Source of the DNA: Terriglobales bacterium
Lineage (GTDB): Bacteria; Acidobacteriota; Terriglobia; Terriglobales; Acidobacteriaceae
Direction of reading: 5' to 3'
NCBI GenBank assembly: GCA_025462725.1
Contig: JAOAPE010000012.1
Coordinates: 359,942-423,941 of the forward strand
DNA: 64,000 nt
In this document: positions 1 through 64,000 of the stretch, one piece after another
How positions within the stretch are numbered: position 1 is the stretch's first letter
Layout of the letters: every line of letters begins with the position of its first letter
Notes under the pieces: model-generated
Databases searched by the model: none
The model's input: the letters and a program-made list of their open reading frames with translations, nothing else
Told to the model about the DNA's origin: nothing
Translations under genes and position numbers: made by a program

Positions 1-1139
1 GACGCTAGCGCGAGATACAAAGTGCTGCCATCGAGGTTGAAGCTGTATCCCGTGGGCATGACGAATGCGACAACGTGTCGTGGAACGCCCAGCGCTTCCA
101 TGTTTTCCATGGCGCGGGGCAGTGCGGCTTCCGATGTGGCCGTTGCGAAGGCGATGGAGAAGGGCTCAGCCACAGCGCGTGCGAATCGTTTGATAGGAAC
201 CCGCGCGAGGAATGCGATTGGCAGAAACACAAACACGATCATGAAGATGAGCGCGACGTAGAGTGTGGCCAAAAGCACGAATAGATTCTTCAGAATGCCC
301 AAGCCCATCGCTCCTACTGTGTAAGCAATGGCTGCGCCTACGCCGATAGGCGCAAAGAGCATGACGATGTTGGTGAACTTGAACATCGTTTCTGAAAGGC
401 TCTCAAGAACCGAGAGCAGCGGGCGTTTCCTTTTCTCAGGCATCAACGCCAGCGCTGCGCCGAAGATGATGCTGAAGACCACCACCTGAAGCACTTGGCC
501 TTCGGCAACAGACTTCGCGATATTTTCAGGGAAGATGTGCAGGATCACGTCTGACGCGGACTGCTTTGCCGTCGCAATCTGTTCGACTTGCATGTTCGCG
601 GGCGGCTGCACGCCGACTCCCGCTTTCGAGAAATTGATCGCACCCACTCCGATGAACAATGCCAGCGTGGTGACGATCTCGAAATAAATAAGTGCCTTGA
701 TTCCCATGCGTCCGACCTGCTTGAGGTCGGAGTGTCCCGCGATACCAACAACCAGCGTGGAGAAAATCAGCGGCGCGATGATGGTCTTGATCAATCGCAG
801 GAACAGCGCACTGAGGAGTTTCGCGCTGAGTGGGTCAGGTTCGCCTTTCGCGAGTGGGAGGTTGGGATCGTGTCCGATGGCGAGGCGAGGGAAGTCGTGT
901 CCGAATTCCGCGCCAATCAGCATGGAGACGATGATCCACGCGGTCAGCGAGCGTTTCCTGATTGCGTACGCAGTGGCGATGCCGAGGGCGATCCATCGCA
1001 CTGTCATCAGCGTGCCGGCGGAGAGTGGAACGATGCCGAAATCCGCAACGACCGTCACGATTGCCGCGAGCGTGATGGCGGCGAGCGTAGCGAGCAGAAG
1101 ATTTTTGAGAGAGCTTGACGGCTGGTTGGGTTGACTCAT
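1..1139 (-). CDS. Dicarboxylate/amino acid:cation symporter (DAACS family), C-terminus cut by window edge
   Basis: Reading leftwards from the ATG at 1139, the frame stays open to the window edge (about 379 codons), so the C-terminus is missing. The translation is a polytopic membrane protein typical of the DctA/GltP family of sodium- or proton-coupled C4-dicarboxylate/glutamate carriers. It has several hydrophobic segments, a stretch reading LFLRLIKTIIAPLIFSTLVVG that matches the family signature region, a PTGYSFNLDGST motif near the visible end that corresponds to the conserved PxGxxxNxDG substrate/cation site, and a preceding serine-containing hairpin region (FATATSEAALP). It acts in the inner membrane. 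The gene lies 11 bp downstream of dapD on the same strand and may be cotranscribed. Substrate (dicarboxylate versus glutamate/aspartate) cannot be decided from what is visible. Confidence 0.9.
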   Translation of the reverse strand, partial: MSQPNQPSSSLKNLLLATLAAITLAAIVTVVADFGIVPLSAGTLMTVRWIALGIATAYAIRKRSLTAWIIVSMLIGAEFGHDFPRLAIGHDPNLPLAKGEPDPLSAKLLSALFLRLIKTIIAPLIFSTLVVGIAGHSDLKQVGRMGIKALIYFEIVTTLALFIGVGAINFSKAGVGVQPPANMQVEQIATAKQSASDVILHIFPENIAKSVAEGQVLQVVVFSIIFGAALALMPEKRKRPLLSVLESLSETMFKFTNIVMLFAPIGVGAAIAYTVGAMGLGILKNLFVLLATLYVALIFMIVFVFLPIAFLARVPIKRFARAVAEPFSIAFATATSEAALPRAMENMEALGVPRHVVAFVMPTGYSFNLDGSTLYLALA

Positions 1140-1150
1140 TGATTTATGCG

Positions 1151-1993
1151 TTAGCGCAGCAAGTCTTCCAGTTCCACGGAATGATCGGTCTTTTCGTCGC
1201 GATACTTCACGATGATGGGAGTGTAAACCGAAAGGCCCCATTCGGAAGCTTTTCCTTTTGTGATCGCGCGGGAGCCCGGGACAACCACCGCGCCCTCGGG
1301 AACAGTGAGTGGCGACTCCGCAGTAGCGCGATAGACTTCACCGCGCACCACGTCATAGAGCGGAGTGGAGCGCGTGAGGATCACGCCCGAGCCCAACACC
1401 GCGCGCGCGCGGACTACCGCACCTTCATAGACTCCGCAGTTGCCGCCCACGAGCACGTCATCCTCGATGATCACTGGAGAGGCGTTCACCGGCTCGAGCA
1501 CTCCGCCGATTTGCGAGCCCGCGCTAACGTGAACGCGTTTGCCCACCTGCGCGCAGGAGCCGACGAGTGCGTGGGAGTCGATCATGGTGCCTTCGTCCAC
1601 GTATGCGCCAACATTTATATACATGGGCGGAGCGCAGACTACCGACGGTGCGACATAGGCGCCCATCCGAACAGACGACCCGCCAACGACAATACGGATA
1701 TTTTCAGCTGCGCGAAAACTTCGGGCGGGAAAGGTGTCTTTGTCCACGAAGGAGAGGACATTGGGGTCGCCGAATTCAACGAGGGTGCCCAACCGGAAGC
1801 CCAACAGTATCCCCTGTTTCACCCAGGAGTTTGTATGCCAGCTGCCATCGTGCAATTTTTGCGCAGCGCGGATCTCGCCGGCGGTCAGCGAATCTCGAAA
1901 TTCGAGAAAAACGCGGCGGGCGTCGGCTTTCTGGGCGTCGGGAATCGGATTTTGCGCGAAATACCGCTGAATGGGCTCTCGTAAGGCGTGCAT
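1151..1993 (-). CDS. dapD: 2,3,4,5-tetrahydropyridine-2,6-dicarboxylate N-succinyltransferase
   Basis: A 280-residue cytoplasmic acyltransferase that succinylates tetrahydrodipicolinate in the succinylase branch of the diaminopimelate/lysine pathway. The middle and C-terminal halves show the left-handed beta-helix hexapeptide pattern and the family signature [19 protein letters not shown] followed by [17 protein letters not shown]. Start choice: an upstream in-frame ATG at 2059 would add 22 residues without similarity to DapD; the ATG at 1993 gives a length close to the usual 274-280 residues. The other dap genes (asd, lysC, dapB, dapA) lie separately 5 kb away on the same strand, so dapD is outside that operon. 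A dicarboxylate symporter gene follows after 11 bp. Confidence 0.95.
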
Positions 1994-2135
1994 ATAGGGC
2001 GAAGTTGAAGAGTATATATGGCGACGCGGATAGGGGAAAGGAATCGCTGCGCAAGACAATCCAGTGCAGTCAAAGTCTCCAGGCGAAACGAGAGCTCAGC
2101 AAAGCTTTACCTGATTCCGGCGATAAGCAAGACTT

Positions 2136-3109
2136 TCAATGTACGCTCGCCCACTCTATTCTCCCTTGGCCAGTCGTATAGACCAATTCGTCCTTGTATG
2201 AACCCAGGAGTCGAGACGGAACGCCCTTGGTTTGAAAGTCATGGACAGTATCTTTCATTGGAAGCCATTTACACTGCAGTTTGCTCTCATCACATTTCAG
2301 TATGGCAAGTCCTCTAATGCGAGTCTCTCCTTCAGCACCTTCAAAGCTAGCAAAAGCGCCGACTGACGTTAGTGCAAAGCCAGTTAAGGTAAGCGAGGTT
2401 ACGCTATCTTTGTCTATGGTGAAGCGCTTGATCGAGTTAGTTCCCGCTGTTACGGTGAGCCACTCCGATCCGGTATATAAGCCGACCATCGTGCTGGAGC
2501 ACCGCAAAAAAGAACGGTTCCGATAATCGTTTCGCTCGAGTGTCGCCCCGACCGTGTTGCGCGGCAACATCGATCTGACCAGTCCGCGATCCATTGAATA
2601 TAGACGCAAGACATCAAACGTTTGTGATTTGGATTGAAGCTCTGAGCCAAATGTCCAGATATCTCCGTTTCCGTCCTCACAAATTTGCAGGGCGCGAACG
2701 ATTCCACTCTAACTATACTTGAGATTGATCCGCTAACTGGGTCTGCCTTGGCGATGTAGTAGGAAGCTTCATTGTCAGCATCTGTGGTTGCCCCAGCGAC
2801 GATGAGCTCGCCTCGTGCGCTTACGCCCACTGCCCCGATATGCACCTTACGGGCATCAGAGAAATTAACGTTGACCAGTTGGGACCGGCGCCCGTCTCGA
2901 TCGTATAGCGCTATCTGAGGGCCACCCATGGACGCGCGACTGATTACATACCCGTTGTCAAAAGTGGGAACAACAGAACCCGGAGAAAAGGCTTCCGCGA
3001 CAGAGGCTTGGTGCGTCGCAGAATCAATGTGGGGTACGCCGCTAGTTGCAGATTGCGCGAACGCCTGAATTGCAATCCACGTAACAAAAAGACACATCGC
3101 TGGCTTCAT
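2136..3109 (-). pseudogene. Secreted hypothetical protein interrupted by a frameshift
   Basis: Two leftward reading frames together look like one gene. The first starts at ATG 3109 with a clear signal peptide (MKPAMCLFVTWIAIQAFAQ) and continues with strand-rich sequence (GPQIALYDRDG, GVSARGELIVAG) suggestive of a beta-propeller-like secreted protein. Near 2690-2705 the sensible sequence changes frame: downstream the second frame reads ICEDGNGDIWTFGSELQ and runs on to the stop at 2136, while the first frame drifts into unlikely sequence. The second frame has a TAG just upstream (near 2710), so it cannot start far earlier. A single-base indel, real or from sequencing/assembly, would explain this. 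No family was recognised. The gene sits alone between dapD and the thioredoxin-fusion gene, all on the minus strand. Confidence 0.6.
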
Positions 3110-3159
3110 GGGTTAATCCGTCTCACATGATTGTAAGTTCAAAGCCCTAGAACAGCACA

Positions 3160-4371
3160 TCATGGCGCAAGACCTAATTCGGGTTTGTCGAGCTGCGAAC
3201 GTAGCGAACTCGAAAACCCAGTGCCTACGCCTGAATTCGTCCAAACAATCTTGCCCTCTCTATCCACAAGCACGAGCAATGGATAGCTTGTTAAGCCCCA
3301 GACTCGTTGGTTTATCTCACCTTGATCGTGGAAATTTTTCCACTGGAATTTCTGCGAGGAGAAATAATCGTCACCCCGTAAAGGCATTTCATCTTCGTCG
3401 ACACCTACAATCACCAGGCCTTTGTCTGCATAAGATTTTGGAAGTTGTGCGAGGGCTTTCATCTCTTCCAAGCACGCTCCGCACCACGAAGCCCAGAATT
3501 GCACGAGGGCGACTTTGCCCTTGAGTTCGGCAAGATTGAAAGTGCCAGTCTTCTTGTCATCGAATATCAGCGCAGGCGCCGGAGTTCCAACCCGCAATGG
3601 AGCCGAGACAGGTTGTCTCGAATCATCAACCAGATACGTGTTAGCTGGCGGCGTGAACTCAAACAAGGCAGCGTCGGGAACCGTATCCAACTCCACGCGC
3701 GAGTAGTTTATTTCGACGATTGTTGATTGCTCATCCACATCGTCATCAGCCCTGCTAGGACCGTTCGTCGCGAACACCGCTTTGCGAATAAGGCCGGTGC
3801 TCTTCTCGATCCAATAGGTGTTCTCGCGGGTTGAGGTCACTCCCTCGCGGAAAGATGAAAGCTGTCTAGCGTGCACCTTCAGGCAAGGGAACTTTGCCGT
3901 CCCGATCGTCACCACTTCGTCGCCTAAGATCTCCGACGATTCCGCATCGTCGTCCACCCGAAGGAGACTTTGCATGGCAGTCTTGACCCACCCTTCGGTG
4001 GTACCACCAGCAGTTCCGCGAGCTTGAACTCGTGCTTTGTCAGGCTGAGAAGGCTGCACGCTGTATTGACGCAATCCGCTTTGGTAAAACCAGTCGCTCT
4101 GGCCGTCGCTTATACGTAAGCCGCGGAGCGCGGTTCCTTTTGCCTCGTAGTGAAACTTGCGGTCTTCACCCGCAACGACAAACGTCTGCTTTTGCCATCC
4201 GCTTGCAAAGGCGGAGGCTGAGGTTATTTTGGTCTCCCATTCCAAATGAAATGATTTGGCGTCGCGGTATTTAGCGGCCGCCTGCCGCAACATCGCCTTG
4301 GCGTCGTTTTCTGAGGCGGAAAGAGATATGGCAATCAAGAGAAACGGCAGGACAACAGATGGTCTTCTCAT
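3160..4371 (-). CDS. Secreted fusion: LolA/DUF2092-like domain plus TlpA-type thioredoxin domain
   Basis: A 403-residue exported protein. Residues 1-19 form a signal peptide. Residues about 25-245 resemble outer-membrane-lipoprotein-sorting/DUF2092-type beta-rich domains (LRQAAAKYRDAKSFHLEWE, YWIEKSTGLIRKAVF). Residues about 258-395 are a TlpA/ResA-like thioredoxin fold with the active site W296-C297-G-A-C300 and a cis-proline region (SYPLLVLVDREG). The expected role is thiol-disulphide exchange in the periplasm, with the N-terminal domain perhaps binding a lipid or an unfolded protein. That pairing is inferred from domain content. Single gene; nearest gene upstream (PIG-L) is divergent. Confidence 0.8.
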   Translation of the reverse strand: MRRPSVVLPFLLIAISLSASENDAKAMLRQAAAKYRDAKSFHLEWETKITSASAFASGWQKQTFVVAGEDRKFHYEAKGTALRGLRISDGQSDWFYQSGLRQYSVQPSQPDKARVQARGTAGGTTEGWVKTAMQSLLRVDDDAESSEILGDEVVTIGTAKFPCLKVHARQLSSFREGVTSTRENTYWIEKSTGLIRKAVFATNGPSRADDDVDEQSTIVEINYSRVELDTVPDAALFEFTPPANTYLVDDSRQPVSAPLRVGTPAPALIFDDKKTGTFNLAELKGKVALVQFWASWCGACLEEMKALAQLPKSYADKGLVIVGVDEDEMPLRGDDYFSSQKFQWKNFHDQGEINQRVWGLTSYPLLVLVDREGKIVWTNSGVGTGFSSSLRSQLDKPELGLAP

Positions 4372-4532
4372 AGATCCTCCGGGAGATCATCCTGATCAAA
4401 ATGGGTTGCAGCGAGACCTTAAGCAGGTGTTGAAAGCGCCCCGATTATAGAACCGAACGAGAAGCCCGCAGGATTCAGCAAGAGAAATTACGAAATCGGA
4501 ACAAAGAATGAACAGCCTAAGGTTGCCTGCGA

Positions 4533-5411
4533 ATGTCTCTCCGTGGTTTGCCCAAAGATGAATTTCTAAGGTGTTGCTGGCCTATCACGTCACCAGCTAT
4601 TTGCATCAAAACGGATGCTGTGGGTGAGTCTCTGGGATTCCAAGGTTTATCGGGCCGCGTTTTACTGGGAAAGACAATGATCATCGTCGCTCATCCCGAC
4701 GATGAAGCAGTCGGCTGTGGCGCATTGATGCAGAGGATGAGTTCTCCGTCAGTGCTGTTCATGACTGATGGGGCGCCGCAGATGCGCGAGTTCTGGAAGC
4801 CGTACGGCTCGCGCCAGAATTATGCGACGGTTCGCAGATTCGAATCGAAGCGGGCGCTGGCGACATTCAAGGACATCAACGTTGAGCGATTCGGCGCGCC
4901 TGACCAGGAACTGCATCGCAATCTGGGAAATGCGCGGGAGTGGTTAGCCTTGATGGTGGAGCGGTATCGGCCTGACGCGATCCTTACGCACGCTTACGAG
5001 GGTGGACATCCAGACCATGACAGTTGCGCATTTCTTTCATGGGCTGTGGGACGCGCAATGAATGTGCCGGTGTGGGAGATGCCGCTGTATCGGCGCATGA
5101 ATGGCAGGTTGATACTCCAGCGCTTTGCGGAGAGCAGCAACGACAAAATCAGCTTGATCGCAAACCAGGCGGAACGTGACCGCAAGCAGAAGATGATTTC
5201 GTCGTATCGTTCGCAGTTGGAATTCCTGATGGAATTTCATGTGGCGTCGGAATCGTTTCGTCCGCAGCCTGCTTATGATTTTGGACAGCCGCCACATGAA
5301 GGCGTGCTGAATTATGAAGCCTGGGAGTGGGGAATAACCGGGCACGATGTTTGCCTTGCGTTCAGAGAAGGCTTGAGATGGATGCCAGACAAGGTGGCGC
5401 AATCAGCATGA
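4533..5411 (+). CDS. PIG-L family N-acetylglucosaminyl deacetylase-like protein
   Basis: A predicted zinc-dependent deacetylase of the PIG-L/LmbE/BshB family, which removes acetyl groups from GlcNAc-type substrates. The hallmark AHPDDE motif lies at residues 53-58 and the second metal motif HPDHD about 110 residues later. Start choice is uncertain: the ATG at 4533 gives 292 residues; an ATG at 4677 would begin only five residues before HPDDE, which is short for the family, and a GTG near 4620 is also possible. The stop overlaps the ATG of the following glycosyltransferase by 4 bp (ATGA at 5408), so the two are translationally coupled. A deacetylase paired with a GT4 recalls bacillithiol/mycothiol-like or antibiotic/glycan modification modules, but the substrate is unknown here. 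Confidence 0.85.
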   Translation: MSLRGLPKDEFLRCCWPITSPAICIKTDAVGESLGFQGLSGRVLLGKTMIIVAHPDDEAVGCGALMQRMSSPSVLFMTDGAPQMREFWKPYGSRQNYATVRRFESKRALATFKDINVERFGAPDQELHRNLGNAREWLALMVERYRPDAILTHAYEGGHPDHDSCAFLSWAVGRAMNVPVWEMPLYRRMNGRLILQRFAESSNDKISLIANQAERDRKQKMISSYRSQLEFLMEFHVASESFRPQPAYDFGQPPHEGVLNYEAWEWGITGHDVCLAFREGLRWMPDKVAQSA

Positions 5412-6541
5412 AAATCGTTTCGCGCGGGAATGGGCAGAGAATGCTGTTCGTGTCATATCCATTGTTGCCAGTCTCCCAAGACAGTTCCGGCGGCGCTGAA
5501 CAAGTCTTGTGGACACTACAGCGTGAGCTAATGCAACGTGGCGCGCGCATCACAGTGGCCGCGTGTTCGGGTTCGGTCGTCTCCGGTTCGCTGTATGCCA
5601 CGGGATCGCCCGCGAATGGCAGCCTCAGCAGTGCGAGAAACCATGAAGAGAAGCACGCCTCGCATTGTTTGGAACTCATTAATGTGCGCGAAACCATTGG
5701 CACGGGCTTTTCGCTGGTGCATGACCATAGCGGAAGTTTCTTTGCGAATCCGCATGTGAGCCGCGCGAACATTCCGGTGTTGGCAACGCTTCATCTGCCG
5801 AAATCTTTTTATCCCGCTGGATATTTCAGCCGAGTGGCGCCCAATGTCCGCTTCGTCTGCGTCTCGAAGTCACAAGCGAAAACATTTGCGGATGTCCCTG
5901 AAGTGATCGGGTGCGTGCCGAATGGCATTGCGCTGGAACGCTTTCAGGTGCAGAAGACAAAAGGCGATTATCTGCTGTGGTTGGGACGCATCTGCGAAGA
6001 GAAGGGAACCCACACCGCTCTCGACGTCGCAAAGAAATCAGGATTGCCGATCGTGATCGCTGGGTCGGTGTATCCGTTCCGCTATCACCAGGCTTACTTC
6101 GATACCGCTATCACGCCGCGGTTAGAGCAGATGGGATCGCAGGTACGGTTTGTGAAATCGCCCTCGTTCGAAGCCAAGTCAGAGCTGTTGCGCAACGCGA
6201 AGGCAGTGCTGGTGACCAGCAGCGCCGAAGAAACCAGTTCGCTGGTGGCGATGGAGGCCGCTGCCTGCGGCACTCCGGTCATTGCATTCAAACGCGGTGC
6301 GCTGCCCGAAGTAGTGGAGCAGTGCGTCTCTGGGTTGTTGGTGCGCAACGAAGAGCAGATGTGCGCAGCAGTGAAAGAGATTGCGAGCATCCGGCCCAGC
6401 GCTTGCCGGCAAGTGGCAGAAAAGAATTTTTCCGCAGCGCGCATGGCCAGCGACTATGAACGGATCTACGCGAAGGTCCTCGCGCCATCGCGAAAGTTTG
6501 TGACCATCAGACCGGAGCGTCCGGAGAGAATCGCGGCGTAA
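5408..6541 (+). CDS. Glycosyltransferase family 4 protein
   Basis: A 377-residue GT-B fold glycosyltransferase. The N-terminal half shows the acceptor-side pattern (LFVSYPLLPVSQDSSGGAEQ); the C-terminal half shows the GT4 nucleotide-sugar site with GRICEEKGTHTALDVA and the EX7E-type segment in SSAEETSSLVAMEAAACGTPVIA. Start at ATG 5408 was chosen because it overlaps the PIG-L stop as ATGA; an upstream in-frame ATG at 5327 would lie deep inside the PIG-L gene. Paired with the deacetylase, it may build a glycoside that is then deacetylated. The donor and acceptor cannot be read from sequence. The next gene (dapA) is convergent with only 1 bp between them. Confidence 0.88.
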   Translation: MKIVSRGNGQRMLFVSYPLLPVSQDSSGGAEQVLWTLQRELMQRGARITVAACSGSVVSGSLYATGSPANGSLSSARNHEEKHASHCLELINVRETIGTGFSLVHDHSGSFFANPHVSRANIPVLATLHLPKSFYPAGYFSRVAPNVRFVCVSKSQAKTFADVPEVIGCVPNGIALERFQVQKTKGDYLLWLGRICEEKGTHTALDVAKKSGLPIVIAGSVYPFRYHQAYFDTAITPRLEQMGSQVRFVKSPSFEAKSELLRNAKAVLVTSSAEETSSLVAMEAAACGTPVIAFKRGALPEVVEQCVSGLLVRNEEQMCAAVKEIASIRPSACRQVAEKNFSAARMASDYERIYAKVLAPSRKFVTIRPERPERIAA

Positions 6542-6542
6542 T

Positions 6543-7427
6543 CTACGTGATCACGCCCACTTGGGCGGCGATCTTCTCTAGCTTCGAACGCGTCTCCGGT
6601 TTTACGTGCACCATCGGTAGACGATAATTCTCTTCGATCTTCCCCATCATCGCCAGCACTGCTTTCACCGGCATAGGATTCGACTCCAGAAAGTTCGCCT
6701 GCATCAGCGGCAGGAATTTGTTGTGGATGCTGCGGGCTTCGTCCCAATCATTGTTCATCGCAGCGCGGGTCATCGCACTCATCTCATACGGAATCTCGTT
6801 TGACGCAACGGAGATGATTCCCACCCCTCCGAGCGATATCACTGGAAGCGTGATGGCGTCATCTCCGGAAAATACCAGGAAATCTGAAGGCACAATGTTG
6901 CAGACATCCGCAATCTGCGACATGTTCCCGCTCGCTTCTTTTACGCCAACAATGTTGGGATGTTCCGCGAGGCGCGCCAGCGTTGCAGGTTCAATGTTCG
7001 CGCCGCTGCGGCCGGGCACGTTATAAAGGATGATGGGCTTATCCACCGCGTGCGCAATGGCTTCGAAGTGGCGGTAGATTCCTTCTTGCGTGGGCTTGTT
7101 GTAATAGGGTGTTGCAGTGAGGATGAAGTCCACTCCGCTGCGCGAGGCGACTGCCTGCGCTTTCTCGACTGCATCACGCGTTGAGTTCGAAGTAGCGCCA
7201 GCGACAATGGGAAGGCGTCCGGCAGCGACTTCAATAACGATATCAATGACACGCAGCCACTCGTCGTAAGTTAGCGTCGGGGTTTCGCCCGTGGTGCCGC
7301 AAGGGACGAGGAAATCGATCTGTGAATCAATCTGCCAGTTGACGAATTCTCGCAGGCACTTTTCGTCGATGGCTCCGTTGGAACGAAAGGGTGTGACGAG
7401 AGCGGTGCCGCATCCGCGAAGTTGCAT
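6543..7427 (-). CDS. dapA: 4-hydroxy-tetrahydrodipicolinate synthase
   Basis: A 294-residue (beta/alpha)8-barrel enzyme that condenses pyruvate with aspartate semialdehyde. The Schiff-base lysine is K163 in GVKEASG; the catalytic triad residues T45/T46 (CGTTGE) and Y135 (YNVPGR, with R140) are present. ATG 7427 is preceded by an AGAGGT ribosome-binding site at 5 nt. It is the last gene of the leftward run asd-lysC-dapB-dapA, 15 bp after dapB, which fits coordinated expression of the first steps of lysine/meso-DAP synthesis. Confidence 0.97.
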   Translation of the reverse strand: MQLRGCGTALVTPFRSNGAIDEKCLREFVNWQIDSQIDFLVPCGTTGETPTLTYDEWLRVIDIVIEVAAGRLPIVAGATSNSTRDAVEKAQAVASRSGVDFILTATPYYNKPTQEGIYRHFEAIAHAVDKPIILYNVPGRSGANIEPATLARLAEHPNIVGVKEASGNMSQIADVCNIVPSDFLVFSGDDAITLPVISLGGVGIISVASNEIPYEMSAMTRAAMNNDWDEARSIHNKFLPLMQANFLESNPMPVKAVLAMMGKIEENYRLPMVHVKPETRSKLEKIAAQVGVIT

Positions 7428-7442
7428 TACTTACCTCTGCTT

Positions 7443-8135
7443 CTATTTTGCCAACTGCCCGAAGATATCCTTGAAATCGTAAAAGCCCTTTTTCCCGTGC
7501 ACCCACTCCGCCGCGCTCACTGCACCACTCGCAAATCCGCGACGCGACTTTGCATCGTGGACAAGCATCATCGTGTCGTACTCGGAATCGAGAAGCATCA
7601 CATGTGTGCCTATCGTATCGCCTTCGCGCACGGATGTGATCTGAGGTTCAGTGCCGCCGGTTTCAGTGATGATCTTCTGCAACGTGGCCGCCGTTCCGGA
7701 GGGCGAGTCTTTCTTCTCCGCGTGATGGCGCTCAACAAGCTTGGCGGTGTATCCGACATGGAGCGCGGCCGATGCCGCGCGCACGATGTCGAAAAACACA
7801 TTCACGCCCACTGAAAAATTGGAGCCATAGACCAGTCCGATGTTGTTCTGTTCAACCAGGTGGCGAACCGAATCGAGCTCGGAGTGCCACCCGGTTGTGC
7901 CCACAACCATGTTGACTTTGGCGTGTGCGCATGCGGAGATGTTGTCGAGCACTGCCGTAGGCGTGGTGAAATCCACGGCGACATCGATTCCTAACGTCTT
8001 CAGGTTTTCCGGCGTGAGCGCGCCGGCGTTGATGTTTTCCGCAGAACTGAGCGAGATGACGCTGTGTCCACGATCTTTCGCGATTTCCGCGACGACTGAT
8101 CCGGTTTTCCCTTTTCCCAAGACAAGCAATCTCAT
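7443..8135 (-). CDS. dapB: 4-hydroxy-tetrahydrodipicolinate reductase
   Basis: A 230-residue NAD(P)H-dependent reductase, shorter than the 270-residue E. coli enzyme but usual for this branch. It has an N-terminal Rossmann entry (LGKGKTGSVVAEIA; the first glycine pair is altered from the classic GxxGxxG), the substrate loop VERHHAEKKDSPSGTA with the catalytic His and Lys, and VGTTG. The ATG overlaps the lysC stop by 4 bp (ATGA, 8132-8135), showing translational coupling. It carries out the second committed step after DapA. Confidence 0.96.
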   Translation of the reverse strand: MRLLVLGKGKTGSVVAEIAKDRGHSVISLSSAENINAGALTPENLKTLGIDVAVDFTTPTAVLDNISACAHAKVNMVVGTTGWHSELDSVRHLVEQNNIGLVYGSNFSVGVNVFFDIVRAASAALHVGYTAKLVERHHAEKKDSPSGTAATLQKIITETGGTEPQITSVREGDTIGTHVMLLDSEYDTMMLVHDAKSRRGFASGAVSAAEWVHGKKGFYDFKDIFGQLAK

Positions 8136-9520
8136 TTGCCCAGCACCTCGCCAAAGATCTCAGGATCGGGATCGGCAAAGAAAACTTTGTGCAGACTTTC
8201 AATCGCCTCGGGAACATCGTCTTCTTCGATCACAAAGCTGATGTTAATCTCCGACGCGCCTTGCGAGATCATGCGCACATTCATATTGGGAATTGCGCCG
8301 AAAACTTTCGCCGCAATGCCGCGAGTGCCACGAATGTTTTCACCGACAAGGCAGACGATCGCTTTGCGCCCTTCGTATTTCACGTCTGCCAGCTTTTGCA
8401 GGTCAGCAGCAATCGCGGGAATGGCTTCGTTGGAATCCACCGTCAGTGAGACGCTGACTTCAGAGGTGGAGACCATGTCCACCGGACACTTGTGGCGATC
8501 GAAAACATCGAAGATGGATTTCAGAAATCCGTGTGCCATCAGCATGCGCGTGGCGACCACATCCACAATCGTAATGCGCTTCTTCGCCGCGATGGCTTTA
8601 AAGATGTTCTTGCTCCCGGGAGCGCGGGCGGAAATGCGAGTACCTTCGGATTTCGAATTGCGCGAATTCAGCACGTACACGGGAATATTTTTCTGGATAG
8701 CGGGAAGCAGTGTCGCCGGATGCAATACCTTCGCGCCGAAGTACGCTAGTTCGGCCGCTTCCTCGAAGCTGATGGACTTTATCCGTCGCGCCTGCTTGCA
8801 GATGTTCGGATCAGTGGTCATCATGCCGTCAACGTCCGTCCAGATCTCAATGCGCTCGGCATCGAGACCCGCGCCGACAATCGCCGCCGTGAAATCTGAG
8901 CCGCCGCGTCCGATGGTTGTTGTTACGCCTTCGCGCGTTGAGCCGATGAATCCGCCCATGATGGGGATACGAGCATGCTCGAGAAGCGGGCGAACGATCT
9001 TCTGTAATCGAGGATTGATCTCATCGAACAGCGGCAGCGCTTTGGAATGAGTGTTGTCAGTGACGATGCAGTCACGCGAATCAACGTGCGTGGCGTTGAG
9101 CCCGCGCGCCGAGAACGCAGCGGTCACCATCTTGCTCGAAATGCGTTCGCCGAATGAGACCACGTTGTCCATGGTTCGCGGCGTAAGCTCGCCGACAGCC
9201 GCAATGCCGCGCAAAAGTTCGTCCAGCGAATCAAAATCCGATTCCAGTTCGGAATGAAATTCCGAAAAAACTCCGGTGCTGAGAAGTTCGCCTGCTGCGG
9301 AGTAGTGCCGCTCGCGCAACGCCCGCGCAAGGTCGAGCGCTTGTTCGCGCTCTCCATTGCCCGCGGCCTTGCCCGTTGCGAGAAGCTGGTCGGTAACTTT
9401 GGCCATCGCACTCACCACGACGACCGGCTTGGAATCAAGCCGCTCGCGCACGATCTTCACCACACGATCGATGGCTTTGGAATCTTCGACGGAGGTTCCG
9501 CCGAATTTCATGACGATCAT
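8132..9520 (-). CDS. lysC: Aspartate kinase (aspartokinase)
   Basis: Phosphorylates aspartate at the entry of the aspartate-family pathway. The product is 462 residues from ATG 9520 (MIVMKFGGTSVEDS), matching the conserved KFGGTS N-terminus; a longer frame starting at 9703 overlaps the end of asd and lacks family similarity, so it was rejected. The kinase domain includes FIGSTREGVTTTIGRGGSDF and WTDVDGMMTTDP, followed by two ACT regulatory domains in the C-terminal third (for example ISQGASEINISFVIEE), implying feedback control by lysine or threonine. It follows asd after 49 bp and overlaps dapB by 4 bp. Confidence 0.97.
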   Translation of the reverse strand: MIVMKFGGTSVEDSKAIDRVVKIVRERLDSKPVVVVSAMAKVTDQLLATGKAAGNGEREQALDLARALRERHYSAAGELLSTGVFSEFHSELESDFDSLDELLRGIAAVGELTPRTMDNVVSFGERISSKMVTAAFSARGLNATHVDSRDCIVTDNTHSKALPLFDEINPRLQKIVRPLLEHARIPIMGGFIGSTREGVTTTIGRGGSDFTAAIVGAGLDAERIEIWTDVDGMMTTDPNICKQARRIKSISFEEAAELAYFGAKVLHPATLLPAIQKNIPVYVLNSRNSKSEGTRISARAPGSKNIFKAIAAKKRITIVDVVATRMLMAHGFLKSIFDVFDRHKCPVDMVSTSEVSVSLTVDSNEAIPAIAADLQKLADVKYEGRKAIVCLVGENIRGTRGIAAKVFGAIPNMNVRMISQGASEINISFVIEEDDVPEAIESLHKVFFADPDPEIFGEVLGK

Positions 9521-9569
9521 CGGGACACCTGCCCGAGGCGAGTGTGGATCTCTCTGGAGGGGAGCGACA

Positions 9570-10619
9570 TCAATCGAGATGTCCCTTCGCCTTGAGGAGT
9601 TCCGCGTTGAGAATGGCAGCGCCCGCAGCTCCGCGAATCGTATTATGCGAGAGCACCGTAAATTTCCAATCGAGCAGGTTGCAGGGGCGAAGGCGTCCCA
9701 CACTGGTCGTCATGCCATTGCCACGATGGATATCCAGACGCGGCTGCGGACGATCCGGAGCAGCGTCATAGAAAATTGGCTGCGCGGGCGCCGTGGGAAG
9801 ATTGAGTCCGGCGATCTTGCTTTTATAGTTCGCGAGCGCGCTGATGATCTCGTCCTTGGTCGCGGGCTTGCGCAGCTTCACTGAAACGGATTCGGTGTGT
9901 CCGTCCTCCACCGCAACGCGATTGCACTGTGCGCTGATGGTGAAGTCGGCATCCTGAACGTGCGAATTCACGAGCGAGCCTAAGAGTTTCTTCGACTCGG
10001 CTTCCATCTTCTCTTCTTCTTTGGCGATGTAGGGAACGACGTTCCCGAGGATGTCCCACGAGGGAACGCCGGGATATCCAGCGCCGCTGATCGCCTGCAT
10101 AGTTACGACGAAAACTTTCTCCAATCCGAAAGCGTCAGCTAGCGGCGCGAGCGCCATTACTAGGCCGATTGCGGAGCAGTTCGGATTCGTCACGATGAAT
10201 CCGCGAGAACTCTTCCGCCATGATTGCGATTCGAGCAGTGGCAGGTGATCGCCATTCACTTCCGGAATAACGAGCGGCACTTCCGGATGCATACGGAACG
10301 CGCTGGAGTTGGTGATTACTGCGTGTCCCGCTTGCGCGAATCGCGGCTCGAGTTCCTGCGCGATGGACGCGTCCAGCGCTGCGAAAATCAATTTCGGAGC
10401 ACCGCTGGGCTGCGCGTCCGCAACTTTCATCTTGGCCACGCGCTCGGGAATCGCGCTGTTCATCTTCCACTTGGCGGCTTCCGCGTAGGTCAATCCGGCA
10501 GAGCGCTCCGACGCGGCGAGCCACGCGACTTCGAACCAGGGATGGTTTTCGAGCAATTGAATGAAGCGTTGGCCGACGGCGCCCGTTGCGCCCAGAATGC
10601 CTACTGGAATCTTTGTCAT
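9570..10619 (-). CDS. asd: Aspartate-semialdehyde dehydrogenase
   Basis: A 349-residue NADPH-dependent enzyme that converts aspartyl phosphate to aspartate semialdehyde. The N-terminal Rossmann motif GATGAVGQRF is at residues 10-19 and the catalytic cysteine is C148 in TNPNCSAIG. The segment ISGAGYPGVPSWDILGN and the long helical insertion are typical of the archaeal/fungal-like ASADH subclass and not of the short E. coli type. It is the first gene of the leftward operon asd-lysC-dapB-dapA. A hairpin repeat lies upstream at 10706-10732. Confidence 0.95.
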   Translation of the reverse strand: MTKIPVGILGATGAVGQRFIQLLENHPWFEVAWLAASERSAGLTYAEAAKWKMNSAIPERVAKMKVADAQPSGAPKLIFAALDASIAQELEPRFAQAGHAVITNSSAFRMHPEVPLVIPEVNGDHLPLLESQSWRKSSRGFIVTNPNCSAIGLVMALAPLADAFGLEKVFVVTMQAISGAGYPGVPSWDILGNVVPYIAKEEEKMEAESKKLLGSLVNSHVQDADFTISAQCNRVAVEDGHTESVSVKLRKPATKDEIISALANYKSKIAGLNLPTAPAQPIFYDAAPDRPQPRLDIHRGNGMTTSVGRLRPCNLLDWKFTVLSHNTIRGAAGAAILNAELLKAKGHLD

Positions 10620-10705
10620 AGATGAAATTGGAAGCGGAATTCGCGAATGACAAATTTTACACTAGCGATTTGTCCCGCGGACGGCAGCGCTGTCAGGGAA
10701 TGGTG

Positions 10706-10732
10706 CCCCACGTTCGCGAAGCTAACGTGGGG
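10706..10732. repeat. Small dispersed hairpin element (CCCCACGTT / AACGTGGGG)
   Basis: A perfect 9-bp inverted repeat, CCCCACGTT at 10706-10714 and AACGTGGGG at 10724-10732, with a 9-nt loop, inside the gap between asd and the transporter gene. A related copy with a longer interior lies at 27046-27097, sharing the flanking GGTGCCCCAC and GCGAAGCTAACGTGGGG. It looks like a REP-type repetitive extragenic element. It could also stop transcripts, although no T-tract follows. Confidence 0.6.
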
Positions 10733-10757
10733 ATCGTGCGGGAAAGGAGAACCGAAT

Positions 10758-11825
10758 CTAAACTTCTTTTTTCACTACGTATTCGTCAATCAACACCGCG
10801 CAGAGCGCCGCAGTGGGAACCGCAACCAGTGCGCCTAAGACTCCCGCCAATGCGCCGCCGAGGCTGAGAGCGATGATCACTGCCAGCGCCGGAAGATCCA
10901 CCGTCGTCTTCATGATGCGCGGTGTGAGGAATGCAGTCTCAATCTGCTGGTACACGGCAAAGAATGCGAGCACGCCTAACAGCTTCGTCGGCGAATCAAA
11001 CAGCGCGACTACGCTCGCAAGCGAGACGGCCGCGATCGGACCAACTATAGGAATTATGTTTGCCAGGCCCGCAAACACCGCGAGCGCGTAGAAATATTTC
11101 AATTGCAGCAGTCCAAAGACAATTGCGCTCGATGTCCCCAGGATCAGCATGAGCGCGCCTTGGCCGACGAGCCAATGGCGCATACGATTTTCCGCGCGGA
11201 TCAGAGTGTTTGACAGCCGCGCCTGTTGACGAATGGGAAACAGTGACACTCCCCAATGGAATGCGCGTTCGCCGTCGAGAATGAAATATGCCGTGATGAT
11301 GAACCAGCTGAAGAATCCGAAAACGCCGCCAGCAATGTTCTTGAAGAATCCGAACGCCCCGCCAATGACTTCGGCGGCATAATCCTGCAATTGATTCGGA
11401 TCGAAATTATGGAAGAAGGGGATTGTCCTGATTCGCGCCGTAAGCGCGGCCAGCTTCAATGGCCAATTCTCAGCCAGTTCTTGCGCATCACGGAAGATCG
11501 GCGGCAACGCAAATAACGCAGTAAACACGAGCACTGCGAGCATGGCTACAATGATGGCAAGTACGGCCACTCCGCGTCCCGGACGCCAGTTGCCGATCTT
11601 TATCCGCCGAACCAGACCGATCGCCGGCGCAAGCACCACGGCAAATAACGCGCTTACATAGACCAGCAGCAGAACGTTCATCGCTTGATAAGCGACGTAT
11701 ATTCCCACCAGCACTGCAAACGTGAAAAGTATGTCAGAGCGATGGCCTTCGCGCCGTCTCCGTTCAGCGATGGCGACAGTGCTTGAGCGCTCTTCCGGTT
11801 CAGTTGGATTCGACCTTGCGATCAA
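10758..11825 (-). CDS. AI-2E family transporter
   Basis: A 355-residue inner-membrane protein of the AI-2E/PerM (UPF0118) family with about seven to eight hydrophobic segments. Family features seen: the early TM pair around residues 32-70, the central FSWFIITAYFILDGER segment, and the C-terminal GLANIIPIVGPIAAV and ALSLGGALAGVLGALVAVPTAA stretches. The start codon is TTG at 11825 and overlaps the stop of the upstream gene (TTGA), implying coupling. Family members export small molecules or act as antiporters; autoinducer-2 export is only one case and is not implied here. It is third in the run aroK, secreted protein, transporter. Confidence 0.85.
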   Translation of the reverse strand: MIARSNPTEPEERSSTVAIAERRRREGHRSDILFTFAVLVGIYVAYQAMNVLLLVYVSALFAVVLAPAIGLVRRIKIGNWRPGRGVAVLAIIVAMLAVLVFTALFALPPIFRDAQELAENWPLKLAALTARIRTIPFFHNFDPNQLQDYAAEVIGGAFGFFKNIAGGVFGFFSWFIITAYFILDGERAFHWGVSLFPIRQQARLSNTLIRAENRMRHWLVGQGALMLILGTSSAIVFGLLQLKYFYALAVFAGLANIIPIVGPIAAVSLASVVALFDSPTKLLGVLAFFAVYQQIETAFLTPRIMKTTVDLPALAVIIALSLGGALAGVLGALVAVPTAALCAVLIDEYVVKKEV

Positions 11826-12583
11826 TCGCGGAGTACCTCGGTGTTGTCTGCGAGCATGAGCACGCGGACCAGCTTATTCTGTCCATTGAACCAGAGCAGC
11901 CATTCGCCGGCGTCGCCTTGCATCTTGAAGGAAGTCAAATCAGCTTCCACGCCGTTCAATTTCATTTTGCTCGCTCCGGTGAATTGTATCTGCACGATCA
12001 TCGAAGCCTGCTGATGCGGAATGTAAACCGGCAGCCGTTGCGTCTGCCATTTGCATTCAGTCTGGTTCTGGGCGTTCGTTCGGCAATTCGCAGCCATGTA
12101 CTTCCACGCTAGCACTTCCATGTGCGAGAAAAAGTTGTCGTCCAAGATGGAAGTCGATGGCGCCAGCGGATGCACCGTATCTTTCGCGGGGTCACCCGGA
12201 CTGGCCATCATGTGTGAGACCAGAAATGATTCGTCCTGCGGTTCGACGATGATCTGTGATTTTCCCGGCTTCACTTCCTTCCATGTGTATTTCTTCAGCA
12301 GCCCGGAAGGGAGCATCTGCAACTCAGAGGACTGGAGCGCTTGGATGTTGGTGTCCTCGAACTTCAGTTCCGAGCTCACACTGCTGTAATCGGAGCGCTG
12401 TTCTACGCGAAACGATTCCGTCGCCAAGCGCTTTCCATTTACAAGGATTCCGAAGCTGCCAGAATCAACGCTGGTGGCCGCTTTCGCGTTCTTGTCGGGT
12501 TTGTCGGAGGCAACAGAGAATGTGGCGAGAAGAAAAATGCTTACGATGAAAACGCCCAGCACCGATCGCACGCGTGGTGTCAA
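11822..12583 (-). CDS. Secreted hypothetical protein, 253 aa, TTG start
   Basis: An exported protein of unknown function. The start was placed at TTG 12583 because a strong GGAGG ribosome-binding site lies 5 nt upstream and the product then opens with a normal signal peptide (VRSVLGVFIVSIFLLATFSVAS). The longer frame from 12667 overlaps aroK by 56 bp. The mature part is beta-rich and Lys/Gln/Ser-rich (SGSFGILVNGKRLATESFRV; KPGKSQIIVEPQDESFLVSH). The pattern of an N-terminal reading of a stored value and a C-terminal LVRVLMLADNTEVLRD resembles DUF6134/DUF3108-like periplasmic proteins, but the match is weak. It sits 28 bp after aroK and overlaps the AI-2E transporter gene by 4 bp. Confidence 0.7.
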   Translation of the reverse strand: MTPRVRSVLGVFIVSIFLLATFSVASDKPDKNAKAATSVDSGSFGILVNGKRLATESFRVEQRSDYSSVSSELKFEDTNIQALQSSELQMLPSGLLKKYTWKEVKPGKSQIIVEPQDESFLVSHMMASPGDPAKDTVHPLAPSTSILDDNFFSHMEVLAWKYMAANCRTNAQNQTECKWQTQRLPVYIPHQQASMIVQIQFTGASKMKLNGVEADLTSFKMQGDAGEWLLWFNGQNKLVRVLMLADNTEVLRD

Positions 12584-12611
12584 TGAATCCTCCAAACCGG
12601 CAATGTGTTGG

Positions 12612-13157
12612 CTAATTCGCTGTGGGCGGAATATCCAGGGCGGAATGGATCTCTTCGGCAATCGCATCCACGCTCTTGCCGGAAGTTGTCACCACTACGT
12701 TTGCCCGCTCGAATGCCGGAAGACGCTCCTCGTACAACTGTTTGAAAGAAGCTTCATCTTTCAACAGCGGACGCAGTCGCGTGTCCCCGCCAACACTATG
12801 CTTCGTGAGACAACGTTGCCACAGTTCCAGCGCGGATGCACTCAAAAAAACTGTCTTCACATCTTCACGCTGCAGTGCCGCTTCGTTTTCCGGTTGCGAG
12901 AGTGTGCCCCCGCCCAGGGCTAACACCATCGAAGATCCTGTTAAGGACTTCGCGGTGAGCAATTCTTTTAGCGTGGAAGTTTCGGCGATGCGAAATCCGG
13001 ATTCTCCCAAGCGGTTGAAAATCTCGGCAATGCTGCGTCCCTCGCGGCTCTCAATGAGGTCGTCGAGATCGAGGAAGCGCCATCCTAATCGTTGGGCCAG
13101 CGCACGTCCAATGCTTGTCTTGCCTGCGCCCATGAAACCTACCAGACATACCAGCAT
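12612..13157 (-). CDS. aroK: Shikimate kinase
   Basis: A 181-residue P-loop kinase that phosphorylates shikimate in aromatic amino acid synthesis. Walker A GFMGAGKTSIG begins at residue 7; the shikimate-binding DLDDLIE segment, the R-containing lid region (RLRPLL) and ALGGGT are all present. It begins the three-gene run with a secreted protein and an AI-2E transporter. No other aro genes are in the window. Confidence 0.95.
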   Translation of the reverse strand: MLVCLVGFMGAGKTSIGRALAQRLGWRFLDLDDLIESREGRSIAEIFNRLGESGFRIAETSTLKELLTAKSLTGSSMVLALGGGTLSQPENEAALQREDVKTVFLSASALELWQRCLTKHSVGGDTRLRPLLKDEASFKQLYEERLPAFERANVVVTTSGKSVDAIAEEIHSALDIPPTAN

Positions 13158-13239
13158 GATCGAGTGATGCGAACCTGCCCCATGCGGGACATCTTCGCCA
13201 TTCGTCTCCTGTGTTGATTAAGTTGGTTCCAGTCTGAGT

Positions 13240-14130
13240 TTACTGCTTTTTCACGCGGATTCGCCCGCTGAATGAGCGTAAATCGACCGACGACGCGCCG
13301 GAATTGGAAGTGCCGGCAAAGGAGCGTCCTTCAGAGAGCTGAAAGGCGGGATGAATATTTTTCTGGAAAGGGAAATCATTTTCCACGCCGCCCTTGATCG
13401 AACGCGCGGAAAGATCGATGGAAGCATTCGACGGAAGATGCACGTCAATATTGCCGGTGTGATTGGACAGGCTGTAACTTCCGCCGCCATTGAAGTCACC
13501 GGTATAAGCGATGTTGCCGGTCGTAGTCTGCACGGAAACTTTCGGTCCCGTAACGTTCGTCAGCTGCACATTGCCGCCGGTGGAAGAGACCGTCACGCGG
13601 CTCTGGTTGAACTGGTTGAGATTCACCTGTCCGTTCACCGCTTGCACTTGCACATTTCCGTTGTTGATGCCGTTTACAGTGACTTCGCCTGCGTCGGAAG
13701 TAATGTTGACGCTTCCCTGAAGTCCGTCAACGCGAATCGCGCCGTTGCCGGAATCAATGATCACGTTTGCATCTGCCGGGACTTGAACGTCGTAGTCCAC
13801 GCGCGCTTGTTCAGTCGTAGGTTTTTGCAGAACGTGCGTCCGCGCAGTGATGCGATTCAGGTTCTGATTGCAATCAACTTCAACTTTCGCGGATTGCAGC
13901 GTGGCAGAGATGGAAACTTGACGCCCGCTTGCAGGACGGACAGTGATGTTGCCGTTTTCATTGAACAGCGAAACCGTGGATCCCGCGCCCACCGTGTAAT
14001 GGAATTCCTTTTTTGTTTCCGCGGATGAAACAGAGACGAGGATCAGTAGTGTCGCGGCCAACAAGAGCGTGACCGGAAGTCTGCCGCGATCATCGCGGAC
14101 TCTCATACGTGAACCGCTCGGTTGCGACAT
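13240..14130 (-). CDS. DUF4097-type beta-strand repeat protein, membrane-anchored
   Basis: A 296-residue protein with a cytoplasmic basic N-terminus, one signal-anchor segment (LPVTLLLAATLLILVSVSSA) and a right-handed beta-solenoid-like body of repeated short strands (NGAIRVDGLQGSVNITSDAGEV, NGNVQVQAVNGQVNLNQFN and so on), which is typical of DUF4097/DUF4098 proteins. Start: ATG 14130 has an AGGAG 6 nt upstream; the earlier in-frame ATG 14169 overlaps the anti-sigma stop but has no such site. In many bacteria DUF4097 proteins accompany ECF sigma/anti-sigma pairs and sense envelope state; the location directly after the anti-sigma factor supports this. Confidence 0.8.
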   Translation of the reverse strand: MSQPSGSRMRVRDDRGRLPVTLLLAATLLILVSVSSAETKKEFHYTVGAGSTVSLFNENGNITVRPASGRQVSISATLQSAKVEVDCNQNLNRITARTHVLQKPTTEQARVDYDVQVPADANVIIDSGNGAIRVDGLQGSVNITSDAGEVTVNGINNGNVQVQAVNGQVNLNQFNQSRVTVSSTGGNVQLTNVTGPKVSVQTTTGNIAYTGDFNGGGSYSLSNHTGNIDVHLPSNASIDLSARSIKGGVENDFPFQKNIHPAFQLSEGRSFAGTSNSGASSVDLRSFSGRIRVKKQ

Positions 14131-14165
14131 CGTCATCTCCTGTGCCAATCCGGCCAGTGCTGCGG

Positions 14166-14834
14166 TCATTGTAAGGACCGTGCAGTGGCCATATCGTAAA
14201 GCATCGCCTTTTGGGCATAGGCTTCACGCAAGTGCTCGCGTGCTTCCGAATCGTTGGGGTCATTTTGCACGGAAGTCTTCGCGTCAGAAATGTAATTGTT
14301 GACGTTCTTCAGGTTGCTTTCGTAGATGGCTTTCAATCCCGGATTGCGGGATGCAACTTCCGCGAGCACCTGTTTGTCATTTTCGTCGTTGGAGGCCGCA
14401 GCGCCGGAGTCGTTCGAGGGCTGCGATTGCGGAGTGATTGGTCCGGATGAAGCGGACGCGTCGGCTACTTCCTCCGATTGGCTCGCTTGCCGATTCACTT
14501 GCAGGAGCGCGATGCCGATCAGCAGGCTAGCTGCGAGGGCGGCGGCCCACCCTAGCGTTGGCCATTCTTTTTTTTTTGAGGCCGTCGAGGCCGTTGCTAC
14601 GCGAACTCGTCCGATTCCTTCTTTTTGCAAGCTTGACTGAATGTTGTTCCAGACGCGCGGGCTCGGGTCATGCATAGGAAGCAGAAGCTTGGCTTGCTCG
14701 GCGATATAGCGGAGATCGTTAACAAGATCAGTGCAGTTCTTGCAGGTGGCAAGATGGCCTTGCTCGTCAATGTTTCCGCCGCTCTCAATCGCGATCGGCA
14801 ACGTTTTGTGAAATTCGGCGCAGTTCATAGTCAT
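14166..14834 (-). CDS. Anti-sigma factor with N-terminal zinc-binding (ZAS/zf-HC2) domain
   Basis: A 222-residue single-pass membrane protein. The N-terminal zinc anti-sigma signature is H27-x3-C31-x2-C34 with C5 upstream; a TM segment lies at about residues 96-113, followed by an acidic, Ser/Asn-rich linker and a helical periplasmic C-terminus (LREAYAQKAMLYDMA). It should hold the adjacent ECF sigma factor inactive until an envelope signal arrives. It lies 137 bp after the sigma gene and just before the DUF4097 gene. Confidence 0.85.
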   Translation of the reverse strand: MTMNCAEFHKTLPIAIESGGNIDEQGHLATCKNCTDLVNDLRYIAEQAKLLLPMHDPSPRVWNNIQSSLQKEGIGRVRVATASTASKKKEWPTLGWAAALAASLLIGIALLQVNRQASQSEEVADASASSGPITPQSQPSNDSGAAASNDENDKQVLAEVASRNPGLKAIYESNLKNVNNYISDAKTSVQNDPNDSEAREHLREAYAQKAMLYDMATARSLQ

Positions 14835-14849
14835 CGTTTTCTCTCAGGG

Positions 14850-14925
14850 CTCCGCTACGTTTCGCTGCTTCGCCCTCGCGCTTTGCTCGCGCTGGACGGC
14901 GCTCGCTACGCGCTCACCCGGTCTC
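14850..14925. repeat. Dispersed repeat between sigma and anti-sigma genes (copy 1)
   Basis: A GC-rich stretch whose core at 14861-14892 matches 43561-43592 at 29 of 32 positions, with a further similar block (GGCGCTCGCT..CGCTCA.CC) downstream. Both copies lie at the same relative place, between an ECF sigma gene and its anti-sigma partner. Here the copy is in the untranslated gap. Confidence 0.65.
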
Positions 14926-14971
14926 TTGCCAGTGCTTCAGTCTTTCCTTACTTCCCGCGGCCAGTGCGGTT

Positions 14972-15577
14972 TTATCGCTTCGCTGCTTTTTCTGCTTTGC
15001 TCAAGCGCAGCAGGTCGCGAAGTTTCATTCTTGCCTTGTGTAACTGAGACTTGCTGTTCCCGATGGAGCATCCCATCATCTCTGCAATCTCATTGTGCTC
15101 GTAGCCTTCAATATCGTGCAAAACAAATATGATCCTGTAACCCGGCGGCAAACTCTCGATACACCGCTCCAGATTTACCCGGTCGATCGAACCGGCGAGC
15201 ACGTTGTCCCGCGCGCCGATATCTTTCTTCGGGCCATCCTCCTGCTGGGGCTCCATCATTTCATCGAGGGAAACCTCAGTCAGGCCCTTCTTGCGCAGGT
15301 GCATCAGCACCACGTTCACTGAAAGCCGATGCAGCCAGGTCGAAAACGCCGACTCTCCGCGGAACGTCGCAATCTTGCGGAAGAGCTGCAGGAACGCCTC
15401 TTGTGCCAGGTCTTCCGCTTCCGCAGTATTGCCTACCATGCGAAGGCACAGTGAGTAGACACGCCGCTTGTGCAGCGCATATAGCGCCTCAAAAGAAGCT
15501 GCGTCCCCAGCTTTGGCCCGTTCAATGGCCTCTGCTTCGCTCAGCCCGGGAACCAATGTTTTCTTAGCTTGTGTCAA
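14972..15577 (-). CDS. RNA polymerase sigma-70 factor, ECF subfamily
   Basis: A 201-residue ECF sigma factor. Region 2 includes [28 protein letters not shown] and the [18 protein letters not shown] segment (about residues 28-95); region 4 has a helix-turn-helix [30 protein letters not shown] (about 150-185). The start is TTG at 15577, with AAAGG a few bases upstream; no better start was found. It is followed by its presumed anti-sigma factor and a DUF4097 protein, giving a sigma, anti-sigma and envelope-sensor cassette. Confidence 0.93.
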
Positions 15578-15838
15578 ATTGCCTTTTCAGGCCGTGTCAG
15601 TTCAGATGCGGCCAAGTACCTGATTCGTTGTCTTATGTGACAGATGCTGCAAGCCCAGCGGACGGTTCTAACGCCGCGCTGGTAACGACTTATAGATGAT
15701 TTGCTATTGAAAAGGGCCGGTCCAGCCAGAATTCCTTCAGCCAAACGATAACGACAGTCATAGAGACGAGAAATGGGCAACTTTGGTTGCCTGCGAGTGT
15801 GAAAGAGTTACATACCTTAGGTCGTGGCACAACCTAGT

Positions 15839-16117
15839 TCAGCTAGGGCGCGACATGATTCGGCGCTTTTCTTCGGCGATCAAGTCGGGGAGTTCGTTGG
15901 ACATGACCTCAATGCCTCCGCGCTGGATTGCGCCAGTTAACGAGTGAAGAGCCCGTCGCTCCGCCTCGTCTAGGGAGAATAGAACGTCGTATTTGCCTGC
16001 CGCTACCTCTCTACAAGAGTTTGCATTGTCAAGGGTTCTCGTCAGAAGGTCCCATAAGACAAGAAATGTGCCGCGCCGCATACAAATGTTCTCTTCGTCC
16101 TCATGGATCGTGCGCAT
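15839..16117 (-). CDS. Small hypothetical protein, 92 aa
   Basis: A short helical, charged protein (HEDEENICMRRGTFLVLWD; EERRALHSLTGAIQ-like segments) of unknown function. Start at ATG 16117 was chosen because GCGAGG lies 8 nt upstream and because a longer version would run into the permease gene. The gene begins 17 bp after the permease stop, so it may be cotranscribed. Coding status rests on position and composition only. Confidence 0.45.
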   Translation of the reverse strand: MRTIHEDEENICMRRGTFLVLWDLLTRTLDNANSCREVAAGKYDVLFSLDEAERRALHSLTGAIQRGGIEVMSNELPDLIAEEKRRIMSRPS

Positions 16118-16133
16118 CAACTCAACCTCGCTT

Positions 16134-17579
16134 CTAAACTGCAGCCGGTTGCTCAAGTTTTCTTGACCGCGCCCCGCGCCAATACAGCAGGAATCCAATC
16201 GCAACCGCGATGATGGTCCCCAAGACAATCTTGATCACGTATCCCGTTTTGTCGATGACGTCTTTGCTGGGAATGAATGCCAGAGCGATGGAGATGAATG
16301 TAATCACGAATCCCAAGGTTCCGGCGATCCATACTCCGGGCTTGCCGCCGGGGACGAGCGCGGCTTCCGTGTCATGCTCGCGGTCTTTCGCGTAAGCGAG
16401 TTTGATGAACGCCGCGAACATATATAGGAAGGGAATGAAATAGACGATCAGCGTGGCGTTGATGAGGATCTCATACGCTCCCGCAATCTTCTCGTTCGCA
16501 TTCGCAATGAGCAAAATTGCCGCTGACAGCACTGCTTGAACAATGATGGCGACATACGGTGTCCGCCATTTTGGATGGAGTTTGCCGAATGCCGGAGGAA
16601 GATAGCGATCAATGCCGGCGACAAATGGAACGCGCGCGACTCCTGCGACTGTAGCTCCCACTCCACCTGCGTTTCCGACTGTCACCAGCAACGCGGCTAG
16701 TACGCCGAACCATGCAATGCCGATAGCATCTGAGCCAATACCGATCGCTTGAAAGACTCCATTTTGCGTATTGACTGCATCCGCGGGAACCATCGCCAGC
16801 ACAGCAATCGTTCCCAGGATGTATATGGCCACGATCATCGTTCCGGAAATGTAGATGGATCGCGGGAATGTTCGCTTGGGATCACGCACCTCTTCACTCA
16901 TCATGCTGATGAGTTCCATCCCCACGAACGCGAATGTGATGCTCGACCAGAAGTTCAATGTGTCGAGGGAAAACGTGGGCACCATTTCGTGCAGACTGAA
17001 TTGTGTGATCGAGCCTTGCTTCATCCAGACAAACGCGCCCAGTCCCACGATCATCATCAGCGGAACGTAAGTGCTGACTCCGCCAGCGTTCTGTAACCAC
17101 TTGCCAATATTCAGCCCGACCAAGTTGAGTCCAGCGGCAATCAGCAGTAATCCAAGAGAAGTGGGGATGAGGTACATCTTGTTATCAGCCAGAGCCGCGT
17201 ATTTAGGCCCTCCTATGTAGACTGACATCGCCATACTCGCCATCAGCAATCCTGGGAAATACAGGAGGCTGTACATCCAGTAGCACCATCCGGCGACGAA
17301 TCCATGGAAGTCACCGAATGCCTCTTTGGTCCATACATACAGGCCGCCTTCGTTAGGAAATCGCGTCGAAAGCTCCGCGATGACCAGTGACATGGGAAGA
17401 AAGAAGAAGATAGCTGCGAAAATCCAAAGCGTAATGGACGACTGCCCGGAGTGGGCGGCGCGGGCGATCCAGCGAGGGCCCAGGACGGCAGCGATGTTGA
17501 ACAAGACCACGTCCAACAGGCCCATCTCTTTGCGCAGCAGGGAAGTCTGGCTGGTGGTGGCGTTTTCAGTGGTGGCCAT
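16134..17579 (-). CDS. APC superfamily amino acid permease
   Basis: A 481-residue inner-membrane transporter with about 12 TM segments. The N-terminal LLDVVLFNIAAVLGPRWIA is a variant of the APC TM1 glycine-containing unwound region; TM2/3 has the FPNEGGLYVWTKEAFGDFHGF signature seen in the glutamate/GABA antiporter and YhdG-like groups; TM6 contains ITFAFVGMELIS. Start at ATG 17579 gives a normal cytoplasmic N-terminus. It is divergent from purS. The substrate is unknown. Confidence 0.9.
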   Translation of the reverse strand: MATTENATTSQTSLLRKEMGLLDVVLFNIAAVLGPRWIARAAHSGQSSITLWIFAAIFFFLPMSLVIAELSTRFPNEGGLYVWTKEAFGDFHGFVAGWCYWMYSLLYFPGLLMASMAMSVYIGGPKYAALADNKMYLIPTSLGLLLIAAGLNLVGLNIGKWLQNAGGVSTYVPLMMIVGLGAFVWMKQGSITQFSLHEMVPTFSLDTLNFWSSITFAFVGMELISMMSEEVRDPKRTFPRSIYISGTMIVAIYILGTIAVLAMVPADAVNTQNGVFQAIGIGSDAIGIAWFGVLAALLVTVGNAGGVGATVAGVARVPFVAGIDRYLPPAFGKLHPKWRTPYVAIIVQAVLSAAILLIANANEKIAGAYEILINATLIVYFIPFLYMFAAFIKLAYAKDREHDTEAALVPGGKPGVWIAGTLGFVITFISIALAFIPSKDVIDKTGYVIKIVLGTIIAVAIGFLLYWRGARSRKLEQPAAV

Positions 17580-17642
17580 AGTCGAGGAAAGATTATCAGA
17601 ACGGCTGTTTCCCGGCGCACTAAGGATATAATTTTCAAAATC

Positions 17643-17888
17643 ATGAAAGCTCATGTATATGTGTCATTAAAGAGGACTGTCCTGGATCCGCAGGGCAAGA
17701 CCATTCACAGCGCGCTGAAAAAGATGGGATACAAAGGCGTGGCGGACATCCGCCAGGGCAAGTACTTTGAGATCACGCTCGATGAGGGGCTGGAGAAGTC
17801 TGCCGCGAACAGTGAAGTCGAGCGGATTGCTCGCGAAGTGCTGACCAATCCGGTGATTGAAGAATTTTCTTACGCATTAAAAGACTAA
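17643..17888 (+). CDS. purS: Phosphoribosylformylglycinamidine synthase subunit PurS
   Basis: An 81-residue protein matching the small PurS subunit of the three-part FGAM synthase (PurS-PurQ-PurL), which bridges glutaminase and synthetase. Typical features: an N-terminal VYVSLKRTVLDPQGKTI strand-loop, a GYKGVADIRQGKYFEITLD middle and a VLTNPVIEEFSYAL C-terminus. purQ and purL are not in the window, so this subunit is encoded away from its partners or was separated by rearrangement. It lies 21 bp before glmS on the same strand and both enzymes use glutamine-derived nitrogen, which could explain the pairing. Confidence 0.92.
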   Translation: MKAHVYVSLKRTVLDPQGKTIHSALKKMGYKGVADIRQGKYFEITLDEGLEKSAANSEVERIAREVLTNPVIEEFSYALKD

Positions 17889-17909
17889 CGGGCGACAGGG
17901 AGTGGGACT

Positions 17910-19781
17910 ATGTGCGGAATCGTTGGGTACGTCGGTAAGAAAGAAGTCGTGGACGTCATCATTGAAGGTCTGCGGAAGCTGGAATACCGCGGATACGACT
18001 CCGCTGGCATTGCCGTCGGCGGAAATGGCGACGGGCTTCAGATCCGCCGCGCTGAAGGCAAGCTCCGCAACCTTGAAGACGCCATCAAACTGAAGCCCAT
18101 CGAAGGCACCTTCGGCATTGGACACACCCGCTGGGCCACTCACGGACGTCCGACGGAAGAGAACGCGCATCCGCACCGCGATTGCACCGGAAAGATCGTC
18201 GTAGTCCACAACGGCATCGTTGAGAACTATGTTGTCCTGAAGAAAAAGTTGATTGAGGAAGGTCACAAGTTCACTACCGAGACTGACACAGAAGTCATTG
18301 CGCATCTCGTCGAAAAACATCTGGCCGCAAGCAACGGAAAACGCATATCACTGGAAGACGCTGTCCGCAAAACAGTGAAGATGCTCACCGGAGTCTTCGC
18401 CCTCGGCGTAATCTCCACTGACGATCCGGACAAGATCGTTGCCGCGCGAAATGGCCCGCCCGCAGTGGTCGGCATCGGCGACGACGAATACTTCATCGCC
18501 TCTGATGTGCCCGCGATCCTTCATCACACCCGCAACATTTTCTTCCTTCACGATGGCGACATGGCCATCATCACCAAGTCCGGCGTGAAGCTTACGGATT
18601 TCGACGGCAATCCAGTTGACCGCAAGCCGCAGCACATTACCTGGGACCCCATCATGGCGGAGAAGGGCGGCTTCAAGCACTTCATGCTCAAAGAAATTTA
18701 TGAGCAACCGCGCTCCGTGCGTGACACAACACTCGGTCGCGTATCGCTCGACAGCGGCAAGGTCTTCCTCGAAGAGATGGCCATCACGGAAGATGAATTC
18801 CGAAAAGCCCGCAAGATCAATATCGCCGCTTGCGGTACCAGTTGGCACGCAGGGCTTGCAGCAAAGTTCATGATCGAGCGCGTCGCGCGGCTTGCCGTGG
18901 ACGTGGATTACGCCAGCGAATGGCGCTATCGCGATCCCATCATCGATCCCTCTGACATCACGCTGTTGATAACGCAATCCGGTGAGACCGCCGACACTAT
19001 TGCCGCGCAACGCGAAGCCAAATCCAAAGGCTCAAAGACGCTGGCCATCTGCAACGTTGTAGGTTCCATGATCGCGCGCGAAGCTTCAGGCACGGTGTAC
19101 ACGCACGCGGGACCGGAGATCGGCGTGGCATCTACAAAAGCATTCACCGCACAACTCACGGCGGCGTTCCTGCTGGCGCTGTATCTAGGACAAGTGCGCG
19201 GAACGTTGAAGCCCGAAGAGGCGAAAAAACTTATTACCGATCTCACGTTGCTTCCCGGCAAACTCGAAGCCCTTCTCGCGCACGATGAAGAATGTGAGGC
19301 GTTGGCAAAGCAATATTCCAAAGTGCAGGATTTTCTCTTCCTCGGTCGCGGCATTCACTATCCCATCGCACTCGAAGGCGCGTTGAAGTTGAAAGAGATC
19401 TCATATATCCACGCCGAGGGATATCCGGCTGGCGAGATGAAGCATGGCCCCAACGCGCTCATCGACGAAAATCTTCCCGTCGTCGTCGTTGCTACACGCG
19501 ATCCGAACGATCCGGCATCGCTGCTGAGATACGAGAAGACGATGTCCAACGTGCAAGAGGTTGCTGCACGGTCAGGAATCGTCATAGCCATCGCGACAGA
19601 AGGCGACGAGGAGATCAAAGAGCACGCGCAGCACGTTCTCTATGTGCCGCAAGCTCCGGAGTTGCTGTCGCCGATACTCGAAGTGGTGCCGCTGCAACTG
19701 CTCGCGTATCACATCGCTGTACGCCGCGGATGCGACGTTGACCAACCGAGAAATCTGGCGAAATCAGTGACGGTGGAGTAG
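17910..19781 (+). CDS. glmS: Glutamine--fructose-6-phosphate aminotransferase (isomerizing)
   Basis: A 623-residue enzyme making glucosamine-6-phosphate for cell-wall and polysaccharide synthesis. The N-terminal Ntn glutaminase starts MCGIVGYVG with catalytic Cys after Met removal and has GHTRWATHG; two SIS domains follow ([49 protein letters not shown]) and the C-terminus ends in [13 protein letters not shown], the conserved family tail. ATG 17910 has an AGGGAG ribosome-binding site 7 nt upstream. No glmS ribozyme-like sequence can be expected in the 21-bp gap after purS. Confidence 0.97.
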
Positions 19782-19788
19782 TCGGCGC

Positions 19789-20439
19789 TTGCAGACGCTA
19801 AGAGCCGCAATTGCGCTTTTCATTCTCATTGGCCCTCCCGTTTCAGCGGAGACGCAAAAACTCGTCCAGAAGATTCACCCTTCAATTCCTCCAATTCAAT
19901 TACACGTCCATAAGTTCCTGGCCGGTGAAGATGGCTGGTTTCAGAGCATTGATTGGGTAGAAATCAGAAGCGGCGCGCGAAAGTTACAAACCATTCGATT
20001 CCAGGAAAACGAACGGCCGACATTCCACCGCGAACAGACCGACCCAGTCACTTTCCGTGACGTAGACTGCGATGGATACAAAGACATTTTGATCCAGAAA
20101 GAAATGGGTATCCATGGGGACACTTGGTATTACCTTTTCAGATTTAATGCTTTGTCAGGCAAGTTCGTTGAATATAAGCAGTTTGTAGAGCTTCCATTTG
20201 TTTCTGTGGACTGTAGCAGCAAAGTTGTGAAGACTTACGTAAACAGTGGTTCCGCAGGCTGCACGTATGAAGACAATCAATACAAATGGGTAGCTGGGAA
20301 ATTACAGCTCATCCGGCAAGAACTCCAAGACGACGCGAATGACCAACAATCGTTCATTCGAACAATTCGTACTTGGCAAAATGGGAGGCAAGAAGTCCGT
20401 CAGAAGAAGATAGTGGGCGAAGACTGCCATCAGCCCTGA
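19789..20439 (+). CDS. Secreted hypothetical protein
   Basis: A 216-residue exported protein with a TTG start just 7 bp after glmS and a signal peptide (LRAAIALFILIGPPVSA). The middle contains DVDCDGYKDILIQKE, an Asp-rich calcium-loop-like segment like that of FG-GAP/XAC2610-type proteins, followed by WYYLFRFNALSGKFVEYKQF. Function unknown. Codon use is more AT-rich than in glmS, and the link to glmS may only be readthrough. Confidence 0.65.
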   Translation: MQTLRAAIALFILIGPPVSAETQKLVQKIHPSIPPIQLHVHKFLAGEDGWFQSIDWVEIRSGARKLQTIRFQENERPTFHREQTDPVTFRDVDCDGYKDILIQKEMGIHGDTWYYLFRFNALSGKFVEYKQFVELPFVSVDCSSKVVKTYVNSGSAGCTYEDNQYKWVAGKLQLIRQELQDDANDQQSFIRTIRTWQNGRQEVRQKKIVGEDCHQP

Positions 20440-20543
20440 GGTGCGACTCGGTCGCTAAGTCCCTAGCAGAATCCCGCATATCCTCCTCACCAGCGGCAAC
20501 ACGATTGCAGTCGCATCACCGCAAACCAGCGCCGGATGCTGTC

Positions 20544-20640
20544 GTCCCTCCGGGACTCGGGATTTTACTATGCTGCTACCCACCACTAACGTGGTGGGCT
20601 AAGCGCTTTGCTTTCCGCGCCTCCGGCGCTTTAGTGCAGT
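20544..20640. repeat. Dispersed extragenic repeat with three hairpins
   Basis: In the 254-bp gap between two genes: GTCCC/GGGAC with a 3-nt loop at 20544-20556, CCCACCAC/GTGGTGGG with loop TAAC at 20579-20598, and a GCGC(C)TCC(G)GCGC hairpin near 20618-20630. The order of stems and the CTAAGCGCTTTGC joint resemble widespread acidobacterial REP-like elements. The rest of the gap shows no gene. Confidence 0.55.
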
Positions 20641-20693
20641 TGTTCCCAATTGAATCGCTGCAGCGAAAACTCGCTAGAGCTCATCCAACACGA

Positions 20694-21347
20694 ATGCCTT
20701 CTTTTACCAGCGGTGGCAAGCAGATCAGGCTTGACCACTACACTCCCGCATCGAAGGGAGTTCATCCTGCCATTATTCTTGTGCACGGTTCCGGCGGCCC
20801 TCTGCGCAGTGTAGATCCCATTGCGCAGCAGGCAGCTAATCTGGGCGCGCATGTTTTCGTCGTGCACTACTTCGAGCGCACCGGACACGACTGGGTTTAC
20901 GGCAGCACCATCGAGCAACACTTTCCTGAGTGGCTGGAAACTTTGCGCGATGCACTCGACTACGTCCTCCGCCAACCAGAGGTGGACAAAGACCGTGTCG
21001 CGCTGCTTGGATTTTCTCTCGGCGCATATCTTTCCGTCACACTCTGTGCAGAGGACGACCGCATCGCGGCTCTCGTTGATCTCTTCGGCGGAATTCCCAA
21101 GCACATTCTGCCCAGCGTGAAGCATCTTCCGCCGACGCTCATCCTGCATGGCGAAGCCGACACCACCGTCCCAGTCAGCGAAGCCTATGTTTTGGAGTCG
21201 GTGTTGAAGAAGCTTGGCGTCCCTTATGACATGCAGATATTTCCCGGCCAGGGACACATGTTCACTGGCGTCGCACAATTCCGCGCGGCAGCGGCCATCG
21301 CCGGATTCCTCGCAAAGCAATTCCAACTCAGCGGCGTAGGGCTGTAG
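20694..21347 (+). CDS. Dienelactone hydrolase family / alpha-beta hydrolase
   Basis: A 217-residue alpha/beta hydrolase. The oxyanion region LVHGSGGP, the nucleophile elbow GFSLG (Ser), the acid in HGEADTTVP and the histidine in GQGHMF are all present in the right order for a dienelactone hydrolase-like fold. Start at ATG 20694 was chosen; the open frame extends upstream to 20373 but that part overlaps the previous gene and the hairpin repeat. Probably cytoplasmic (no signal peptide). Substrate unknown. Confidence 0.85.
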   Translation: MPSFTSGGKQIRLDHYTPASKGVHPAIILVHGSGGPLRSVDPIAQQAANLGAHVFVVHYFERTGHDWVYGSTIEQHFPEWLETLRDALDYVLRQPEVDKDRVALLGFSLGAYLSVTLCAEDDRIAALVDLFGGIPKHILPSVKHLPPTLILHGEADTTVPVSEAYVLESVLKKLGVPYDMQIFPGQGHMFTGVAQFRAAAAIAGFLAKQFQLSGVGL

Positions 21348-21382
21348 AATCCTGCTTCGGCTAGAATAAAAGCACGACCACG

Positions 21383-22135
21383 ATGGCAGCCCAACGTCCG
21401 ATCTACACAGCCAAACTCACCCGTACGGAAGTCCTCTCTGACCGGGCTGACTGCAAGCACCTGGAATTTGAAGTCCAGGAACTTGCGTCTTTTGATTTCG
21501 CCGCAGGACAGTTCGTCTCGATGCTGGCGAAGAACAATGAAAAGCAGATGACGCGCGCCTACTCACTTGCTTCGGGCCCGCGCGGCAATAATCAATTCGA
21601 GCTGTGCCTCAACCGCGTCGAAGGCGGATTTTTCTCCAACTATCTTTGTGACATGGAGCACGGAAACACCGTGCACTTCCACGGCCCGCACGGACACTTC
21701 GTCTTGCGCAATCCTCTTCGCGATTCTTTGATGATCGCCACCGGCACAGGCATTGCGCCCATGCGCGGATTCGTCGAGTGGCTTTTTCCGCTCGATGGTG
21801 CCCCTGACCGCAGCGAAGCCCGCGAGATTTGGCTAGTATTTGGGACACGTCACGAAAGTGAGATTTACTATCGCGAGTACTTCGAAGAGGTCGCGCGCAA
21901 GTATCCCAACTTCCATTACCTCATCACGCTCAGCCGGGGGGAGCAACCATGGCAGGGCCTCCGCGGATACGTGCAGGAGCACGTGAAGAAAATCCTCGAG
22001 GGCCGTCCCGACCGCGGCAAGAATGATATGGACGCCTACATCTGCGGGCTCAACAACATGGTCTCAGCAAACCGCGCCTTGCTCGCCGAGTGCGGCTGGG
22101 AACGCAAGCAGATCATCTTTGAGCGATACGACTAG
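21383..22135 (+). CDS. Ferredoxin--NADP reductase-like flavoprotein
   Basis: A 250-residue FAD/NAD(P)-binding oxidoreductase. The FAD-binding RxYS motif is RAYSLAS (about residues 57-63); the nucleotide-binding GTGIAPMRGF and the later AYICGLNNMV segment match plant/bacterial-type FNR. The C-terminus ends IFERYD, close to the aromatic tail that stacks on flavin in this family. It may serve ferredoxin, a Rieske or another electron partner. The stop overlaps the end of a convergent permease gene by 4 bp. Confidence 0.88.
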   Translation: MAAQRPIYTAKLTRTEVLSDRADCKHLEFEVQELASFDFAAGQFVSMLAKNNEKQMTRAYSLASGPRGNNQFELCLNRVEGGFFSNYLCDMEHGNTVHFHGPHGHFVLRNPLRDSLMIATGTGIAPMRGFVEWLFPLDGAPDRSEAREIWLVFGTRHESEIYYREYFEEVARKYPNFHYLITLSRGEQPWQGLRGYVQEHVKKILEGRPDRGKNDMDAYICGLNNMVSANRALLAECGWERKQIIFERYD

Positions 22136-23466
22136 TTGGCTGCCGCAGCTTTCGATCCTCTCCGCCACAATCGGCTGGCGAAATAGACCACCGGCCCTGC
22201 CGCGATCAGAACTAGTCCCAGCGTAAGCGCGCTGAACGAACCCATCTGCTCGCTCCGATTTCGAAACAGCGCCATCACGATCAGCAGCGCCGGAGCCACT
22301 CCGAGCAAACATGCAATGATCATCCCACCCGGTATTCGAAAAGGACGAGGCAGTTCCGGCTCGCGCACGCGCAAGATAATCAGTGCCACAAATTCCAAAA
22401 TCAGGCTCAGTCCATACAGCAGCACATCAAAGGTGATGAGTCGCTCGAAGCTCAGGCCGAGCGATGCCGTCCAGGCCAGCGCGCATGCGAGTATCGCCAC
22501 CCACGGTGCGCCGGATTTCAGGGTGCGCGCGAACACCGCCGGCAAATACCCATCCTCCGCCAGCACCAGCGGCAGTCGCGAGTACGACATGATCAGCGCG
22601 TTGAACATCCCCAGCCCGCAGATCATCCCGCCGACTACGACGGCGATTCCCAAGTACCGGCTATAGCTTTGCGCCACCTCCACCCATGCGCCCGTCGTCC
22701 ACTGGCTGGGATCAACTCCGGTCAGCGCGATTGCCGCAACCGGCAACACATATGTCCCTGCGACGAGCGCGACCGCGCCCATCATCGCCAGCGGATATGT
22801 CCGCTGGGGATTTTCAACTTCACCGGCGACTGTGGATGCGTTGTCCCATCCCATGTAGTTCCACATCGCAATCATGATCCCGCCGAACAGATCGGTCTGC
22901 GGCGATGTCTTCACTACATGCATTCCCGGGTGTCCCGCCTGCCCCAGCGCGTAGACGATCATCAGCGCAAACGGCGCGAGCAATGCCACTGTCATCAGCA
23001 GTGACGCTCCGCCCACTTCGCCTGCGCCGCGCAAATTCCAAAGCGTGCACGCGGTGATCATCAGCACGCCGATGATGACGCCGTTGTGTCCTACGGCAGC
23101 AGCAGGCCAGAGCCGCGAAAGGTAGAGGACGAATATCGTCGGATAGATCGCCATGTCGAAAACGCTGGCGACCAGTGAAAGCCACGCCTCCTGGAACCCC
23201 CAGAACGCTCCCATTGCGCGGGTCACCCAGGCATAGAATCCACCCTCTTCCGGAATCGCGCTCGAAAGTTCGCCTACCATCAACGCGGTAGGCAAGCTCC
23301 AGATCAGCGGAGTAAGAAGAAGAATGAATATCGAGCGGGAGAATCCAGCTTTTTGAACCAGCTCCTCAAGTCCGTACGGCCCTCCCGCAACCATGAAGTA
23401 GGTCGCGGCGATCAGCGGGAATACGGTAAGGGAAGTGCGCGACGATGCGCGCATAGTTTTGGCCAT
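22132..23466 (-). CDS. APC superfamily amino acid permease
   Basis: A 444-residue membrane transporter with about 12 hydrophobic segments. TM1 region AATYFMVAGGPYGLEELVQKAG carries the glycine-rich unwound helix; AIPEEGGFYAWVTRAMGAFWGF is the family's TM2-TM3 joint. Start at ATG 23466 discards an upstream extension with no family similarity. It is a different subfamily from the permease at 16134-17579. The divergent gene to its right begins within the next 100 bp, so the two share a promoter region. Confidence 0.9.
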   Translation of the reverse strand: MAKTMRASSRTSLTVFPLIAATYFMVAGGPYGLEELVQKAGFSRSIFILLLTPLIWSLPTALMVGELSSAIPEEGGFYAWVTRAMGAFWGFQEAWLSLVASVFDMAIYPTIFVLYLSRLWPAAAVGHNGVIIGVLMITACTLWNLRGAGEVGGASLLMTVALLAPFALMIVYALGQAGHPGMHVVKTSPQTDLFGGIMIAMWNYMGWDNASTVAGEVENPQRTYPLAMMGAVALVAGTYVLPVAAIALTGVDPSQWTTGAWVEVAQSYSRYLGIAVVVGGMICGLGMFNALIMSYSRLPLVLAEDGYLPAVFARTLKSGAPWVAILACALAWTASLGLSFERLITFDVLLYGLSLILEFVALIILRVREPELPRPFRIPGGMIIACLLGVAPALLIVMALFRNRSEQMGSFSALTLGLVLIAAGPVVYFASRLWRRGSKAAAAN

Positions 23467-23558
23467 TGAAGTCGGATTTGCATAATAACATCCGATACTT
23501 TCGGAATGACATCGAAAATTTCCATTCAACTACATTGCTGGATGCATATACTCAAGCT

Positions 23559-24872
23559 GTGCAGAACAGAGTCACTCCTCCCCGGCCCTTTCCATTTCGA
23601 TCTCTTGTCTCGGTCCTACTGCTGCTGACAATGGTTTTCTCCACCAGCCAGATTAGTGCGGCGTATTCCGTCCTCACGCACGAAGAAATCGTAGACCTGT
23701 TATGGCTCGATCAGATTCGTCCGCTGTTGCTCGAGAAATATCCCGGAACCACCACCGAACAATTGAAGGAAGCCCACGCCTACGCCTATGGTGGATGCCT
23801 CATTCAGGACATGGGCTACTATCCCTTCGGCAATCGCTACTTCAGTGATCTCGTCCATTACGTTCGCAGCGGAGATTTCGTCGTCAATCTCCTCGACGAA
23901 GCCCATGACGTGAATGAGTACGCCTTCGCGTTGGGAGCGTTGTCGCACTACGCCGCGGATATCAGCGGACACCCGGCCGTGAACACTGCCGTCGCCATGG
24001 AATTTCCCAAGCTCCGCGCCAAGTACGGCGACCACGTGACTTTTGCGCAGGATCCCAAGGCGCACATCCAGACTGAGTTCGGATTCGACGTCGCCCAGGT
24101 CGCCAAGCAGCGATACACATCAGACTCCTATCACGATTTCATCGGCTTCCAAGTCGCGAAGCCAGTGCTGGAGCGGGCATTCGTAAGGACCTATGGCGTC
24201 GAACTGAAGGACGTCTTCATGAGTCTCGATCTAAGCATTGGGAGCTTCCGGCGGTCGGTCAGCAAAGTCATCCCGCAGATGACGAGGGTGGCGCTGGCCA
24301 CTAAGAACGCGCAAATGGTGAAAGAGAATCCCACTTTTAGCAGGAAGAAGTTTCTCTACAATCTCAGTCGCGCGAGCTACGAACACGACTTCGGCAACAC
24401 CTACCAGAAACCCGGCGTCGGTGCTCGGATACTCGCTTTCCTCTTCCGACTCGTCCCCAAGGTAGGACCGTTCAAAGCTATCAATTTCAAGGTGCCTAAT
24501 TCCGATACTGAAAACCTTTATTTGAAAAGCGTGAATACCACGGTGGATCAATACCGAACTTACTTGCAGCAACTCAAAACCCATGAGTTCCCGCTACCCA
24601 ATCGTGATTTCGATACGGGTCAGCAGACCAAGGCCGGGGAATACGAACTGACTGACAACGCCTACGCGAAGCTGTTGGACAAGCTCGCGAAAGAGAACTT
24701 CAGCAAGCTCACCCCGCCCCTCAAAGGCAATATCCTCACTTTCTACCAATCGCCGGCAAAGGGATCGAAAGTGAAGGAAGATGACTGGCAAAAGACGCTA
24801 AAGAACCTCGAATCGCTCAAATCGGCGACTCCCTCTGAAGCCGCCCAGCCAGCTGCTACCGCGACCAAGTAA
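23559..24872 (+). CDS. Zinc-dependent phospholipase C-like secreted protein
   Basis: An exported protein of about 437 residues. After a hydrophobic leader (LVSVLLLLTMVFSTSQISA), the mature part begins YSVLTHEEIVDLLW and has DVNEYAFALGALSHYAADISGHP, the His/Asp pattern of the zinc-dependent phospholipase C (S1/P1-like) fold. Start is uncertain: the frame is open from TTG 23466; GTG 23559 gives a sensible signal peptide with three arginines before the hydrophobic core and is used here. The C-terminal 200 residues are charged and helical with no recognised domain. Expected role: hydrolysis of phospholipids in the periplasm or outside. Confidence 0.7.
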   Translation: MQNRVTPPRPFPFRSLVSVLLLLTMVFSTSQISAAYSVLTHEEIVDLLWLDQIRPLLLEKYPGTTTEQLKEAHAYAYGGCLIQDMGYYPFGNRYFSDLVHYVRSGDFVVNLLDEAHDVNEYAFALGALSHYAADISGHPAVNTAVAMEFPKLRAKYGDHVTFAQDPKAHIQTEFGFDVAQVAKQRYTSDSYHDFIGFQVAKPVLERAFVRTYGVELKDVFMSLDLSIGSFRRSVSKVIPQMTRVALATKNAQMVKENPTFSRKKFLYNLSRASYEHDFGNTYQKPGVGARILAFLFRLVPKVGPFKAINFKVPNSDTENLYLKSVNTTVDQYRTYLQQLKTHEFPLPNRDFDTGQQTKAGEYELTDNAYAKLLDKLAKENFSKLTPPLKGNILTFYQSPAKGSKVKEDDWQKTLKNLESLKSATPSEAAQPAATATK

Positions 24873-24916
24873 AGTCGAAAATTCCTCGCATCCTATAGCC
24901 CCATAAGCACCAAAGA

Positions 24917-24946
24917 CTTGACAATAACTCACTCAACTCTGATAAT
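24917..24946 (+). promoter_or_regulatory. dnaK promoter overlapped by HAIR-like HspR operator
   Basis: TTGACA at 24918-24923 and GATAAT at 24941-24946 are separated by 17 bp, a near-consensus sigma-70 promoter. Superimposed is CTTGACA-N7-ACTCAAC at 24917-24937, close to the HAIR consensus CTTGAGT-N7-ACTCAAG bound by HspR. An hspR gene lies at the end of the same locus (29088). The operator covers the -35 box and spacer, as expected for a repressor. Confidence 0.7.
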
Positions 24947-25011
24947 GGAGTTGTTGTTATCCAGTATCTGGTTCAGCTCACAGCACTTATAGCGCAGGGA
25001 GGCAGCAGTTT

Positions 25012-26952
25012 ATGGCAAAGATCATAGGTATTGACCTTGGCACCACCAACTCGGTGGTCGCCATCATGGAAGGCGGAGAGCCCAAGGTTATCCCCAACGA
25101 GGAAGGCGGATTGACTACGCCATCGGTCGTCGGATTCACCAAAACCGGCGAGCGGCTGGTAGGCCAAGTGGCAAAACGTCAGGCCATCACCAATCCGGAA
25201 AACACGATTTATTCCATCAAGCGATTCATGGGACGTCGCTATGACGAAGTCAGCGAAGAAGCCAAAATGGTCCCCTACAAAGTGGTGAAATCCGGTGACC
25301 ACGTCGGCGTGATGGCTCAGGGTAAGGAGTACACCCCTCAGCAAGTCTCCGCCATGATTCTTCAAAAACTGAAGAAGGCCGCGGAAGACTATCTCGGTGA
25401 GACTGTGACCGAAGCTGTCATCACCGTTCCCGCATATTTCAATGACGCGCAACGCCAGGCGACGAAAGACGCAGGCAAAATCGCGGGACTCGATGTAAAG
25501 CGCATCGTCAACGAGCCCACGGCGGCGGCACTCGCCTATGGCCTCGACAAGAAGAAGGAAGAGACGATTGCGGTCTATGACTTCGGAGGCGGTACCTTTG
25601 ATATCTCCATCTTGGAAGTTGGGGAAGGCGTAATCGAAGTGAAGTCCACCAACGGTGACACCCACCTTGGCGGCGACAACATTGATACCAAGATCGTCGA
25701 CTGGCTTGTAGAAGAGTTCAAGCGTGAAGAAGGACTCGACCTGCGCGCCAAAGGCAATGAAATGGCATTGCAGCGCCTGCGCGATGCGGCTGAGAAAGCA
25801 AAGATTGAGCTTTCCACCACTATGCAGACAGAGATCAATCTGCCGTTCATCACTGCTGACGCCAGCGGGCCGAAGCATTTGGTCAAGAGCCTGTCGCGCG
25901 CGAAGCTCGAGCAACTTGTTGATGACATCATCCAGCGCTCCGTCGCACCGTGCAAACAGGCGATGAAAGACGCAGGCATAGACAACAGCAAGATTGATGA
26001 AGTGGTGCTCGTCGGCGGACAAACCCGCATGCCGCGTATCCAGCAGTTGGTCAAAGACCTCTTCGGAAAAGAGCCGCATCGTGGCGTCAATCCGGATGAA
26101 GTGGTTGCCATCGGCGCGGCTGTCCAGGCAGGCGTGCTCGCAGGCGACGTGAAAGACCTGTTGCTGCTTGACGTGACTCCGTTGACGCTCTCCATCGAAA
26201 CACTGGGCGGCGTTTCTACCGCGATGATCCCGCGCAACACCACCATTCCGACCAAGAAGACGGAAACGTTCTCGACCGCGGCAGATAGCCAGACGTCGGT
26301 GGAAGTGCACATCCTTCAGGGTGAGCGTCCGCTGGCGCGCGACAACCGCACGCTCGGCAAGTTCCACTTGACCGGCATTCCACCGGCGCCGCGCGGAGTT
26401 CCGCAAGTAGAAGTCACTTTTGACATCGATGCCAACGGAATCCTCAACGTCAGTGCCAAAGACAAGGCCACCAATCGCGACCAGAAGATCACCATCACCT
26501 CATCTTCCGGTCTGAGCAAAGAGGAAGTGGATCGCATGGCCAAGGATGCGGAAGCGCACGCGGCCGAAGACAAGACCAAGCGCGAAGAGATTGAAGCCCG
26601 CAACCAGCTTGACTCCATGGTTTACAACGTTGAGAAGATGTTGAAGGAACAGGGCGACAAGATCTCTGCCGGCGAGAAGGGCGAGGTCGAGACCGCATTG
26701 GCTGATGCCAAGAAGGCGCTCGAAGGCACCGACCCCGCGGAAATGAACAGCGCTCGCGAACGCTTGACCACCGCTTCACACAAACTCGCGGAAGCCATGT
26801 ACAAAGCGGCTTCTCCGGGAGCGGGTGCTGATGGAGCAACCGGCGCATCCGCAGGAAACGGCGGTGCTTCACCAGGTGCGGACGGCGCAGGACAGAAAAA
26901 GGACGAAGGCGTGATCGACGCCGAGTACGTGGACGTTGAAGATAAGAAATAA
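25012..26952 (+). CDS. dnaK: Molecular chaperone DnaK (Hsp70)
   Basis: A 646-residue Hsp70. The ATPase domain has [13 protein letters not shown] at the N-terminus, [13 protein letters not shown]-type (here [15 protein letters not shown]) and [16 protein letters not shown]; the substrate domain follows [15 protein letters not shown]; the C-terminus is Gly/Ala-rich and ends in EYVDVEDKK, similar to the EEVD-like bacterial tail. GGGAGG lies 9 nt before ATG. It starts the locus dnaK-DUF4440-dnaJ-hspR, and its promoter carries an HspR-type operator, so DnaK may also act as co-repressor as in actinobacteria. grpE is not in the window. Confidence 0.98.
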
Positions 26953-26977
26953 CTGATTCAACTCCAATACGAAACTT

Positions 26978-27018
26978 TGACTCATTGGGCCCCGCAAGGA
27001 TTTCGGCTCAATGAGTCA
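26978..27018 (+). terminator. Rho-independent-like terminator after dnaK
   Basis: Inverted repeat TGACTCATTGGGCC (26978-26991) and GGCTCAATGAGTCA (27005-27018), a 14-bp stem with one G-T pair, followed by TCTTTTAGTT. It lies 25 bp after the dnaK stop. It may reduce transcription into the downstream genes, giving dnaK in excess. Part of the arm recurs at 27113-27126. Confidence 0.65.
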
Positions 27019-27045
27019 TCTTTTAGTTATCACGAGTCGCAGGTG

Positions 27046-27126
27046 CCCCACGGTAACCTGCCCTGAGCGAAGTCGAATGGGCGAAGCTAACGTGGGGGTT
27101 CTCAAACCTTTCGGCTCAATGGGTCA
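27046..27126. repeat. Dispersed hairpin element and third copy of terminator arm
   Basis: GTGCCCCACGGT at about 27044-27054 and GCTAACGTGGGG at about 27086-27097 form the outer part of a hairpin related to the element at 10706-10732, here enlarged by an interior block. GGCTCAATGGGTCA at 27113-27126 repeats the terminator arm seen at 27005-27018 with one change. No gene is visible in 26953-27149. Confidence 0.5.
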
Positions 27127-27149
27127 ATGATCACTGGAGAAATGATTCA

Positions 27150-27686
27150 ATGAAAGAGATGAAGATTCCCCAAGCAGTAGCGTGGGTATTACTGATGGGA
27201 GCGCTCACAGCGGCTCCAGGCCAAGACGTGAAGCCGACCGGCGGCAAAGGTGGCGGCATCACTCCCGTCCGCGCGAAAGTTGAGATCACAAACCTGCTTC
27301 ACGAGTTCCTCACCAACGTGGACAAAGCCGACATGCATGATCGCTTCTGGGCTGACGACCTGATCTACACCGGAGCATCCGGCGCAGTGAAGACCAAAGC
27401 CGACATCATGAAGAGCATGCGCGCCGAATCGACAAAGCAGCCAGACGCTTCGAAGCCCGGCGAGAAGAAGGACACTTATGATGCCGAGGACATCACTGTC
27501 CGCCAATTCGGCGACACGGCCGTCCTGAACTTCAAGCTGGTGCAACACGCCGGCGATGGCAAGACGAACAACTATCGCAACAGCGGCACCTTCATGAAGC
27601 GAGATGGAAAGTGGCAGGCAGTATCATGGCAGGCGACAAAGGTCGTGGACGCGGCTGCGACTGCTGACGCCAGTACAAAAAAGTAG
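27150..27686 (+). CDS. DUF4440 / NTF2-like secreted protein
   Basis: A 178-residue exported protein with a leader (PQAVAWVLLMGALTAAPGQ) and an NTF2-like cone-fold domain of the DUF4440 type: EITNLLHEFLTNVDKADMHDRFWADDLIYTG, then TVRQFGDTAVLNFKLVQHAG and the final FMKRDGKWQAVSWQATKV strand. Such domains bind small ligands or act as hydrolases/isomerases; none is indicated. It is unusual to find it between dnaK and dnaJ. Confidence 0.78.
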   Translation: MKEMKIPQAVAWVLLMGALTAAPGQDVKPTGGKGGGITPVRAKVEITNLLHEFLTNVDKADMHDRFWADDLIYTGASGAVKTKADIMKSMRAESTKQPDASKPGEKKDTYDAEDITVRQFGDTAVLNFKLVQHAGDGKTNNYRNSGTFMKRDGKWQAVSWQATKVVDAAATADASTKK

Positions 27687-27716
27687 TGCAACAAATCCTC
27701 TGAACAGAATCGAATA

Positions 27717-28946
27717 ATGGCCACTACGCCTCAGAGCAAAGATTATTACGGCATCCTCGGAGTCAAGAAGACTGCGACTCCCGAAGAGATTCGCAAAGCT
27801 TTCCGCAAGCTCGCGCGTAAGTTCCATCCTGACGTAAATCCAAACAACAAACAGGCGGAAGAGAAGTTCAAGCAGATCTCTGAAGCAAACGATGTTCTCT
27901 CGGAACCCAAGAAGCGCAAGATCTACGACCAGCTCGGATACTACTCAGACAACATCGATCCCGCGGCAGCAGAAGCCTATTCTCGTGGCGGTGGTTTCGG
28001 CGCTGGAGGATTCGGTGCGGGAGCACCCGGCGGCGCCGGTGGCGGACGGACAGGTCAAGGGGTCCCATTCGATTTCAGCGGATTTGATTTTTCTGATATC
28101 GGCGGCGAAGCCACCGGCGGACGCCGGGGACGTGGCGGCGGAGGATTTCGTGACATCTTCTCCAGCATGTTCAGCGGAGGCCGCGCAGAGCCGACCGGCC
28201 CCGAACCGGGCACCGATCTCGAATACCAGGTCAACGTCGGATTCTGGCAAGCCATCAAAGGCACCGTCATGCGCCTCAACATCACCCGGCAGGATACCTG
28301 CCCCGTGTGTCACGGACAGGGCAGCATCGGCGCGCCGGGAACGTGCCCCACTTGCGGTGGCAACGGAAAAGTTACGCAGATGTCCGGCAACATGAAGTTC
28401 GATGTAACTTGCCCCACGTGTCACGGCACAGGCAAAGCGCAGACGCCATGTCCCAACTGCGACGGAGATGGAGTGGTCACCCGCACTGATTCCATCGAAG
28501 TCCGCATCAAGCCCGGCACCCGCGATGGTCAGCGGATCCGGTTAGCAGGCAAGGGAAATGCCGGTACACGCGGCGGCCCACCGGGCGATCTCTACATCAC
28601 GATTCGCGTGGACAAACATCCGATTTTCGACCGCGAAGGCGACGATATCCGCGTAACGGTTCCCGTCACCGCGATGGAAGCCGCGTTAGGCGCGAAAGTT
28701 GAAGTGCCGACGATTGATGGTCGCGCACAACTTCGTATCCCTCCCGGAACGCAGAGTGGACAGAAACTCCGCCTGCGCGAAAAGGGAGTTGCCTCGACAG
28801 CAAAGGAAGGCAAACGCGGCGACGAGATCGTCGAAGTGCAGATCACTGTCCCCAAAGTTCAGGACGAGCGGTCGAAAGAAATACTGCGCGAGTTGAGCAA
28901 GTTGAATCCCGATGATCCCCGGGCAGATATGTGGAGCAAGATCTGA
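27717..28946 (+). CDS. dnaJ: Chaperone protein DnaJ (Hsp40), type I
   Basis: A 409-residue type I Hsp40. The J domain (residues 7-70) has the KFHPDVN motif; a long Gly/Phe-rich linker with GRGGGGF repeats follows; four CxxCxGxG zinc-binding repeats are present ([32 protein letters not shown]); then the C-terminal substrate domains. The GF region is somewhat longer than in E. coli. It stimulates DnaK ATPase. ATG 27717 follows the DUF4440 stop by 30 bp, so both are probably cotranscribed, with hspR next. Confidence 0.97.
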
Positions 28947-28995
28947 TAGCGGTAATTTGTGATTTGAAATTTCTGATATGAAGAGCTCGGGTGGC

Positions 28996-29051
28996 GCAGG
29001 CCTTCAGGCCTGCAATAGGTGGATATTGAGACTCGGCTTTAGCCGCTGAGT
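28996..29051. repeat. Dispersed double-hairpin extragenic repeat
   Basis: GCAGGCC-TTCA-GGCCTGC at 28996-29013 and an adjacent imperfect hairpin ACTCGGCT-TT-AGCCGCTGAGT ending about 29051, in the 141-bp gap between dnaJ and hspR. The pair resembles REP-like elements frequent in acidobacteria. The first hairpin could weaken transcription towards hspR. Confidence 0.5.
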
Positions 29052-29087
29052 AAGGGTTCAGCTGATAGCTGACAGCCGATAGGTAAA

Positions 29088-29489
29088 ATGGCCAAACGTA
29101 AATCCAAAGGCGCGTACATGATCTCCTCGGTCGCGGAGATGTACGGTATCCATCCGCAGACGCTGCGTCTCTACGAGCGTGAAGGCCTGTTGAAGCCATC
29201 GCGCACGGAAGGGAACACGCGCCTCTACACGGACGAAGATTGCCAGCGCCTGGAATTCATCTTGAATCTGGCGCGCGACTTGGGTGTGAACATTTCCGGC
29301 ATAGCCATCATCCTGCAGATGCGCGAGCGCATGGAAATCATGCAGCAGCAGATGCAGGAGTTTGTCAGCTATATTCAAGAAGAGGTGATGCATCGGGCCC
29401 ACACGGCTGTGGACCCGCATCGCGGCGCCATCGTTCCCATGCAACGGGCGACTCAGGCGCCGGCACATTCCAAGGACCGCAAGAAGTAA
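29088..29489 (+). CDS. hspR: Heat-shock repressor HspR (MerR family)
   Basis: A 133-residue MerR-type regulator. The winged HTH region reads YMISSVAEMYGIHPQTLRLYEREGLLKPSR with TRLYTDEDCQRLEFI, the pattern of HspR proteins that bind HAIR operators. A helical C-terminal segment (QMRERMEIMQQQMQEFVSYIQEE) could form a dimer coiled coil. It follows dnaK and dnaJ and a HAIR-like site lies before dnaK, supporting autoregulation of the whole locus. Confidence 0.9.
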   Translation: MAKRKSKGAYMISSVAEMYGIHPQTLRLYEREGLLKPSRTEGNTRLYTDEDCQRLEFILNLARDLGVNISGIAIILQMRERMEIMQQQMQEFVSYIQEEVMHRAHTAVDPHRGAIVPMQRATQAPAHSKDRKK

Positions 29490-29501
29490 ACGGTCTCCGA
29501 T

Positions 29502-30335
29502 TTATTTCTGCGTTTCCTTCTGTTTGTCAGCATTCGCAACTACCAAGTGGTCATCCACGCTGAACGTCCCCGGGACTTCCCGCGCACGCATCACTGCCAC
29601 TTGTTTGTCGAGGTTGCTGTTCACCACTCCGTAGAGTCCAACGTGTCCACCTTGTACGATGATGCGGATCGGCGCCTGCGGATCAATAGCGTACTTCTGC
29701 AATGCCGGGTCGCCATAGATTCGCCGCGCCAGTTGCATGCGCAGTTCATCGTCCATGATCGACGTCGGTTCCACTTGTATCTCATCATGCACACCCTTTA
29801 CTCCGGGAGTGTTTGAAACCAGTGACAGCGCCGACGCGTGGTCCGTTTCGTCGCGTACGTTTCCGGCGAGAGTCACGTACCCATTGTGCACGCCCAGGCT
29901 CAGCGAATTGAACACGTTGCCGAAGCCGTATCCCAGGCGGTCATAACGAAGTTTGTCTGACAATTTGTTCCGCAACTCATCATCGGGAACCTGCTTGCCC
30001 GCCACTTCGATTCGGTCACGCACTGCCTGCACATGGTCTGCGCCGCTGGCTTTGCGTTCCGCTTGCTCCTTGGCGGCATAGGTGTCCACCGTGCCTTGCA
30101 ACGTGACCACGCCATCTTCCACGGTGGGCTTCACGTTCTTGAACTTGTCTTTCGACAAGTCATGTTGCAGCTTGTTTTGGATATCAGTGTCGTACTGTCC
30201 ACCGCGGTTCGAGCCCTGCGCGGACTGACCCTGATTCTGGTTCTGATTTTGGTTTTGATCTTGGGCAACGGCTTGCGTCGCGGGATAAAGCAATAATGCC
30301 ATTGCCAGAGTTGGCAAAAGATTGGCTTGTTTCAT
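29502..30335 (-). CDS. Periplasmic protein with three BON domains
   Basis: A 277-residue exported protein: signal peptide (ANLLPTLAMALLLYPATQAVA), a Gln/Asn-rich stretch (repeated NQ), then three BON domains at about residues 48-115, 117-190 and 192-270, each with a Val/Gly strand core such as VVTLQGTVDTYAAKEQAER and YVTLAGNVRDETDHASAL. BON domains bind phospholipids or stabilise the envelope against osmotic stress (OsmY-like). It is convergent with hspR. Confidence 0.85.
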   Translation of the reverse strand: MKQANLLPTLAMALLLYPATQAVAQDQNQNQNQNQGQSAQGSNRGGQYDTDIQNKLQHDLSKDKFKNVKPTVEDGVVTLQGTVDTYAAKEQAERKASGADHVQAVRDRIEVAGKQVPDDELRNKLSDKLRYDRLGYGFGNVFNSLSLGVHNGYVTLAGNVRDETDHASALSLVSNTPGVKGVHDEIQVEPTSIMDDELRMQLARRIYGDPALQKYAIDPQAPIRIIVQGGHVGLYGVVNSNLDKQVAVMRAREVPGTFSVDDHLVVANADKQKETQK

Positions 30336-30386
30336 GTCTTCCTCCTAGCTATTTCCTCCTTAGATGTACAAACCCAAAAGTGGGAT

Positions 30387-31055
30387 TTAAGTTGCTGGAT
30401 GGAAGCCGTAGCGCCCTATGAGTGGCACAAATTTGCACCCGAAAAGTGGTTGCACAAAAGGCATCCCGTCGCGCTTTTGCACAAGATGTAGTTGCTGTTC
30501 TTCAGAGTTGCCCACCGGGATCACCAGCCGTCCGTCCTCGCGCAGTTGCTCCACCAACGCCTGCGGGATCCGCGGCGCCGCAGCGGCCACGACGATAGCG
30601 TCGTACGGCGCATACTGCGGAAGCCCTTCGCTTCCGTCACCAATGGTGACAACCACATTCGCGTAGTTAAGATGCGCAAGGTTGCGCTGCGCTGATTCCG
30701 CCAACGCAGCGAATCGCTCGATGGTGAACACTTCCGCGGCGAGTTCCGCCAGCACCGCTGCCTGATATCCCGAGCCTGTGCCTACTTCGAGAACCACGTC
30801 CGCTGGTTTGATCTCTGCTGCCTGCACCATCGCGGCCACCATGAACGGCTGCGATATCGTCTGGTTCTGCGCGATCAATACAGGATGGTCTTCATACGCA
30901 GCGTCGTAATTGTAAGAGGGCGCGAATAGATGTCGCGGAACTCGCTCCATCGCTGCCAGCACGCGTTCATCCCGGATGCCCCGCGCGCGCAATTGTGTTT
31001 CGACCATCGCATGCCGCAACGGCGCGTAGGGATCGGACTCAGGATTTGCTGCCAT
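30387..31055 (-). CDS. pcm: Protein-L-isoaspartate O-methyltransferase
   Basis: A 222-residue SAM-dependent methyltransferase that repairs isoaspartyl residues. Motifs: the substrate entry QNQTISQPFMVAAMV, motif I VLEVGTGSGYQAAVLAEL, and IVVAAAAPRIPQALVEQL. It is the last gene of the leftward run Omp85, SurA-like, TamB, Pcm, starting 8 bp after tamB. Placing a protein-repair enzyme in an outer-membrane assembly operon is uncommon. Confidence 0.95.
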   Translation of the reverse strand: MAANPESDPYAPLRHAMVETQLRARGIRDERVLAAMERVPRHLFAPSYNYDAAYEDHPVLIAQNQTISQPFMVAAMVQAAEIKPADVVLEVGTGSGYQAAVLAELAAEVFTIERFAALAESAQRNLAHLNYANVVVTIGDGSEGLPQYAPYDAIVVAAAAPRIPQALVEQLREDGRLVIPVGNSEEQQLHLVQKRDGMPFVQPLFGCKFVPLIGRYGFHPAT

Positions 31056-31062
31056 ACTGCAC

Positions 31063-34000
31063 TTACTTTTTGCGCTGACGCATCCGCACTTCGAAGCCGA
31101 TCACGCCATTCTGGTCGCGCACTGCAATGATGGAGATGTTCTTGTTTACGTTGTACTCCATCTGTATGAACTGCTGCGCGGACGAAGCAAGGTTCGTTAT
31201 ATAGGTGAGAGTGATGTTGTTGTTCACCTGTTGCTCGATTGTCAGCCGCGCGTTGGGATTGTTCTCCGCGCCGCCGACTTGCGGATCGATCTTTATCCGA
31301 CTCACTCCGAAGAGCCGCTGCACGCGGCTGCTCAGCGCGGCGTTCAGTGCTTGTCCGAGGATGGCATTCGATGCGCTGTCGCTGAATGTCTGGTTTGTAG
31401 GACGCGTCAGCGCGGAATCTTCTCGCGTGCGGCCCAGCGCGAGCAGGGCAATGATGTCCGCGGTAGGCAGCGGAGGCTCCGAGCGATAGTTCGTGCTCAG
31501 CTTTTCGGTGGAACCGTGAAACCCGAGCGTGATGTCGTATTCGCGAACGCGCGCTGATGCTTCAATGTTGAGTATCGGCTCGATCCGCGCCGGATTCACA
31601 AAGCTGATGTCTCCGCGCTCCAGGTGATATTTTGTGCCGCTGAAAAAGACGTCGCCTTCCACAATGTTGATGCGGCCAAGCACCACGGGTCGCGCCATCG
31701 ATCCCCGCAGCCGCAGATCAGCGTCTCCTGCGATCTTCGCCAACGATGTTTGTACTTCCAGCTCCGGCGTGGAAGTAACGTGAACATCGAGCCGGATGTT
31801 GTCCATGGCGGAATTCGTCCTGCCCGCGAGCAGTGGCTGTTTGCTCCTTGCCAGATAATTTGCAAAATCAAATTGCGGATTCACCCCAAAGCGCGTGACC
31901 GTCACTTCGCCAGATAGCAGCGCGTTTTGCAATGTCCCGGAAAGCCGCAGATCGGTATTCGCAACCGCGCTGATTCCTGGCGGATACCGCAGCCGAATGT
32001 CCTGCCCATTCGCGGTCAGGTTGAAGAAGAGTCCCCGCCGATAGGCGATGAATCCGCCAACATTTAACGTGCCGCCGCCGGTATGTGCGGCGAGAGTCTT
32101 GATCTGCAGCCGATTCTCATTGAATGTAAAGCTGCCGTTAATGTCGCTCAGCCCGTTTGGCAGGTCGATGAATGACACTCCGGCATTTGCGATCGTCACT
32201 TCGCCGGTAACCTTCGGCGCATAGATCGTGCCGCCCGCGGTCAACTGCATAGTCGTCGTGCCGGACGAAAGCAATCCCGGGCTGAAGCCCTGAAACAATT
32301 TCAGGTTCGCTTTGCCATTCGCGCGCACATTAAGGTTGTGCTCGCCCAGCAATCCGATCGTGCCCTCTGCGGTCAGGTCTGTTCCTTCACCCGTAACATG
32401 AAAATTCTGCACGAGGAAATTCTCGTTCTCGAGTCCGATCACGACGGGCTCCACGTTACGCAGTTGTACTTTCTCGATCTCGGCGGACATGCGGTCGATC
32501 GTTCCCGTCGCGCGCAGCAATCTCGGATACCGCAATGGCCCGCTCGCGGTGATCGTTCCACTCGCGGACGAGTGCCCTGTGATGCGCCCATCCAGATACG
32601 CCCGCAGCAGGGGATCGAAATCCAGATTGTTGAATTTGATCTCGAGTGTTCCGGGAAAATCGTGTTGCAGTCCGACGGTTCCTTTTGCGGTCACATCTCC
32701 GCCGCTCAATCGCGACTCCCCGCTGATCTGCATCTCGCGCCCGTGTGTGATGGCGTTGATGGTGGTATCGCCAATGGACTCGCCGTTTGCGATCAAGTGC
32801 GTGAGAAGAATGTTTGCGTTTATTGTCGGCTGTTCAACCGTTCCTGAGCCACTTGCCTGGAAGCGCGCGCGCCCGGCGAGTGACAATCGCGGACGTTGCA
32901 GCACCTGAATATGCGCCAGATCGAAATTATCTCCGCTCGCGTTGAACCGGAATGCTTCGGTAGTCAGGTTGTAAGTAGCGTTGCCCGTGACCTGCGCACC
33001 GTTTTGCGAAAGCGCAATGTTGCTGAACTGCGCTTCGCGTCCCGCAAATCGGATATCCGAATGCAGCACCTTAAAAGGTTCGTTCAGGATAGTCCCGCTC
33101 GTTACCTGGAACCTCCCGTTGCCGCGAAGATCGTTCATCGTGCCGGAAGCAGTGGCGACGAGATTTAGCGTGCCAGTCACCGGATACCCTGTCCCCACAA
33201 GGCTCTGAACATCGCTTACGGATGCATCGCGCACCTGGCTCTGCAGGACGAAGGCGCTGCTCTCGTCGAATTTCCCTTTCGTCAATGTCGAACGCCCGGA
33301 GAAGACGATCTGGCTTGCGCCCCTTCGCAGCAGACCGTTGGCGACAGAAATAAACTTCGGCGAGTATTGCAGATCGACAACCATCGAATCCCATCGCACA
33401 CGTTGAGGCACTTCAGGCGTGCCCGCAATCGGTCTTCTTGGTGCAAACTGCAGGTTGACCAGCGAGTCGAACGCAGCCAATTCCAAGTGTCCGCGGACCG
33501 TAGGCATAACGAATCGTCCCGCAACGGTGCCTTTGAATGACGCTCGTCCTTGCAGGCTTACCGGCAATCCCGTTTCGCGTGCTGAGATGATGGGGTCGAA
33601 TTCGCGCAAGTTCTCGGTATCCGCGGTCAGCGTCAGTTCTGCCGTTTCGCTGCCGAGTGTTCCCGCGGCCTTGATGTGTGTTGCCGCGGTCGAGAGAGTG
33701 AGCTCGCCGATTTCCAAAAGCTGTTTGGGCAAACTGAACGTCCCCTGTAACCGGGCGGTTATCGGCAAGGAACCAGCCGACGGCGCCGCTGGCGGCACTA
33801 CAGTCAGATTTAGTCCTGCGCTCGCGTTCACCGGGGAACCCACCCACCGTATCGCAACACTTCCGTCCGTGCTTCCTACTACGTGTAGTTTTGATAATTG
33901 AAGCGAGCGCGTGGACAGTGAGGCTGCAACATCCCTAGCGCGGATCTTTTCTACGTGCAGTTCCGCATTCCCCCGTTGCACAGTTTTGTCGTTGGCTTGC

Positions 34001-35130
34001 GCTTTGCGATTTGGATTAGTCCAATTGGCAATTTCAACCCTTCCTTGGACTGCACCGCCGAGCAGCCGTCCGTTGATTCCCGTCAGCACCAACTTGTCGC
34101 GATCCAGACTGAACGCAGCGCTCGCATCCATGCCGGGAAGACTGAACGCATTATTTCTCCAGAGCAGATCCTTAACATTCAGCTTGCCGTTGGATGTGTA
34201 AAGCGAAGCCTTTCCGGAATTCGAGTATTTTGCTGAGCCGTGAATGTCGGCCACCCCAGACCGCAGTTCGGGATAATCAACGATCGATCCCAACTCAGCC
34301 ATGCTCACGATAGCGGAATAGTTGAGCTCAATTTCGGGATTGAAAAAATTGACGATGCGTCCGCTGGCTTCCAGTCGCGATGCCGGAGAAGACCACTTCA
34401 GTGACTTGATTCCGGCCTCAGTGTTGATAAGGCTGAATTGAATCTCCGCTTCCGATACCAGCGGTTTGAAACTGCCAAGTGTCGCCAATGAATTGCCGAC
34501 TGAGATCTTCCCTTCGTAACGTCGGTCAAGGGGCGCGTATGACATTTCTGCGGAAAGTTTTTCGGTTTTGAGGTTCAGCGGTATTCGCTTGTGGTTCCAG
34601 ATCACCAGTCCGTTGCTGATGTTTGCGCGCTCGATGGCCAGCGCAAACAACATGTCCACGCGGGAGCCAGCGCCTTCAACATCCTGAATCTTAGGGCGTG
34701 GTTGGTTCGTGCTTCCGTCTGCGTTGACCATGATGTGAACCACCGGATGCTGCGCGTCCACAACCCGCAGTCCAAACTCCCGGCTCAAAAGTGACAAGAT
34801 CTTTAGCCGGACTTTCAGATTGTCTACATGCGCGTACGGAATCTGGTCAGGACCTTCCAGACCATGAATCGTCAAGTTCTCTGCAACGAACTCAAGCTTC
34901 GATAGGTTCCACTTGAACGACGGTAGTTCAACCGTGCCACCGGTGACGCGCTCAAGTTCCGCAATCACTTTGAGTCGGACTTGGTTTTGGAAATGGTCAC
35001 TGGTGAGATACCAGGCAGCTCCCAAGACGATCAGCAGCAGCGCGATCCCAATGAATCTTCGCCTGCGCCTTCGAACAGGCGCGGGACTTTGTTGCTCTTC
35101 ACTGATCGGGATGACGGGCTTCTCACTCAT
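31063..35130 (-). CDS. tamB: TamB-type translocation and assembly module protein (AsmA/DUF490 family)
   Basis: A 1355-residue protein with a basic N-terminus, one TM helix (about residues 26-43) and a very long beta-rich body of repeated strands, as in the lipid-carrying beta-groove proteins TamB/YhdP. The C-terminal DUF490 domain is clear (GDVFFSGTKYHLERGDISFVNP, FHGSTEKLSTNYRSEPPLP, DIIALLALGRT) and the end is strand-rich, close to typical outer-membrane docking. It is expected to span the periplasm and move phospholipids or help OMP insertion with its Omp85 partner. It lies 7 bp downstream of the SurA-like gene and 8 bp before pcm. Confidence 0.9.
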   Translation of the reverse strand: MSEKPVIPISEEQQSPAPVRRRRRRFIGIALLLIVLGAAWYLTSDHFQNQVRLKVIAELERVTGGTVELPSFKWNLSKLEFVAENLTIHGLEGPDQIPYAHVDNLKVRLKILSLLSREFGLRVVDAQHPVVHIMVNADGSTNQPRPKIQDVEGAGSRVDMLFALAIERANISNGLVIWNHKRIPLNLKTEKLSAEMSYAPLDRRYEGKISVGNSLATLGSFKPLVSEAEIQFSLINTEAGIKSLKWSSPASRLEASGRIVNFFNPEIELNYSAIVSMAELGSIVDYPELRSGVADIHGSAKYSNSGKASLYTSNGKLNVKDLLWRNNAFSLPGMDASAAFSLDRDKLVLTGINGRLLGGAVQGRVEIANWTNPNRKAQANDKTVQRGNAELHVEKIRARDVAASLSTRSLQLSKLHVVGSTDGSVAIRWVGSPVNASAGLNLTVVPPAAPSAGSLPITARLQGTFSLPKQLLEIGELTLSTAATHIKAAGTLGSETAELTLTADTENLREFDPIISARETGLPVSLQGRASFKGTVAGRFVMPTVRGHLELAAFDSLVNLQFAPRRPIAGTPEVPQRVRWDSMVVDLQYSPKFISVANGLLRRGASQIVFSGRSTLTKGKFDESSAFVLQSQVRDASVSDVQSLVGTGYPVTGTLNLVATASGTMNDLRGNGRFQVTSGTILNEPFKVLHSDIRFAGREAQFSNIALSQNGAQVTGNATYNLTTEAFRFNASGDNFDLAHIQVLQRPRLSLAGRARFQASGSGTVEQPTINANILLTHLIANGESIGDTTINAITHGREMQISGESRLSGGDVTAKGTVGLQHDFPGTLEIKFNNLDFDPLLRAYLDGRITGHSSASGTITASGPLRYPRLLRATGTIDRMSAEIEKVQLRNVEPVVIGLENENFLVQNFHVTGEGTDLTAEGTIGLLGEHNLNVRANGKANLKLFQGFSPGLLSSGTTTMQLTAGGTIYAPKVTGEVTIANAGVSFIDLPNGLSDINGSFTFNENRLQIKTLAAHTGGGTLNVGGFIAYRRGLFFNLTANGQDIRLRYPPGISAVANTDLRLSGTLQNALLSGEVTVTRFGVNPQFDFANYLARSKQPLLAGRTNSAMDNIRLDVHVTSTPELEVQTSLAKIAGDADLRLRGSMARPVVLGRINIVEGDVFFSGTKYHLERGDISFVNPARIEPILNIEASARVREYDITLGFHGSTEKLSTNYRSEPPLPTADIIALLALGRTREDSALTRPTNQTFSDSASNAILGQALNAALSSRVQRLFGVSRIKIDPQVGGAENNPNARLTIEQQVNNNITLTYITNLASSAQQFIQMEYNVNKNISIIAVRDQNGVIGFEVRMRQRKK

Positions 35131-35137
35131 TCGGGAG

Positions 35138-35833
35138 TTATCGCGGGACCACTGATTTCTGGCCTGCTTCGATCGGTGTGGTTGAGATCCGTTGGATATT
35201 GCTCTGTGTACGCAAGCTTTGCACCCACGAATTCAGCATGCCATTCACCTTCTGCTCTGTCAGCAAAGCGTGAATGCGGGCCTCTACTTCCTTCAGCGGC
35301 GGGATCGCAATCTCACTTCCGGACTTCTTCAGCTCAGGGACAAAAGTCTCGCGGTAATATTTTTCAATCTCTTCAGGCGCAACCTGTACGCTGGGGCGAA
35401 AACGGATGTCCACAAAACGAAGCACATCGAGTTGCTCGGCCACAATCTGTGCCAGGTCTTCTTCCGAAAAGCCATACTCGCTGAGCGTCTTCCTCCACGC
35501 GTCATCCGATTGGCCTTGCGCGGCAGGAAATTGTTTACGCATCTCCGCGATCTGCATCTTCACTTGTTCCGGTGTCGCGTGTGCGACTTGGATGCGAGCG
35601 ATACTTTCAGATATGAGCACTCGGTCGATCAACCGCTCCAGCACCGCGTCGGAATGTTGTTGTGCATCGAATTTCTTCCCGTCCACGAGTGCTTCAAAGC
35701 GCTCCTGCTGGTCCCAATCGCTTTGTGTGATCACATGCTTATTCACCACCGCGATCATGCGATCTACTACCTCTTGCGCTGAACACGTCAGCGACAACAG
35801 AAGAAGCACCGCGATTTTGAATAATGGCTTCAT
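35138..35833 (-). CDS. SurA N-terminal domain-like periplasmic chaperone without PPIase domain
   Basis: A 231-residue exported protein with signal peptide MKPLFKIAVLLLLSLTCSA. Residues about 22-170 match the SurA/PpiD N-terminal chaperone domain (VDRMIAVVNKHVITQSDWDQQ, LIDRVLISESIARIQV) and the C-terminal part resembles the SurA C-terminal helix. No parvulin PPIase domain is present, whereas SurA has two. It is embedded between the Omp85 gene (overlap TGATG at 35833) and tamB, suggesting that it delivers outer-membrane proteins or guards this assembly machine. Confidence 0.85.
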   Translation of the reverse strand: MKPLFKIAVLLLLSLTCSAQEVVDRMIAVVNKHVITQSDWDQQERFEALVDGKKFDAQQHSDAVLERLIDRVLISESIARIQVAHATPEQVKMQIAEMRKQFPAAQGQSDDAWRKTLSEYGFSEEDLAQIVAEQLDVLRFVDIRFRPSVQVAPEEIEKYYRETFVPELKKSGSEIAIPPLKEVEARIHALLTEQKVNGMLNSWVQSLRTQSNIQRISTTPIEAGQKSVVPR

Positions 35834-38800
35834 CAGAAGGTCTGCCCGATACTGAAATAGAAGTTGAACCGCCGCAACGTTTGACTCTGCGGTGGGGTAG
35901 TCGTGCGTACCGGAAACACCGTTGGGTTCAAGTTGTAGCCCAAGTCAACACGCACAGGTCCGATCGGAGTCTTGTATCTGAGTCCCGCGCCCACCGCGTG
36001 CGATACATAGTTGAAATCGCATCCTGCACTCGGGTTCGCGGCATCGCGGCAGCTTGCAACATCGCGCTGAGAAAACCGAAAAATGTTGGAGAACATATCC
36101 TGCGAAGTCCTGAACACATTCCCGGCATCGTGGAAGAAAACCGCGCTAACGTTCTCATCCAGGTAGGGAAGCGATATCGGAGGCGTGCGCAGTTCAATGC
36201 TATTCACAAACATGGCTGAGCCGCCCAGGGGGAACCCTGTTTGCAGATCGCGCGGACCAGCTTGATTGATTGAGAAGCCGCGGTGCGAACTGCCGCCACC
36301 TGCGAAGAACCTTTCCGGCAGCGGTATGGCTTCGGCTGTGGTTGAACCAAATGGTTCTTGGATGCCTACTCGAATCGAACGTGCGAGTACCCACCGGCGC
36401 TCAACTTTGGCGTTCTTCGTGATCTGGTAATACGTCGAGTTTTGCAGCACGAACCTTGAAAAACTGGTTTGTGAGCCAAAGATGCCGCCGGCAACGTTCA
36501 CGTCCAATGCATTGTAAGTGCCGCGCGTTGAGGTGAGAGGATTGTCGCGCGTATCGCGGACATAGCTGAGGTCGGGGAATCCCACGCGCACTGGTTTTGC
36601 CAGCAAGGGAATCTGCGTGGCATCCACGTGCAGCGTTGCCTGGTCAACACTCACTCGGCGATAAGTGATGCCGTAGAGAAGCGTCGTCGCTTTGTCCACC
36701 ACATGCCTGATCTGCACCGAGCCTTCCAGTCGCTGCCCCGTGAAGGTGTTCACGTCCTGCGTCTTGTCATAGAACATCGTGAACGTCAGCGTCTTGTTAT
36801 TGCTGTTGAACCATCGTGGCGCCTCATAGCTGATGAGTCCGCGTTGTTGCAATCGTCCAACCAGTGTCTTGAGCAAGATCGTGTGATCGCGTCCCAGAAA
36901 ATTTATTCGGGTTACATCGAAAGTCGCGCGAGGACTCACGCCCGTCTCGCCTTGCGTCGAACAGGGCACTTGGATGGTTCCGCCTGTTGGCGTCTGGTTG
37001 ACGCAAGTGTTGCTGATGTTTCCTGACTGCACTTCGAGTCCCAAGCCGTAAGTGAAGGTGTAGCGTTTCGCTTCATCCATTCCCACCATCACGTTTTTGT
37101 GAGTGAGTGAGCCTTGCGGATCCTGCACCGCAACGTTTACTTCGTTGAAGATGCCGATGTCATATAAACGTCGCTGCGTATTCAACAGGTCCAATTGGCT
37201 CAAAGGCGTGTTCGGCTGCACTTCCAGTTCGCGGCGCGCAACGTACTTGCGTGTATTTTGAAGTCCAGACAAAAGCACGCGGTCAACGAATCGCTGCTCG
37301 CCTTCCGTCACTCGATACACCACATTCTGCTTGTTTGCGATCTTTGTGTCGGGCTCTGCCGAAGCTTCAAACTTCGCATCCGGAAATCCGTGATTGAAGT
37401 AAAAATTCAAGATAGCATCGCGGTCATTGGAAACGTTGAAGTCAGAATAGGGCTGTCCCTCGCCGGTATTGATCACCCCGCGAAGTGTCTCGTCGTTGAA
37501 TGCCTTGTTGCCTTCAATGTTTAGGCTTTGCACTCGCGTCTGTGGCCCTTCATCAACATGGATGATGACTTTGATATTTCCTTTTCCTTGATAATCATCT
37601 TCCACCGAATTGGTGGCCTGCACGTTCATGAATCCGTTTTCGATATATAGACTTTTAATGGCGGCAATGTCTTGCGCGAGCATTGACTGGCTGAACCGCC
37701 CATAAAAAAGCAACACACTGGCTTCCTGGATTTGCATCCGCTCGCGGATTGTCTGCGTGTCGAAGTATTTGTTGCCTTGGATCTCCAACTCCTTAAGTTT
37801 GTGTCGTTCGCCTTTCTCTACGTCGAAGATGATGGAGAGATGCTTGTCTTGCGGATCGTCAACTTTCTTCGTGTAATCCACTTGCACATCGAAGTAGCCT
37901 TTGGTCTGGTAGTAGTCACGCAAGTTTCTGCGCCCCTCATTGAGCAGGTCGTCATCGACAGCGTTCTCTTCGAATACCGGGATGTATTTCTTGATCAGTC
38001 CTTCGCGGAGTCTTGCGCCTTCAACCGCGATGTCCACCGTCGGTCCGCGCTGCACATTGAAGACGTAGTCCAGAGTGTTCGTTTCGGAGTGGTACTGTTT
38101 GTCAGTCAGTGACACTTGTGCTTCGAGCTTCTTCTGTTTCTGATATCGCTTGCGCAGACGCTGGAGCGCGCGCGTCACGCGGGCCACAGTCACTGAATCC
38201 CCCGGATGCATCTTGGCGACGTTCATCACCTCTTCCGCCGTGATCCCCGGATCGCCACCCACAGCGATCTTGCCGACCATCGCGCGGTCTGCCGGAATTA
38301 CGGTGTACGTGATGTTCGCTTGCTGTGTGTCAGCATCCAGAACGTAATCGGCTTTTATGAAGGACTTGAAAAATCCGTTGTCTTCCATCACGCGCTTCAT
38401 CTGCGCAAGCGAGCGGTCGAGCGCTTGCAAACTGAATAGCTGTCCCATTTCCAGCTTGGTCGCGTTGCCTAACTGGCTTGGACTCGGCGGCTGCGGTGCG
38501 CCTTCCACCTTGATCGATCCAACAAAATAATTCGGCCTGGTGACAAACGTCAGCGCCACTGATCCAGGACTCACCGCCGTTGCTTCCACTTCTATCGCCG
38601 CGAACAGTCCGGTTGATTGCAACTTCTCAATACTGTCGCGGAGTTTCTGCCGATTGAGCGCATCGCCAGACTTGAGCGGGATCGCCCCCAGCAGTTCTTG
38701 CTTGTCTTTTTCGAGATTGCTTCTGGAACTCGTCTTTGGCTCGCTGCGGAAATCGATCGCCTGCACGTGCAAGCCGAGATACTTATCCAGCGCCGAACGA

Positions 38801-38907
38801 GATGGCGCCGAAGCCGCAGGAGGGTTCTGCGACACAAGCGGAGTACTGACGCAGGCCAATACCAACAGGATTATGGCCAGCGATGTTGCCGCACGGGGCT
38901 GCGACAC
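35833..38907 (-). CDS. Omp85-family outer-membrane assembly protein (BamA/TamA-like) with seven apparent POTRA repeats
   Basis: A 1024-residue outer-membrane protein. After a signal peptide (to about residue 26), seven consecutive POTRA-like units can be drawn by eye at about 47-125, 127-205, 210-287, 289-366, 369-454, 457-537 and 539-613; each has the beta-alpha-alpha-beta-beta pattern and several end with EGNK/EGPQ-type turns. A 16-strand Omp85 barrel follows (about 616-1024) with the conserved HRGF motif in the L6 loop (GGGSSHRGFSINQ) and a C-terminal phenylalanine. E. coli BamA has five POTRAs and TamA three. Context (TamB and a SurA-like chaperone in the same operon) favours a TamA-like role. 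The symbol is left open. Confidence 0.9.
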   Translation of the reverse strand: MSQPRAATSLAIILLVLACVSTPLVSQNPPAASAPSRSALDKYLGLHVQAIDFRSEPKTSSRSNLEKDKQELLGAIPLKSGDALNRQKLRDSIEKLQSTGLFAAIEVEATAVSPGSVALTFVTRPNYFVGSIKVEGAPQPPSPSQLGNATKLEMGQLFSLQALDRSLAQMKRVMEDNGFFKSFIKADYVLDADTQQANITYTVIPADRAMVGKIAVGGDPGITAEEVMNVAKMHPGDSVTVARVTRALQRLRKRYQKQKKLEAQVSLTDKQYHSETNTLDYVFNVQRGPTVDIAVEGARLREGLIKKYIPVFEENAVDDDLLNEGRRNLRDYYQTKGYFDVQVDYTKKVDDPQDKHLSIIFDVEKGERHKLKELEIQGNKYFDTQTIRERMQIQEASVLLFYGRFSQSMLAQDIAAIKSLYIENGFMNVQATNSVEDDYQGKGNIKVIIHVDEGPQTRVQSLNIEGNKAFNDETLRGVINTGEGQPYSDFNVSNDRDAILNFYFNHGFPDAKFEASAEPDTKIANKQNVVYRVTEGEQRFVDRVLLSGLQNTRKYVARRELEVQPNTPLSQLDLLNTQRRLYDIGIFNEVNVAVQDPQGSLTHKNVMVGMDEAKRYTFTYGLGLEVQSGNISNTCVNQTPTGGTIQVPCSTQGETGVSPRATFDVTRINFLGRDHTILLKTLVGRLQQRGLISYEAPRWFNSNNKTLTFTMFYDKTQDVNTFTGQRLEGSVQIRHVVDKATTLLYGITYRRVSVDQATLHVDATQIPLLAKPVRVGFPDLSYVRDTRDNPLTSTRGTYNALDVNVAGGIFGSQTSFSRFVLQNSTYYQITKNAKVERRWVLARSIRVGIQEPFGSTTAEAIPLPERFFAGGGSSHRGFSINQAGPRDLQTGFPLGGSAMFVNSIELRTPPISLPYLDENVSAVFFHDAGNVFRTSQDMFSNIFRFSQRDVASCRDAANPSAGCDFNYVSHAVGAGLRYKTPIGPVRVDLGYNLNPTVFPVRTTTPPQSQTLRRFNFYFSIGQTF

Positions 38908-38941
38908 TCAGTTCCTCTCACTTAAGATTTGAAAAACGCAG

Positions 38942-39008
38942 TTCGAGCTACGTGAATTCTGATCCACTTTGTTATCTAAATCACTAACTTTGTTGTAGTT
39001 AGCTCGAA
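38942..39008. promoter_or_regulatory. Divergent intergenic region with nested inverted repeats
   Basis: TTCGAGCTA at 38942-38950 is exactly inverted as TAGCTCGAA at 39000-39008, and CTAACT at 38984-38989 is inverted as AGTTAG at 38997-39002. All lie in the 181-bp gap between the divergent Omp85 operon and the E1-like gene, an AT-richer stretch likely to hold both promoters. They could be paired operator half-sites or a structured leader. No regulator was identified. Confidence 0.4.
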
Positions 39009-39088
39009 TCACTGCCGTCGAGCCGAACCGCACAGGGGGCTGGCATACCGCAGCACTATAATAAACGTGGAACCCCGATTCTGACGAA

Positions 39089-40135
39089 ATGTCTTTCAAA
39101 CCTCAGCCCAACGCTCCGCCGCAGATTTCCGAACGATACTCCCGCCAAATCCTCTTTGCCGGAATCGGCGCCGAGGGTCAGGAAAAACTGCGGACATCGC
39201 GAGTAGCCATCGTCGGCTGCGGCGCAACGGGATCGGCAATTTCCAGCCTTCTGGCCCGCGCCGGCGTCGGACAGATACGCGTTATCGATCGCGATTTCGT
39301 CGAACCCAGCAATCTTCAGCGACAATCCCTCTTCGACGAGTCCGATGCCGCCGAATCCATTCCCAAAGCCATCGCCGCCGCAAAGAAGATCGCAACCTTC
39401 AACTCCGAGATTATTGTCGAGCCGCACGTCGCCGATCTCACGCCCGACAACATCGAGCAGCTTCTCTCCGGCGTGCAACTCATCCTCGACGGCACTGACA
39501 ATTTCGAGACCCGATACCTCATCAACGATTTCGCCATTAAGCAAAATATTCCCTGGATCTACACCGCCGCCGTCGGTGCCTACGGAATAGCCATGAACAT
39601 CCTGCCCGGCGACACCGCTTGCCTCAGCTGCATCTTTCCTGCCGCCCCGCAAGGGATCGTAGAAACCTGTGACACCGCAGGCATTCTCAACTCTGCCGTA
39701 AATCTCGCCGCTTCGATCTCCGCAACCGAAGCCCTGAAATTTCTGACTGGAGCGAATGACAAACTCCGCCGGACACTCATCTCCTACGATCTCTGGTCAA
39801 ACGAACGCTCAGAGATTTCGACCGCCACTCCGCGTCCCGATTGCCTCACTTGCGGTGCTCGCGAATTTCCACATCTCGCCGGTGAAGGACGCCCGCACAT
39901 CACTCTCTGCGGACGCAACTCCGTCCAGATCCACGAGCGACATCGTCCCCTTTCGTTCTCTGAGATCACCGCCCGCCTTCAGCCGCACGGCACGGTGAAG
40001 CACAACGATTTTGTCCTGAAGTTCTGGCGCGATGCCTACGAGATGACTATTTTCCCTGACGGCCGCGCCATCATCAAAGGCACCACTGACACCGCCATCG
40101 CGCGCAGCCTCTACGCGCGGTTCATCGGCTCCTAA
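39089..40135 (+). CDS. ThiF/MoeB/HesA family E1-like adenylating enzyme
   Basis: A 348-residue cytoplasmic enzyme that adenylates the C-terminal glycine of a ubiquitin-like carrier (MoaD or ThiS type). The N-terminal signature ERYSRQI and the nucleotide fold GCGATGSA (43-50) are present, followed by DRDFVEPSNLQRQ and DGTDNFETRYLIND. Zinc-binding Cys pairs occur as CLSC and CLTC, and a Cys in VETCDTAG fits the catalytic or sulphur-carrying site. The C-terminal about 75 residues resemble a small separate domain (FVLKFWRDAYEMTIFPDGRAIIKG). No carrier gene is adjacent, so the pathway (molybdopterin, thiamin or other) is open. Confidence 0.9.
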   Translation: MSFKPQPNAPPQISERYSRQILFAGIGAEGQEKLRTSRVAIVGCGATGSAISSLLARAGVGQIRVIDRDFVEPSNLQRQSLFDESDAAESIPKAIAAAKKIATFNSEIIVEPHVADLTPDNIEQLLSGVQLILDGTDNFETRYLINDFAIKQNIPWIYTAAVGAYGIAMNILPGDTACLSCIFPAAPQGIVETCDTAGILNSAVNLAASISATEALKFLTGANDKLRRTLISYDLWSNERSEISTATPRPDCLTCGAREFPHLAGEGRPHITLCGRNSVQIHERHRPLSFSEITARLQPHGTVKHNDFVLKFWRDAYEMTIFPDGRAIIKGTTDTAIARSLYARFIGS

Positions 40136-40249
40136 GTAGCTCCGCCAACTTACGACATCGCAACGGCTTAGCCCGGATTCCTTCTTCTCTGGCATCCCTG
40201 TTAACTCTCTGGTAATCAAACTTTCTTGATAGCAGTACAGGGAGTACCT

Positions 40250-41647
40250 ATGTTCAGGTCTTTGGTGTTGTTTGGGTTAATGACTTCGTTAATAGCCGCA
40301 GGGCAGAAAACTGCGGGCACCGGTTCATCCGGCACAGCGGGCGGGGCGCAATCAGGAGCAGGCACCACGGGGGCCACAGGCACGCAAACAGGCACTGGCG
40401 GCGCGGCTGGAACCACCGGCACCACCGGCTCCCAACCCGTCGGCAGCACCCCTGGAACGGGCCTCGCCACCGGTACAGGACAAGGCATGAGTCAAGGCGC
40501 AGTCCCCGGCGCGGCGAATTCCAACCAGGGTGTTGGCTCAACTGCAACTAACGGAACCGGTAACACCTCAGGTACGGGCTCAGGCACAACCGCAGTCCCT
40601 GGCGCCACCACCAATGACACCACCGGAGCCAGCACCGTCGGAAATACTCCCGGCAATGGCCTTACGACCGGCACTGGACAGGGCACAGGATCTTCGGCGG
40701 TCCCTGGCGCCACGAACACGAACGAAACTCCCGGAACCAACAATCAGGTTACTGGCAACACAAACTCTGGCAATCTCAATGTCAATTCCGGATTCGTCAC
40801 CACCGGAACTTCTTCCAACGGCTCTACCGGCAGTGGAGGAAATGGCATTCTGCTTTCGCCGCCTAACGTCGCGCTTCCTGGCAGCGGCGCCGCTACCGGC
40901 GCGCCGCCGTCACTTGGCGTCAATGATTCCCGCTTCGGCGGAACCGGCAGCGTTGTTCCCGGAGGCTCAATCCCCGTTCCTCCATTCACGCCGCCTCCTA
41001 CGGGCGCAAGAGGCGATCAGTTTCGCGGAGTCCTGAACACAGGGATGGGAAACTTTGCAGAGACGAATGGCCCAGCAAACAACTCGCAAGCCAATGCGGG
41101 AACGCAAACCGTTGCGGATGTCGCGCGCATGTATAAGTCCCGCCATGGAAGCACGCAACCACGCCAGTACGACAACGCACGCATTGACGCACTGCAGAAT
41201 TCCAACGCTCGCAACAATCAAACGCTGACGCCGCAGAACACATCGGAAGCCGCGACCCCAGACAACACTGGCGCCAACTCCACGCAGAACACGACTGCTG
41301 CTCTCGATCCGCGCGACCTCGCAGTAGTGGAAGCTGAACTCGCTCGCAGCCGCGCCGCGGCTGGCATTGCGAACTCTGACACCACCGCAGCCAACACTCA
41401 GCAATCTACGCAGGGACCCGAAGTAGCCCAGGCGCAAACGCAACCACAATCCAGCGACGCTGCAACCGAGCCCACTAGCCCGCGCGCTCGTCAGGCGCGT
41501 ACGGCAACCGGCAACACGCAAGCTGGCAATGCGAACGCGAAGCCCAGCCAGCAACTGCCAGCGTCAGCTTCGCCATTGCCATTGTTGGGATTGTTTGGAG
41601 TGCTCGCCGCAGTGGTAGGAATAATGGTTCGCGCGCGTCGAGCCTGA
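40250..41647 (+). CDS. Gly/Thr/Ser-rich secreted protein with LPxTA-like C-terminal anchor
   Basis: A 465-residue low-complexity surface protein. Start at ATG 40250 has AGGGAG 5 nt upstream; a longer TTG frame (40226) was not used. After a signal peptide (SLVLFGLMTSLIAAG), residues about 20-250 are repeats built of GTGTTGATG-, PGATNT- and TGTGQG-type units; the second half is Asn/Gln/Ala-rich. The C-terminus has LPASASPLPLLGLFGVLAAV followed by Arg-rich RARRA, an arrangement of motif, TM helix and basic tail as in LPxTG or PEP-CTERM sorted proteins. Repeat composition may reflect rapid change. Function is probably surface adhesion or matrix, by inference only. Confidence 0.75.
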   Translation: MFRSLVLFGLMTSLIAAGQKTAGTGSSGTAGGAQSGAGTTGATGTQTGTGGAAGTTGTTGSQPVGSTPGTGLATGTGQGMSQGAVPGAANSNQGVGSTATNGTGNTSGTGSGTTAVPGATTNDTTGASTVGNTPGNGLTTGTGQGTGSSAVPGATNTNETPGTNNQVTGNTNSGNLNVNSGFVTTGTSSNGSTGSGGNGILLSPPNVALPGSGAATGAPPSLGVNDSRFGGTGSVVPGGSIPVPPFTPPPTGARGDQFRGVLNTGMGNFAETNGPANNSQANAGTQTVADVARMYKSRHGSTQPRQYDNARIDALQNSNARNNQTLTPQNTSEAATPDNTGANSTQNTTAALDPRDLAVVEAELARSRAAAGIANSDTTAANTQQSTQGPEVAQAQTQPQSSDAATEPTSPRARQARTATGNTQAGNANAKPSQQLPASASPLPLLGLFGVLAAVVGIMVRARRA

Positions 41648-41657
41648 ACAGGTAACT

Positions 41658-42443
41658 TTACAGTCCAAAAAGTTCGCGCAGGCGTTTCGTCTGCGCGCGA
41701 CTGACCGGCACTTCCGTCTGTTTCTTGTCGTCCATGCGCAGTTGATAGCTGCTCTTGAACCACGGTACGACTTCCTTGATGCGGTTGATATTCACCACAA
41801 AGCCGCGATGCGCCCGCCAGAACTGGTTCGGATCCAAACTGTCCAGCAACTCTTCCAGCGTTCGACAATTCGACTGGCCTTCCATTTGCGCAGTCACCAC
41901 GCTGATCACGCCGTCCTGTATCGACGCATAGCAGATGTCTTTCTGGTCCACCAGCATCAGCCGTCCCGCCGCGCGCACCATTACCTTGCTGCTCTTCGTC
42001 GCGGGCGCGTGCTGCGCTTCCAGCAACTTCACCAGCGTCTCCAGTTTCTCTCCCGGAGATCCAGGCGATTCCGCCTTCTTGCGCAACTTCACTTTCTCGA
42101 TCGCCTGCGCCACCCGTTTCTTGTCGAACGGCTTCAGCAGATAATCGATGGCGTTCACCTCGAACGCTTTGACCGCGTACTGGTCGAATGCAGTGGCGAA
42201 GATGAATTGCGGCATCGATACTTTTTTATCGAGTAGCTTCTTGATCACGCCAAAGCCGTCGAGCCCCGGCATCTGCACGTCAAGAAACACGATGTCCGGC
42301 GAATGTTCGCGGATCAAGTTGATCGCTTCCACGCCATTCTTTCCTTGGGCCACGATTTCGATGCCATCCACGTTCTTGATGAGGTAATTGAGTTCGTCGC
42401 GGGCAAGCTGTTCGTCGTCGATGATGAGCGCGGTCAGAGACAT
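41658..42443 (-). CDS. LytTR-type response regulator
   Basis: A 261-residue regulator: an N-terminal receiver (phosphoacceptor D55 in FLDVQMPG, acidic pair D9-D10, YLLKPFD lysine) joined through a Lys/Glu linker to a C-terminal LytTR DNA-binding domain (AAGRLMLVDQKDICYASIQDGV, FWRAHRGFVVNINRIKEV, VPVSRAQTKRLRELFGL). The family controls polysaccharide, fimbria or toxin genes. No histidine kinase gene is in the window. Downstream of the sigma/anti-sigma/Zn-ribbon genes on the same strand, with 60-bp spacing. Confidence 0.95.
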   Translation of the reverse strand: MSLTALIIDDEQLARDELNYLIKNVDGIEIVAQGKNGVEAINLIREHSPDIVFLDVQMPGLDGFGVIKKLLDKKVSMPQFIFATAFDQYAVKAFEVNAIDYLLKPFDKKRVAQAIEKVKLRKKAESPGSPGEKLETLVKLLEAQHAPATKSSKVMVRAAGRLMLVDQKDICYASIQDGVISVVTAQMEGQSNCRTLEELLDSLDPNQFWRAHRGFVVNINRIKEVVPWFKSSYQLRMDDKKQTEVPVSRAQTKRLRELFGL

Positions 42444-42503
42444 TGAAATTCAGAGAGCAATCAAACTGAAGGAAGTATATGAACTAAGGAAGGGAACTGC
42501 AAT

Positions 42504-43031
42504 CTATCGTGCGCGGACAATGTCCAGCGCAGCCATCTCCAGTGCATTTCCGCAGTGAGCGCAGTAGATGTCGCCCAGCCGAACGCCGTGCTTGCAGACA
42601 TCGCACGTAGGATTCAACTGGTAATGGCATCGCGGACAGAAATTAAATTCCTCGTCTACTTTCTCTTCGCACTTCGGGCAATTCAGCACCAAAGGTTCGC
42701 GCAACAGGAAGTAAACGATGAAGCCGATTCCCGACGCCAGCAGGAAGATCATGATGGCCGTCCAGAAGCTCGGACTCATGCCTCTGCGACGCGCATCGCG
42801 GTTCACATACCCGATCATGAGCATGTAAAACGCCATGAACAGGCCCACCATCACGCTCCAGAAGAGGACGAACGCGATCGGCCGCGGATGTGGATTGTTG
42901 GGGATGAAGATCTTGAATGTTACAACTTGCCATCCGACGAAGGCCGCAACGGCCAACATCGTTGACCACCATGGAACTAGGCTGGTGTCTTCTGAATCAG
43001 ATCCCGAACGTGTGTTCTGAAAATTCATCAA
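42504..43031 (-). CDS. Membrane protein with C-terminal double zinc ribbon
   Basis: A 175-residue protein with three hydrophobic segments in the first 110 residues (WWSTMLAVAAFVGWQVVTF, FVLFWSVMVGLFMAFYMLMIG, AIMIFLLASGIGFIVYFLL) followed by two zinc ribbons, CPKC..CPRC and CDVC..CAHC. This fits membrane proteins with cytoplasmic zinc-ribbon tails of unknown function. It lies 22 bp after the anti-sigma factor gene and shares its operon. Confidence 0.75.
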   Translation of the reverse strand: MMNFQNTRSGSDSEDTSLVPWWSTMLAVAAFVGWQVVTFKIFIPNNPHPRPIAFVLFWSVMVGLFMAFYMLMIGYVNRDARRRGMSPSFWTAIMIFLLASGIGFIVYFLLREPLVLNCPKCEEKVDEEFNFCPRCHYQLNPTCDVCKHGVRLGDIYCAHCGNALEMAALDIVRAR

Positions 43032-43053
43032 TCCCTATGTTCTATGTTCGTCC

Positions 43054-43641
43054 CTAAGACGTCCGCTTCTGAAATTTTCCTTGCAGGCCGTTCGAGATGG
43101 CAATCGTTCCCACCGCGGCGATCGGCATTAGCGTCATGATCACAAAGCATGTCTGCCAGACAATGCTCGGCATGTTCGCATTGTGTCCCAGCCACTCAAA
43201 TCCTTGGTAAAGGAACGGCACACTGATGACCGCCCACGCACAAGCCAGCACACAAGAGATCCACAGCGGACGCAGATTGTTCTGCTGCTGCCGCATCTCC
43301 ATCGCCCGCGCGCGTACACGCAACTGCGTGGCGCGAACCAGTTGCGGATTCGCCGTCATCGAGAAGGCTGCCATGCGCATATCCGCAGCAGCTTGCAAGA
43401 TCGTTTCGTGTTGCACTGTGCAATCCGCACAGCCGTTCAGGTGTGAAGCCAACCACTCGCGCTGAGATCCCACTTCCTGAGATTCTTCCTCAGTGAAGTT
43501 CGCTTTCAACTCGAGCATCAGCTCGAGCGCCTGAACATGGCTTTCAGGACTCCGCAGCTCTTCGCTGCTTCGTCCTCGCCCTTCGCTCGCGCAATCCAGC
43601 GCTCGCTCTGGGCTCAGCCCGTTTTGTAGCTCGTGGTTCAA
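43054..43641 (-). CDS. Anti-sigma factor (zf-HC2 type), N-terminus encoded by a repeat
   Basis: A 195-residue membrane protein. The zinc anti-sigma motif is H67-x3-C71-x2-C74; two TM segments follow (about residues 127-147 and 161-183). The start is TTG 43641, which overlaps the sigma-factor stop (TTGA) and has AGGGAG 7 nt upstream, so it is well supported. The first about 30 codons after it (LSPERALDCASEGRGRSSEE) are encoded by the dispersed repeat at 43552-43622, giving an N-terminus unlike the usual family. A start at ATG 43518 would skip it. Confidence 0.8.
   Translation of the reverse strand: MNHELQNGLSPERALDCASEGRGRSSEELRSPESHVQALELMLELKANFTEEESQEVGSQREWLASHLNGCADCTVQHETILQAAADMRMAAFSMTANPQLVRATQLRVRARAMEMRQQQNNLRPLWISCVLACAWAVISVPFLYQGFEWLGHNANMPSIVWQTCFVIMTLMPIAAVGTIAISNGLQGKFQKRTS
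43552..43622. repeat. Dispersed repeat inside anti-sigma gene (copy 2)
   Basis: 43561-43592 matches 14861-14892 at 29 of 32 positions; a second block (AGCGCTCGCT..GCTCAGCC) matches the following part of copy 1. In this copy the repeat is in frame with the anti-sigma gene, without a stop codon. Confidence 0.65.
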
Positions 43642-44273
43642 GCCGAGGCTCCCTGAAGATTTTTCTGTGCCAGCACTGGTTTCAAAGTTTCCAGTCCGCG
43701 ATACAGCCGCGACTTCACCGTCGATAGCGGCGCTCCGGTGATCTCCGCAATCTCATCCAGTGACATGTCTTCCTGAAATCTCAGCATCACCACTTCGCGC
43801 TGCGCCACTTCCAGGTGCACCAGCGCCGCACTCACGCGGTCTGCTTCTTCGCGCATGAAAGTGAAGTCATAAGGTGTGGGCTGCGCGCAGGCAAACTCCA
43901 TCGGCACACCGCCATCTTGCGGATGCGTCAACGCTTCCAGACTAGACGCCGTCTTCTTTCGCGACGCGTCAATCACCAGATGCCGCGCAATCGCAAACAG
44001 CCAAGTGTCGAACCGCGCCTTGCCGTTGTACTGTGTGCCTCGCTCGAGCACGCGCATCCATGTCTCTTGGAACAGGTCCTCGGAGCGCTCGCGGTTTCCC
44101 GTGAGATAGATCAGGTAACGCAGCAACCTGTGCTGATAGACCTCGATAAGGTGGTCGAGCAGGTCAGAGTCGCGCCGCCGCAATCCGCGGGCAATCTCTG
44201 CTCCCTCGCGCTCCATCAAGTTCACTGCCGATAAGGCTACGGTGGACATGGTCAAATCAATATACGTGGTCAT
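43638..44273 (-). CDS. RNA polymerase sigma-70 factor, ECF subfamily
   Basis: A 211-residue ECF sigma factor. Region 2: LLRYLIYLTGNRERSEDLFQETWMRVLERG and FDTWLFAIARHLVIDASRK; region 4 HTH: SLDEIAEITGAPLSTVKSRLYRGLETL. Start at ATG 44273 is preferred to the far upstream ATG 44426, whose extra 51 residues have no sigma character; ATG 44249 is also possible. It overlaps its anti-sigma partner by 4 bp and is followed by zinc-ribbon and LytTR genes. Confidence 0.93.
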   Translation of the reverse strand: MTTYIDLTMSTVALSAVNLMEREGAEIARGLRRRDSDLLDHLIEVYQHRLLRYLIYLTGNRERSEDLFQETWMRVLERGTQYNGKARFDTWLFAIARHLVIDASRKKTASSLEALTHPQDGGVPMEFACAQPTPYDFTFMREEADRVSAALVHLEVAQREVVMLRFQEDMSLDEIAEITGAPLSTVKSRLYRGLETLKPVLAQKNLQGASA

Positions 44274-45386
44274 AGTGGGAAAAGTCTCAACATTCAAAGG
44301 AAGAGAAGAGTATGTTCCTTGGACTGTAAGACGGCCATAAGGCGAGCGTATTAACACGGAAGAGTTTTCCACAGGGTGAGGCGGCTTTTGGCGGGTATTC
44401 TCATGCTTGCTGCTTCCGTAACACAATGAAAATCAGGCGTTTACGAATTCTGGGACCATTACGGGCGTGAACGGGTTACTGCCAAATTGCTGAGAATCAG
44501 CTACTTCTGCTGAGCAAACACCAGACAACGCCACAGAATTGATGCAACATTAGGGTTATGTTGATGGTGATTCTGCGGTGGAAATGGGTCACCAGCATTA
44601 GCTGCTCGTCACCGCAATGCTCGCAAGAGTAGATTCCGGAGTGGGGCACTGTTTGCCCCGGCCTATGTGTGGAGTTGAAAGCATTGCCGTGCCCGGGCTT
44701 AACATTATCGGAGCGGCTATCATAGATGGCCATTGGAAAGCGATGGCCATTGGAAAGCCTTTCTGAATGTGAGTTGGGAAGCGCGCGGATTATACGGCCA
44801 AAGGTGGGCGTCAAACTGAAATCGCAGTTTGTCCCTTTTTCGGAAATCCTGCCAACAACAGTGGCATCCTACAATCATGCCGCAGAAGAAAGTCAAAGGG
44901 TTCGGCACTGTTTTGGAGACTTTCGAGAGGCTCGATAACGCGAAGAAGTTGCTAATGAAGTCGTTCGAGCGGATTGAGAGAACGAAAAGGATAGTTGCCA
45001 AGAAGAAAACAAAGCCCGCGAAGTAGGTACGCTTCGGTTAGCTCCAGGGATTGCGGAGCTTAATCATTCTTCGGCTCCAATCGTTGCTCAGGTATAGCAA
45101 GTTCTTAGAGTCTCGCAATAGGTGCGCCGAGCGATCTTGAAGAAATGCGGACCTCTTACAAGCGGCCTTCGAGCGGGCCATGCATAAGAGCCGTTCTGCA
45201 CGGGAGGTCGGAAGGATTGGCGGAACCATATCAACCAGAGTACACGGCAGTTAACTGCGAAGCCAGCAGCAATCCAGCGTAATACTGTTCCCCAGCTACT
45301 TAGCCCTTTGCTAAAAAGCACCTTGCTTACGGGTTATAACAACCTACTCTGGTCAGACTGCATCTGAGTAGCCGAGGTTCCTCTTC
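44274..45386. other. Gene-poor stretch with a hairpin and a 17-bp tandem duplication
   Basis: About 1.1 kb with at most one small gene (44877-45026, listed separately). It holds a hairpin GGGGCA/TGCCCC with a 5-nt loop at 44643-44659, and a perfect tandem pair of a 17-bp unit starting GATGGCCATTGG at 44725-44741 and 44742-44758. Elsewhere no coding signal, tRNA or repeat was recognised. Confidence 0.5.
44877..45026 (+). CDS. Possible small basic protein, 49 aa
   Basis: ATG 44877 opens a 49-residue frame, strongly basic and helical (FERLDNAKKLLMKSFERIERT, then KKKTKPAK). The composition is protein-like and might bind nucleic acid, but there is no clear ribosome-binding site and no family was recognised. 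An in-frame start at 44829 would extend it to 65 residues. Confidence 0.3.
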   Translation: MPQKKVKGFGTVLETFERLDNAKKLLMKSFERIERTKRIVAKKKTKPAK

Positions 45387-45773
45387 TTGTCTGAATCACC
45401 CCCACGCATCCTTTGTATCTCATACGACGAGTCATTGTTGCTCACGCGCAAAATGATTCTTGAGCAAGCTGGCTTCGATGTGACAGCTGCTCTTGGCTTC
45501 GCTGAAGCCATGGAGCATTGCTCCGCCAATCCAACATTTCACCTCATCGTCATGGGTCACTCCATGCCGCGCAAAGACAAGACTGCTCTGATTAAGACAT
45601 TGCGTCCCACTTGTAAGTCCCCGGTGCTTTCAGTTCGGAAACATGGCGATGCACCACTTCCAGAAGCTAACGCCTCAGTGGATTCTTATGACGGCCCCGC
45701 TAAACTGATCCAAGCGGTCAAGAGCACTATTGCAGCAGCTGGCAAATCAGCATCCGCTACTTCGGAGGGCTAG
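45387..45773 (+). CDS. Receiver-like protein 1 lacking the phosphoacceptor Asp
   Basis: A 128-residue protein with a receiver fold pattern: ILCISYDESLLLTRKMILEQAG, then VTAALGFAEAMEHC and LIVMGHSMPRKDK. In a true receiver the residue three before MP is the phosphorylated Asp (DxxMP); here it is Gly (GHSMP). One acidic residue of the Mg2+ site (YDES) remains. The start is TTG 45387 with GAGG 9 nt upstream. The stop touches the ATG of the C2HC mini-protein gene (TAGATG), so the two are coupled. It is the first of four related genes in 3.5 kb and the best preserved. Confidence 0.75.
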   Translation: MSESPPRILCISYDESLLLTRKMILEQAGFDVTAALGFAEAMEHCSANPTFHLIVMGHSMPRKDKTALIKTLRPTCKSPVLSVRKHGDAPLPEANASVDSYDGPAKLIQAVKSTIAAAGKSASATSEG

Positions 45774-45992
45774 ATGTCACACCGCAAGAATGGCCCAACC
45801 GATTCATACTTCAAGCGGAAACGGATCGGAGACAACGAACCAAATTCTGCGATGGTAATTCAATCAACCTGTGTGCATTGCGGAGAGGTTTTTGAAGGCG
45901 ACGTTACACAGGGCTTAAAAGAGAAAGAGATTCAGCACACCATCAATTGCGCGAAGGGGAAAGCAGCTAGAACCACAATCCACATCGTTTAG
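45774..45992 (+). CDS. C2HC zinc-finger-like mini-protein 1
   Basis: A 72-residue protein with a basic N-terminus (YFKRKRIGD) and a C-x2-C-x18-H-x3-C motif (CVHCGEVFEGDV..QHTINC) that could hold one zinc ion. A paralogue of 64 residues lies at 46663-46857 with the same KRKR and CGEV..GD.T.GLKEKE..QH features. Both follow a receiver-like gene. Likely small DNA-, RNA- or protein-binding factor; no known family was recognised. Confidence 0.65.
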   Translation: MSHRKNGPTDSYFKRKRIGDNEPNSAMVIQSTCVHCGEVFEGDVTQGLKEKEIQHTINCAKGKAARTTIHIV

Positions 45993-46010
45993 CTACAGTA
46001 CAATTAGAGT

Positions 46011-46070
46011 AGTTGCCGAGTGCCGGGTGTCGCGTTCATTGCGAAATAATGAGTGGGCGAGACTTCTGAG
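46011..46070 (+). repeat. Partial copy D of the structured repeat
   Basis: Contains GTGCCGGGT and the hairpin CATTG-CGAAA-TAATG (G-T pair at the stem top) followed by AGTGGGCGAG, matching the 5' part of copies A-C. The 3' stems of the full element are absent. It lies before receiver-like gene 2. Confidence 0.6.
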
Positions 46071-46183
46071 TCCTGCACGTAAGTGCTTGGAAAGCATGAT
46101 GGCCTTTTCCTTTTTCAAAACCGCATGATTTACCTCTTTTGTGCGGCTTAGCCTTTCTGGTACTCTGCTTTTAGTCCTCAGTA

Positions 46184-46540
46184 ATGCCCATCGATAAACA
46201 AATCCTTTCCGTCGCGGAAGACGAGTCCGTTCGTCGCACGAAGCACATGCTCTTAGAAGAGATTGGCTTCAGTGTCGTGTCAGTAAGCACGTTGCGAGAA
46301 GTGGAGTACGTGATTAACAAGTCGAAGTTCGACTTAGTGATCATTGGCCGTGCGGTGAATGAAACGCTCAAGCGGTCGGTCGCCGATGCCAGCAGGCGCA
46401 GCCTTCCACAGACACCCATCCTGGAACTTTGTAACGTCTCCCCTGTCATTACAGGTGCGGAGTATGTTCTGCGTAATCCCAGTCCTGACGAACTCGCGGA
46501 ACTCGTGAAGTCTATTTTTCATCCAAAGAAACCCAAATAA
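46184..46540 (+). CDS. Receiver-like protein 2 lacking the phosphoacceptor Asp
   Basis: A 118-residue paralogue of the protein at 45387: ILSVAEDESVRRTKHMLLEEIGF, then SVVSVSTLREVEYVI and FDLVIIGRAVNETLKRS. The Asp position is again Gly (IIGRAV) and the MP after it is lost. The EDES acidic pair is kept. It has no HTH. A C2HC mini-protein gene follows 122 bp later, repeating the order of the first pair. Probably a phosphorylation-independent protein or ligand sensor. Confidence 0.72.
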   Translation: MPIDKQILSVAEDESVRRTKHMLLEEIGFSVVSVSTLREVEYVINKSKFDLVIIGRAVNETLKRSVADASRRSLPQTPILELCNVSPVITGAEYVLRNPSPDELAELVKSIFHPKKPK

Positions 46541-46662
46541 CTGATTCGCAGATCTGATCCGAAGAAAGCCGTTCCGGTTTCCATTCGTACAACAAAGGAC
46601 TTCCAAAACTTGCCTTAACCATTCCGAGCGTAACGTTCAGGTTAGAGTAGGATGGCAGCATT

Positions 46663-46857
46663 ATGAAGAACGCAATGAATGACCGTTTCAAGCGAAAGAG
46701 GCTTGACGGGGGCGTGCTTGTCATCGAATCGACCTGTGTTCTGTGCGGTGAGGTACTTGTCGGAGACATCACAGACGGTTTGAAGGAAAAAGAAGAGCAG
46801 CATGTCCTGGAACAATGCCCGCAAGAGAGTGGTAAGAGAGCCATTCATCTCGCATAG
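46663..46857 (+). CDS. C2HC zinc-finger-like mini-protein 2
   Basis: A 64-residue paralogue of the protein at 45774: DRFKRKRLDG basic start, then C-x2-C-x18-H-x4-C (CVLCGEVLVGDI..EQHVLEQC). The zinc ligands and the GLKEKE segment are conserved while linker residues differ, which argues that the reading frame is under selection. AGGATGG lies a few bases before the ATG. Confidence 0.65.
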   Translation: MKNAMNDRFKRKRLDGGVLVIESTCVLCGEVLVGDITDGLKEKEEQHVLEQCPQESGKRAIHLA

Positions 46858-46879
46858 CTAGCAACGAAGAACCGGCAAG

Positions 46880-47135
46880 GTGCCCCACTCATTGCGATGC
46901 CGGGTGCGCCATTTATTGCTATGCAATGAGTGCGAGAGTAGATCCCACGAGGCGCAAGTTGACGTCTTGCTGGAAGTGAGAGCGGGTAGAGTAGCTGGTG
47001 CCGAAACCCCAAAACGGCAACCCCGAGCGGCGCTCGTCCTAAGGACAGGGTCACGCGGCTCGGGGCTTGGGCCGTTCGTCACGACATCCAGCATCTTAAT
47101 TGCGGAACATGAAGATAAGCTTAAGACAAGTACGC
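46880..47135 (+). repeat. Copy A of the structured repeat (candidate ncRNA or MITE-like element)
   Basis: Stem 1 ATTGC-TAT-GCAAT at 46915-46927; stem 2 GCAAG/CTTGC near 46950-46970; conserved single-stranded GAGTAGCTGGTG at 46989-47000; stem 3 CCCCGAGC (47021-47028) with GCTCGGGG (47058-47065), enclosing an inner CCT/AGG; stem 4 around CGTTCGTCACG near 47073-47083; then a conserved tail CATCCAGCATCTTAATTGCGG. It fills most of the 378-bp gap before the receiver-HTH gene at 47236. Confidence 0.65.
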
Positions 47136-47235
47136 CAATATGTGCCGCTGGCTCACTTACGAGCGGACCGTCGTCTAAAAACAATAGGCATCAAATTTTG
47201 GAAACCAAGTTTCACGCGGTAAGGAACAACATATC

Positions 47236-47838
47236 TTGCATTCCATTCTAGCCGTCGGTGGTACACCAGAGCTCACGATTCTCCGTAACCAGGTTCTGAT
47301 CTCGCGTGGTTTTTCGGTGGTCAGTGTCTCCCATTTATCCTATGCAATCCCTGTCTTCCATTCGTCTAGTTTCCATGCAGTGATTCTCTGTTACACCGTT
47401 ATTGAGAGAATGTCGAAAAGAGAGCTCACGCCGATGATGCGTCAATTTCAGGATATTCCTGTTTTAAGCTTTAACAGGCAGATCTCACCCGAGCGGGACA
47501 ATCTTCTGCTTATCTCACCCGCTAAGAGCGAGCTCAAGGGCCTCGGTGCTTCGGAGCAGTTGGTTAGTGACTTGCAAGCCTTGTTTCGATTGAAAACCGC
47601 TGTTCCGGGATCTCTACAATCGTGGAAAGAAATTTCCACGTACATGAATCGCCCGATAAGGACATTACAGCGCTGGGAAACAAAGTTCAGTCTGCCCATT
47701 CATCGGCCTTCCAATCATGACCGCAGCGCAGTTTTCGCGTTGAAGCCAGAGATTGACGAATGGATGAGAAATAACCGCAAATGCCACGAGACAAAAAGTA
47801 CCCCGGAGCTGCCAGAGAAAATGTCCAGAGCAGCTTAG
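47236..47838 (+). CDS. Receiver-like domain fused to a C-terminal HTH, protein 3
   Basis: A 200-residue regulator-like protein. Residues 1-115 resemble a receiver (ILAVGGTPELTILRNQVLISRGF, SVVSVSHLSYAIPVF, VILCYTVIERMSKRE) but the Asp position is Cys and the acidic pair is lost. Residues about 128-185 are an HTH of the MerR/excisionase-like sort (LQSWKEISTYMNRPIRTLQRWE, LPIHRPSNHDRSAVFA, IDEWM). The start is TTG 47236 with AAGGA 10 nt upstream. It lies directly after repeat copy A. Confidence 0.75.
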   Translation: MHSILAVGGTPELTILRNQVLISRGFSVVSVSHLSYAIPVFHSSSFHAVILCYTVIERMSKRELTPMMRQFQDIPVLSFNRQISPERDNLLLISPAKSELKGLGASEQLVSDLQALFRLKTAVPGSLQSWKEISTYMNRPIRTLQRWETKFSLPIHRPSNHDRSAVFALKPEIDEWMRNNRKCHETKSTPELPEKMSRAA

Positions 47839-47864
47839 TTCTGGAAGGCCCTTCTTTTCTTTGA

Positions 47865-48125
47865 TGTGCCGGGTCACCCATTTCATTGCGAAACAATGAG
47901 TGGGCGAGAGTGGATTCCCACAAATCATTCTGGATGAGCAAAGTCGGCGTCGCACTTAAAATACGGGCCGAAGGCGCAACTCGGCGCGGTGCGCCGGGGT
48001 TAAGACGACATAGAGTAGCTGGTGTAGTCCTCAAATGGAACCCCGGGCGGCGCTCGTCCTTATGCATGAGGGTCACGCGGCTCGGGGGCTCGGTCGTTCG
48101 TTGAACGACATTCAGCACGATAAAT
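47865..48125 (+). repeat. Copy B of the structured repeat
   Basis: Stem 1 CATTG-CGAAA-CAATG at 47884-47898; stem 2 changed to GGCGCA/TGCGCC near 47973-47995; GAGTAGCTGGTG at 48013-48024; stem 3 CCCCGGGC (48041-48048) with GCTCGGGG (48080-48087), an A-T pair of copies A and C becoming G-T; inner CCTT/GAGG; stem 4 GTCGTTC-GTT-GAACGAC near 48093-48109. The stems persist although the bases change. It lies before receiver-HTH gene 4. Confidence 0.65.
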
Positions 48126-48246
48126 CACCCACCTAACTTCTGGCAGCAACAATGGTGCGTCAATTTGCGCCAGTGCGTAAAACCTGCGAAAACTTAGCAC
48201 CATTTCTGCTACAAAGGATTCAAAGTTGTTCATGAAGGAGGATTTC

Positions 48247-48849
48247 ATGCAATCAATTCTTTCGATTTGCATGGATCTCGAAGCCAGCATTCTTCTTCCC
48301 TTAATGTCCCGCGATATTCATGTTGTGTCCGTATCCCATGTTGCTCATGCGGCTCCAGTGTTCCGCGCCACCCTCTTCAATGCTGTGATCCTGGGCTACT
48401 CAGTCACCGAGAAGATGTCACAAAGAGAGTTGAGGACGTTCGTGCGTAATTTCGGGGATTCGCTCGTTTTGGTATCGGGCAACGCGATCTCGCCAAATCA
48501 GAAATCCCTCGTTCAGCTCTCGCCAGGGACAGTTGAACCTGGTCGGAACGGCAAGCCAGCGCAGTTATTGTTTGAATTGCAAGAGGTGTTCCAATCGACA
48601 ACGACAACTGCTGCTCAGGTATCGCTACAGTCCTGGAAAGAAATATCTGCCTACATGGGTCGCGGAATCCGGACGTTGCAGCGATGGGAAAAGAAGTTCG
48701 GATTGCCCATCCATCGTCCTTCGCATCGTGAACGTAGCGCAATTTTCGCGCTGAGAGCTGAACTTGATGAATGGATGAGAAGCACCCGAATACATCATTT
48801 GAGAGCAGATGAACTGGAAGAACCAAAGAAGCAGTCCAGAAAGGACTAG
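48247..48849 (+). CDS. Receiver-like domain fused to a C-terminal HTH, protein 4
   Basis: A 200-residue paralogue of protein 3. The receiver-like part (ILSICMDLEASILLPLMSRD, HVVSVSHVAHAAPVF, VILGYSVTEKMSQRE) has Gly at the phosphoacceptor site; the C-terminal HTH (LQSWKEISAYMGRGIRTLQRWE, LPIHRPSHRERSAIFA, LDEWM) is the better conserved half. Start at ATG 48247 was chosen because AAGGAGG lies 5 nt upstream; the earlier ATG 48232 overlaps that site. Confidence 0.78.
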   Translation: MQSILSICMDLEASILLPLMSRDIHVVSVSHVAHAAPVFRATLFNAVILGYSVTEKMSQRELRTFVRNFGDSLVLVSGNAISPNQKSLVQLSPGTVEPGRNGKPAQLLFELQEVFQSTTTTAAQVSLQSWKEISAYMGRGIRTLQRWEKKFGLPIHRPSHRERSAIFALRAELDEWMRSTRIHHLRADELEEPKKQSRKD

Positions 48850-48898
48850 CTCTGCACAATCCGATTCATTGATCGGCTTGCGAGTTTTCGGAACAGTA

Positions 48899-49435
48899 TT
48901 ACTGCCCGGCTATTACGCGCTTGCCCTGTGAGCAATTTACACCTGCACACAGAAATTGCTCAAGCGCAGGCCTAACGGCATCTAAACTTTCAAACGTCCC
49001 CGGTGGGACCAATTGAGGTTTTAGGTCGAAGTGACAAAGGGTTCCCAACGATCGTCCGTCCGAATAGCGTAGCAAAACTGCACAATAGGCTCTGACTACC
49101 TCTCTTGCCGTGTGTTTCTTCAAGCGAGGGTCCGTCAGGGAATCCGCGATTTCGCAGGATTTCCCGTCGTTGGCTGTCATCATGCAGTACGAATCTTTCC
49201 AAGGCACGTCCGCGCCGATGCGTAGATCTGGATTCTTGCGGTCAAAAAGAACAACGCTTCTTACCCAATCAGGTTTTTCAAACTGGTATACCCCGGTGAA
49301 CCTGTAAATAGATCCCTGATTCAACAGTTGCAATGCCTCAAACAGTCCTTGTTCTTCGAGTGCCAGCGCAAAGTCGCAAACAAACTTTGATGGAAACGAC
49401 AGGTTCTTTCCTGATCCATCAGCCCACGGACGCAT
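48899..49435 (-). CDS. GAF-domain-like protein
   Basis: A 178-residue cytoplasmic protein. The pattern FTGVYQFEKPDWVRSVVLFDR, then DSYCMMTANDGKSCEIADSL and YCAVLLRYSDGRSLGTLCHFDL follows the strand order of GAF sensory domains. No output domain is attached. It is convergent with receiver-HTH gene 4, and may be part of the same regulatory neighbourhood. Ligand unknown. Confidence 0.65.
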   Translation of the reverse strand: MRPWADGSGKNLSFPSKFVCDFALALEEQGLFEALQLLNQGSIYRFTGVYQFEKPDWVRSVVLFDRKNPDLRIGADVPWKDSYCMMTANDGKSCEIADSLTDPRLKKHTAREVVRAYCAVLLRYSDGRSLGTLCHFDLKPQLVPPGTFESLDAVRPALEQFLCAGVNCSQGKRVIAGQ

Positions 49436-49600
49436 TTATCAGTGCCTCAACCAAAAAATTAACTCTATTTGTTAATACTATGCCCATTCTTTTCAAGGTA
49501 TGAACGATTCGCAACAATGATATTCAATCAATCCCGGCTGTTCTTTGTACGCTGAAGTTTTACCGCTGCTCTCTCAAGTGTTTGAATCTTGCAAGCGTCA

Positions 49601-50045
49601 TCGCGACCAGCAGCCGGGTGCCCATTCATTGCGAAGCGATAAGTGGGCGAGAGTGGATTCCCGTAAATCATCCTAGTTCAGCAAATCGGCGCAGCGATTT
49701 CGTATTCAAGCTTCCATCCCGCGATAACAGAACTAAAGCGACACTAAGGGTCTAACGATCTCCATTTCATGCCGAAATGACAACGCAAGCCACTGGCCAC
49801 TATCGATCAAGTAGTTCGGCAAGGCGCAAGTCGGCGTCTTGCCTTGAGTTCAGAGAGCATAGAGTAGCTGGTGCTGTAACCCCAAACGGCAACCCCGAGC
49901 GGCGCTCGTCCTGATGAACAGGGTCACGCGGCTCGGGGGCTTCGGTCGTTCATCACGACATCCAGCATCTTAATTGCGGAACCTGAAGATAGGCTTAAAG
50001 CCAAGTACGCCAAGTGCCCGTTCATTGCGAAGCAATGAGTGGCTG
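49601..50045 (+). repeat. Copy C of the structured repeat, enlarged, with a second stem 1
   Basis: Begins AGCCGGGTGCCCATTCATTGCGAAGCGAT (in two parts, 49611-49640); contains stem 2 GGCAAGGCGC/GGCGTCTTGCC at about 49818-49843; GAGTAGCTGGTG at 49862-49873; stem 3 CCCCGAGC (49893-49900) and GCTCGGGG (49931-49938) with inner CCTG/CAGG; stem 4 GTCGT/ACGAC near 49946-49960; the same 3' tail as copy A; and ends with a perfect stem 1 CATTGC-GAA-GCAATG at 50023-50037. TCGCGACCAGCAGC at 49601-49614 recurs at 50253-50266. Confidence 0.65.
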
Positions 50046-50600
50046 CAAATCTAACGACCTCCATTTAATCACTTTCAGTTGCTACACCGGCACTGAGACT
50101 GCTTTCTTCGTATCTCGGAAGAACGAATTTCTTCGTGATCGGCTAATACCGAGCACGTCCTTGGTCTGTGAATCAAAATTGTTTCCCGTTGGCTGCACGC
50201 TATTGCAGACCTACGCCCTTGCGCGATTCAAACAGTTGGCTTAGCAGCGTTGTCGCGACCAGCAGCAGGCAGCCGCTGAACGGGAGCACGGAAAAGAGAG
50301 GAAATAATGGCGAGATGAAATTCAATCGGTTCAAAACATTTTCCTTTTCAAATAGAAACCCGATTCGTTTCGAATTGATTCGCCAAACGTAGCAAAGAAA
50401 TCTAAAATTTTTTCTTTCAGAACCGCCGCAACTTATCTTGCATGATTCGGTATCGCACAATTCACTCTGGCTCGTGTCTTCAAACATTCACTCCTTCCGA
50501 CATCCCGCATGCTTCTTTTTGAATTCCTATATGCCCCTTCCACATCGAGCAGCATAGGATTCAACGCCTGCGTGGCCTGCATCAGAAGTAACGTGGATTC
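50046..50600. other. AT-rich intergenic stretch, no gene seen
   Basis: No convincing coding frame. It holds the second TCGCGACCAGCAGC (50253-50266) and a second copy of a CTAACGA.CTCCATTT sequence (about 50052-50070, first copy about 49751-49770). The AT-rich part at 50320-50420 may include the promoter for the cytochrome operon, but no clear boxes were found. Confidence 0.45.
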
Positions 50601-51758
50601 ATGAAAGAGGCAGCGCGACAAATTCGGAGAGCTTCACGCGCACTATGGGTGACTGCACCGGTCGCATTTTGCTTCTTAGCTTCCGCTGTGCTGCTTTCTC
50701 AAACGCTTAAGTATCCAAAGCCGCCAGATCCGAAAAACGGCAAACAGATCTTCAACAGCGGATGCATAGCCTGCCATGCGGCGGACGGCAAGGGCACTCC
50801 GCGGAGTATCGCCGGCTTCGAACTGCCAGACACCTTTCCGGATTTCACCCGGTGTGATCAGACTACTGCGGAGCCGAACTCGGCATGGAAAGATGTGGTC
50901 GTCCACGGCGGCCCTTCCCGGGGCTTCTCACAGATCATGCCCGCATTTGGAGAGCTGCTTACATCGGGGCAGATCGACGACGTCATCGGATATCTTCGTC
51001 AATTCTGTACGAATAAACACTGGGCGCGCGGAGAACTGAATCTGCCTCGAGCGCTGGTGACCGAAAAGGCGTATCCGGAAGATGAGGTTGTGATCAGCAC
51101 TGCGGCGAATGCAAGCGGAGCGCCGGGATTCACGACCGATATCATCCACGAGCAGCGCTTCGGAGTTCGCAACCAGATAGAAGTAGATGTCCCGATCAAT
51201 GCGCAGGACCAGGATCACACCTGGTATGGCGGTGTCGGCGATGTGACTCTGGGAGTGAAGCGCGAGTTTTTCTCCAGCCTTCGCACGGGATCCATTCTGA
51301 GTCTGCAAGGATCGGTGATCGCGCCCACCGGCAACAAGAACCGCGGATTTGGCACTGGCACCACCACCTTCGAGACCTTCGCCGCTTTCGATCAACTCTT
51401 TCCCACGAACACGTTCGTGCAATTCCAGGCGGGGGCCGAGCTGCCGCGTCACACTGATATCGCGCCGCAAACCGTTTTCTATCGCACTGCCGTAGGCCAG
51501 AGCTTTGCTCATGACCACGGACTTGGAAGGCTTTGGTCTCCCATGGTTGAGTTTCTCGCCGATAGAGATTTGGTGGATGGAGCCAAGACAGATTGGGACA
51601 TCCTGCCCCAGATGCAGGTGACTATCAGCCGTCGGCAGCATGTTCGGGCGAACCTCGGAGTGCGCACACCGATGAATAACACTGCGGGACGTCCTATCAA
51701 TGTGGTGTTCTACGTTCTGTGGGACTGGGGAGATGGAAAGCTGACTGAAGGCTGGTGA
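50601..51758 (+). CDS. Monoheme cytochrome c fused to an outer-membrane beta-barrel
   Basis: A 385-residue exported protein. After a signal peptide (VAFCFLASAVLLSQ), a class I cytochrome c domain spans about residues 40-138 with heme motif C55-I-A-C-H59 and the axial methionine M113 in IMPAFGE. Residues about 150-385 are alternating-strand sequence ending in Trp, like the Phenol_MetA_deg/transporter barrel group (GGVGDVTLGVKREFF, GSILSLQGSVIAPTGNK, WSPMVEFLADRDLVDG, ANLGVRTPMNNTAG). A cytochrome fused to a barrel could carry electrons across or to the outer membrane. It overlaps the pentaheme cytochrome gene by one base (TGATG). Confidence 0.8.
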   Translation: MKEAARQIRRASRALWVTAPVAFCFLASAVLLSQTLKYPKPPDPKNGKQIFNSGCIACHAADGKGTPRSIAGFELPDTFPDFTRCDQTTAEPNSAWKDVVVHGGPSRGFSQIMPAFGELLTSGQIDDVIGYLRQFCTNKHWARGELNLPRALVTEKAYPEDEVVISTAANASGAPGFTTDIIHEQRFGVRNQIEVDVPINAQDQDHTWYGGVGDVTLGVKREFFSSLRTGSILSLQGSVIAPTGNKNRGFGTGTTTFETFAAFDQLFPTNTFVQFQAGAELPRHTDIAPQTVFYRTAVGQSFAHDHGLGRLWSPMVEFLADRDLVDGAKTDWDILPQMQVTISRRQHVRANLGVRTPMNNTAGRPINVVFYVLWDWGDGKLTEGW

Positions 51759-53374
51759 TGCGGAAGAGAGCCTTATACTCGCTTGCAATCGTAGCACTGC
51801 TGGCCATCTTGCCTACGCTGCTGCGAGGCGGCGTTGAGCAGTCCGGAGTGAAGCCGGAATTTCATACATCGGATCGCTGCGTCGCATGCCACAACGGATT
51901 GAAGACGCAAGCAGGTGCGGATATTTCCATCGGCTTTGATTGGCGGGCAAGCATCATGGCTAATTCTTCGCGAGATCCGTACTGGCAGGGAAGCGTCCGG
52001 CGGGAAACGATTGATCATCCTGAGTCAAAAGCCGCCATTGAGGATGAGTGCTCCGTATGCCACATGCCTGTCATTCATCTGCAAGCGAAAATGAATGGCC
52101 AAAAGGCAGAAGTCTTCTCGCATCTGCCCTTCAATCCTGACACCAAAGACAATGCGGCGGCCGAGGATGGCGTCACCTGCTCAGTCTGTCACCAGATCGC
52201 AAAGGAAAAACTGGGAACACCCGAAAGCTTCAGCGGTGCATTTCTGGTGGATATGCCGAAGTCAGAGGACGACCGGCCTGAGTACGGGCCATTTGCCATC
52301 GACGACGGACATAAGCGCGTGATGCAATCTTCCACAGGCGGCTTTGTGCCCACGGAAGCGGCGCACATCCGCGACTCTGCCTTGTGCGGTTCGTGCCACA
52401 CGCTTTTTACGAAGTCGCTTGGCAAAGATGGCAAAGAGATTGGGACTTTTCCTGAGCAGATGCCCTATGTCGAGTGGCTGCACAGCGACTACCCCCAACG
52501 CAGCAGTTGTCAGTCATGCCACATGCCTGAGGTTCGCGAGCCCGTGGCCATCACGGCAATTTTTGGACAGCCACGAACGGGTTTTCATCGACATGATTTT
52601 GTCGGCGCGAACTTTTTCATGCTGCGGGTGCTGAATAAGTATCGAGAGGATCTGAGTGTCGTAGCTTTGCCGCAGGAACTCAATGTCGCCGCTGACCGGA
52701 CTGCGGACTTCCTAAGATCACAAGCGGCGCGTGTGACCATCAGAAATGTGGATGCTTCGTCCGCAGGTCTTCGCTTTGAGGTGTTCGTCGAAAACCTGAC
52801 CGGTCACAAGCTCCCCACAGCCTATCCATCGAGACGCGCTTGGCTGCACGTAAGGATTCGCGACAATAGCGGACAGACCATCTTCGAGTCAGGTGCACTC
52901 AATCCCGATGGTTCCATCAAGGGAAACGACAACGATGCTGACCCGCTGCGCTTCGAGCCGCATTACCGCGAGATCACGAGTCCCGAGCAGGTTCAGATCT
53001 ATGAGCCGATTATGAGGGACTCCGCAAACCGTGTGACCACAGGCCTGCTCTCGGCAGTCGGATATTTCAAAGACAACCGGATACTCCCATCGGGATTCAA
53101 CAAGCAGACCGCAGAGAAGGACATTGCCGTGATCGGCGAGGCTGCAGACGACCCGGACTTTAATGAGAAGGGAAGCCTAGTGCGATATTCCATATCGACC
53201 GGAACGGCTCCCTTCCACATCGAGGCTGAACTCTGGTACCAGCCCATCGGCTTTCGTTGGGCGCACAATCTGAATCCATATAGCGCGGATGAACCCCAGC
53301 GTTTTGTGCGCTATTACGAAGCGACCTCATCTGGAACCGCGATCGTGCTGGCCAAAGCGGACCCAACTCAGTGA
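51758..53374 (+). CDS. Pentaheme c-type cytochrome
   Basis: A 538-residue exported protein with five CxxCH motifs at about residues 41-45 (CVACH), 98-102 (CSVCH), 141-145 (CSVCH), 210-214 (CGSCH) and 251-255 (CQSCH), all in the first half after a signal peptide (LYSLAIVALLAILPTLLRG). The C-terminal half is a beta-rich domain (VTIRNVDASSAGLRFEVFVENLTGHKLPTAYPSRRAWLHV). Start ATG 51758 is used; GTG 51755 precedes it. The cytochrome-barrel gene directly upstream suggests a shared electron-transfer path, perhaps to an extracellular acceptor. Confidence 0.88.
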   Translation: MRKRALYSLAIVALLAILPTLLRGGVEQSGVKPEFHTSDRCVACHNGLKTQAGADISIGFDWRASIMANSSRDPYWQGSVRRETIDHPESKAAIEDECSVCHMPVIHLQAKMNGQKAEVFSHLPFNPDTKDNAAAEDGVTCSVCHQIAKEKLGTPESFSGAFLVDMPKSEDDRPEYGPFAIDDGHKRVMQSSTGGFVPTEAAHIRDSALCGSCHTLFTKSLGKDGKEIGTFPEQMPYVEWLHSDYPQRSSCQSCHMPEVREPVAITAIFGQPRTGFHRHDFVGANFFMLRVLNKYREDLSVVALPQELNVAADRTADFLRSQAARVTIRNVDASSAGLRFEVFVENLTGHKLPTAYPSRRAWLHVRIRDNSGQTIFESGALNPDGSIKGNDNDADPLRFEPHYREITSPEQVQIYEPIMRDSANRVTTGLLSAVGYFKDNRILPSGFNKQTAEKDIAVIGEAADDPDFNEKGSLVRYSISTGTAPFHIEAELWYQPIGFRWAHNLNPYSADEPQRFVRYYEATSSGTAIVLAKADPTQ

Positions 53375-53422
53375 TCGGGGAAGCGCTCGCCCAGTCCTCT
53401 CGACCATTCGAGCCTGCTTCAA

Positions 53423-53941
53423 TCAGAGAGGAGGAGGAGGTGAATTCGGAGTTGTAGCGCCAGGCGTGCCCGGGGCCGTACTCACCGTACTACCAGCTGG
53501 ATTAGAGCTTGGACTCGTACTTGGCATTGTGCTTGTGGTACCGGCACCAACAGCTCCCGTCACAGCGCCTGTCGTCACACCGCCGCTAGCGCCGGGTGTT
53601 GTGGCTGTTGTCGTACTCGGAGTGGTGATGGTTGCTGGACACGGAGTTGTGCCCAGAGTCGATGTACTCGTGCTACTCGTTGTGCCGGTGGTGCCAGCTG
53701 TGGGATTTGTGCCCATAGTGTTGCCGGTTCCGCCCACGGTTGAGGCAGATACCATCGTAGAACCAGATCCCGCCCCGATGGTAGTGGAGGGGGTAGGGCA
53801 GGGCGTAATCAATCGGGGAGCGGGCATCGACGGCGAGGTAGAGGAGGTGCCAATGCCTATCTGCGATTGGGCTCCTACCGATTGCGCAGCCAATCCAATC
53901 GAGAAAGTCAGAATTGATAATGTCAGCCATTGTGTGCGCAT
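53423..53941 (-). CDS. Ser/Thr/Gly/Pro-rich secreted protein
   Basis: A 172-residue exported protein: signal peptide (LTLSILTFSIGLAAQSVGA) and a mature part made almost only of Thr, Ser, Gly, Pro and Ala in TTGTTSSTSTST- and TPGATT-like units. ATG 53941 was chosen; the longer frame from 54034 adds an unlikely N-terminus. It is similar in style to the protein at 40250 but lacks the C-terminal anchor. Likely glycosylated or matrix-like, by composition only. Confidence 0.55.
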   Translation of the reverse strand: MRTQWLTLSILTFSIGLAAQSVGAQSQIGIGTSSTSPSMPAPRLITPCPTPSTTIGAGSGSTMVSASTVGGTGNTMGTNPTAGTTGTTSSTSTSTLGTTPCPATITTPSTTTATTPGASGGVTTGAVTGAVGAGTTSTMPSTSPSSNPAGSTVSTAPGTPGATTPNSPPPPL

Positions 53942-54070
53942 TTTGAACTCCTGAATTTGCGGTACGTTCAGTTTTAGATGCCTGCCCAAATGCGACGGTG
54001 CTTTGCTGACTTTTCCGCAAGGAAAGGACGCCACTTCATTTATCCTTAAACCTGCTCACAGGTTCTTGCC

Positions 54071-55123
54071 ATGCGACTCGCTTTTCTCCTGTTCCTGATC
54101 TTCGCGTCCACACCTCACCTCGCATCGCAACAATCTCGTCCAGCCACTTCCAAGAAACCCAAGAGTGCAACGTCAGAACAGGTCGTCGATGCCCGCATCC
54201 CCTGGCTGGAGCAAGATGTCAAATGGATCATCACGCCCGAAGAAGCTCGTGCCTTCAAGCAACTGACAAACGACGAAGAGCGCGAACAATTCATCGAGGC
54301 GTTCTGGACGCGTCGCGACCCAACGCCTGACACCATCCGCAACGAATTTAAACAAGAGCATTACACCCGCATGGCTTACGCAAACGAACATTTTGCGCCT
54401 CACGATACCTCCGGCAGGCGCGGTTGGGAAACCGATCGCGGGCGCATATACGTTGTTTACGGCCCGCCAGATCACGTCGAACCACATCCGAAGCAGATTG
54501 GCGATTCGACTTACAGTGCAGAGACCTGGCACTACCGCTACGTTCAGGATTTCGAGAGGGAAGCTGACTTAGAATTTATTGACGAATGCCGCTGCAATAA
54601 ATTCGAATTTACGGTGGGCGCCGTTGATTACCAGAAAGTGCGCGACACCATTACCCCGCCCAGGGGCGGGCCTAAAACACCGCAGGTTAGGTTCAAAGAC
54701 TTGGAAGAAGTTGTCTTTGTCAAGATTCGTTTTTCACAATTTCAAATTGCAGTACATGCGGATTCCCGCAAGCTCACTGACGCCTCAACATTTGTTCCAC
54801 TGACTGTGGCCATGAAGAACAAAGAAATAACACTGGGTCCTGAACAGGGAATCCCGCCCACTCGCTCGGGGCGTCTGGAGATATTCGGGGTCATCAGAAA
54901 TATGAGCGGGAGGATTGAGGGAATTTTCGAAGATATTCTGGGCGTTCACGAAGTGAAGCTGGAGAAGAAAATCTCTCCAGAAGAAGAATCAATCTCCCGC
55001 AACACCTTTGCGCTGCGCCCGGGACATTATCGGTTGGACATCGCTGTTAAGGACGTGAACGGCGACCGTCTTAGCACCTTCAGACAAGGCATCATTGTGC
55101 CTGACTACAACAACGCTCGTTGA
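54071..55123 (+). CDS. GWxTD domain-containing protein
   Basis: A 350-residue exported protein with a leader (LAFLLFLIFASTPHLAS). It contains LTNDEEREQFIEAFWTRRDPTP, then RRGWETDRGRIYVVYGPPDHVE, the GWxTD signature that gives the family its name, and a C-terminal beta-rich domain (LRPGHYRLDIAVKDVNGDR). The family is common in Acidobacteriota and Bacteroidota as periplasmic proteins of unknown function. Confidence 0.88.
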   Translation: MRLAFLLFLIFASTPHLASQQSRPATSKKPKSATSEQVVDARIPWLEQDVKWIITPEEARAFKQLTNDEEREQFIEAFWTRRDPTPDTIRNEFKQEHYTRMAYANEHFAPHDTSGRRGWETDRGRIYVVYGPPDHVEPHPKQIGDSTYSAETWHYRYVQDFEREADLEFIDECRCNKFEFTVGAVDYQKVRDTITPPRGGPKTPQVRFKDLEEVVFVKIRFSQFQIAVHADSRKLTDASTFVPLTVAMKNKEITLGPEQGIPPTRSGRLEIFGVIRNMSGRIEGIFEDILGVHEVKLEKKISPEEESISRNTFALRPGHYRLDIAVKDVNGDRLSTFRQGIIVPDYNNAR

Positions 55124-55126
55124 ACT

Positions 55127-55597
55127 TCAGCTATACCTTCGCACAGTTATCGAGATCGGCAGTCCCACACAGAAAATGTGTGTGAGCACCGCAATCACTA
55201 TCGCAGACGGCGTAAGCAGAGGCTTGATCGATGCGAGCGGCATCACGACGAAATACATGAACAGGTAAACCGCGACGCCATAAACCACTCCTGCAGCGAT
55301 GGCCTGTTGCGTGAGCCACGCGATTTTCCGGCTCGCAAGATAAAAGACTGTTGTGGCAGTGAATGCGGTCAGGAAATGGAATGCGAGACCGAGCGCTGCC
55401 GTGGCGAGTCCGCCTTCATACGCCTTCGCGCCGAGAGCGCCCTTCGCGATCCCTTGCAGGATGCGCACCGGCGAGACGCCTCGCGGAACCCAAGTCACGA
55501 ATGCAGCGGTGATATCGAGAATGCCCGCCGTTAATCCGCCCAAAACAATTGCAGGAAGCGCTCGCGACGTTCGCGTCGGAGCCAGAGCTGTGTTCAT
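55127..55597 (-). CDS. Four-TM membrane protein of unknown function
   Basis: A 156-residue inner-membrane protein with four hydrophobic segments (ALPAIVLGGLTAGILDITAAF, GLATAALGLAFHFLTAFTATT, AIAAGVVYGVAVYLFMYFVVM, AIVIAVLTHIFCVGLPISI). It resembles YagU/DUF1440-like proteins. No conserved catalytic residue is visible. It converges with the GWxTD gene at 3 bp. Confidence 0.65.
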   Translation of the reverse strand: MNTALAPTRTSRALPAIVLGGLTAGILDITAAFVTWVPRGVSPVRILQGIAKGALGAKAYEGGLATAALGLAFHFLTAFTATTVFYLASRKIAWLTQQAIAAGVVYGVAVYLFMYFVVMPLASIKPLLTPSAIVIAVLTHIFCVGLPISITVRRYS

Positions 55598-55694
55598 CGC
55601 GGCAGTATAGCTGAAGAGTTAAGAATTCGAGTTTGAGCCCAAGCTGATTTCCGACGCTAACAATTCCGCATCCGAGAGACCAGAGGAAAAAATC

Positions 55695-56588
55695 ATGCGT
55701 GTTGGATTTATTGGTCTAGGCAATATGGGTCAGGCGATGGCGCGCAATCTTATCCGCGCTGGACATCAACTCGTCCTATACAACCGTACTCGCGAGCGTG
55801 CTGATGCTCTCGCCAAAGAAGGAGCCGAGGTCGCTGACTCCCCTGCAACAGCCGCCAAGCAGGAGGTGGCGATCACGATGCTTGCTGATGATAATGCCCT
55901 TCAATCCGTCATCTTCGGCCCCAACGGGATTATTCAAGGAATGCAGCCGGGCGGGATGCATGTCTCTATGAGCACGATCAGCCCGGCTTTGTCTCAGCGA
56001 TTATCTGCTGCGCACCGCGAGCGCGGGCAGAGGTATCTTGCAGCACCTGTCTTCGGAAGACCCGAAGCTGCCGCAGCAGGCAAATTGACCATCGTGGCAG
56101 CAGGCCCGCCGGATGCGGTCGCAAAAGCAAAACCACTCTTCGACGTTTTGGGAGAACGCACCTTTGAAGTGAGCGAAGAGCCCCAGCATGCAAATCTGAT
56201 AAAGATCTCGGGAAATTTCCTTATCGCGTGCGTCATCGAAAGTCTTGGAGAGGTTTTCGCTCTCTCGCGCAAGGCGGGTCTCGACCCACAGAAGCCATTC
56301 GATGTTTTCAGCAAAACTTTATTTAATGCTCCCGTCTACAAGATCTACGGCCCGCAGATCATCGAGGGTAAGTTCTCGCCGCCGGGATTTAAGCTGCCTC
56401 TTGGCCTTAAGGACATAAGGCTGATGTATGCGGCGGCTGACCAGTTAGCTGTTCCAATGCCGTTCGCGAATGTTGTTCACGACAATTTTCTGAGCGCCAT
56501 CGCAAACGGGCACGGCGATCTTGATTGGTCTGCGTTGGCACTCGTTGCCGAAGAGCGTGCCGGTGTGACTGGAGGCAGGGCCGCTTGA
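55695..56588 (+). CDS. NAD(P)-dependent oxidoreductase, 3-hydroxyisobutyrate dehydrogenase family
   Basis: A 297-residue beta-hydroxyacid dehydrogenase. N-terminal FIGLGNMGQAMARNLIRAGH is the dinucleotide fold; LYNRTRERADALA favours NADP; the catalytic lysine lies in NLIKISGNFLIA and the substrate region is GKFSPPGFKLPLGLKDIRL. GlyR1/GHBDH-like enzymes reduce glyoxylate or succinic semialdehyde; the exact substrate is open. It converges with the aldo/keto reductase gene at 1 bp. Confidence 0.9.
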   Translation: MRVGFIGLGNMGQAMARNLIRAGHQLVLYNRTRERADALAKEGAEVADSPATAAKQEVAITMLADDNALQSVIFGPNGIIQGMQPGGMHVSMSTISPALSQRLSAAHRERGQRYLAAPVFGRPEAAAAGKLTIVAAGPPDAVAKAKPLFDVLGERTFEVSEEPQHANLIKISGNFLIACVIESLGEVFALSRKAGLDPQKPFDVFSKTLFNAPVYKIYGPQIIEGKFSPPGFKLPLGLKDIRLMYAAADQLAVPMPFANVVHDNFLSAIANGHGDLDWSALALVAEERAGVTGGRAA

Positions 56589-56589
56589 A

Positions 56590-57564
56590 CTAGCTCTGTT
56601 TATTCATGTTCAACTTCCGGTTCCAGCGATGATTCCTCAGTTCCTGAATGAGTTCGGCGGGCAGTGGGCCGGCCTCACTCAGCATTAGGTTTTGTCGGAC
56701 ATGATTCGGATTTCGCATTCCGATTATCGTCGTGCTCACATCCGGATTGGACAGGATGAATCGGATCGCCATCTCCGGCAGCGTCATCGATTCGGGAAGA
56801 ATCGCTTTGAGTCGTTCCACGCGCTCCAATGTCGCGCGCAGATTCTCTGGATTGAAATATGTTGAGCGCCAATCATTCGCCGGAAATGTTGTTTCCGCGG
56901 TGAACTTTCCGCCCAAGCTTCCTTCATCGAGCGGCACTCGCGCGATCACGCCGACATTCAATTGTTTGCAAACAGGAAAGAGTTCATCTTCAGGAGCCTG
57001 ATCGAAAATGTTGTAAACAACTTGTACGACATCCACCACGCCAGTACGCAACGCGGCGATTCCGTTCTCTGGCTGCCAACGATTCAAGCTGATTCCAAAC
57101 GAGCGGATTACTCCATCACGTTTTAACTTCGACACTGTTTCAGCGAACGACTTTTCGTGCGCCCAACTATCGTCCCAAACATGGAATTGCAAAAGGTCGA
57201 TGCAATCCACTTTGAGTTTCTGGCGAATCAGATCTGCGTAACTGAAGACGTGCTCTGCGGGATAACAATCTTCATAGGAATATTTGGGAGACGCAGGCCA
57301 TTTGCGATTCTTCGGCGGCACCTTCGACGCCGCAACAAGTCGGGCGCTCTTGTTCGCTTGCAGTGCGTCGCCGAGAAACCCATCGCTCTTGCCTTCGCCG
57401 TACGCCCATGCAGTGTCGAAGAAGTTGCAACCTACATCCACTGAGAGCTGCAACGCGCTGCGCGACTCGGCGTCATCGGAGCCACTCCAGCCGCTCATGC
57501 CCCACATGCCGTAACCGATATCGCTTACATCGAATCCTGTTCGCCCAAGTTTTCTGAACTTCAT
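56590..57564 (-). CDS. Aldo/keto reductase
   Basis: A 324-residue NADPH-dependent TIM-barrel reductase. Start at ATG 57564 (MKFRKLGRTGFDVSDIGYG) matches the family N-terminus. The catalytic tetrad is readable: Asp in FFDTAWAYGEG, Tyr in the same stretch, Lys in VAASKVPPKN and His in LLQFHVWDD. The C-terminal IIGMRNPNHVRQNL is the cofactor loop. Substrate unknown. Confidence 0.9.
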   Translation of the reverse strand: MKFRKLGRTGFDVSDIGYGMWGMSGWSGSDDAESRSALQLSVDVGCNFFDTAWAYGEGKSDGFLGDALQANKSARLVAASKVPPKNRKWPASPKYSYEDCYPAEHVFSYADLIRQKLKVDCIDLLQFHVWDDSWAHEKSFAETVSKLKRDGVIRSFGISLNRWQPENGIAALRTGVVDVVQVVYNIFDQAPEDELFPVCKQLNVGVIARVPLDEGSLGGKFTAETTFPANDWRSTYFNPENLRATLERVERLKAILPESMTLPEMAIRFILSNPDVSTTIIGMRNPNHVRQNLMLSEAGPLPAELIQELRNHRWNRKLNMNKQS

Positions 57565-57609
57565 CACGCCTCGCTTTTCAGAAGGCGTCAATTCTAGCTT
57601 GAGAGCGCT

Positions 57610-58038
57610 TCACTCGGCGCGCGTTAGGTTGATGCGGCGGATCTGCTTGCCATCAGGAGCCCAAAGGCCGCCATCCATCTTGTTGGACCGGACGGTGAAA
57701 CGAAAAACACCTCGTGGGATTGCGCATGTCACTGTGCTCTTGGAATTGTCAAAAGTGCAATCCAAAGTGCCCATATCTTCTGGCTGTCCATTCACGATCT
57801 TGTCCGCTTGTATGCTGAGCGTGCTTGGCTTATCGCTGGACTGGGTGACGTGATATACGACAACTTCGTCGTGGCACTGAGGTTTGAAGTCGGCGAAGCA
57901 GATCGATTCGCCTTTCCATGTCTTGGCGAGCAGCGCCTCTTTCTTCGCATCAGTCTTCGCTGACGGCCGCTGTTGCGCCGCTCCGCCAGACAGCAGCACT
58001 AGCAGCAAGTAGATGGGAAGCAACGAACGTATTTTCAT
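57610..58038 (-). CDS. Small secreted hypothetical protein
   Basis: A 142-residue exported protein: signal peptide (IRSLLPIYLLLVLLSGGAA), then ALLAKTWKGESICFADFKPQC and a beta-rich part with four Cys that may form disulphides (C in SICF, PQCH, LDCTF, VTCAI). Start at ATG 58038 gives a normal leader; ATG 58059 would add seven residues. It lies 17 bp after the VWFA gene on the same strand. Confidence 0.6.
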   Translation of the reverse strand: MKIRSLLPIYLLLVLLSGGAAQQRPSAKTDAKKEALLAKTWKGESICFADFKPQCHDEVVVYHVTQSSDKPSTLSIQADKIVNGQPEDMGTLDCTFDNSKSTVTCAIPRGVFRFTVRSNKMDGGLWAPDGKQIRRINLTRAE

Positions 58039-58076
58039 GAACAACATAGACGTACGCATTTGAAAAAGGCGAGCGC

Positions 58077-59168
58077 CTACTTTCTAGCGTAGTAATTGTC
58101 GCGGGTCTGCACGACCAGGTCTTTTTTCTTTGCAGTAAGCGAGATCTTGTGGAAGCCTTCGTTGTTGTCGGTGCGGTCAGGCGTGTATCCCAGGCTGTAT
58201 TGGCTGCGCAGCTCTTCCTGGATCGCCGCATAGATTTTTTCGATCGGCTCTTTTTTCGACACCTCGAAAAAACTTCCGCCGGTTTCCTTCGCAAGTTGTT
58301 GCAGGATCTTCTTTCCATCTTTGCCGGACTGCTGCTGCGGGTATCCGCCACCACCCCCGCGTCCGCCACCGCCTCCGCCTCCGCGACGTCCCATGCCTCC
58401 GCGACCACCGCCTCCGGGGAAGCTGAATCCGCCACCACCGTATGCGTCTTTGTCAGCGAAGAGAATGGAGTAAACAATCGTGTCAGACTTTTGCGCCGAC
58501 TCGATCGCTGTCGCCACATTAAGTTTGCTGCCCGTATCAACGCCGTCAGAAAGAATGATTACCGCTTTGCGGCCTTGTTGCGGTTTCATCACTTCGTCCG
58601 ATGCGAGATACACCGCGTCATAAAGCAAAGTGCCGGCGCCCCCGAAGCCGCCACCTCCACTGCGACCGCCGGGCCCGCCTCTGCCACCGCCGCGCCGCGT
58701 AGTGTTCTCAGGGAGATCAACGTTGTCGAGTGCAGTTTGTAGTTTGGGAAGTGATGATGTGAGGTCCTGCAGTAATTCGACTTCACGATCGAAGTGAATG
58801 ATGAATGCTTTGTCTTTGTCGATGCGCAGCACTTCATTCAGAAAGCGCCGACTGGCAACGCGCTCGTCTTCGAGCACGTTGCGCTGGCTGAGGCTGGTGT
58901 CAACAAGCAATCCCAGCGTGAGCGGAAGATCACTCTCACGCGTGAAGTAGTGGATGGTCTGCGGGCGTCCATCTTCGGCGAGAGCGAAATCATCTTTCGT
59001 GAGTGTGTTGACGATCTGTCCATGCTTGTCGCGGACAGTGGCGAGCAGGTTTACGACTTTTACGTTGCTGGAAAAAGTTGGAACATCCTGCGCAACGGCG
59101 ACGGCTGTGAAAAGGATCGCTATTGCGGCTATGCGGCGCGAGACGGAATGTCGGAAAAGTCGTTGCAT
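58077..59168 (-). CDS. VWFA domain secreted protein (acidobacterial type)
   Basis: A 363-residue exported protein with leader (SVSRRIAAIAILFTAVAVA) and the sequence pattern of acidobacterial VWFA-related proteins (NVKVVNLLATVRDKHGQIVNTL, then DFALAEDGRPQTIHYF). The MIDAS-like metal site is VDTSLSQ and ILSDGVDTGS. A Gly/Arg-rich insertion (GGGRGGPGGRSGGGG and again GRGGGGGY) interrupts the domain twice, probably disordered and perhaps binding-competent. Start at ATG 59168 discards a 21-residue upstream extension. Confidence 0.85.
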   Translation of the reverse strand: MQRLFRHSVSRRIAAIAILFTAVAVAQDVPTFSSNVKVVNLLATVRDKHGQIVNTLTKDDFALAEDGRPQTIHYFTRESDLPLTLGLLVDTSLSQRNVLEDERVASRRFLNEVLRIDKDKAFIIHFDREVELLQDLTSSLPKLQTALDNVDLPENTTRRGGGRGGPGGRSGGGGFGGAGTLLYDAVYLASDEVMKPQQGRKAVIILSDGVDTGSKLNVATAIESAQKSDTIVYSILFADKDAYGGGGFSFPGGGGRGGMGRRGGGGGGGRGGGGGYPQQQSGKDGKKILQQLAKETGGSFFEVSKKEPIEKIYAAIQEELRSQYSLGYTPDRTDNNEGFHKISLTAKKKDLVVQTRDNYYARK

Positions 59169-59223
59169 GTTTTGGGTGTCAGCGATTAGAACACGAGCTT
59201 TATTGAAGAGTTCCGCATGAAAA

Positions 59224-59239
59224 TGTTCCACGTGGAACG
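59224..59239. promoter_or_regulatory. parS-like centromere site
   Basis: TGTTCCACGTGGAACG, with a perfect 14-bp palindrome GTTCCACGTGGAAC at 59225-59238, differs by few bases from the bacterial parS consensus TGTTTCACGTGAAACA and equals known GTTCCACGTGGAAC variants. It lies in the gap between the VWFA start and the Wzy-like stop. ParB loading sites usually cluster near the replication origin, so this would place the window in the origin-proximal part. No parAB genes are present. Confidence 0.6.
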
Positions 59240-59273
59240 TTGTGGAAAAGCGGGGGCTTTCGGCGGTATCTGT

Positions 59274-60743
59274 TTACTGTCTAGTTAGCCATAGCTTTTG
59301 GTTAAGCATGTTGGGGGCAAGCTGCCGGCCGGTGCCGAATATCTTGCCGCCATAGATGCAGTAACTCACCACCAAGATCACGCACAAGGCTTGGATAATA
59401 GAAGTGAACAGCATGAAGATGTCAAATTCGACGCCATACAGTTTAGTAAACAAGGAAACGTAGATGAACAGCACTTTGGCGCCGTAATCACCGCTGAGCA
59501 GGTTGGTGATCCATTGGATAGTTATTCCGACGAAGAACATTCCAATGAAGAGAGCGGTGACTCCCCCCATCACGAGCAGGTCGCCGATGGGAGTCACGGC
59601 GGTGGCGCTGGTCTCGATGCCATCCATGGCCAATGACATCCTTCGACCTTTATCGAGGATGGGTTTGTTTTTCCAGAGGAAACGTGGAACGAACGGATAG
59701 AAGGGAATCATCCAAATCTTCTCATCTCCTTCCAGGGCAGCCAGGTTCTCGTCGTTGCGTTCGACGAAAGCGATAATGGGCAGCAGATTCAAACGGCTCG
59801 CAATACCCTCCAGTGCGAATGAAGTCAAAGCTGAATTGCTGTCCTCGTTGGCAGAAGTAACGGCCCGGGAATAGGCGGCGTTGCCGGATGCAACGCTGGT
59901 GATGGCGCCTCCAGAATGAACCTCTTCACGGTAGAAATTGTTCAATGGGATGAGAATAAGCAATAGAGCAAATCCGATGCCTACTACCCGCCACTGGCGC
60001 TTCATGGTGACAAGCGAGCCGATCAGGAAGATCAAGATGGGAACGACCAACACCTGACCTTTCATGCCTGAGAGCAGGCCGAAACCAATGTTGACGGCGG
60101 TAACTGCGTAGAACCAGAATTTTATCCGTGCATCCGTTCTTGCCTGGAAATATTCAATGGTCAATACGATCTGCGCAGAGATGGTGAGCCCGGCGACAAC
60201 GTCGAGCCACTGAACGTAGTTGTAGCTGCTCTCCAGTTGTTTACGTTCTGAAACATAGGAGAACAAACCATTCGCCAGCATGTACGATTTGGCCACGGTG
60301 CCGAGAGCAAGGAACGCCAATGCTATGCGCATGACGCGCTCGCGAACTCCCGGTTCGGTGGGCAGGAAACGCCTATTGATGGATTGAGAATCCACGAACT
60401 TGGCCCCGGCCCAGAAGGCGACGGTGCCGACCATGACCAGGAACAGGGCCTTTACGGCGAGGGGATCGATCTCATCGAGTTGCAGGAGTTTGCAAAATAT
60501 CGGCGCCAGCCCGAACTGAAGTAGAAACATCCCGATCCACCAGGATGTGAGGTTGGAAAAATCGTGCCGCACAAACGAAGCAATGCCTATGGAGAATGCA
60601 AAGACAAGGGCGCAGAAGTACAGGAATGCATCGCGCTCGCCTATGGTGTTAGAACCCGGACGGACGATGGCAATCAACGCGAGGGCTTCAAGCAAGATCC
60701 CACCGCAAAGTAAAATTGCCTTGTTGCTCTTTACGCTAATCAT
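59274..60743 (-). CDS. Wzy-like oligosaccharide repeat-unit polymerase (putative)
   Basis: A 489-residue inner-membrane protein with about 11-12 hydrophobic segments and one larger periplasmic loop (about residues 270-345) with charged residues (EEVHSGG, DENLAALEGDEKIW), the topology of O-antigen polymerases. The loop contains PFVPRFLWKNKPILDKGRRMS, a pattern seen in some Wzy-like proteins. The ATG overlaps the GT2 stop by 4 bp. Sequence similarity within the family is always low, so the assignment rests on topology and neighbours. Confidence 0.7.
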   Translation of the reverse strand: MISVKSNKAILLCGGILLEALALIAIVRPGSNTIGERDAFLYFCALVFAFSIGIASFVRHDFSNLTSWWIGMFLLQFGLAPIFCKLLQLDEIDPLAVKALFLVMVGTVAFWAGAKFVDSQSINRRFLPTEPGVRERVMRIALAFLALGTVAKSYMLANGLFSYVSERKQLESSYNYVQWLDVVAGLTISAQIVLTIEYFQARTDARIKFWFYAVTAVNIGFGLLSGMKGQVLVVPILIFLIGSLVTMKRQWRVVGIGFALLLILIPLNNFYREEVHSGGAITSVASGNAAYSRAVTSANEDSNSALTSFALEGIASRLNLLPIIAFVERNDENLAALEGDEKIWMIPFYPFVPRFLWKNKPILDKGRRMSLAMDGIETSATAVTPIGDLLVMGGVTALFIGMFFVGITIQWITNLLSGDYGAKVLFIYVSLFTKLYGVEFDIFMLFTSIIQALCVILVVSYCIYGGKIFGTGRQLAPNMLNQKLWLTRQ

Positions 60744-61771
60744 CTCCGGTTCGCTTTCCGGAAATGATTTAGCAGCAAACCTATGGCAGTTGTTGCCATA
60801 AGCGGCCGAATAAGAAGGTGCAAGAAGAGGCGCTCAATCGCTAGCATCGGCTTTTGAGTAGTGGGAAGCTGGGGCAGGAGGTCGGGCTTGAGACCCTCAC
60901 GCAGTTGAGACTTTTCACCCCTGAGCCATAGGGAAAGGCTTTCCCTCGTGAGCAGACGCCACTTGAATATTATTTGACGACAGACAGCGCGGAATCGAGC
61001 CCAAGAGTCGTGTTTACCGAGTTGAGTGGCGGCAGAGAGACGAAACAAAAAGAGCGTATAGATATTTTTCCAGCTGCCGAGAATTTTTTGGCGCTCGGCA
61101 GGACGGGAGCGCATGATGAAAAGCGGCTCGGGACAGAACACGACGTCGGCAACCTGGGCCATGCGGCAATAGAGATCCTCGTCGGAGGCGAGATACCAGT
61201 CAGAGCTGTAGCCTCCCGCACGAACGAGCGCATCGCGCCTGAATAAGGTTCCCATTGCAGCTATCGGAGTATGCCGCTCACTGGCCAACACTTTGAGCAG
61301 TTTGATTCCGGCGAGATTGCCTCCTTCGAAGATGCGAGTCTCCAAGTCAAACGAGCGCGGCACGATCTGATCCTGTTCATTGAATTCGTCATATCCCGCA
61401 CAGACGAAACCTGCTCGGGGATTTGCTAGAAGCACTTCGACCATCCTCGAAAGGAAATTAGGTTTATAGACATCATGGTCGTGTTGCATGCCGACGAAGT
61501 CACCAATTGCCATGGAGAACAACCGCTGGAGCGTGCCGTTGAAATTCAGGTTCTTTTCGTTACGGAACACTTTCAACTGCGGCCACTCTTGTTGTAAGTC
61601 CGATAGGTATTGCTGCGTCTCATCGGTGGAGCAGTCGTCACAAACAAGGACCTCGAAGTTCGCGTAATCCTGTGCGCGGAGGCTTTCGAGTGTAAGTTGC
61701 AAATGCGAACGCCGGTTGTATGTCGGGATGATCACAGTCACCGACGGTAACAAGGTCGCGGATCGATTCAC
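60740..61771 (-). CDS. Glycosyltransferase family 2
   Basis: A 343-residue GT-A enzyme with GTG start at 61771. Motifs: VTVIIPTYNRRSHLQLTLESL, the DxD-like FEVLVCDDCSTD, and a MQHDHD segment that binds the nucleotide-sugar metal, then YLASDEDLYCRMAQVADVVF. The C-terminal hydrophobic part (LFLHLLIRPLMATTAIGLLL) may anchor it to the membrane. It precedes the polymerase gene by a 4-bp overlap. Confidence 0.88.
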   Translation of the reverse strand: MNRSATLLPSVTVIIPTYNRRSHLQLTLESLRAQDYANFEVLVCDDCSTDETQQYLSDLQQEWPQLKVFRNEKNLNFNGTLQRLFSMAIGDFVGMQHDHDVYKPNFLSRMVEVLLANPRAGFVCAGYDEFNEQDQIVPRSFDLETRIFEGGNLAGIKLLKVLASERHTPIAAMGTLFRRDALVRAGGYSSDWYLASDEDLYCRMAQVADVVFCPEPLFIMRSRPAERQKILGSWKNIYTLFLFRLSAATQLGKHDSWARFRAVCRQIIFKWRLLTRESLSLWLRGEKSQLREGLKPDLLPQLPTTQKPMLAIERLFLHLLIRPLMATTAIGLLLNHFRKANRR

Positions 61772-61917
61772 CGGCTGAATGGATCAGAGAAATCGCACTT
61801 CGAGTTAAAAAACATTTGGCATAATGCCATTGCAGGTCGAGAATAGCTGAATATGCGACCCTTTGCATCCCTAATCTCGTATTTACAGGCAAACACCCCA
61901 GCTGGGCTGCGCCTTCG

Positions 61918-63129
61918 GTGAATTTGACAACGGCAGAGGAACGACTTCGAATCGCTGTCGTAGTAAGCCATCCCATACAGCATTTTGCTCCTTGGTATCG
62001 CGAGGTCGCGAAGCTCCCCGAAGTGGACTTGAAGTTGTTCTATTGTTGCGATTGGGGGTCAGAGAAGTATCACGATCCACAATTCGGGGTCGAGATCAAA
62101 TGGGACATACCGCTTCTGGAAGGCTACAACTACGAATTCTTGCCGATAAAGAAGCGGCCTAATTCGATGAGCTTTTGGGAGTTGGACAATCCAACCGCCG
62201 TGGAAGCTCTGAACAACTTCGACCCTAACGTGGTGCTGGTACATGGCTATGCAAGCAGGACCAATTGGCGAGTGGCCCGATGGACGAAGAACAGTCGTAA
62301 GCCATTGTTAATCTACTCTGATTCGAATAGCGGACAATCGATTCCGGCGTGGAAGCGGATGGCGAAGCGCGTAATTGTTGGTTTTTTCTATCGCCATGTA
62401 GATGGGGCACTCTATGTGGGCGACAACAACTACGCTTACCATTCTCAATACGGAATTCCGAAAGGGCGACTTTTTCGTGGAACATTGCCGGTGGACCGAA
62501 CGGCCCTGCTGAATGCAGCGCCAAATGTGGGACAGGCCCGCAGGCGGATTCGTGAAACATTGGAGATTCCGCAGGATGCGTTCGTTGTTCTGCTATGTGG
62601 CAAACTCACTCCAGGGAAACGTCCAATGGATTTAGTGAAAGCCCTGCATCAATGCAGCGACATTTTCGGATTCATCGTGGGCGATGGCCCGGAGCGTCCG
62701 GCGGTGGAAGAGTATTGCAAGCAGAATGAGCTGAAAAACGTTCGGTGCACAGGATTTGTGAATCAGGCGCAGATCGCAAATTATTATGCCGCGGCTGATT
62801 GCCTGGCGGTGACGTCGGAAAAGGATTCCCATCCGTTGGTCATAACAGAGGCCGCAACATTCGGCTTGCCGGTGGTCGCGAGCGATGCGATAGGGTGCAT
62901 TGGTGCAGAGGACACGACGCGCGATGGCGAGAATGCGATCGTGTATCCCTGCGGCGATATTGAGGCGTTGAAGAATGCGCTTGTGCGTCTCAGTTCTGAC
63001 CGCGACTTCTATGCTGATGCGAGTGCGGCTTCGTTGCGCATGTCAAAAGAACAGGATGTGACCGTCGCTGCTCGGCACCTGTTGGTTGCGGCGACCGAGT
63101 TGAGGAAGCTGGGGAAATCAAAATCTTGA
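61918..63129 (+). CDS. Glycosyltransferase family 4
   Basis: A 403-residue GT-B glycosyltransferase with GTG start at 61918. The N-terminal RIAVVVSHPIQHFAPWYRE is the acceptor domain entry; the C-terminal domain has LLCGKLTPGKRPMDLVKAL, VGDGPERPAVEEYC and the EX7E-like SEKDSHPLVITEAATFGLPVVAS. It is divergent from the GT2/polymerase pair and part of the same polysaccharide cluster. Confidence 0.9.
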   Translation: MNLTTAEERLRIAVVVSHPIQHFAPWYREVAKLPEVDLKLFYCCDWGSEKYHDPQFGVEIKWDIPLLEGYNYEFLPIKKRPNSMSFWELDNPTAVEALNNFDPNVVLVHGYASRTNWRVARWTKNSRKPLLIYSDSNSGQSIPAWKRMAKRVIVGFFYRHVDGALYVGDNNYAYHSQYGIPKGRLFRGTLPVDRTALLNAAPNVGQARRRIRETLEIPQDAFVVLLCGKLTPGKRPMDLVKALHQCSDIFGFIVGDGPERPAVEEYCKQNELKNVRCTGFVNQAQIANYYAAADCLAVTSEKDSHPLVITEAATFGLPVVASDAIGCIGAEDTTRDGENAIVYPCGDIEALKNALVRLSSDRDFYADASAASLRMSKEQDVTVAARHLLVAATELRKLGKSKS

Positions 63130-63421
63130 ACCACAGAGAATACAGAGGAGCACAGAGGAAAAAAGGTTTCGGATCGTGGTAGGTGTCGAGGATGGTTTGT
63201 GGTTTGTGAATTGTGATTCGCAAATAAAATTTTGAGTTGTGAATGCAAGAGCGTGAAAGCGCAAGATCCTTCGCGCCAGAAACAAGGCGCTCAGGATGAC
63301 AATTATGGATAGTTGGACAACGGCTGCGAGGTTGCAGATGAATTAAGGATGGGCGCGTTCCTAGACCGTAAACTGAGCCGCCAGACAGAAACAACATTAT
63401 GATATTGGAAGCCACACAACA
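63130..63421. other. Intergenic remnant, no gene seen
   Basis: This 292-bp stretch holds short direct repeats of the AACCACAGAGAA..ACAGAGGA sort and a GTTTGTGGTTTGTGAATTGTGA block, followed by GCGCCAGAAACAAGGCGC, a hairpin (GCGCC/GGCGC) near 63275-63293. No coding frame is convincing. Confidence 0.4.
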
Positions 63422-64000
63422 ATGACGGCGACGGAAATGACTCAGACGGGCGAGCGGCCGCAGAGTGGGGCTTATGAGGGTCTGCGTGTTCTTTTCTTGG
63501 GAGAGAATTGGCTGGGGAGCAATGCGCGCTCATGCTCTGAGAGCCTGCGACGGCTTGGCTGCGATGCCTTGGACATTGATTCGCAAACCTTCTTCCCGAC
63601 GTTTCAGTCTCCTGGTTCGCGAGCTGTGGCACGACTGCTAAGACCCGGGCTGGTTCGAGAATACAACCAATATGTACTAGAGCTGACAGTGCAATTTCGT
63701 CCGGATATTTTGCTGGCTTTCAAAGGCAATTACATTCTGCCGGAGACACTGCGCGCGATCCGCAAGCAGGGCGTTGCGCTCTACAACTACTATCCGGACA
63801 CCTCAGCCTTTACGCACGGCAAATGGCTGCCCAGGTCTTTGCCCGAGTACGATTGCGTCTTCTACACGAAAAAGTTCTGGCTCAAAGATGTATCCGAAAA
63901 GATCAACATCAGATGCGGGAGCTATCTGCCCCATGGATACGATCCGAGCCTACACAGACGGGTTGTTGCAAGCGAGAGAGATAAAAAGGATTATGGTCGG
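63422..64000 (+). CDS. CgeB-like glycosyltransferase, C-terminus cut by window edge
   Basis: The frame from ATG 63422 is open to the window end (193 residues). The sequence LRVLFLGENWLGSNARSCSESLRRLG, then FRPDILLAFKGNYILPETLRAIRKQG, LYNYYPDTSAFTHG and VFYTKKFWLKDV fits the N-terminal (DUF3880-type) half of CgeB-like glycosyltransferases; the sugar-nucleotide half is missing. Same strand as the GT4, 292 bp downstream. Confidence 0.75.
   Translation, partial: MTATEMTQTGERPQSGAYEGLRVLFLGENWLGSNARSCSESLRRLGCDALDIDSQTFFPTFQSPGSRAVARLLRPGLVREYNQYVLELTVQFRPDILLAFKGNYILPETLRAIRKQGVALYNYYPDTSAFTHGKWLPRSLPEYDCVFYTKKFWLKDVSEKINIRCGSYLPHGYDPSLHRRVVASERDKKDYGR

Follow-up and report, generated by a model that had tools for sequence, protein, structure and literature searches.

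Regulator genes and composite repeats

The window analysed here is a stretch of 64,000 nt from a Terriglobales bacterium, an acidobacterium of soil (GCA_025462725.1, contig JAOAPE010000012.1, positions 359,942-423,941 of the forward strand; its source genome is called G000 below). It holds a cluster of genes and repeats that lie entirely on the plus strand: a receiver-like gene, a gene for a small CxxC protein and palindrome D are followed by a receiver-like gene, again with a small CxxC protein, and repeat A, then by a receiver-HTH gene and repeat B, and finally by another receiver-HTH gene and repeat C; A and B each stand, in addition, upstream of the receiver-HTH gene that comes next. Pfam gives a weak receiver match, under its cut-off, and none that is accepted for the HTH halves. 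The first-pass annotation had described the repeats as copies of a single 240-450-bp element, an interpretation that we reject: A, B and C are composites of REP-like palindromes, which are dispersed, a spacer and a core hairpin of ~45 nt, previously merged as one. The features are the following:

46021..46061, plus strand: REP-like palindrome ('copy D'), not the core element (repeat family D2, with dispersed copies in congeners)
46898..46938, plus strand: REP-like palindrome preceding copy A (repeat family)
46949..46970, plus strand: upstream hairpin of copy A, AGGCGCAAGTTGACGTCTT (alignment of copies)
47021..47065, plus strand: core hairpin of copy A (covariance-model match 47011-47075, 67.0 bits; sequence)
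47236..47838, plus strand: receiver-like and SWKEI-HTH gene, with core A 160 bp upstream and core B downstream; no Pfam family at cut-off
47868..47908, plus strand: REP-like palindrome preceding copy B (repeat family)
47973..47995, plus strand: upstream hairpin of copy B, GGCGCA/TGCGCC (alignment of copies, sequence)
48041..48087, plus strand: core hairpin of copy B (covariance-model match 48031-48097, 69.0 bits)
48093..48109, plus strand: small hairpin 3' of the core, copy B, GTCGTTC GTT GAACGAC (sequence)
48247..48849, plus strand: paralogous receiver-like and SWKEI-HTH gene, with core B ~150 bp upstream and core C ~1 kb downstream; weak MerR_1/HTH_23 match below cut-off
49611..49651, plus strand: REP-like palindrome, 5' end of copy C as earlier delimited (repeat family)
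49818..49843, plus strand: upstream hairpin of copy C, GGCAAGGCGC/GCGTCTTGCC (alignment of copies, sequence)
49893..49938, plus strand: core hairpin of copy C (covariance-model match 49883-49948, 63.8 bits)
49945..49959, plus strand: small hairpin 3' of the core, copy C, GTCGT TCATC ACGAC (sequence)
50007..50047, plus strand: REP-like palindrome, 3' end of copy C as earlier delimited (repeat family)

Alignment of A, B and C with a paralogue on another contig of the same genome (C81:6128-6270, 76-78% identical) revealed ~190 nt in common, comprising the AAGGCGCAAGTCGGCGTCTT hairpin, TAGAGTAGCT, the core hairpin and a small hairpin. The C81 copy carries hairpin 2, TAGAGTAGCT and the core, and lacks hairpin 1. 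The order of motifs originally proposed stands in large part, as hairpin 1, the second hairpin (AAGGCGCAAGTCGGCGTCTT), TAGAGTAGCTGGTG, the CCCCGAGC/GCTCGGGG hairpin and a small fourth hairpin are common to A, B and C. The tail CATCTTAATTGCGG, thought to be shared, is limited to A and C, copy B having CACGATAAATCACC instead; CGTCACGACAT, listed as a common motif, matches exactly in copy A alone; and D (46021-46061) is no partial copy of the element, being hairpin 1 alone, itself a separate dispersed palindrome. The cited stem changes are present in the sequence, namely CCCCGGGC/GCTCGGGG in B, the inner stems CCTT/GAGG versus CCTG/CAGG, and GGCGCA/TGCGCC as stem 2 of copy B.

Hairpin 1 (CATTGCGAAGCAATG) is distinct from the core hairpin and corresponds to a dispersed palindrome, GGTGCCCCA-(variable stem)-TGGGCGAG, which occurs alone at D and twice flanking copy C. 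By pattern search there is one exact copy in G000, 15 in G001 (Candidatus Angelobacter sp. RYN_9) and eight in G003 (Acidobacteriaceae bacterium RYN_13), and further, more degenerate examples were found within the window. Among the REP and BIME palindromic repeats, GTAG- and CGTC-tagged superfamilies have been defined, and variable stems are a known trait of REPs elsewhere among bacteria (PMC3733652). The hairpin-1 module (GGTGCCCCA...TGGGCGAG) resembles such repeats as a short palindrome in the 20-60 bp range with many intergenic copies per genome, with no clear GTAG or CGTC tag on it by eye. The core hairpin differs from such repeats in that its conserved letters lie in an internal loop, both of its stems are variable, it lacks a terminal tag and has been retained at an orthologous site. 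Hairpin-1-like palindromes are separate REP-like repeats that share the same intergenic spaces.

Structure and covariation of the core hairpin

From the outside in, the core is built of an outer stem of 5-11 variable pairs, a G.G mismatch, a GCG/CGC clamp and an internal loop, CUCG(U)/UCA, that is asymmetric and near-invariant; the inner stem and its loop vary. The cores of A, B and C score 63-69 bits (E = 3e-18 to 6e-20) against a covariance model that these same sequences helped to build. An independent sign that a chance origin is unlikely comes from BLAST, in which copy A or C retrieves single cores from other parts of the own genome, from two congeners and from a further genus of the family. 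Beyond the core, hardly any sequence is common between loci.

In a structure-fitted alignment of 26 cores, 12 of the 16 pairs change on both sides, and the compensatory cells amount to 47 versus 18.2 ± 3.7 in shuffles that leave sequence kinship in place, with none of the 500 as high. In the same fitted alignment, 79.5% of the cells are paired, compared with 25-45% when the partner strand is slid, all the slid controls being far lower. An alignment of 18 sequences made with MAFFT, unfitted to structure, gave 10 pairs and 25 compensatory cells versus 11.8 ± 2.8, with 79% paired. Two partner tests independent of the covariance model were also performed: outer arms with their own partner reach a mean of -16.0 kcal/mol versus -11.8 ± 0.5 when re-dealt (best of 400 shuffles, -13.4), and the inner stems score 189 versus 151 ± 8 (best of 5000 shuffles, 183). 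Among the changes are entire swapped inner stems (TTCTTC/GAAGAA or CTCTTCCT/AGGAAGAG) and a GTG/CAC clamp in place of GCG/CGC in one copy, and in the cores of genome G370 the loop has drifted to UUCGAU/AAG with the overall plan kept, as judged by eye. Altogether, the selection on structure initially suggested from the window copies is supported and strengthened by the larger set, where compensatory changes go beyond the controls, as in a structured RNA family. Over the 26 loci, the 45 nt 3' of the core also fold better than shuffles (mean z -1.2), and the 60 nt 5' of it do not (-0.1).

Distribution and orthologous sites

A search of acidobacterial genomes with a covariance model of the copies, as initially recommended, was done with a first model (R1) and a refined one (R2), each run over 398 genomes of the bacterial family, and also with class genomes and chosen genomes. 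The convincing set consists of 26 intergenic places in nine genomes from three acidobacterial genera. Eleven cores belong to the own genome (A, B, C, C81, C33, C56:160285, C56:306126, two at C40 and two at C51), and the other 15 are spread over eight genomes: four in G001, three in G003, six in genus g54, where five of the six species have them, and two in G370 of genus g167. No other convincing core appeared among the 79 family genera sampled, and a pattern search of 300 family genomes gave matches in two of the 79 genera alone. Two genomes of the same genus as the window (G002 and G004, 84% and 71% complete) had no match.

Several other candidates were discarded. Exact-pattern matches outside genus g1, in 299 class genomes, were coding-type chance matches at about the control rate, and class-wide covariance-model matches of 20-27 bits either lacked the internal loop or were coding-like. 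The same holds for matches in G055 (28.6 bits, coding-like), G333 and G483, in which the internal loop is missing or the sequence is coding-like. A match of 28.5 bits with the refined model in G424 is a further candidate outside the set of 26. Among 59 stretches in public genomes, the outer stem was found in the RYN_9, RYN_13 and LS_FP_2_bin.87 MAGs alone, the remainder being chance; the last of these MAGs is Acidobacteriales bacterium LS_FP_2_bin.87 (G448). Two viral contig matches fell inside phage structural genes and had no outer stem, and the phages and plasmids searched gave no core match.

The cores G000:C56:160285, G001:C164 and G003:C1:7623 all sit between the same peptidase-like and TPR genes. 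When G000 and G001 are compared, the flanking genes are ~70-79% identical, and within the gap of ~400 bp the core alone aligns, over 67 bp. G001 and G003 have a second site in common, next to an alcohol dehydrogenase-like gene, where G003 carries two tandem units. Such retention at orthologous sites between diverged species argues for purifying selection on the core and disfavours a recently mobile element.

Neighbouring genes, transcription and possible roles

The genome of the window encodes nine SWKEI-type HTH domains, and a core lies beside or near three of the four most alike. The HTH paralogues at C26, C20, C51 and C56:527707 have no adjoining core, a diverged core being found ~4 kb from the HTH gene at C51:185323. 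In G370, two tandem HTH genes of the same type have two cores upstream of them, at 155 and 372 bp, with cores and genes in one orientation. Taken together, six cores from two genera have tandem SWKEI-HTH regulator genes nearby, core and gene invariably sharing a strand, and cores at 500 bp or less from such genes occur at three loci in the two genera; chance proximity is unlikely by our own estimate, each locus representing ~0.3% of the genome. Most other cores have unrelated neighbours or no downstream gene. The genes flanked by A, B, C and C81 are paralogous (D1 repeat 75% identical, C81 79%), and the window copies probably multiplied with the receiver/HTH genes through duplication of gene and flank. 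The link of the cores to these genes suggests regulation of, or by, HTH/receiver regulators, and the RNA may belong to their control.

Indirect signs of transcription, resembling promoters or terminators, are found in a minority of copies. The first G003 unit, which stands alone, shows TTGTCA-18-TATAAT some 55 nt upstream of the core (11 of 12 matches) and a U-tailed hairpin 3' of it. U-tailed, terminator-like hairpins follow four of the 26 copies on the core strand and one on the other, with a background of 3.5%, and a fifth one at C81 falls narrowly below the cut-off. At A, B and C, the copies of the window, neither a promoter nor a terminator is clear. The strand read here gives the more stable RNA in 15 of 22 cases, a modest preference. 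We infer that this strand would be transcribed as a short RNA, some 150-220 nt long, in a unit of its own or as part of the regulator cluster, and that the near-invariant internal loop of this RNA would be read by a protein or a small ligand.

The core hairpin probably works as a small structured RNA. Among the possibilities raised initially, a ncRNA family is the best reading, backed by covariation at 26 places in three genera, and we rate as somewhat better than even the prospect that each of the repeats A, B and C contains one member of a multicopy family of small structured RNAs that is new and narrow in its distribution, with the internal loop as docking or ligand site. Docking of a protein or small ligand is more likely than a role as antisense seed, because it is in the internal loop that letters are conserved, stems and apical loop being too variable for a base-pairing seed. 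It is quite unlikely that the internal loop GCG-CUCG(U)/UCA-CGC forms a new compact aptamer or protein-docking motif, or less likely a self-cleaving one, of a regulatory RNA family travelling with pseudo-receiver/HTH regulators and helping to control them.

A doubtful alternative is a cis-regulatory leader: located in the 5' region of genes, regulator genes among them, the hairpin would respond to a ligand or protein and thereby control expression of these genes. A leader of the receiver genes suits A and B, each followed at ~150 bp by a receiver-HTH gene, and the two G370 copies, which come from another genus; moreover, TPR genes start 147-160 bp 3' of the core in three species, and in C51 a zinc-ribbon gene starts 1 bp past the core match. 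However, C and C81 stand after their HTH genes, a terminator separates core and gene in G425b, some cores lie between convergent genes, and immediately downstream of those at G003 16151/16345, G001:C155, C40a and C56b there is no gene on the same strand. By eye, a -10-like box stands beside the start codon of the TPR and G370 genes, 3' of the core. A leader or riboswitch should be consistently upstream of one gene class and co-transcribed with it; about half of the copies lack a same-strand gene just downstream, and the downstream genes are of different classes without a common function.

It is quite unlikely that a transposase spread the core as a DNA hairpin of mobile or REP/MITE-like nature, with stems that co-vary because single-stranded or cruciform DNA is recognised. 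The core is multicopy and intergenic, in genomes that also have REP-like palindromes; variation of REP stems has precedent in other bacteria (PMC3733652), and the RNA strand test was modest. Nevertheless, an orthologous site is held across species diverged to ~75% identity, and copies share almost nothing past the core and differ in their outer stems, unlike a recently copied element. Besides, gene duplication (79% identical genes) explains the C81 and window copies of G000, the conserved letters are internal and not a terminal GTAG/CGTC tag, and copies are absent from the phages and plasmids searched. The MITE-like element first considered finds no support for the core, and the hairpin-1 module is REP-like. 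That the repeats are a functionless by-product of tandem gene duplication with decaying flanks is hardly credible: A, B, C and C81 do flank paralogous genes, but cores with compensatory changes occur at many places lacking such genes, and in two other genera.

In multicopy bacterial sRNAs of the CsrB/RsmZ type, a conserved motif for protein binding is carried by the hairpins. The structured RNA family favoured here resembles these sRNAs in its several stand-alone copies and in a short conserved motif within a structural context of variable stems, and differs in lacking GGA loops and a known partner protein and in having one core per unit. Searches with the 4227 families of Rfam 15 gave no match in the window and nothing above gathering score at four loci from three genera (best E ~0.4-1, unrelated families); weak matches to snoRNA, lncRNA and raiA-hairpin were at chance level. 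Comparative genomics has previously yielded the candidate ncRNAs Acido-1 (RF01686) and Acido-Lenti-1 (RF01687) together with other orphan structured RNAs (PMC2864571). Like these structured candidates of Acidobacteria, the core family has no fixed downstream gene, yet it matches neither of them, nor any Rfam model, at gathering or relaxed E-value. In an incomplete literature search on acidobacterial repeats and RNAs the core family was apparently undescribed, and it would represent a new family within a known kind, the bacterial structured RNAs. Few small RNAs are annotated in Acidobacteria, with four distinct sRNAs in one compilation of 2022 (PMC9029176). The phylum is abundant in soil. A family that covariation supports and whose internal loop is near-invariant offers a testable handle on RNA regulation in these bacteria, and its repeated linkage to one class of HTH regulators in two genera suggests where a role may be sought.

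Palindromes and the receiver-like gene cluster

The repeats and genes around the window cores are the following:

46021-46061, 46898-46938, 47868-47908, 49611-49651, 50007-50047: REP-like palindromes, five copies
45387-48849: tandem cluster of receiver-like protein genes
45774-45992 and 46663-46857: two small CxxC proteins (72 and 64 aa), mutual paralogues
47115-47140 and 49990-50015: CGCCAACNNGCGCCAAG-like boxes, downstream of cores

The palindromes follow the plan GGTGCCCCA-(variable stem)-TGGGCGAG, and their family is abundant in the congener genomes G001 and G003, where many alternative stems are found. In the gene cluster, the usual phospho-acceptor position of the receiver-like proteins seems degenerate when read by eye; two of them are fused to a SWKEI-type HTH, and a paralogue occurs on another contig (C81:5446-6051). 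Each small CxxC gene, neither of whose products matched Pfam, has a receiver-like gene on one side and a palindrome/core on the other.

Sequences downstream of the cores

One core lies in each of two paralogous segments of the window's own genome, L150 (C40) and L227 (C51), which are about 75-85% identical across several hundred bp, with core similarity reaching about 50 nt further downstream. The CGCCAACNNGCGCCAAG-like box, a direct repeat of TTGGCG with a period of about 10 bp, is located ~40-70 bp 3' of several cores and upstream of -10-like boxes (loci L153, L154 and L226, besides the window), and is possibly a transcription factor site. At L224 (1459-1643), a zinc-ribbon-like ORF of 39 aa has its start codon beside the end of a diverged core, and the ribosome-binding site could therefore be masked by the 3' strand of that core (CAGGGGC).
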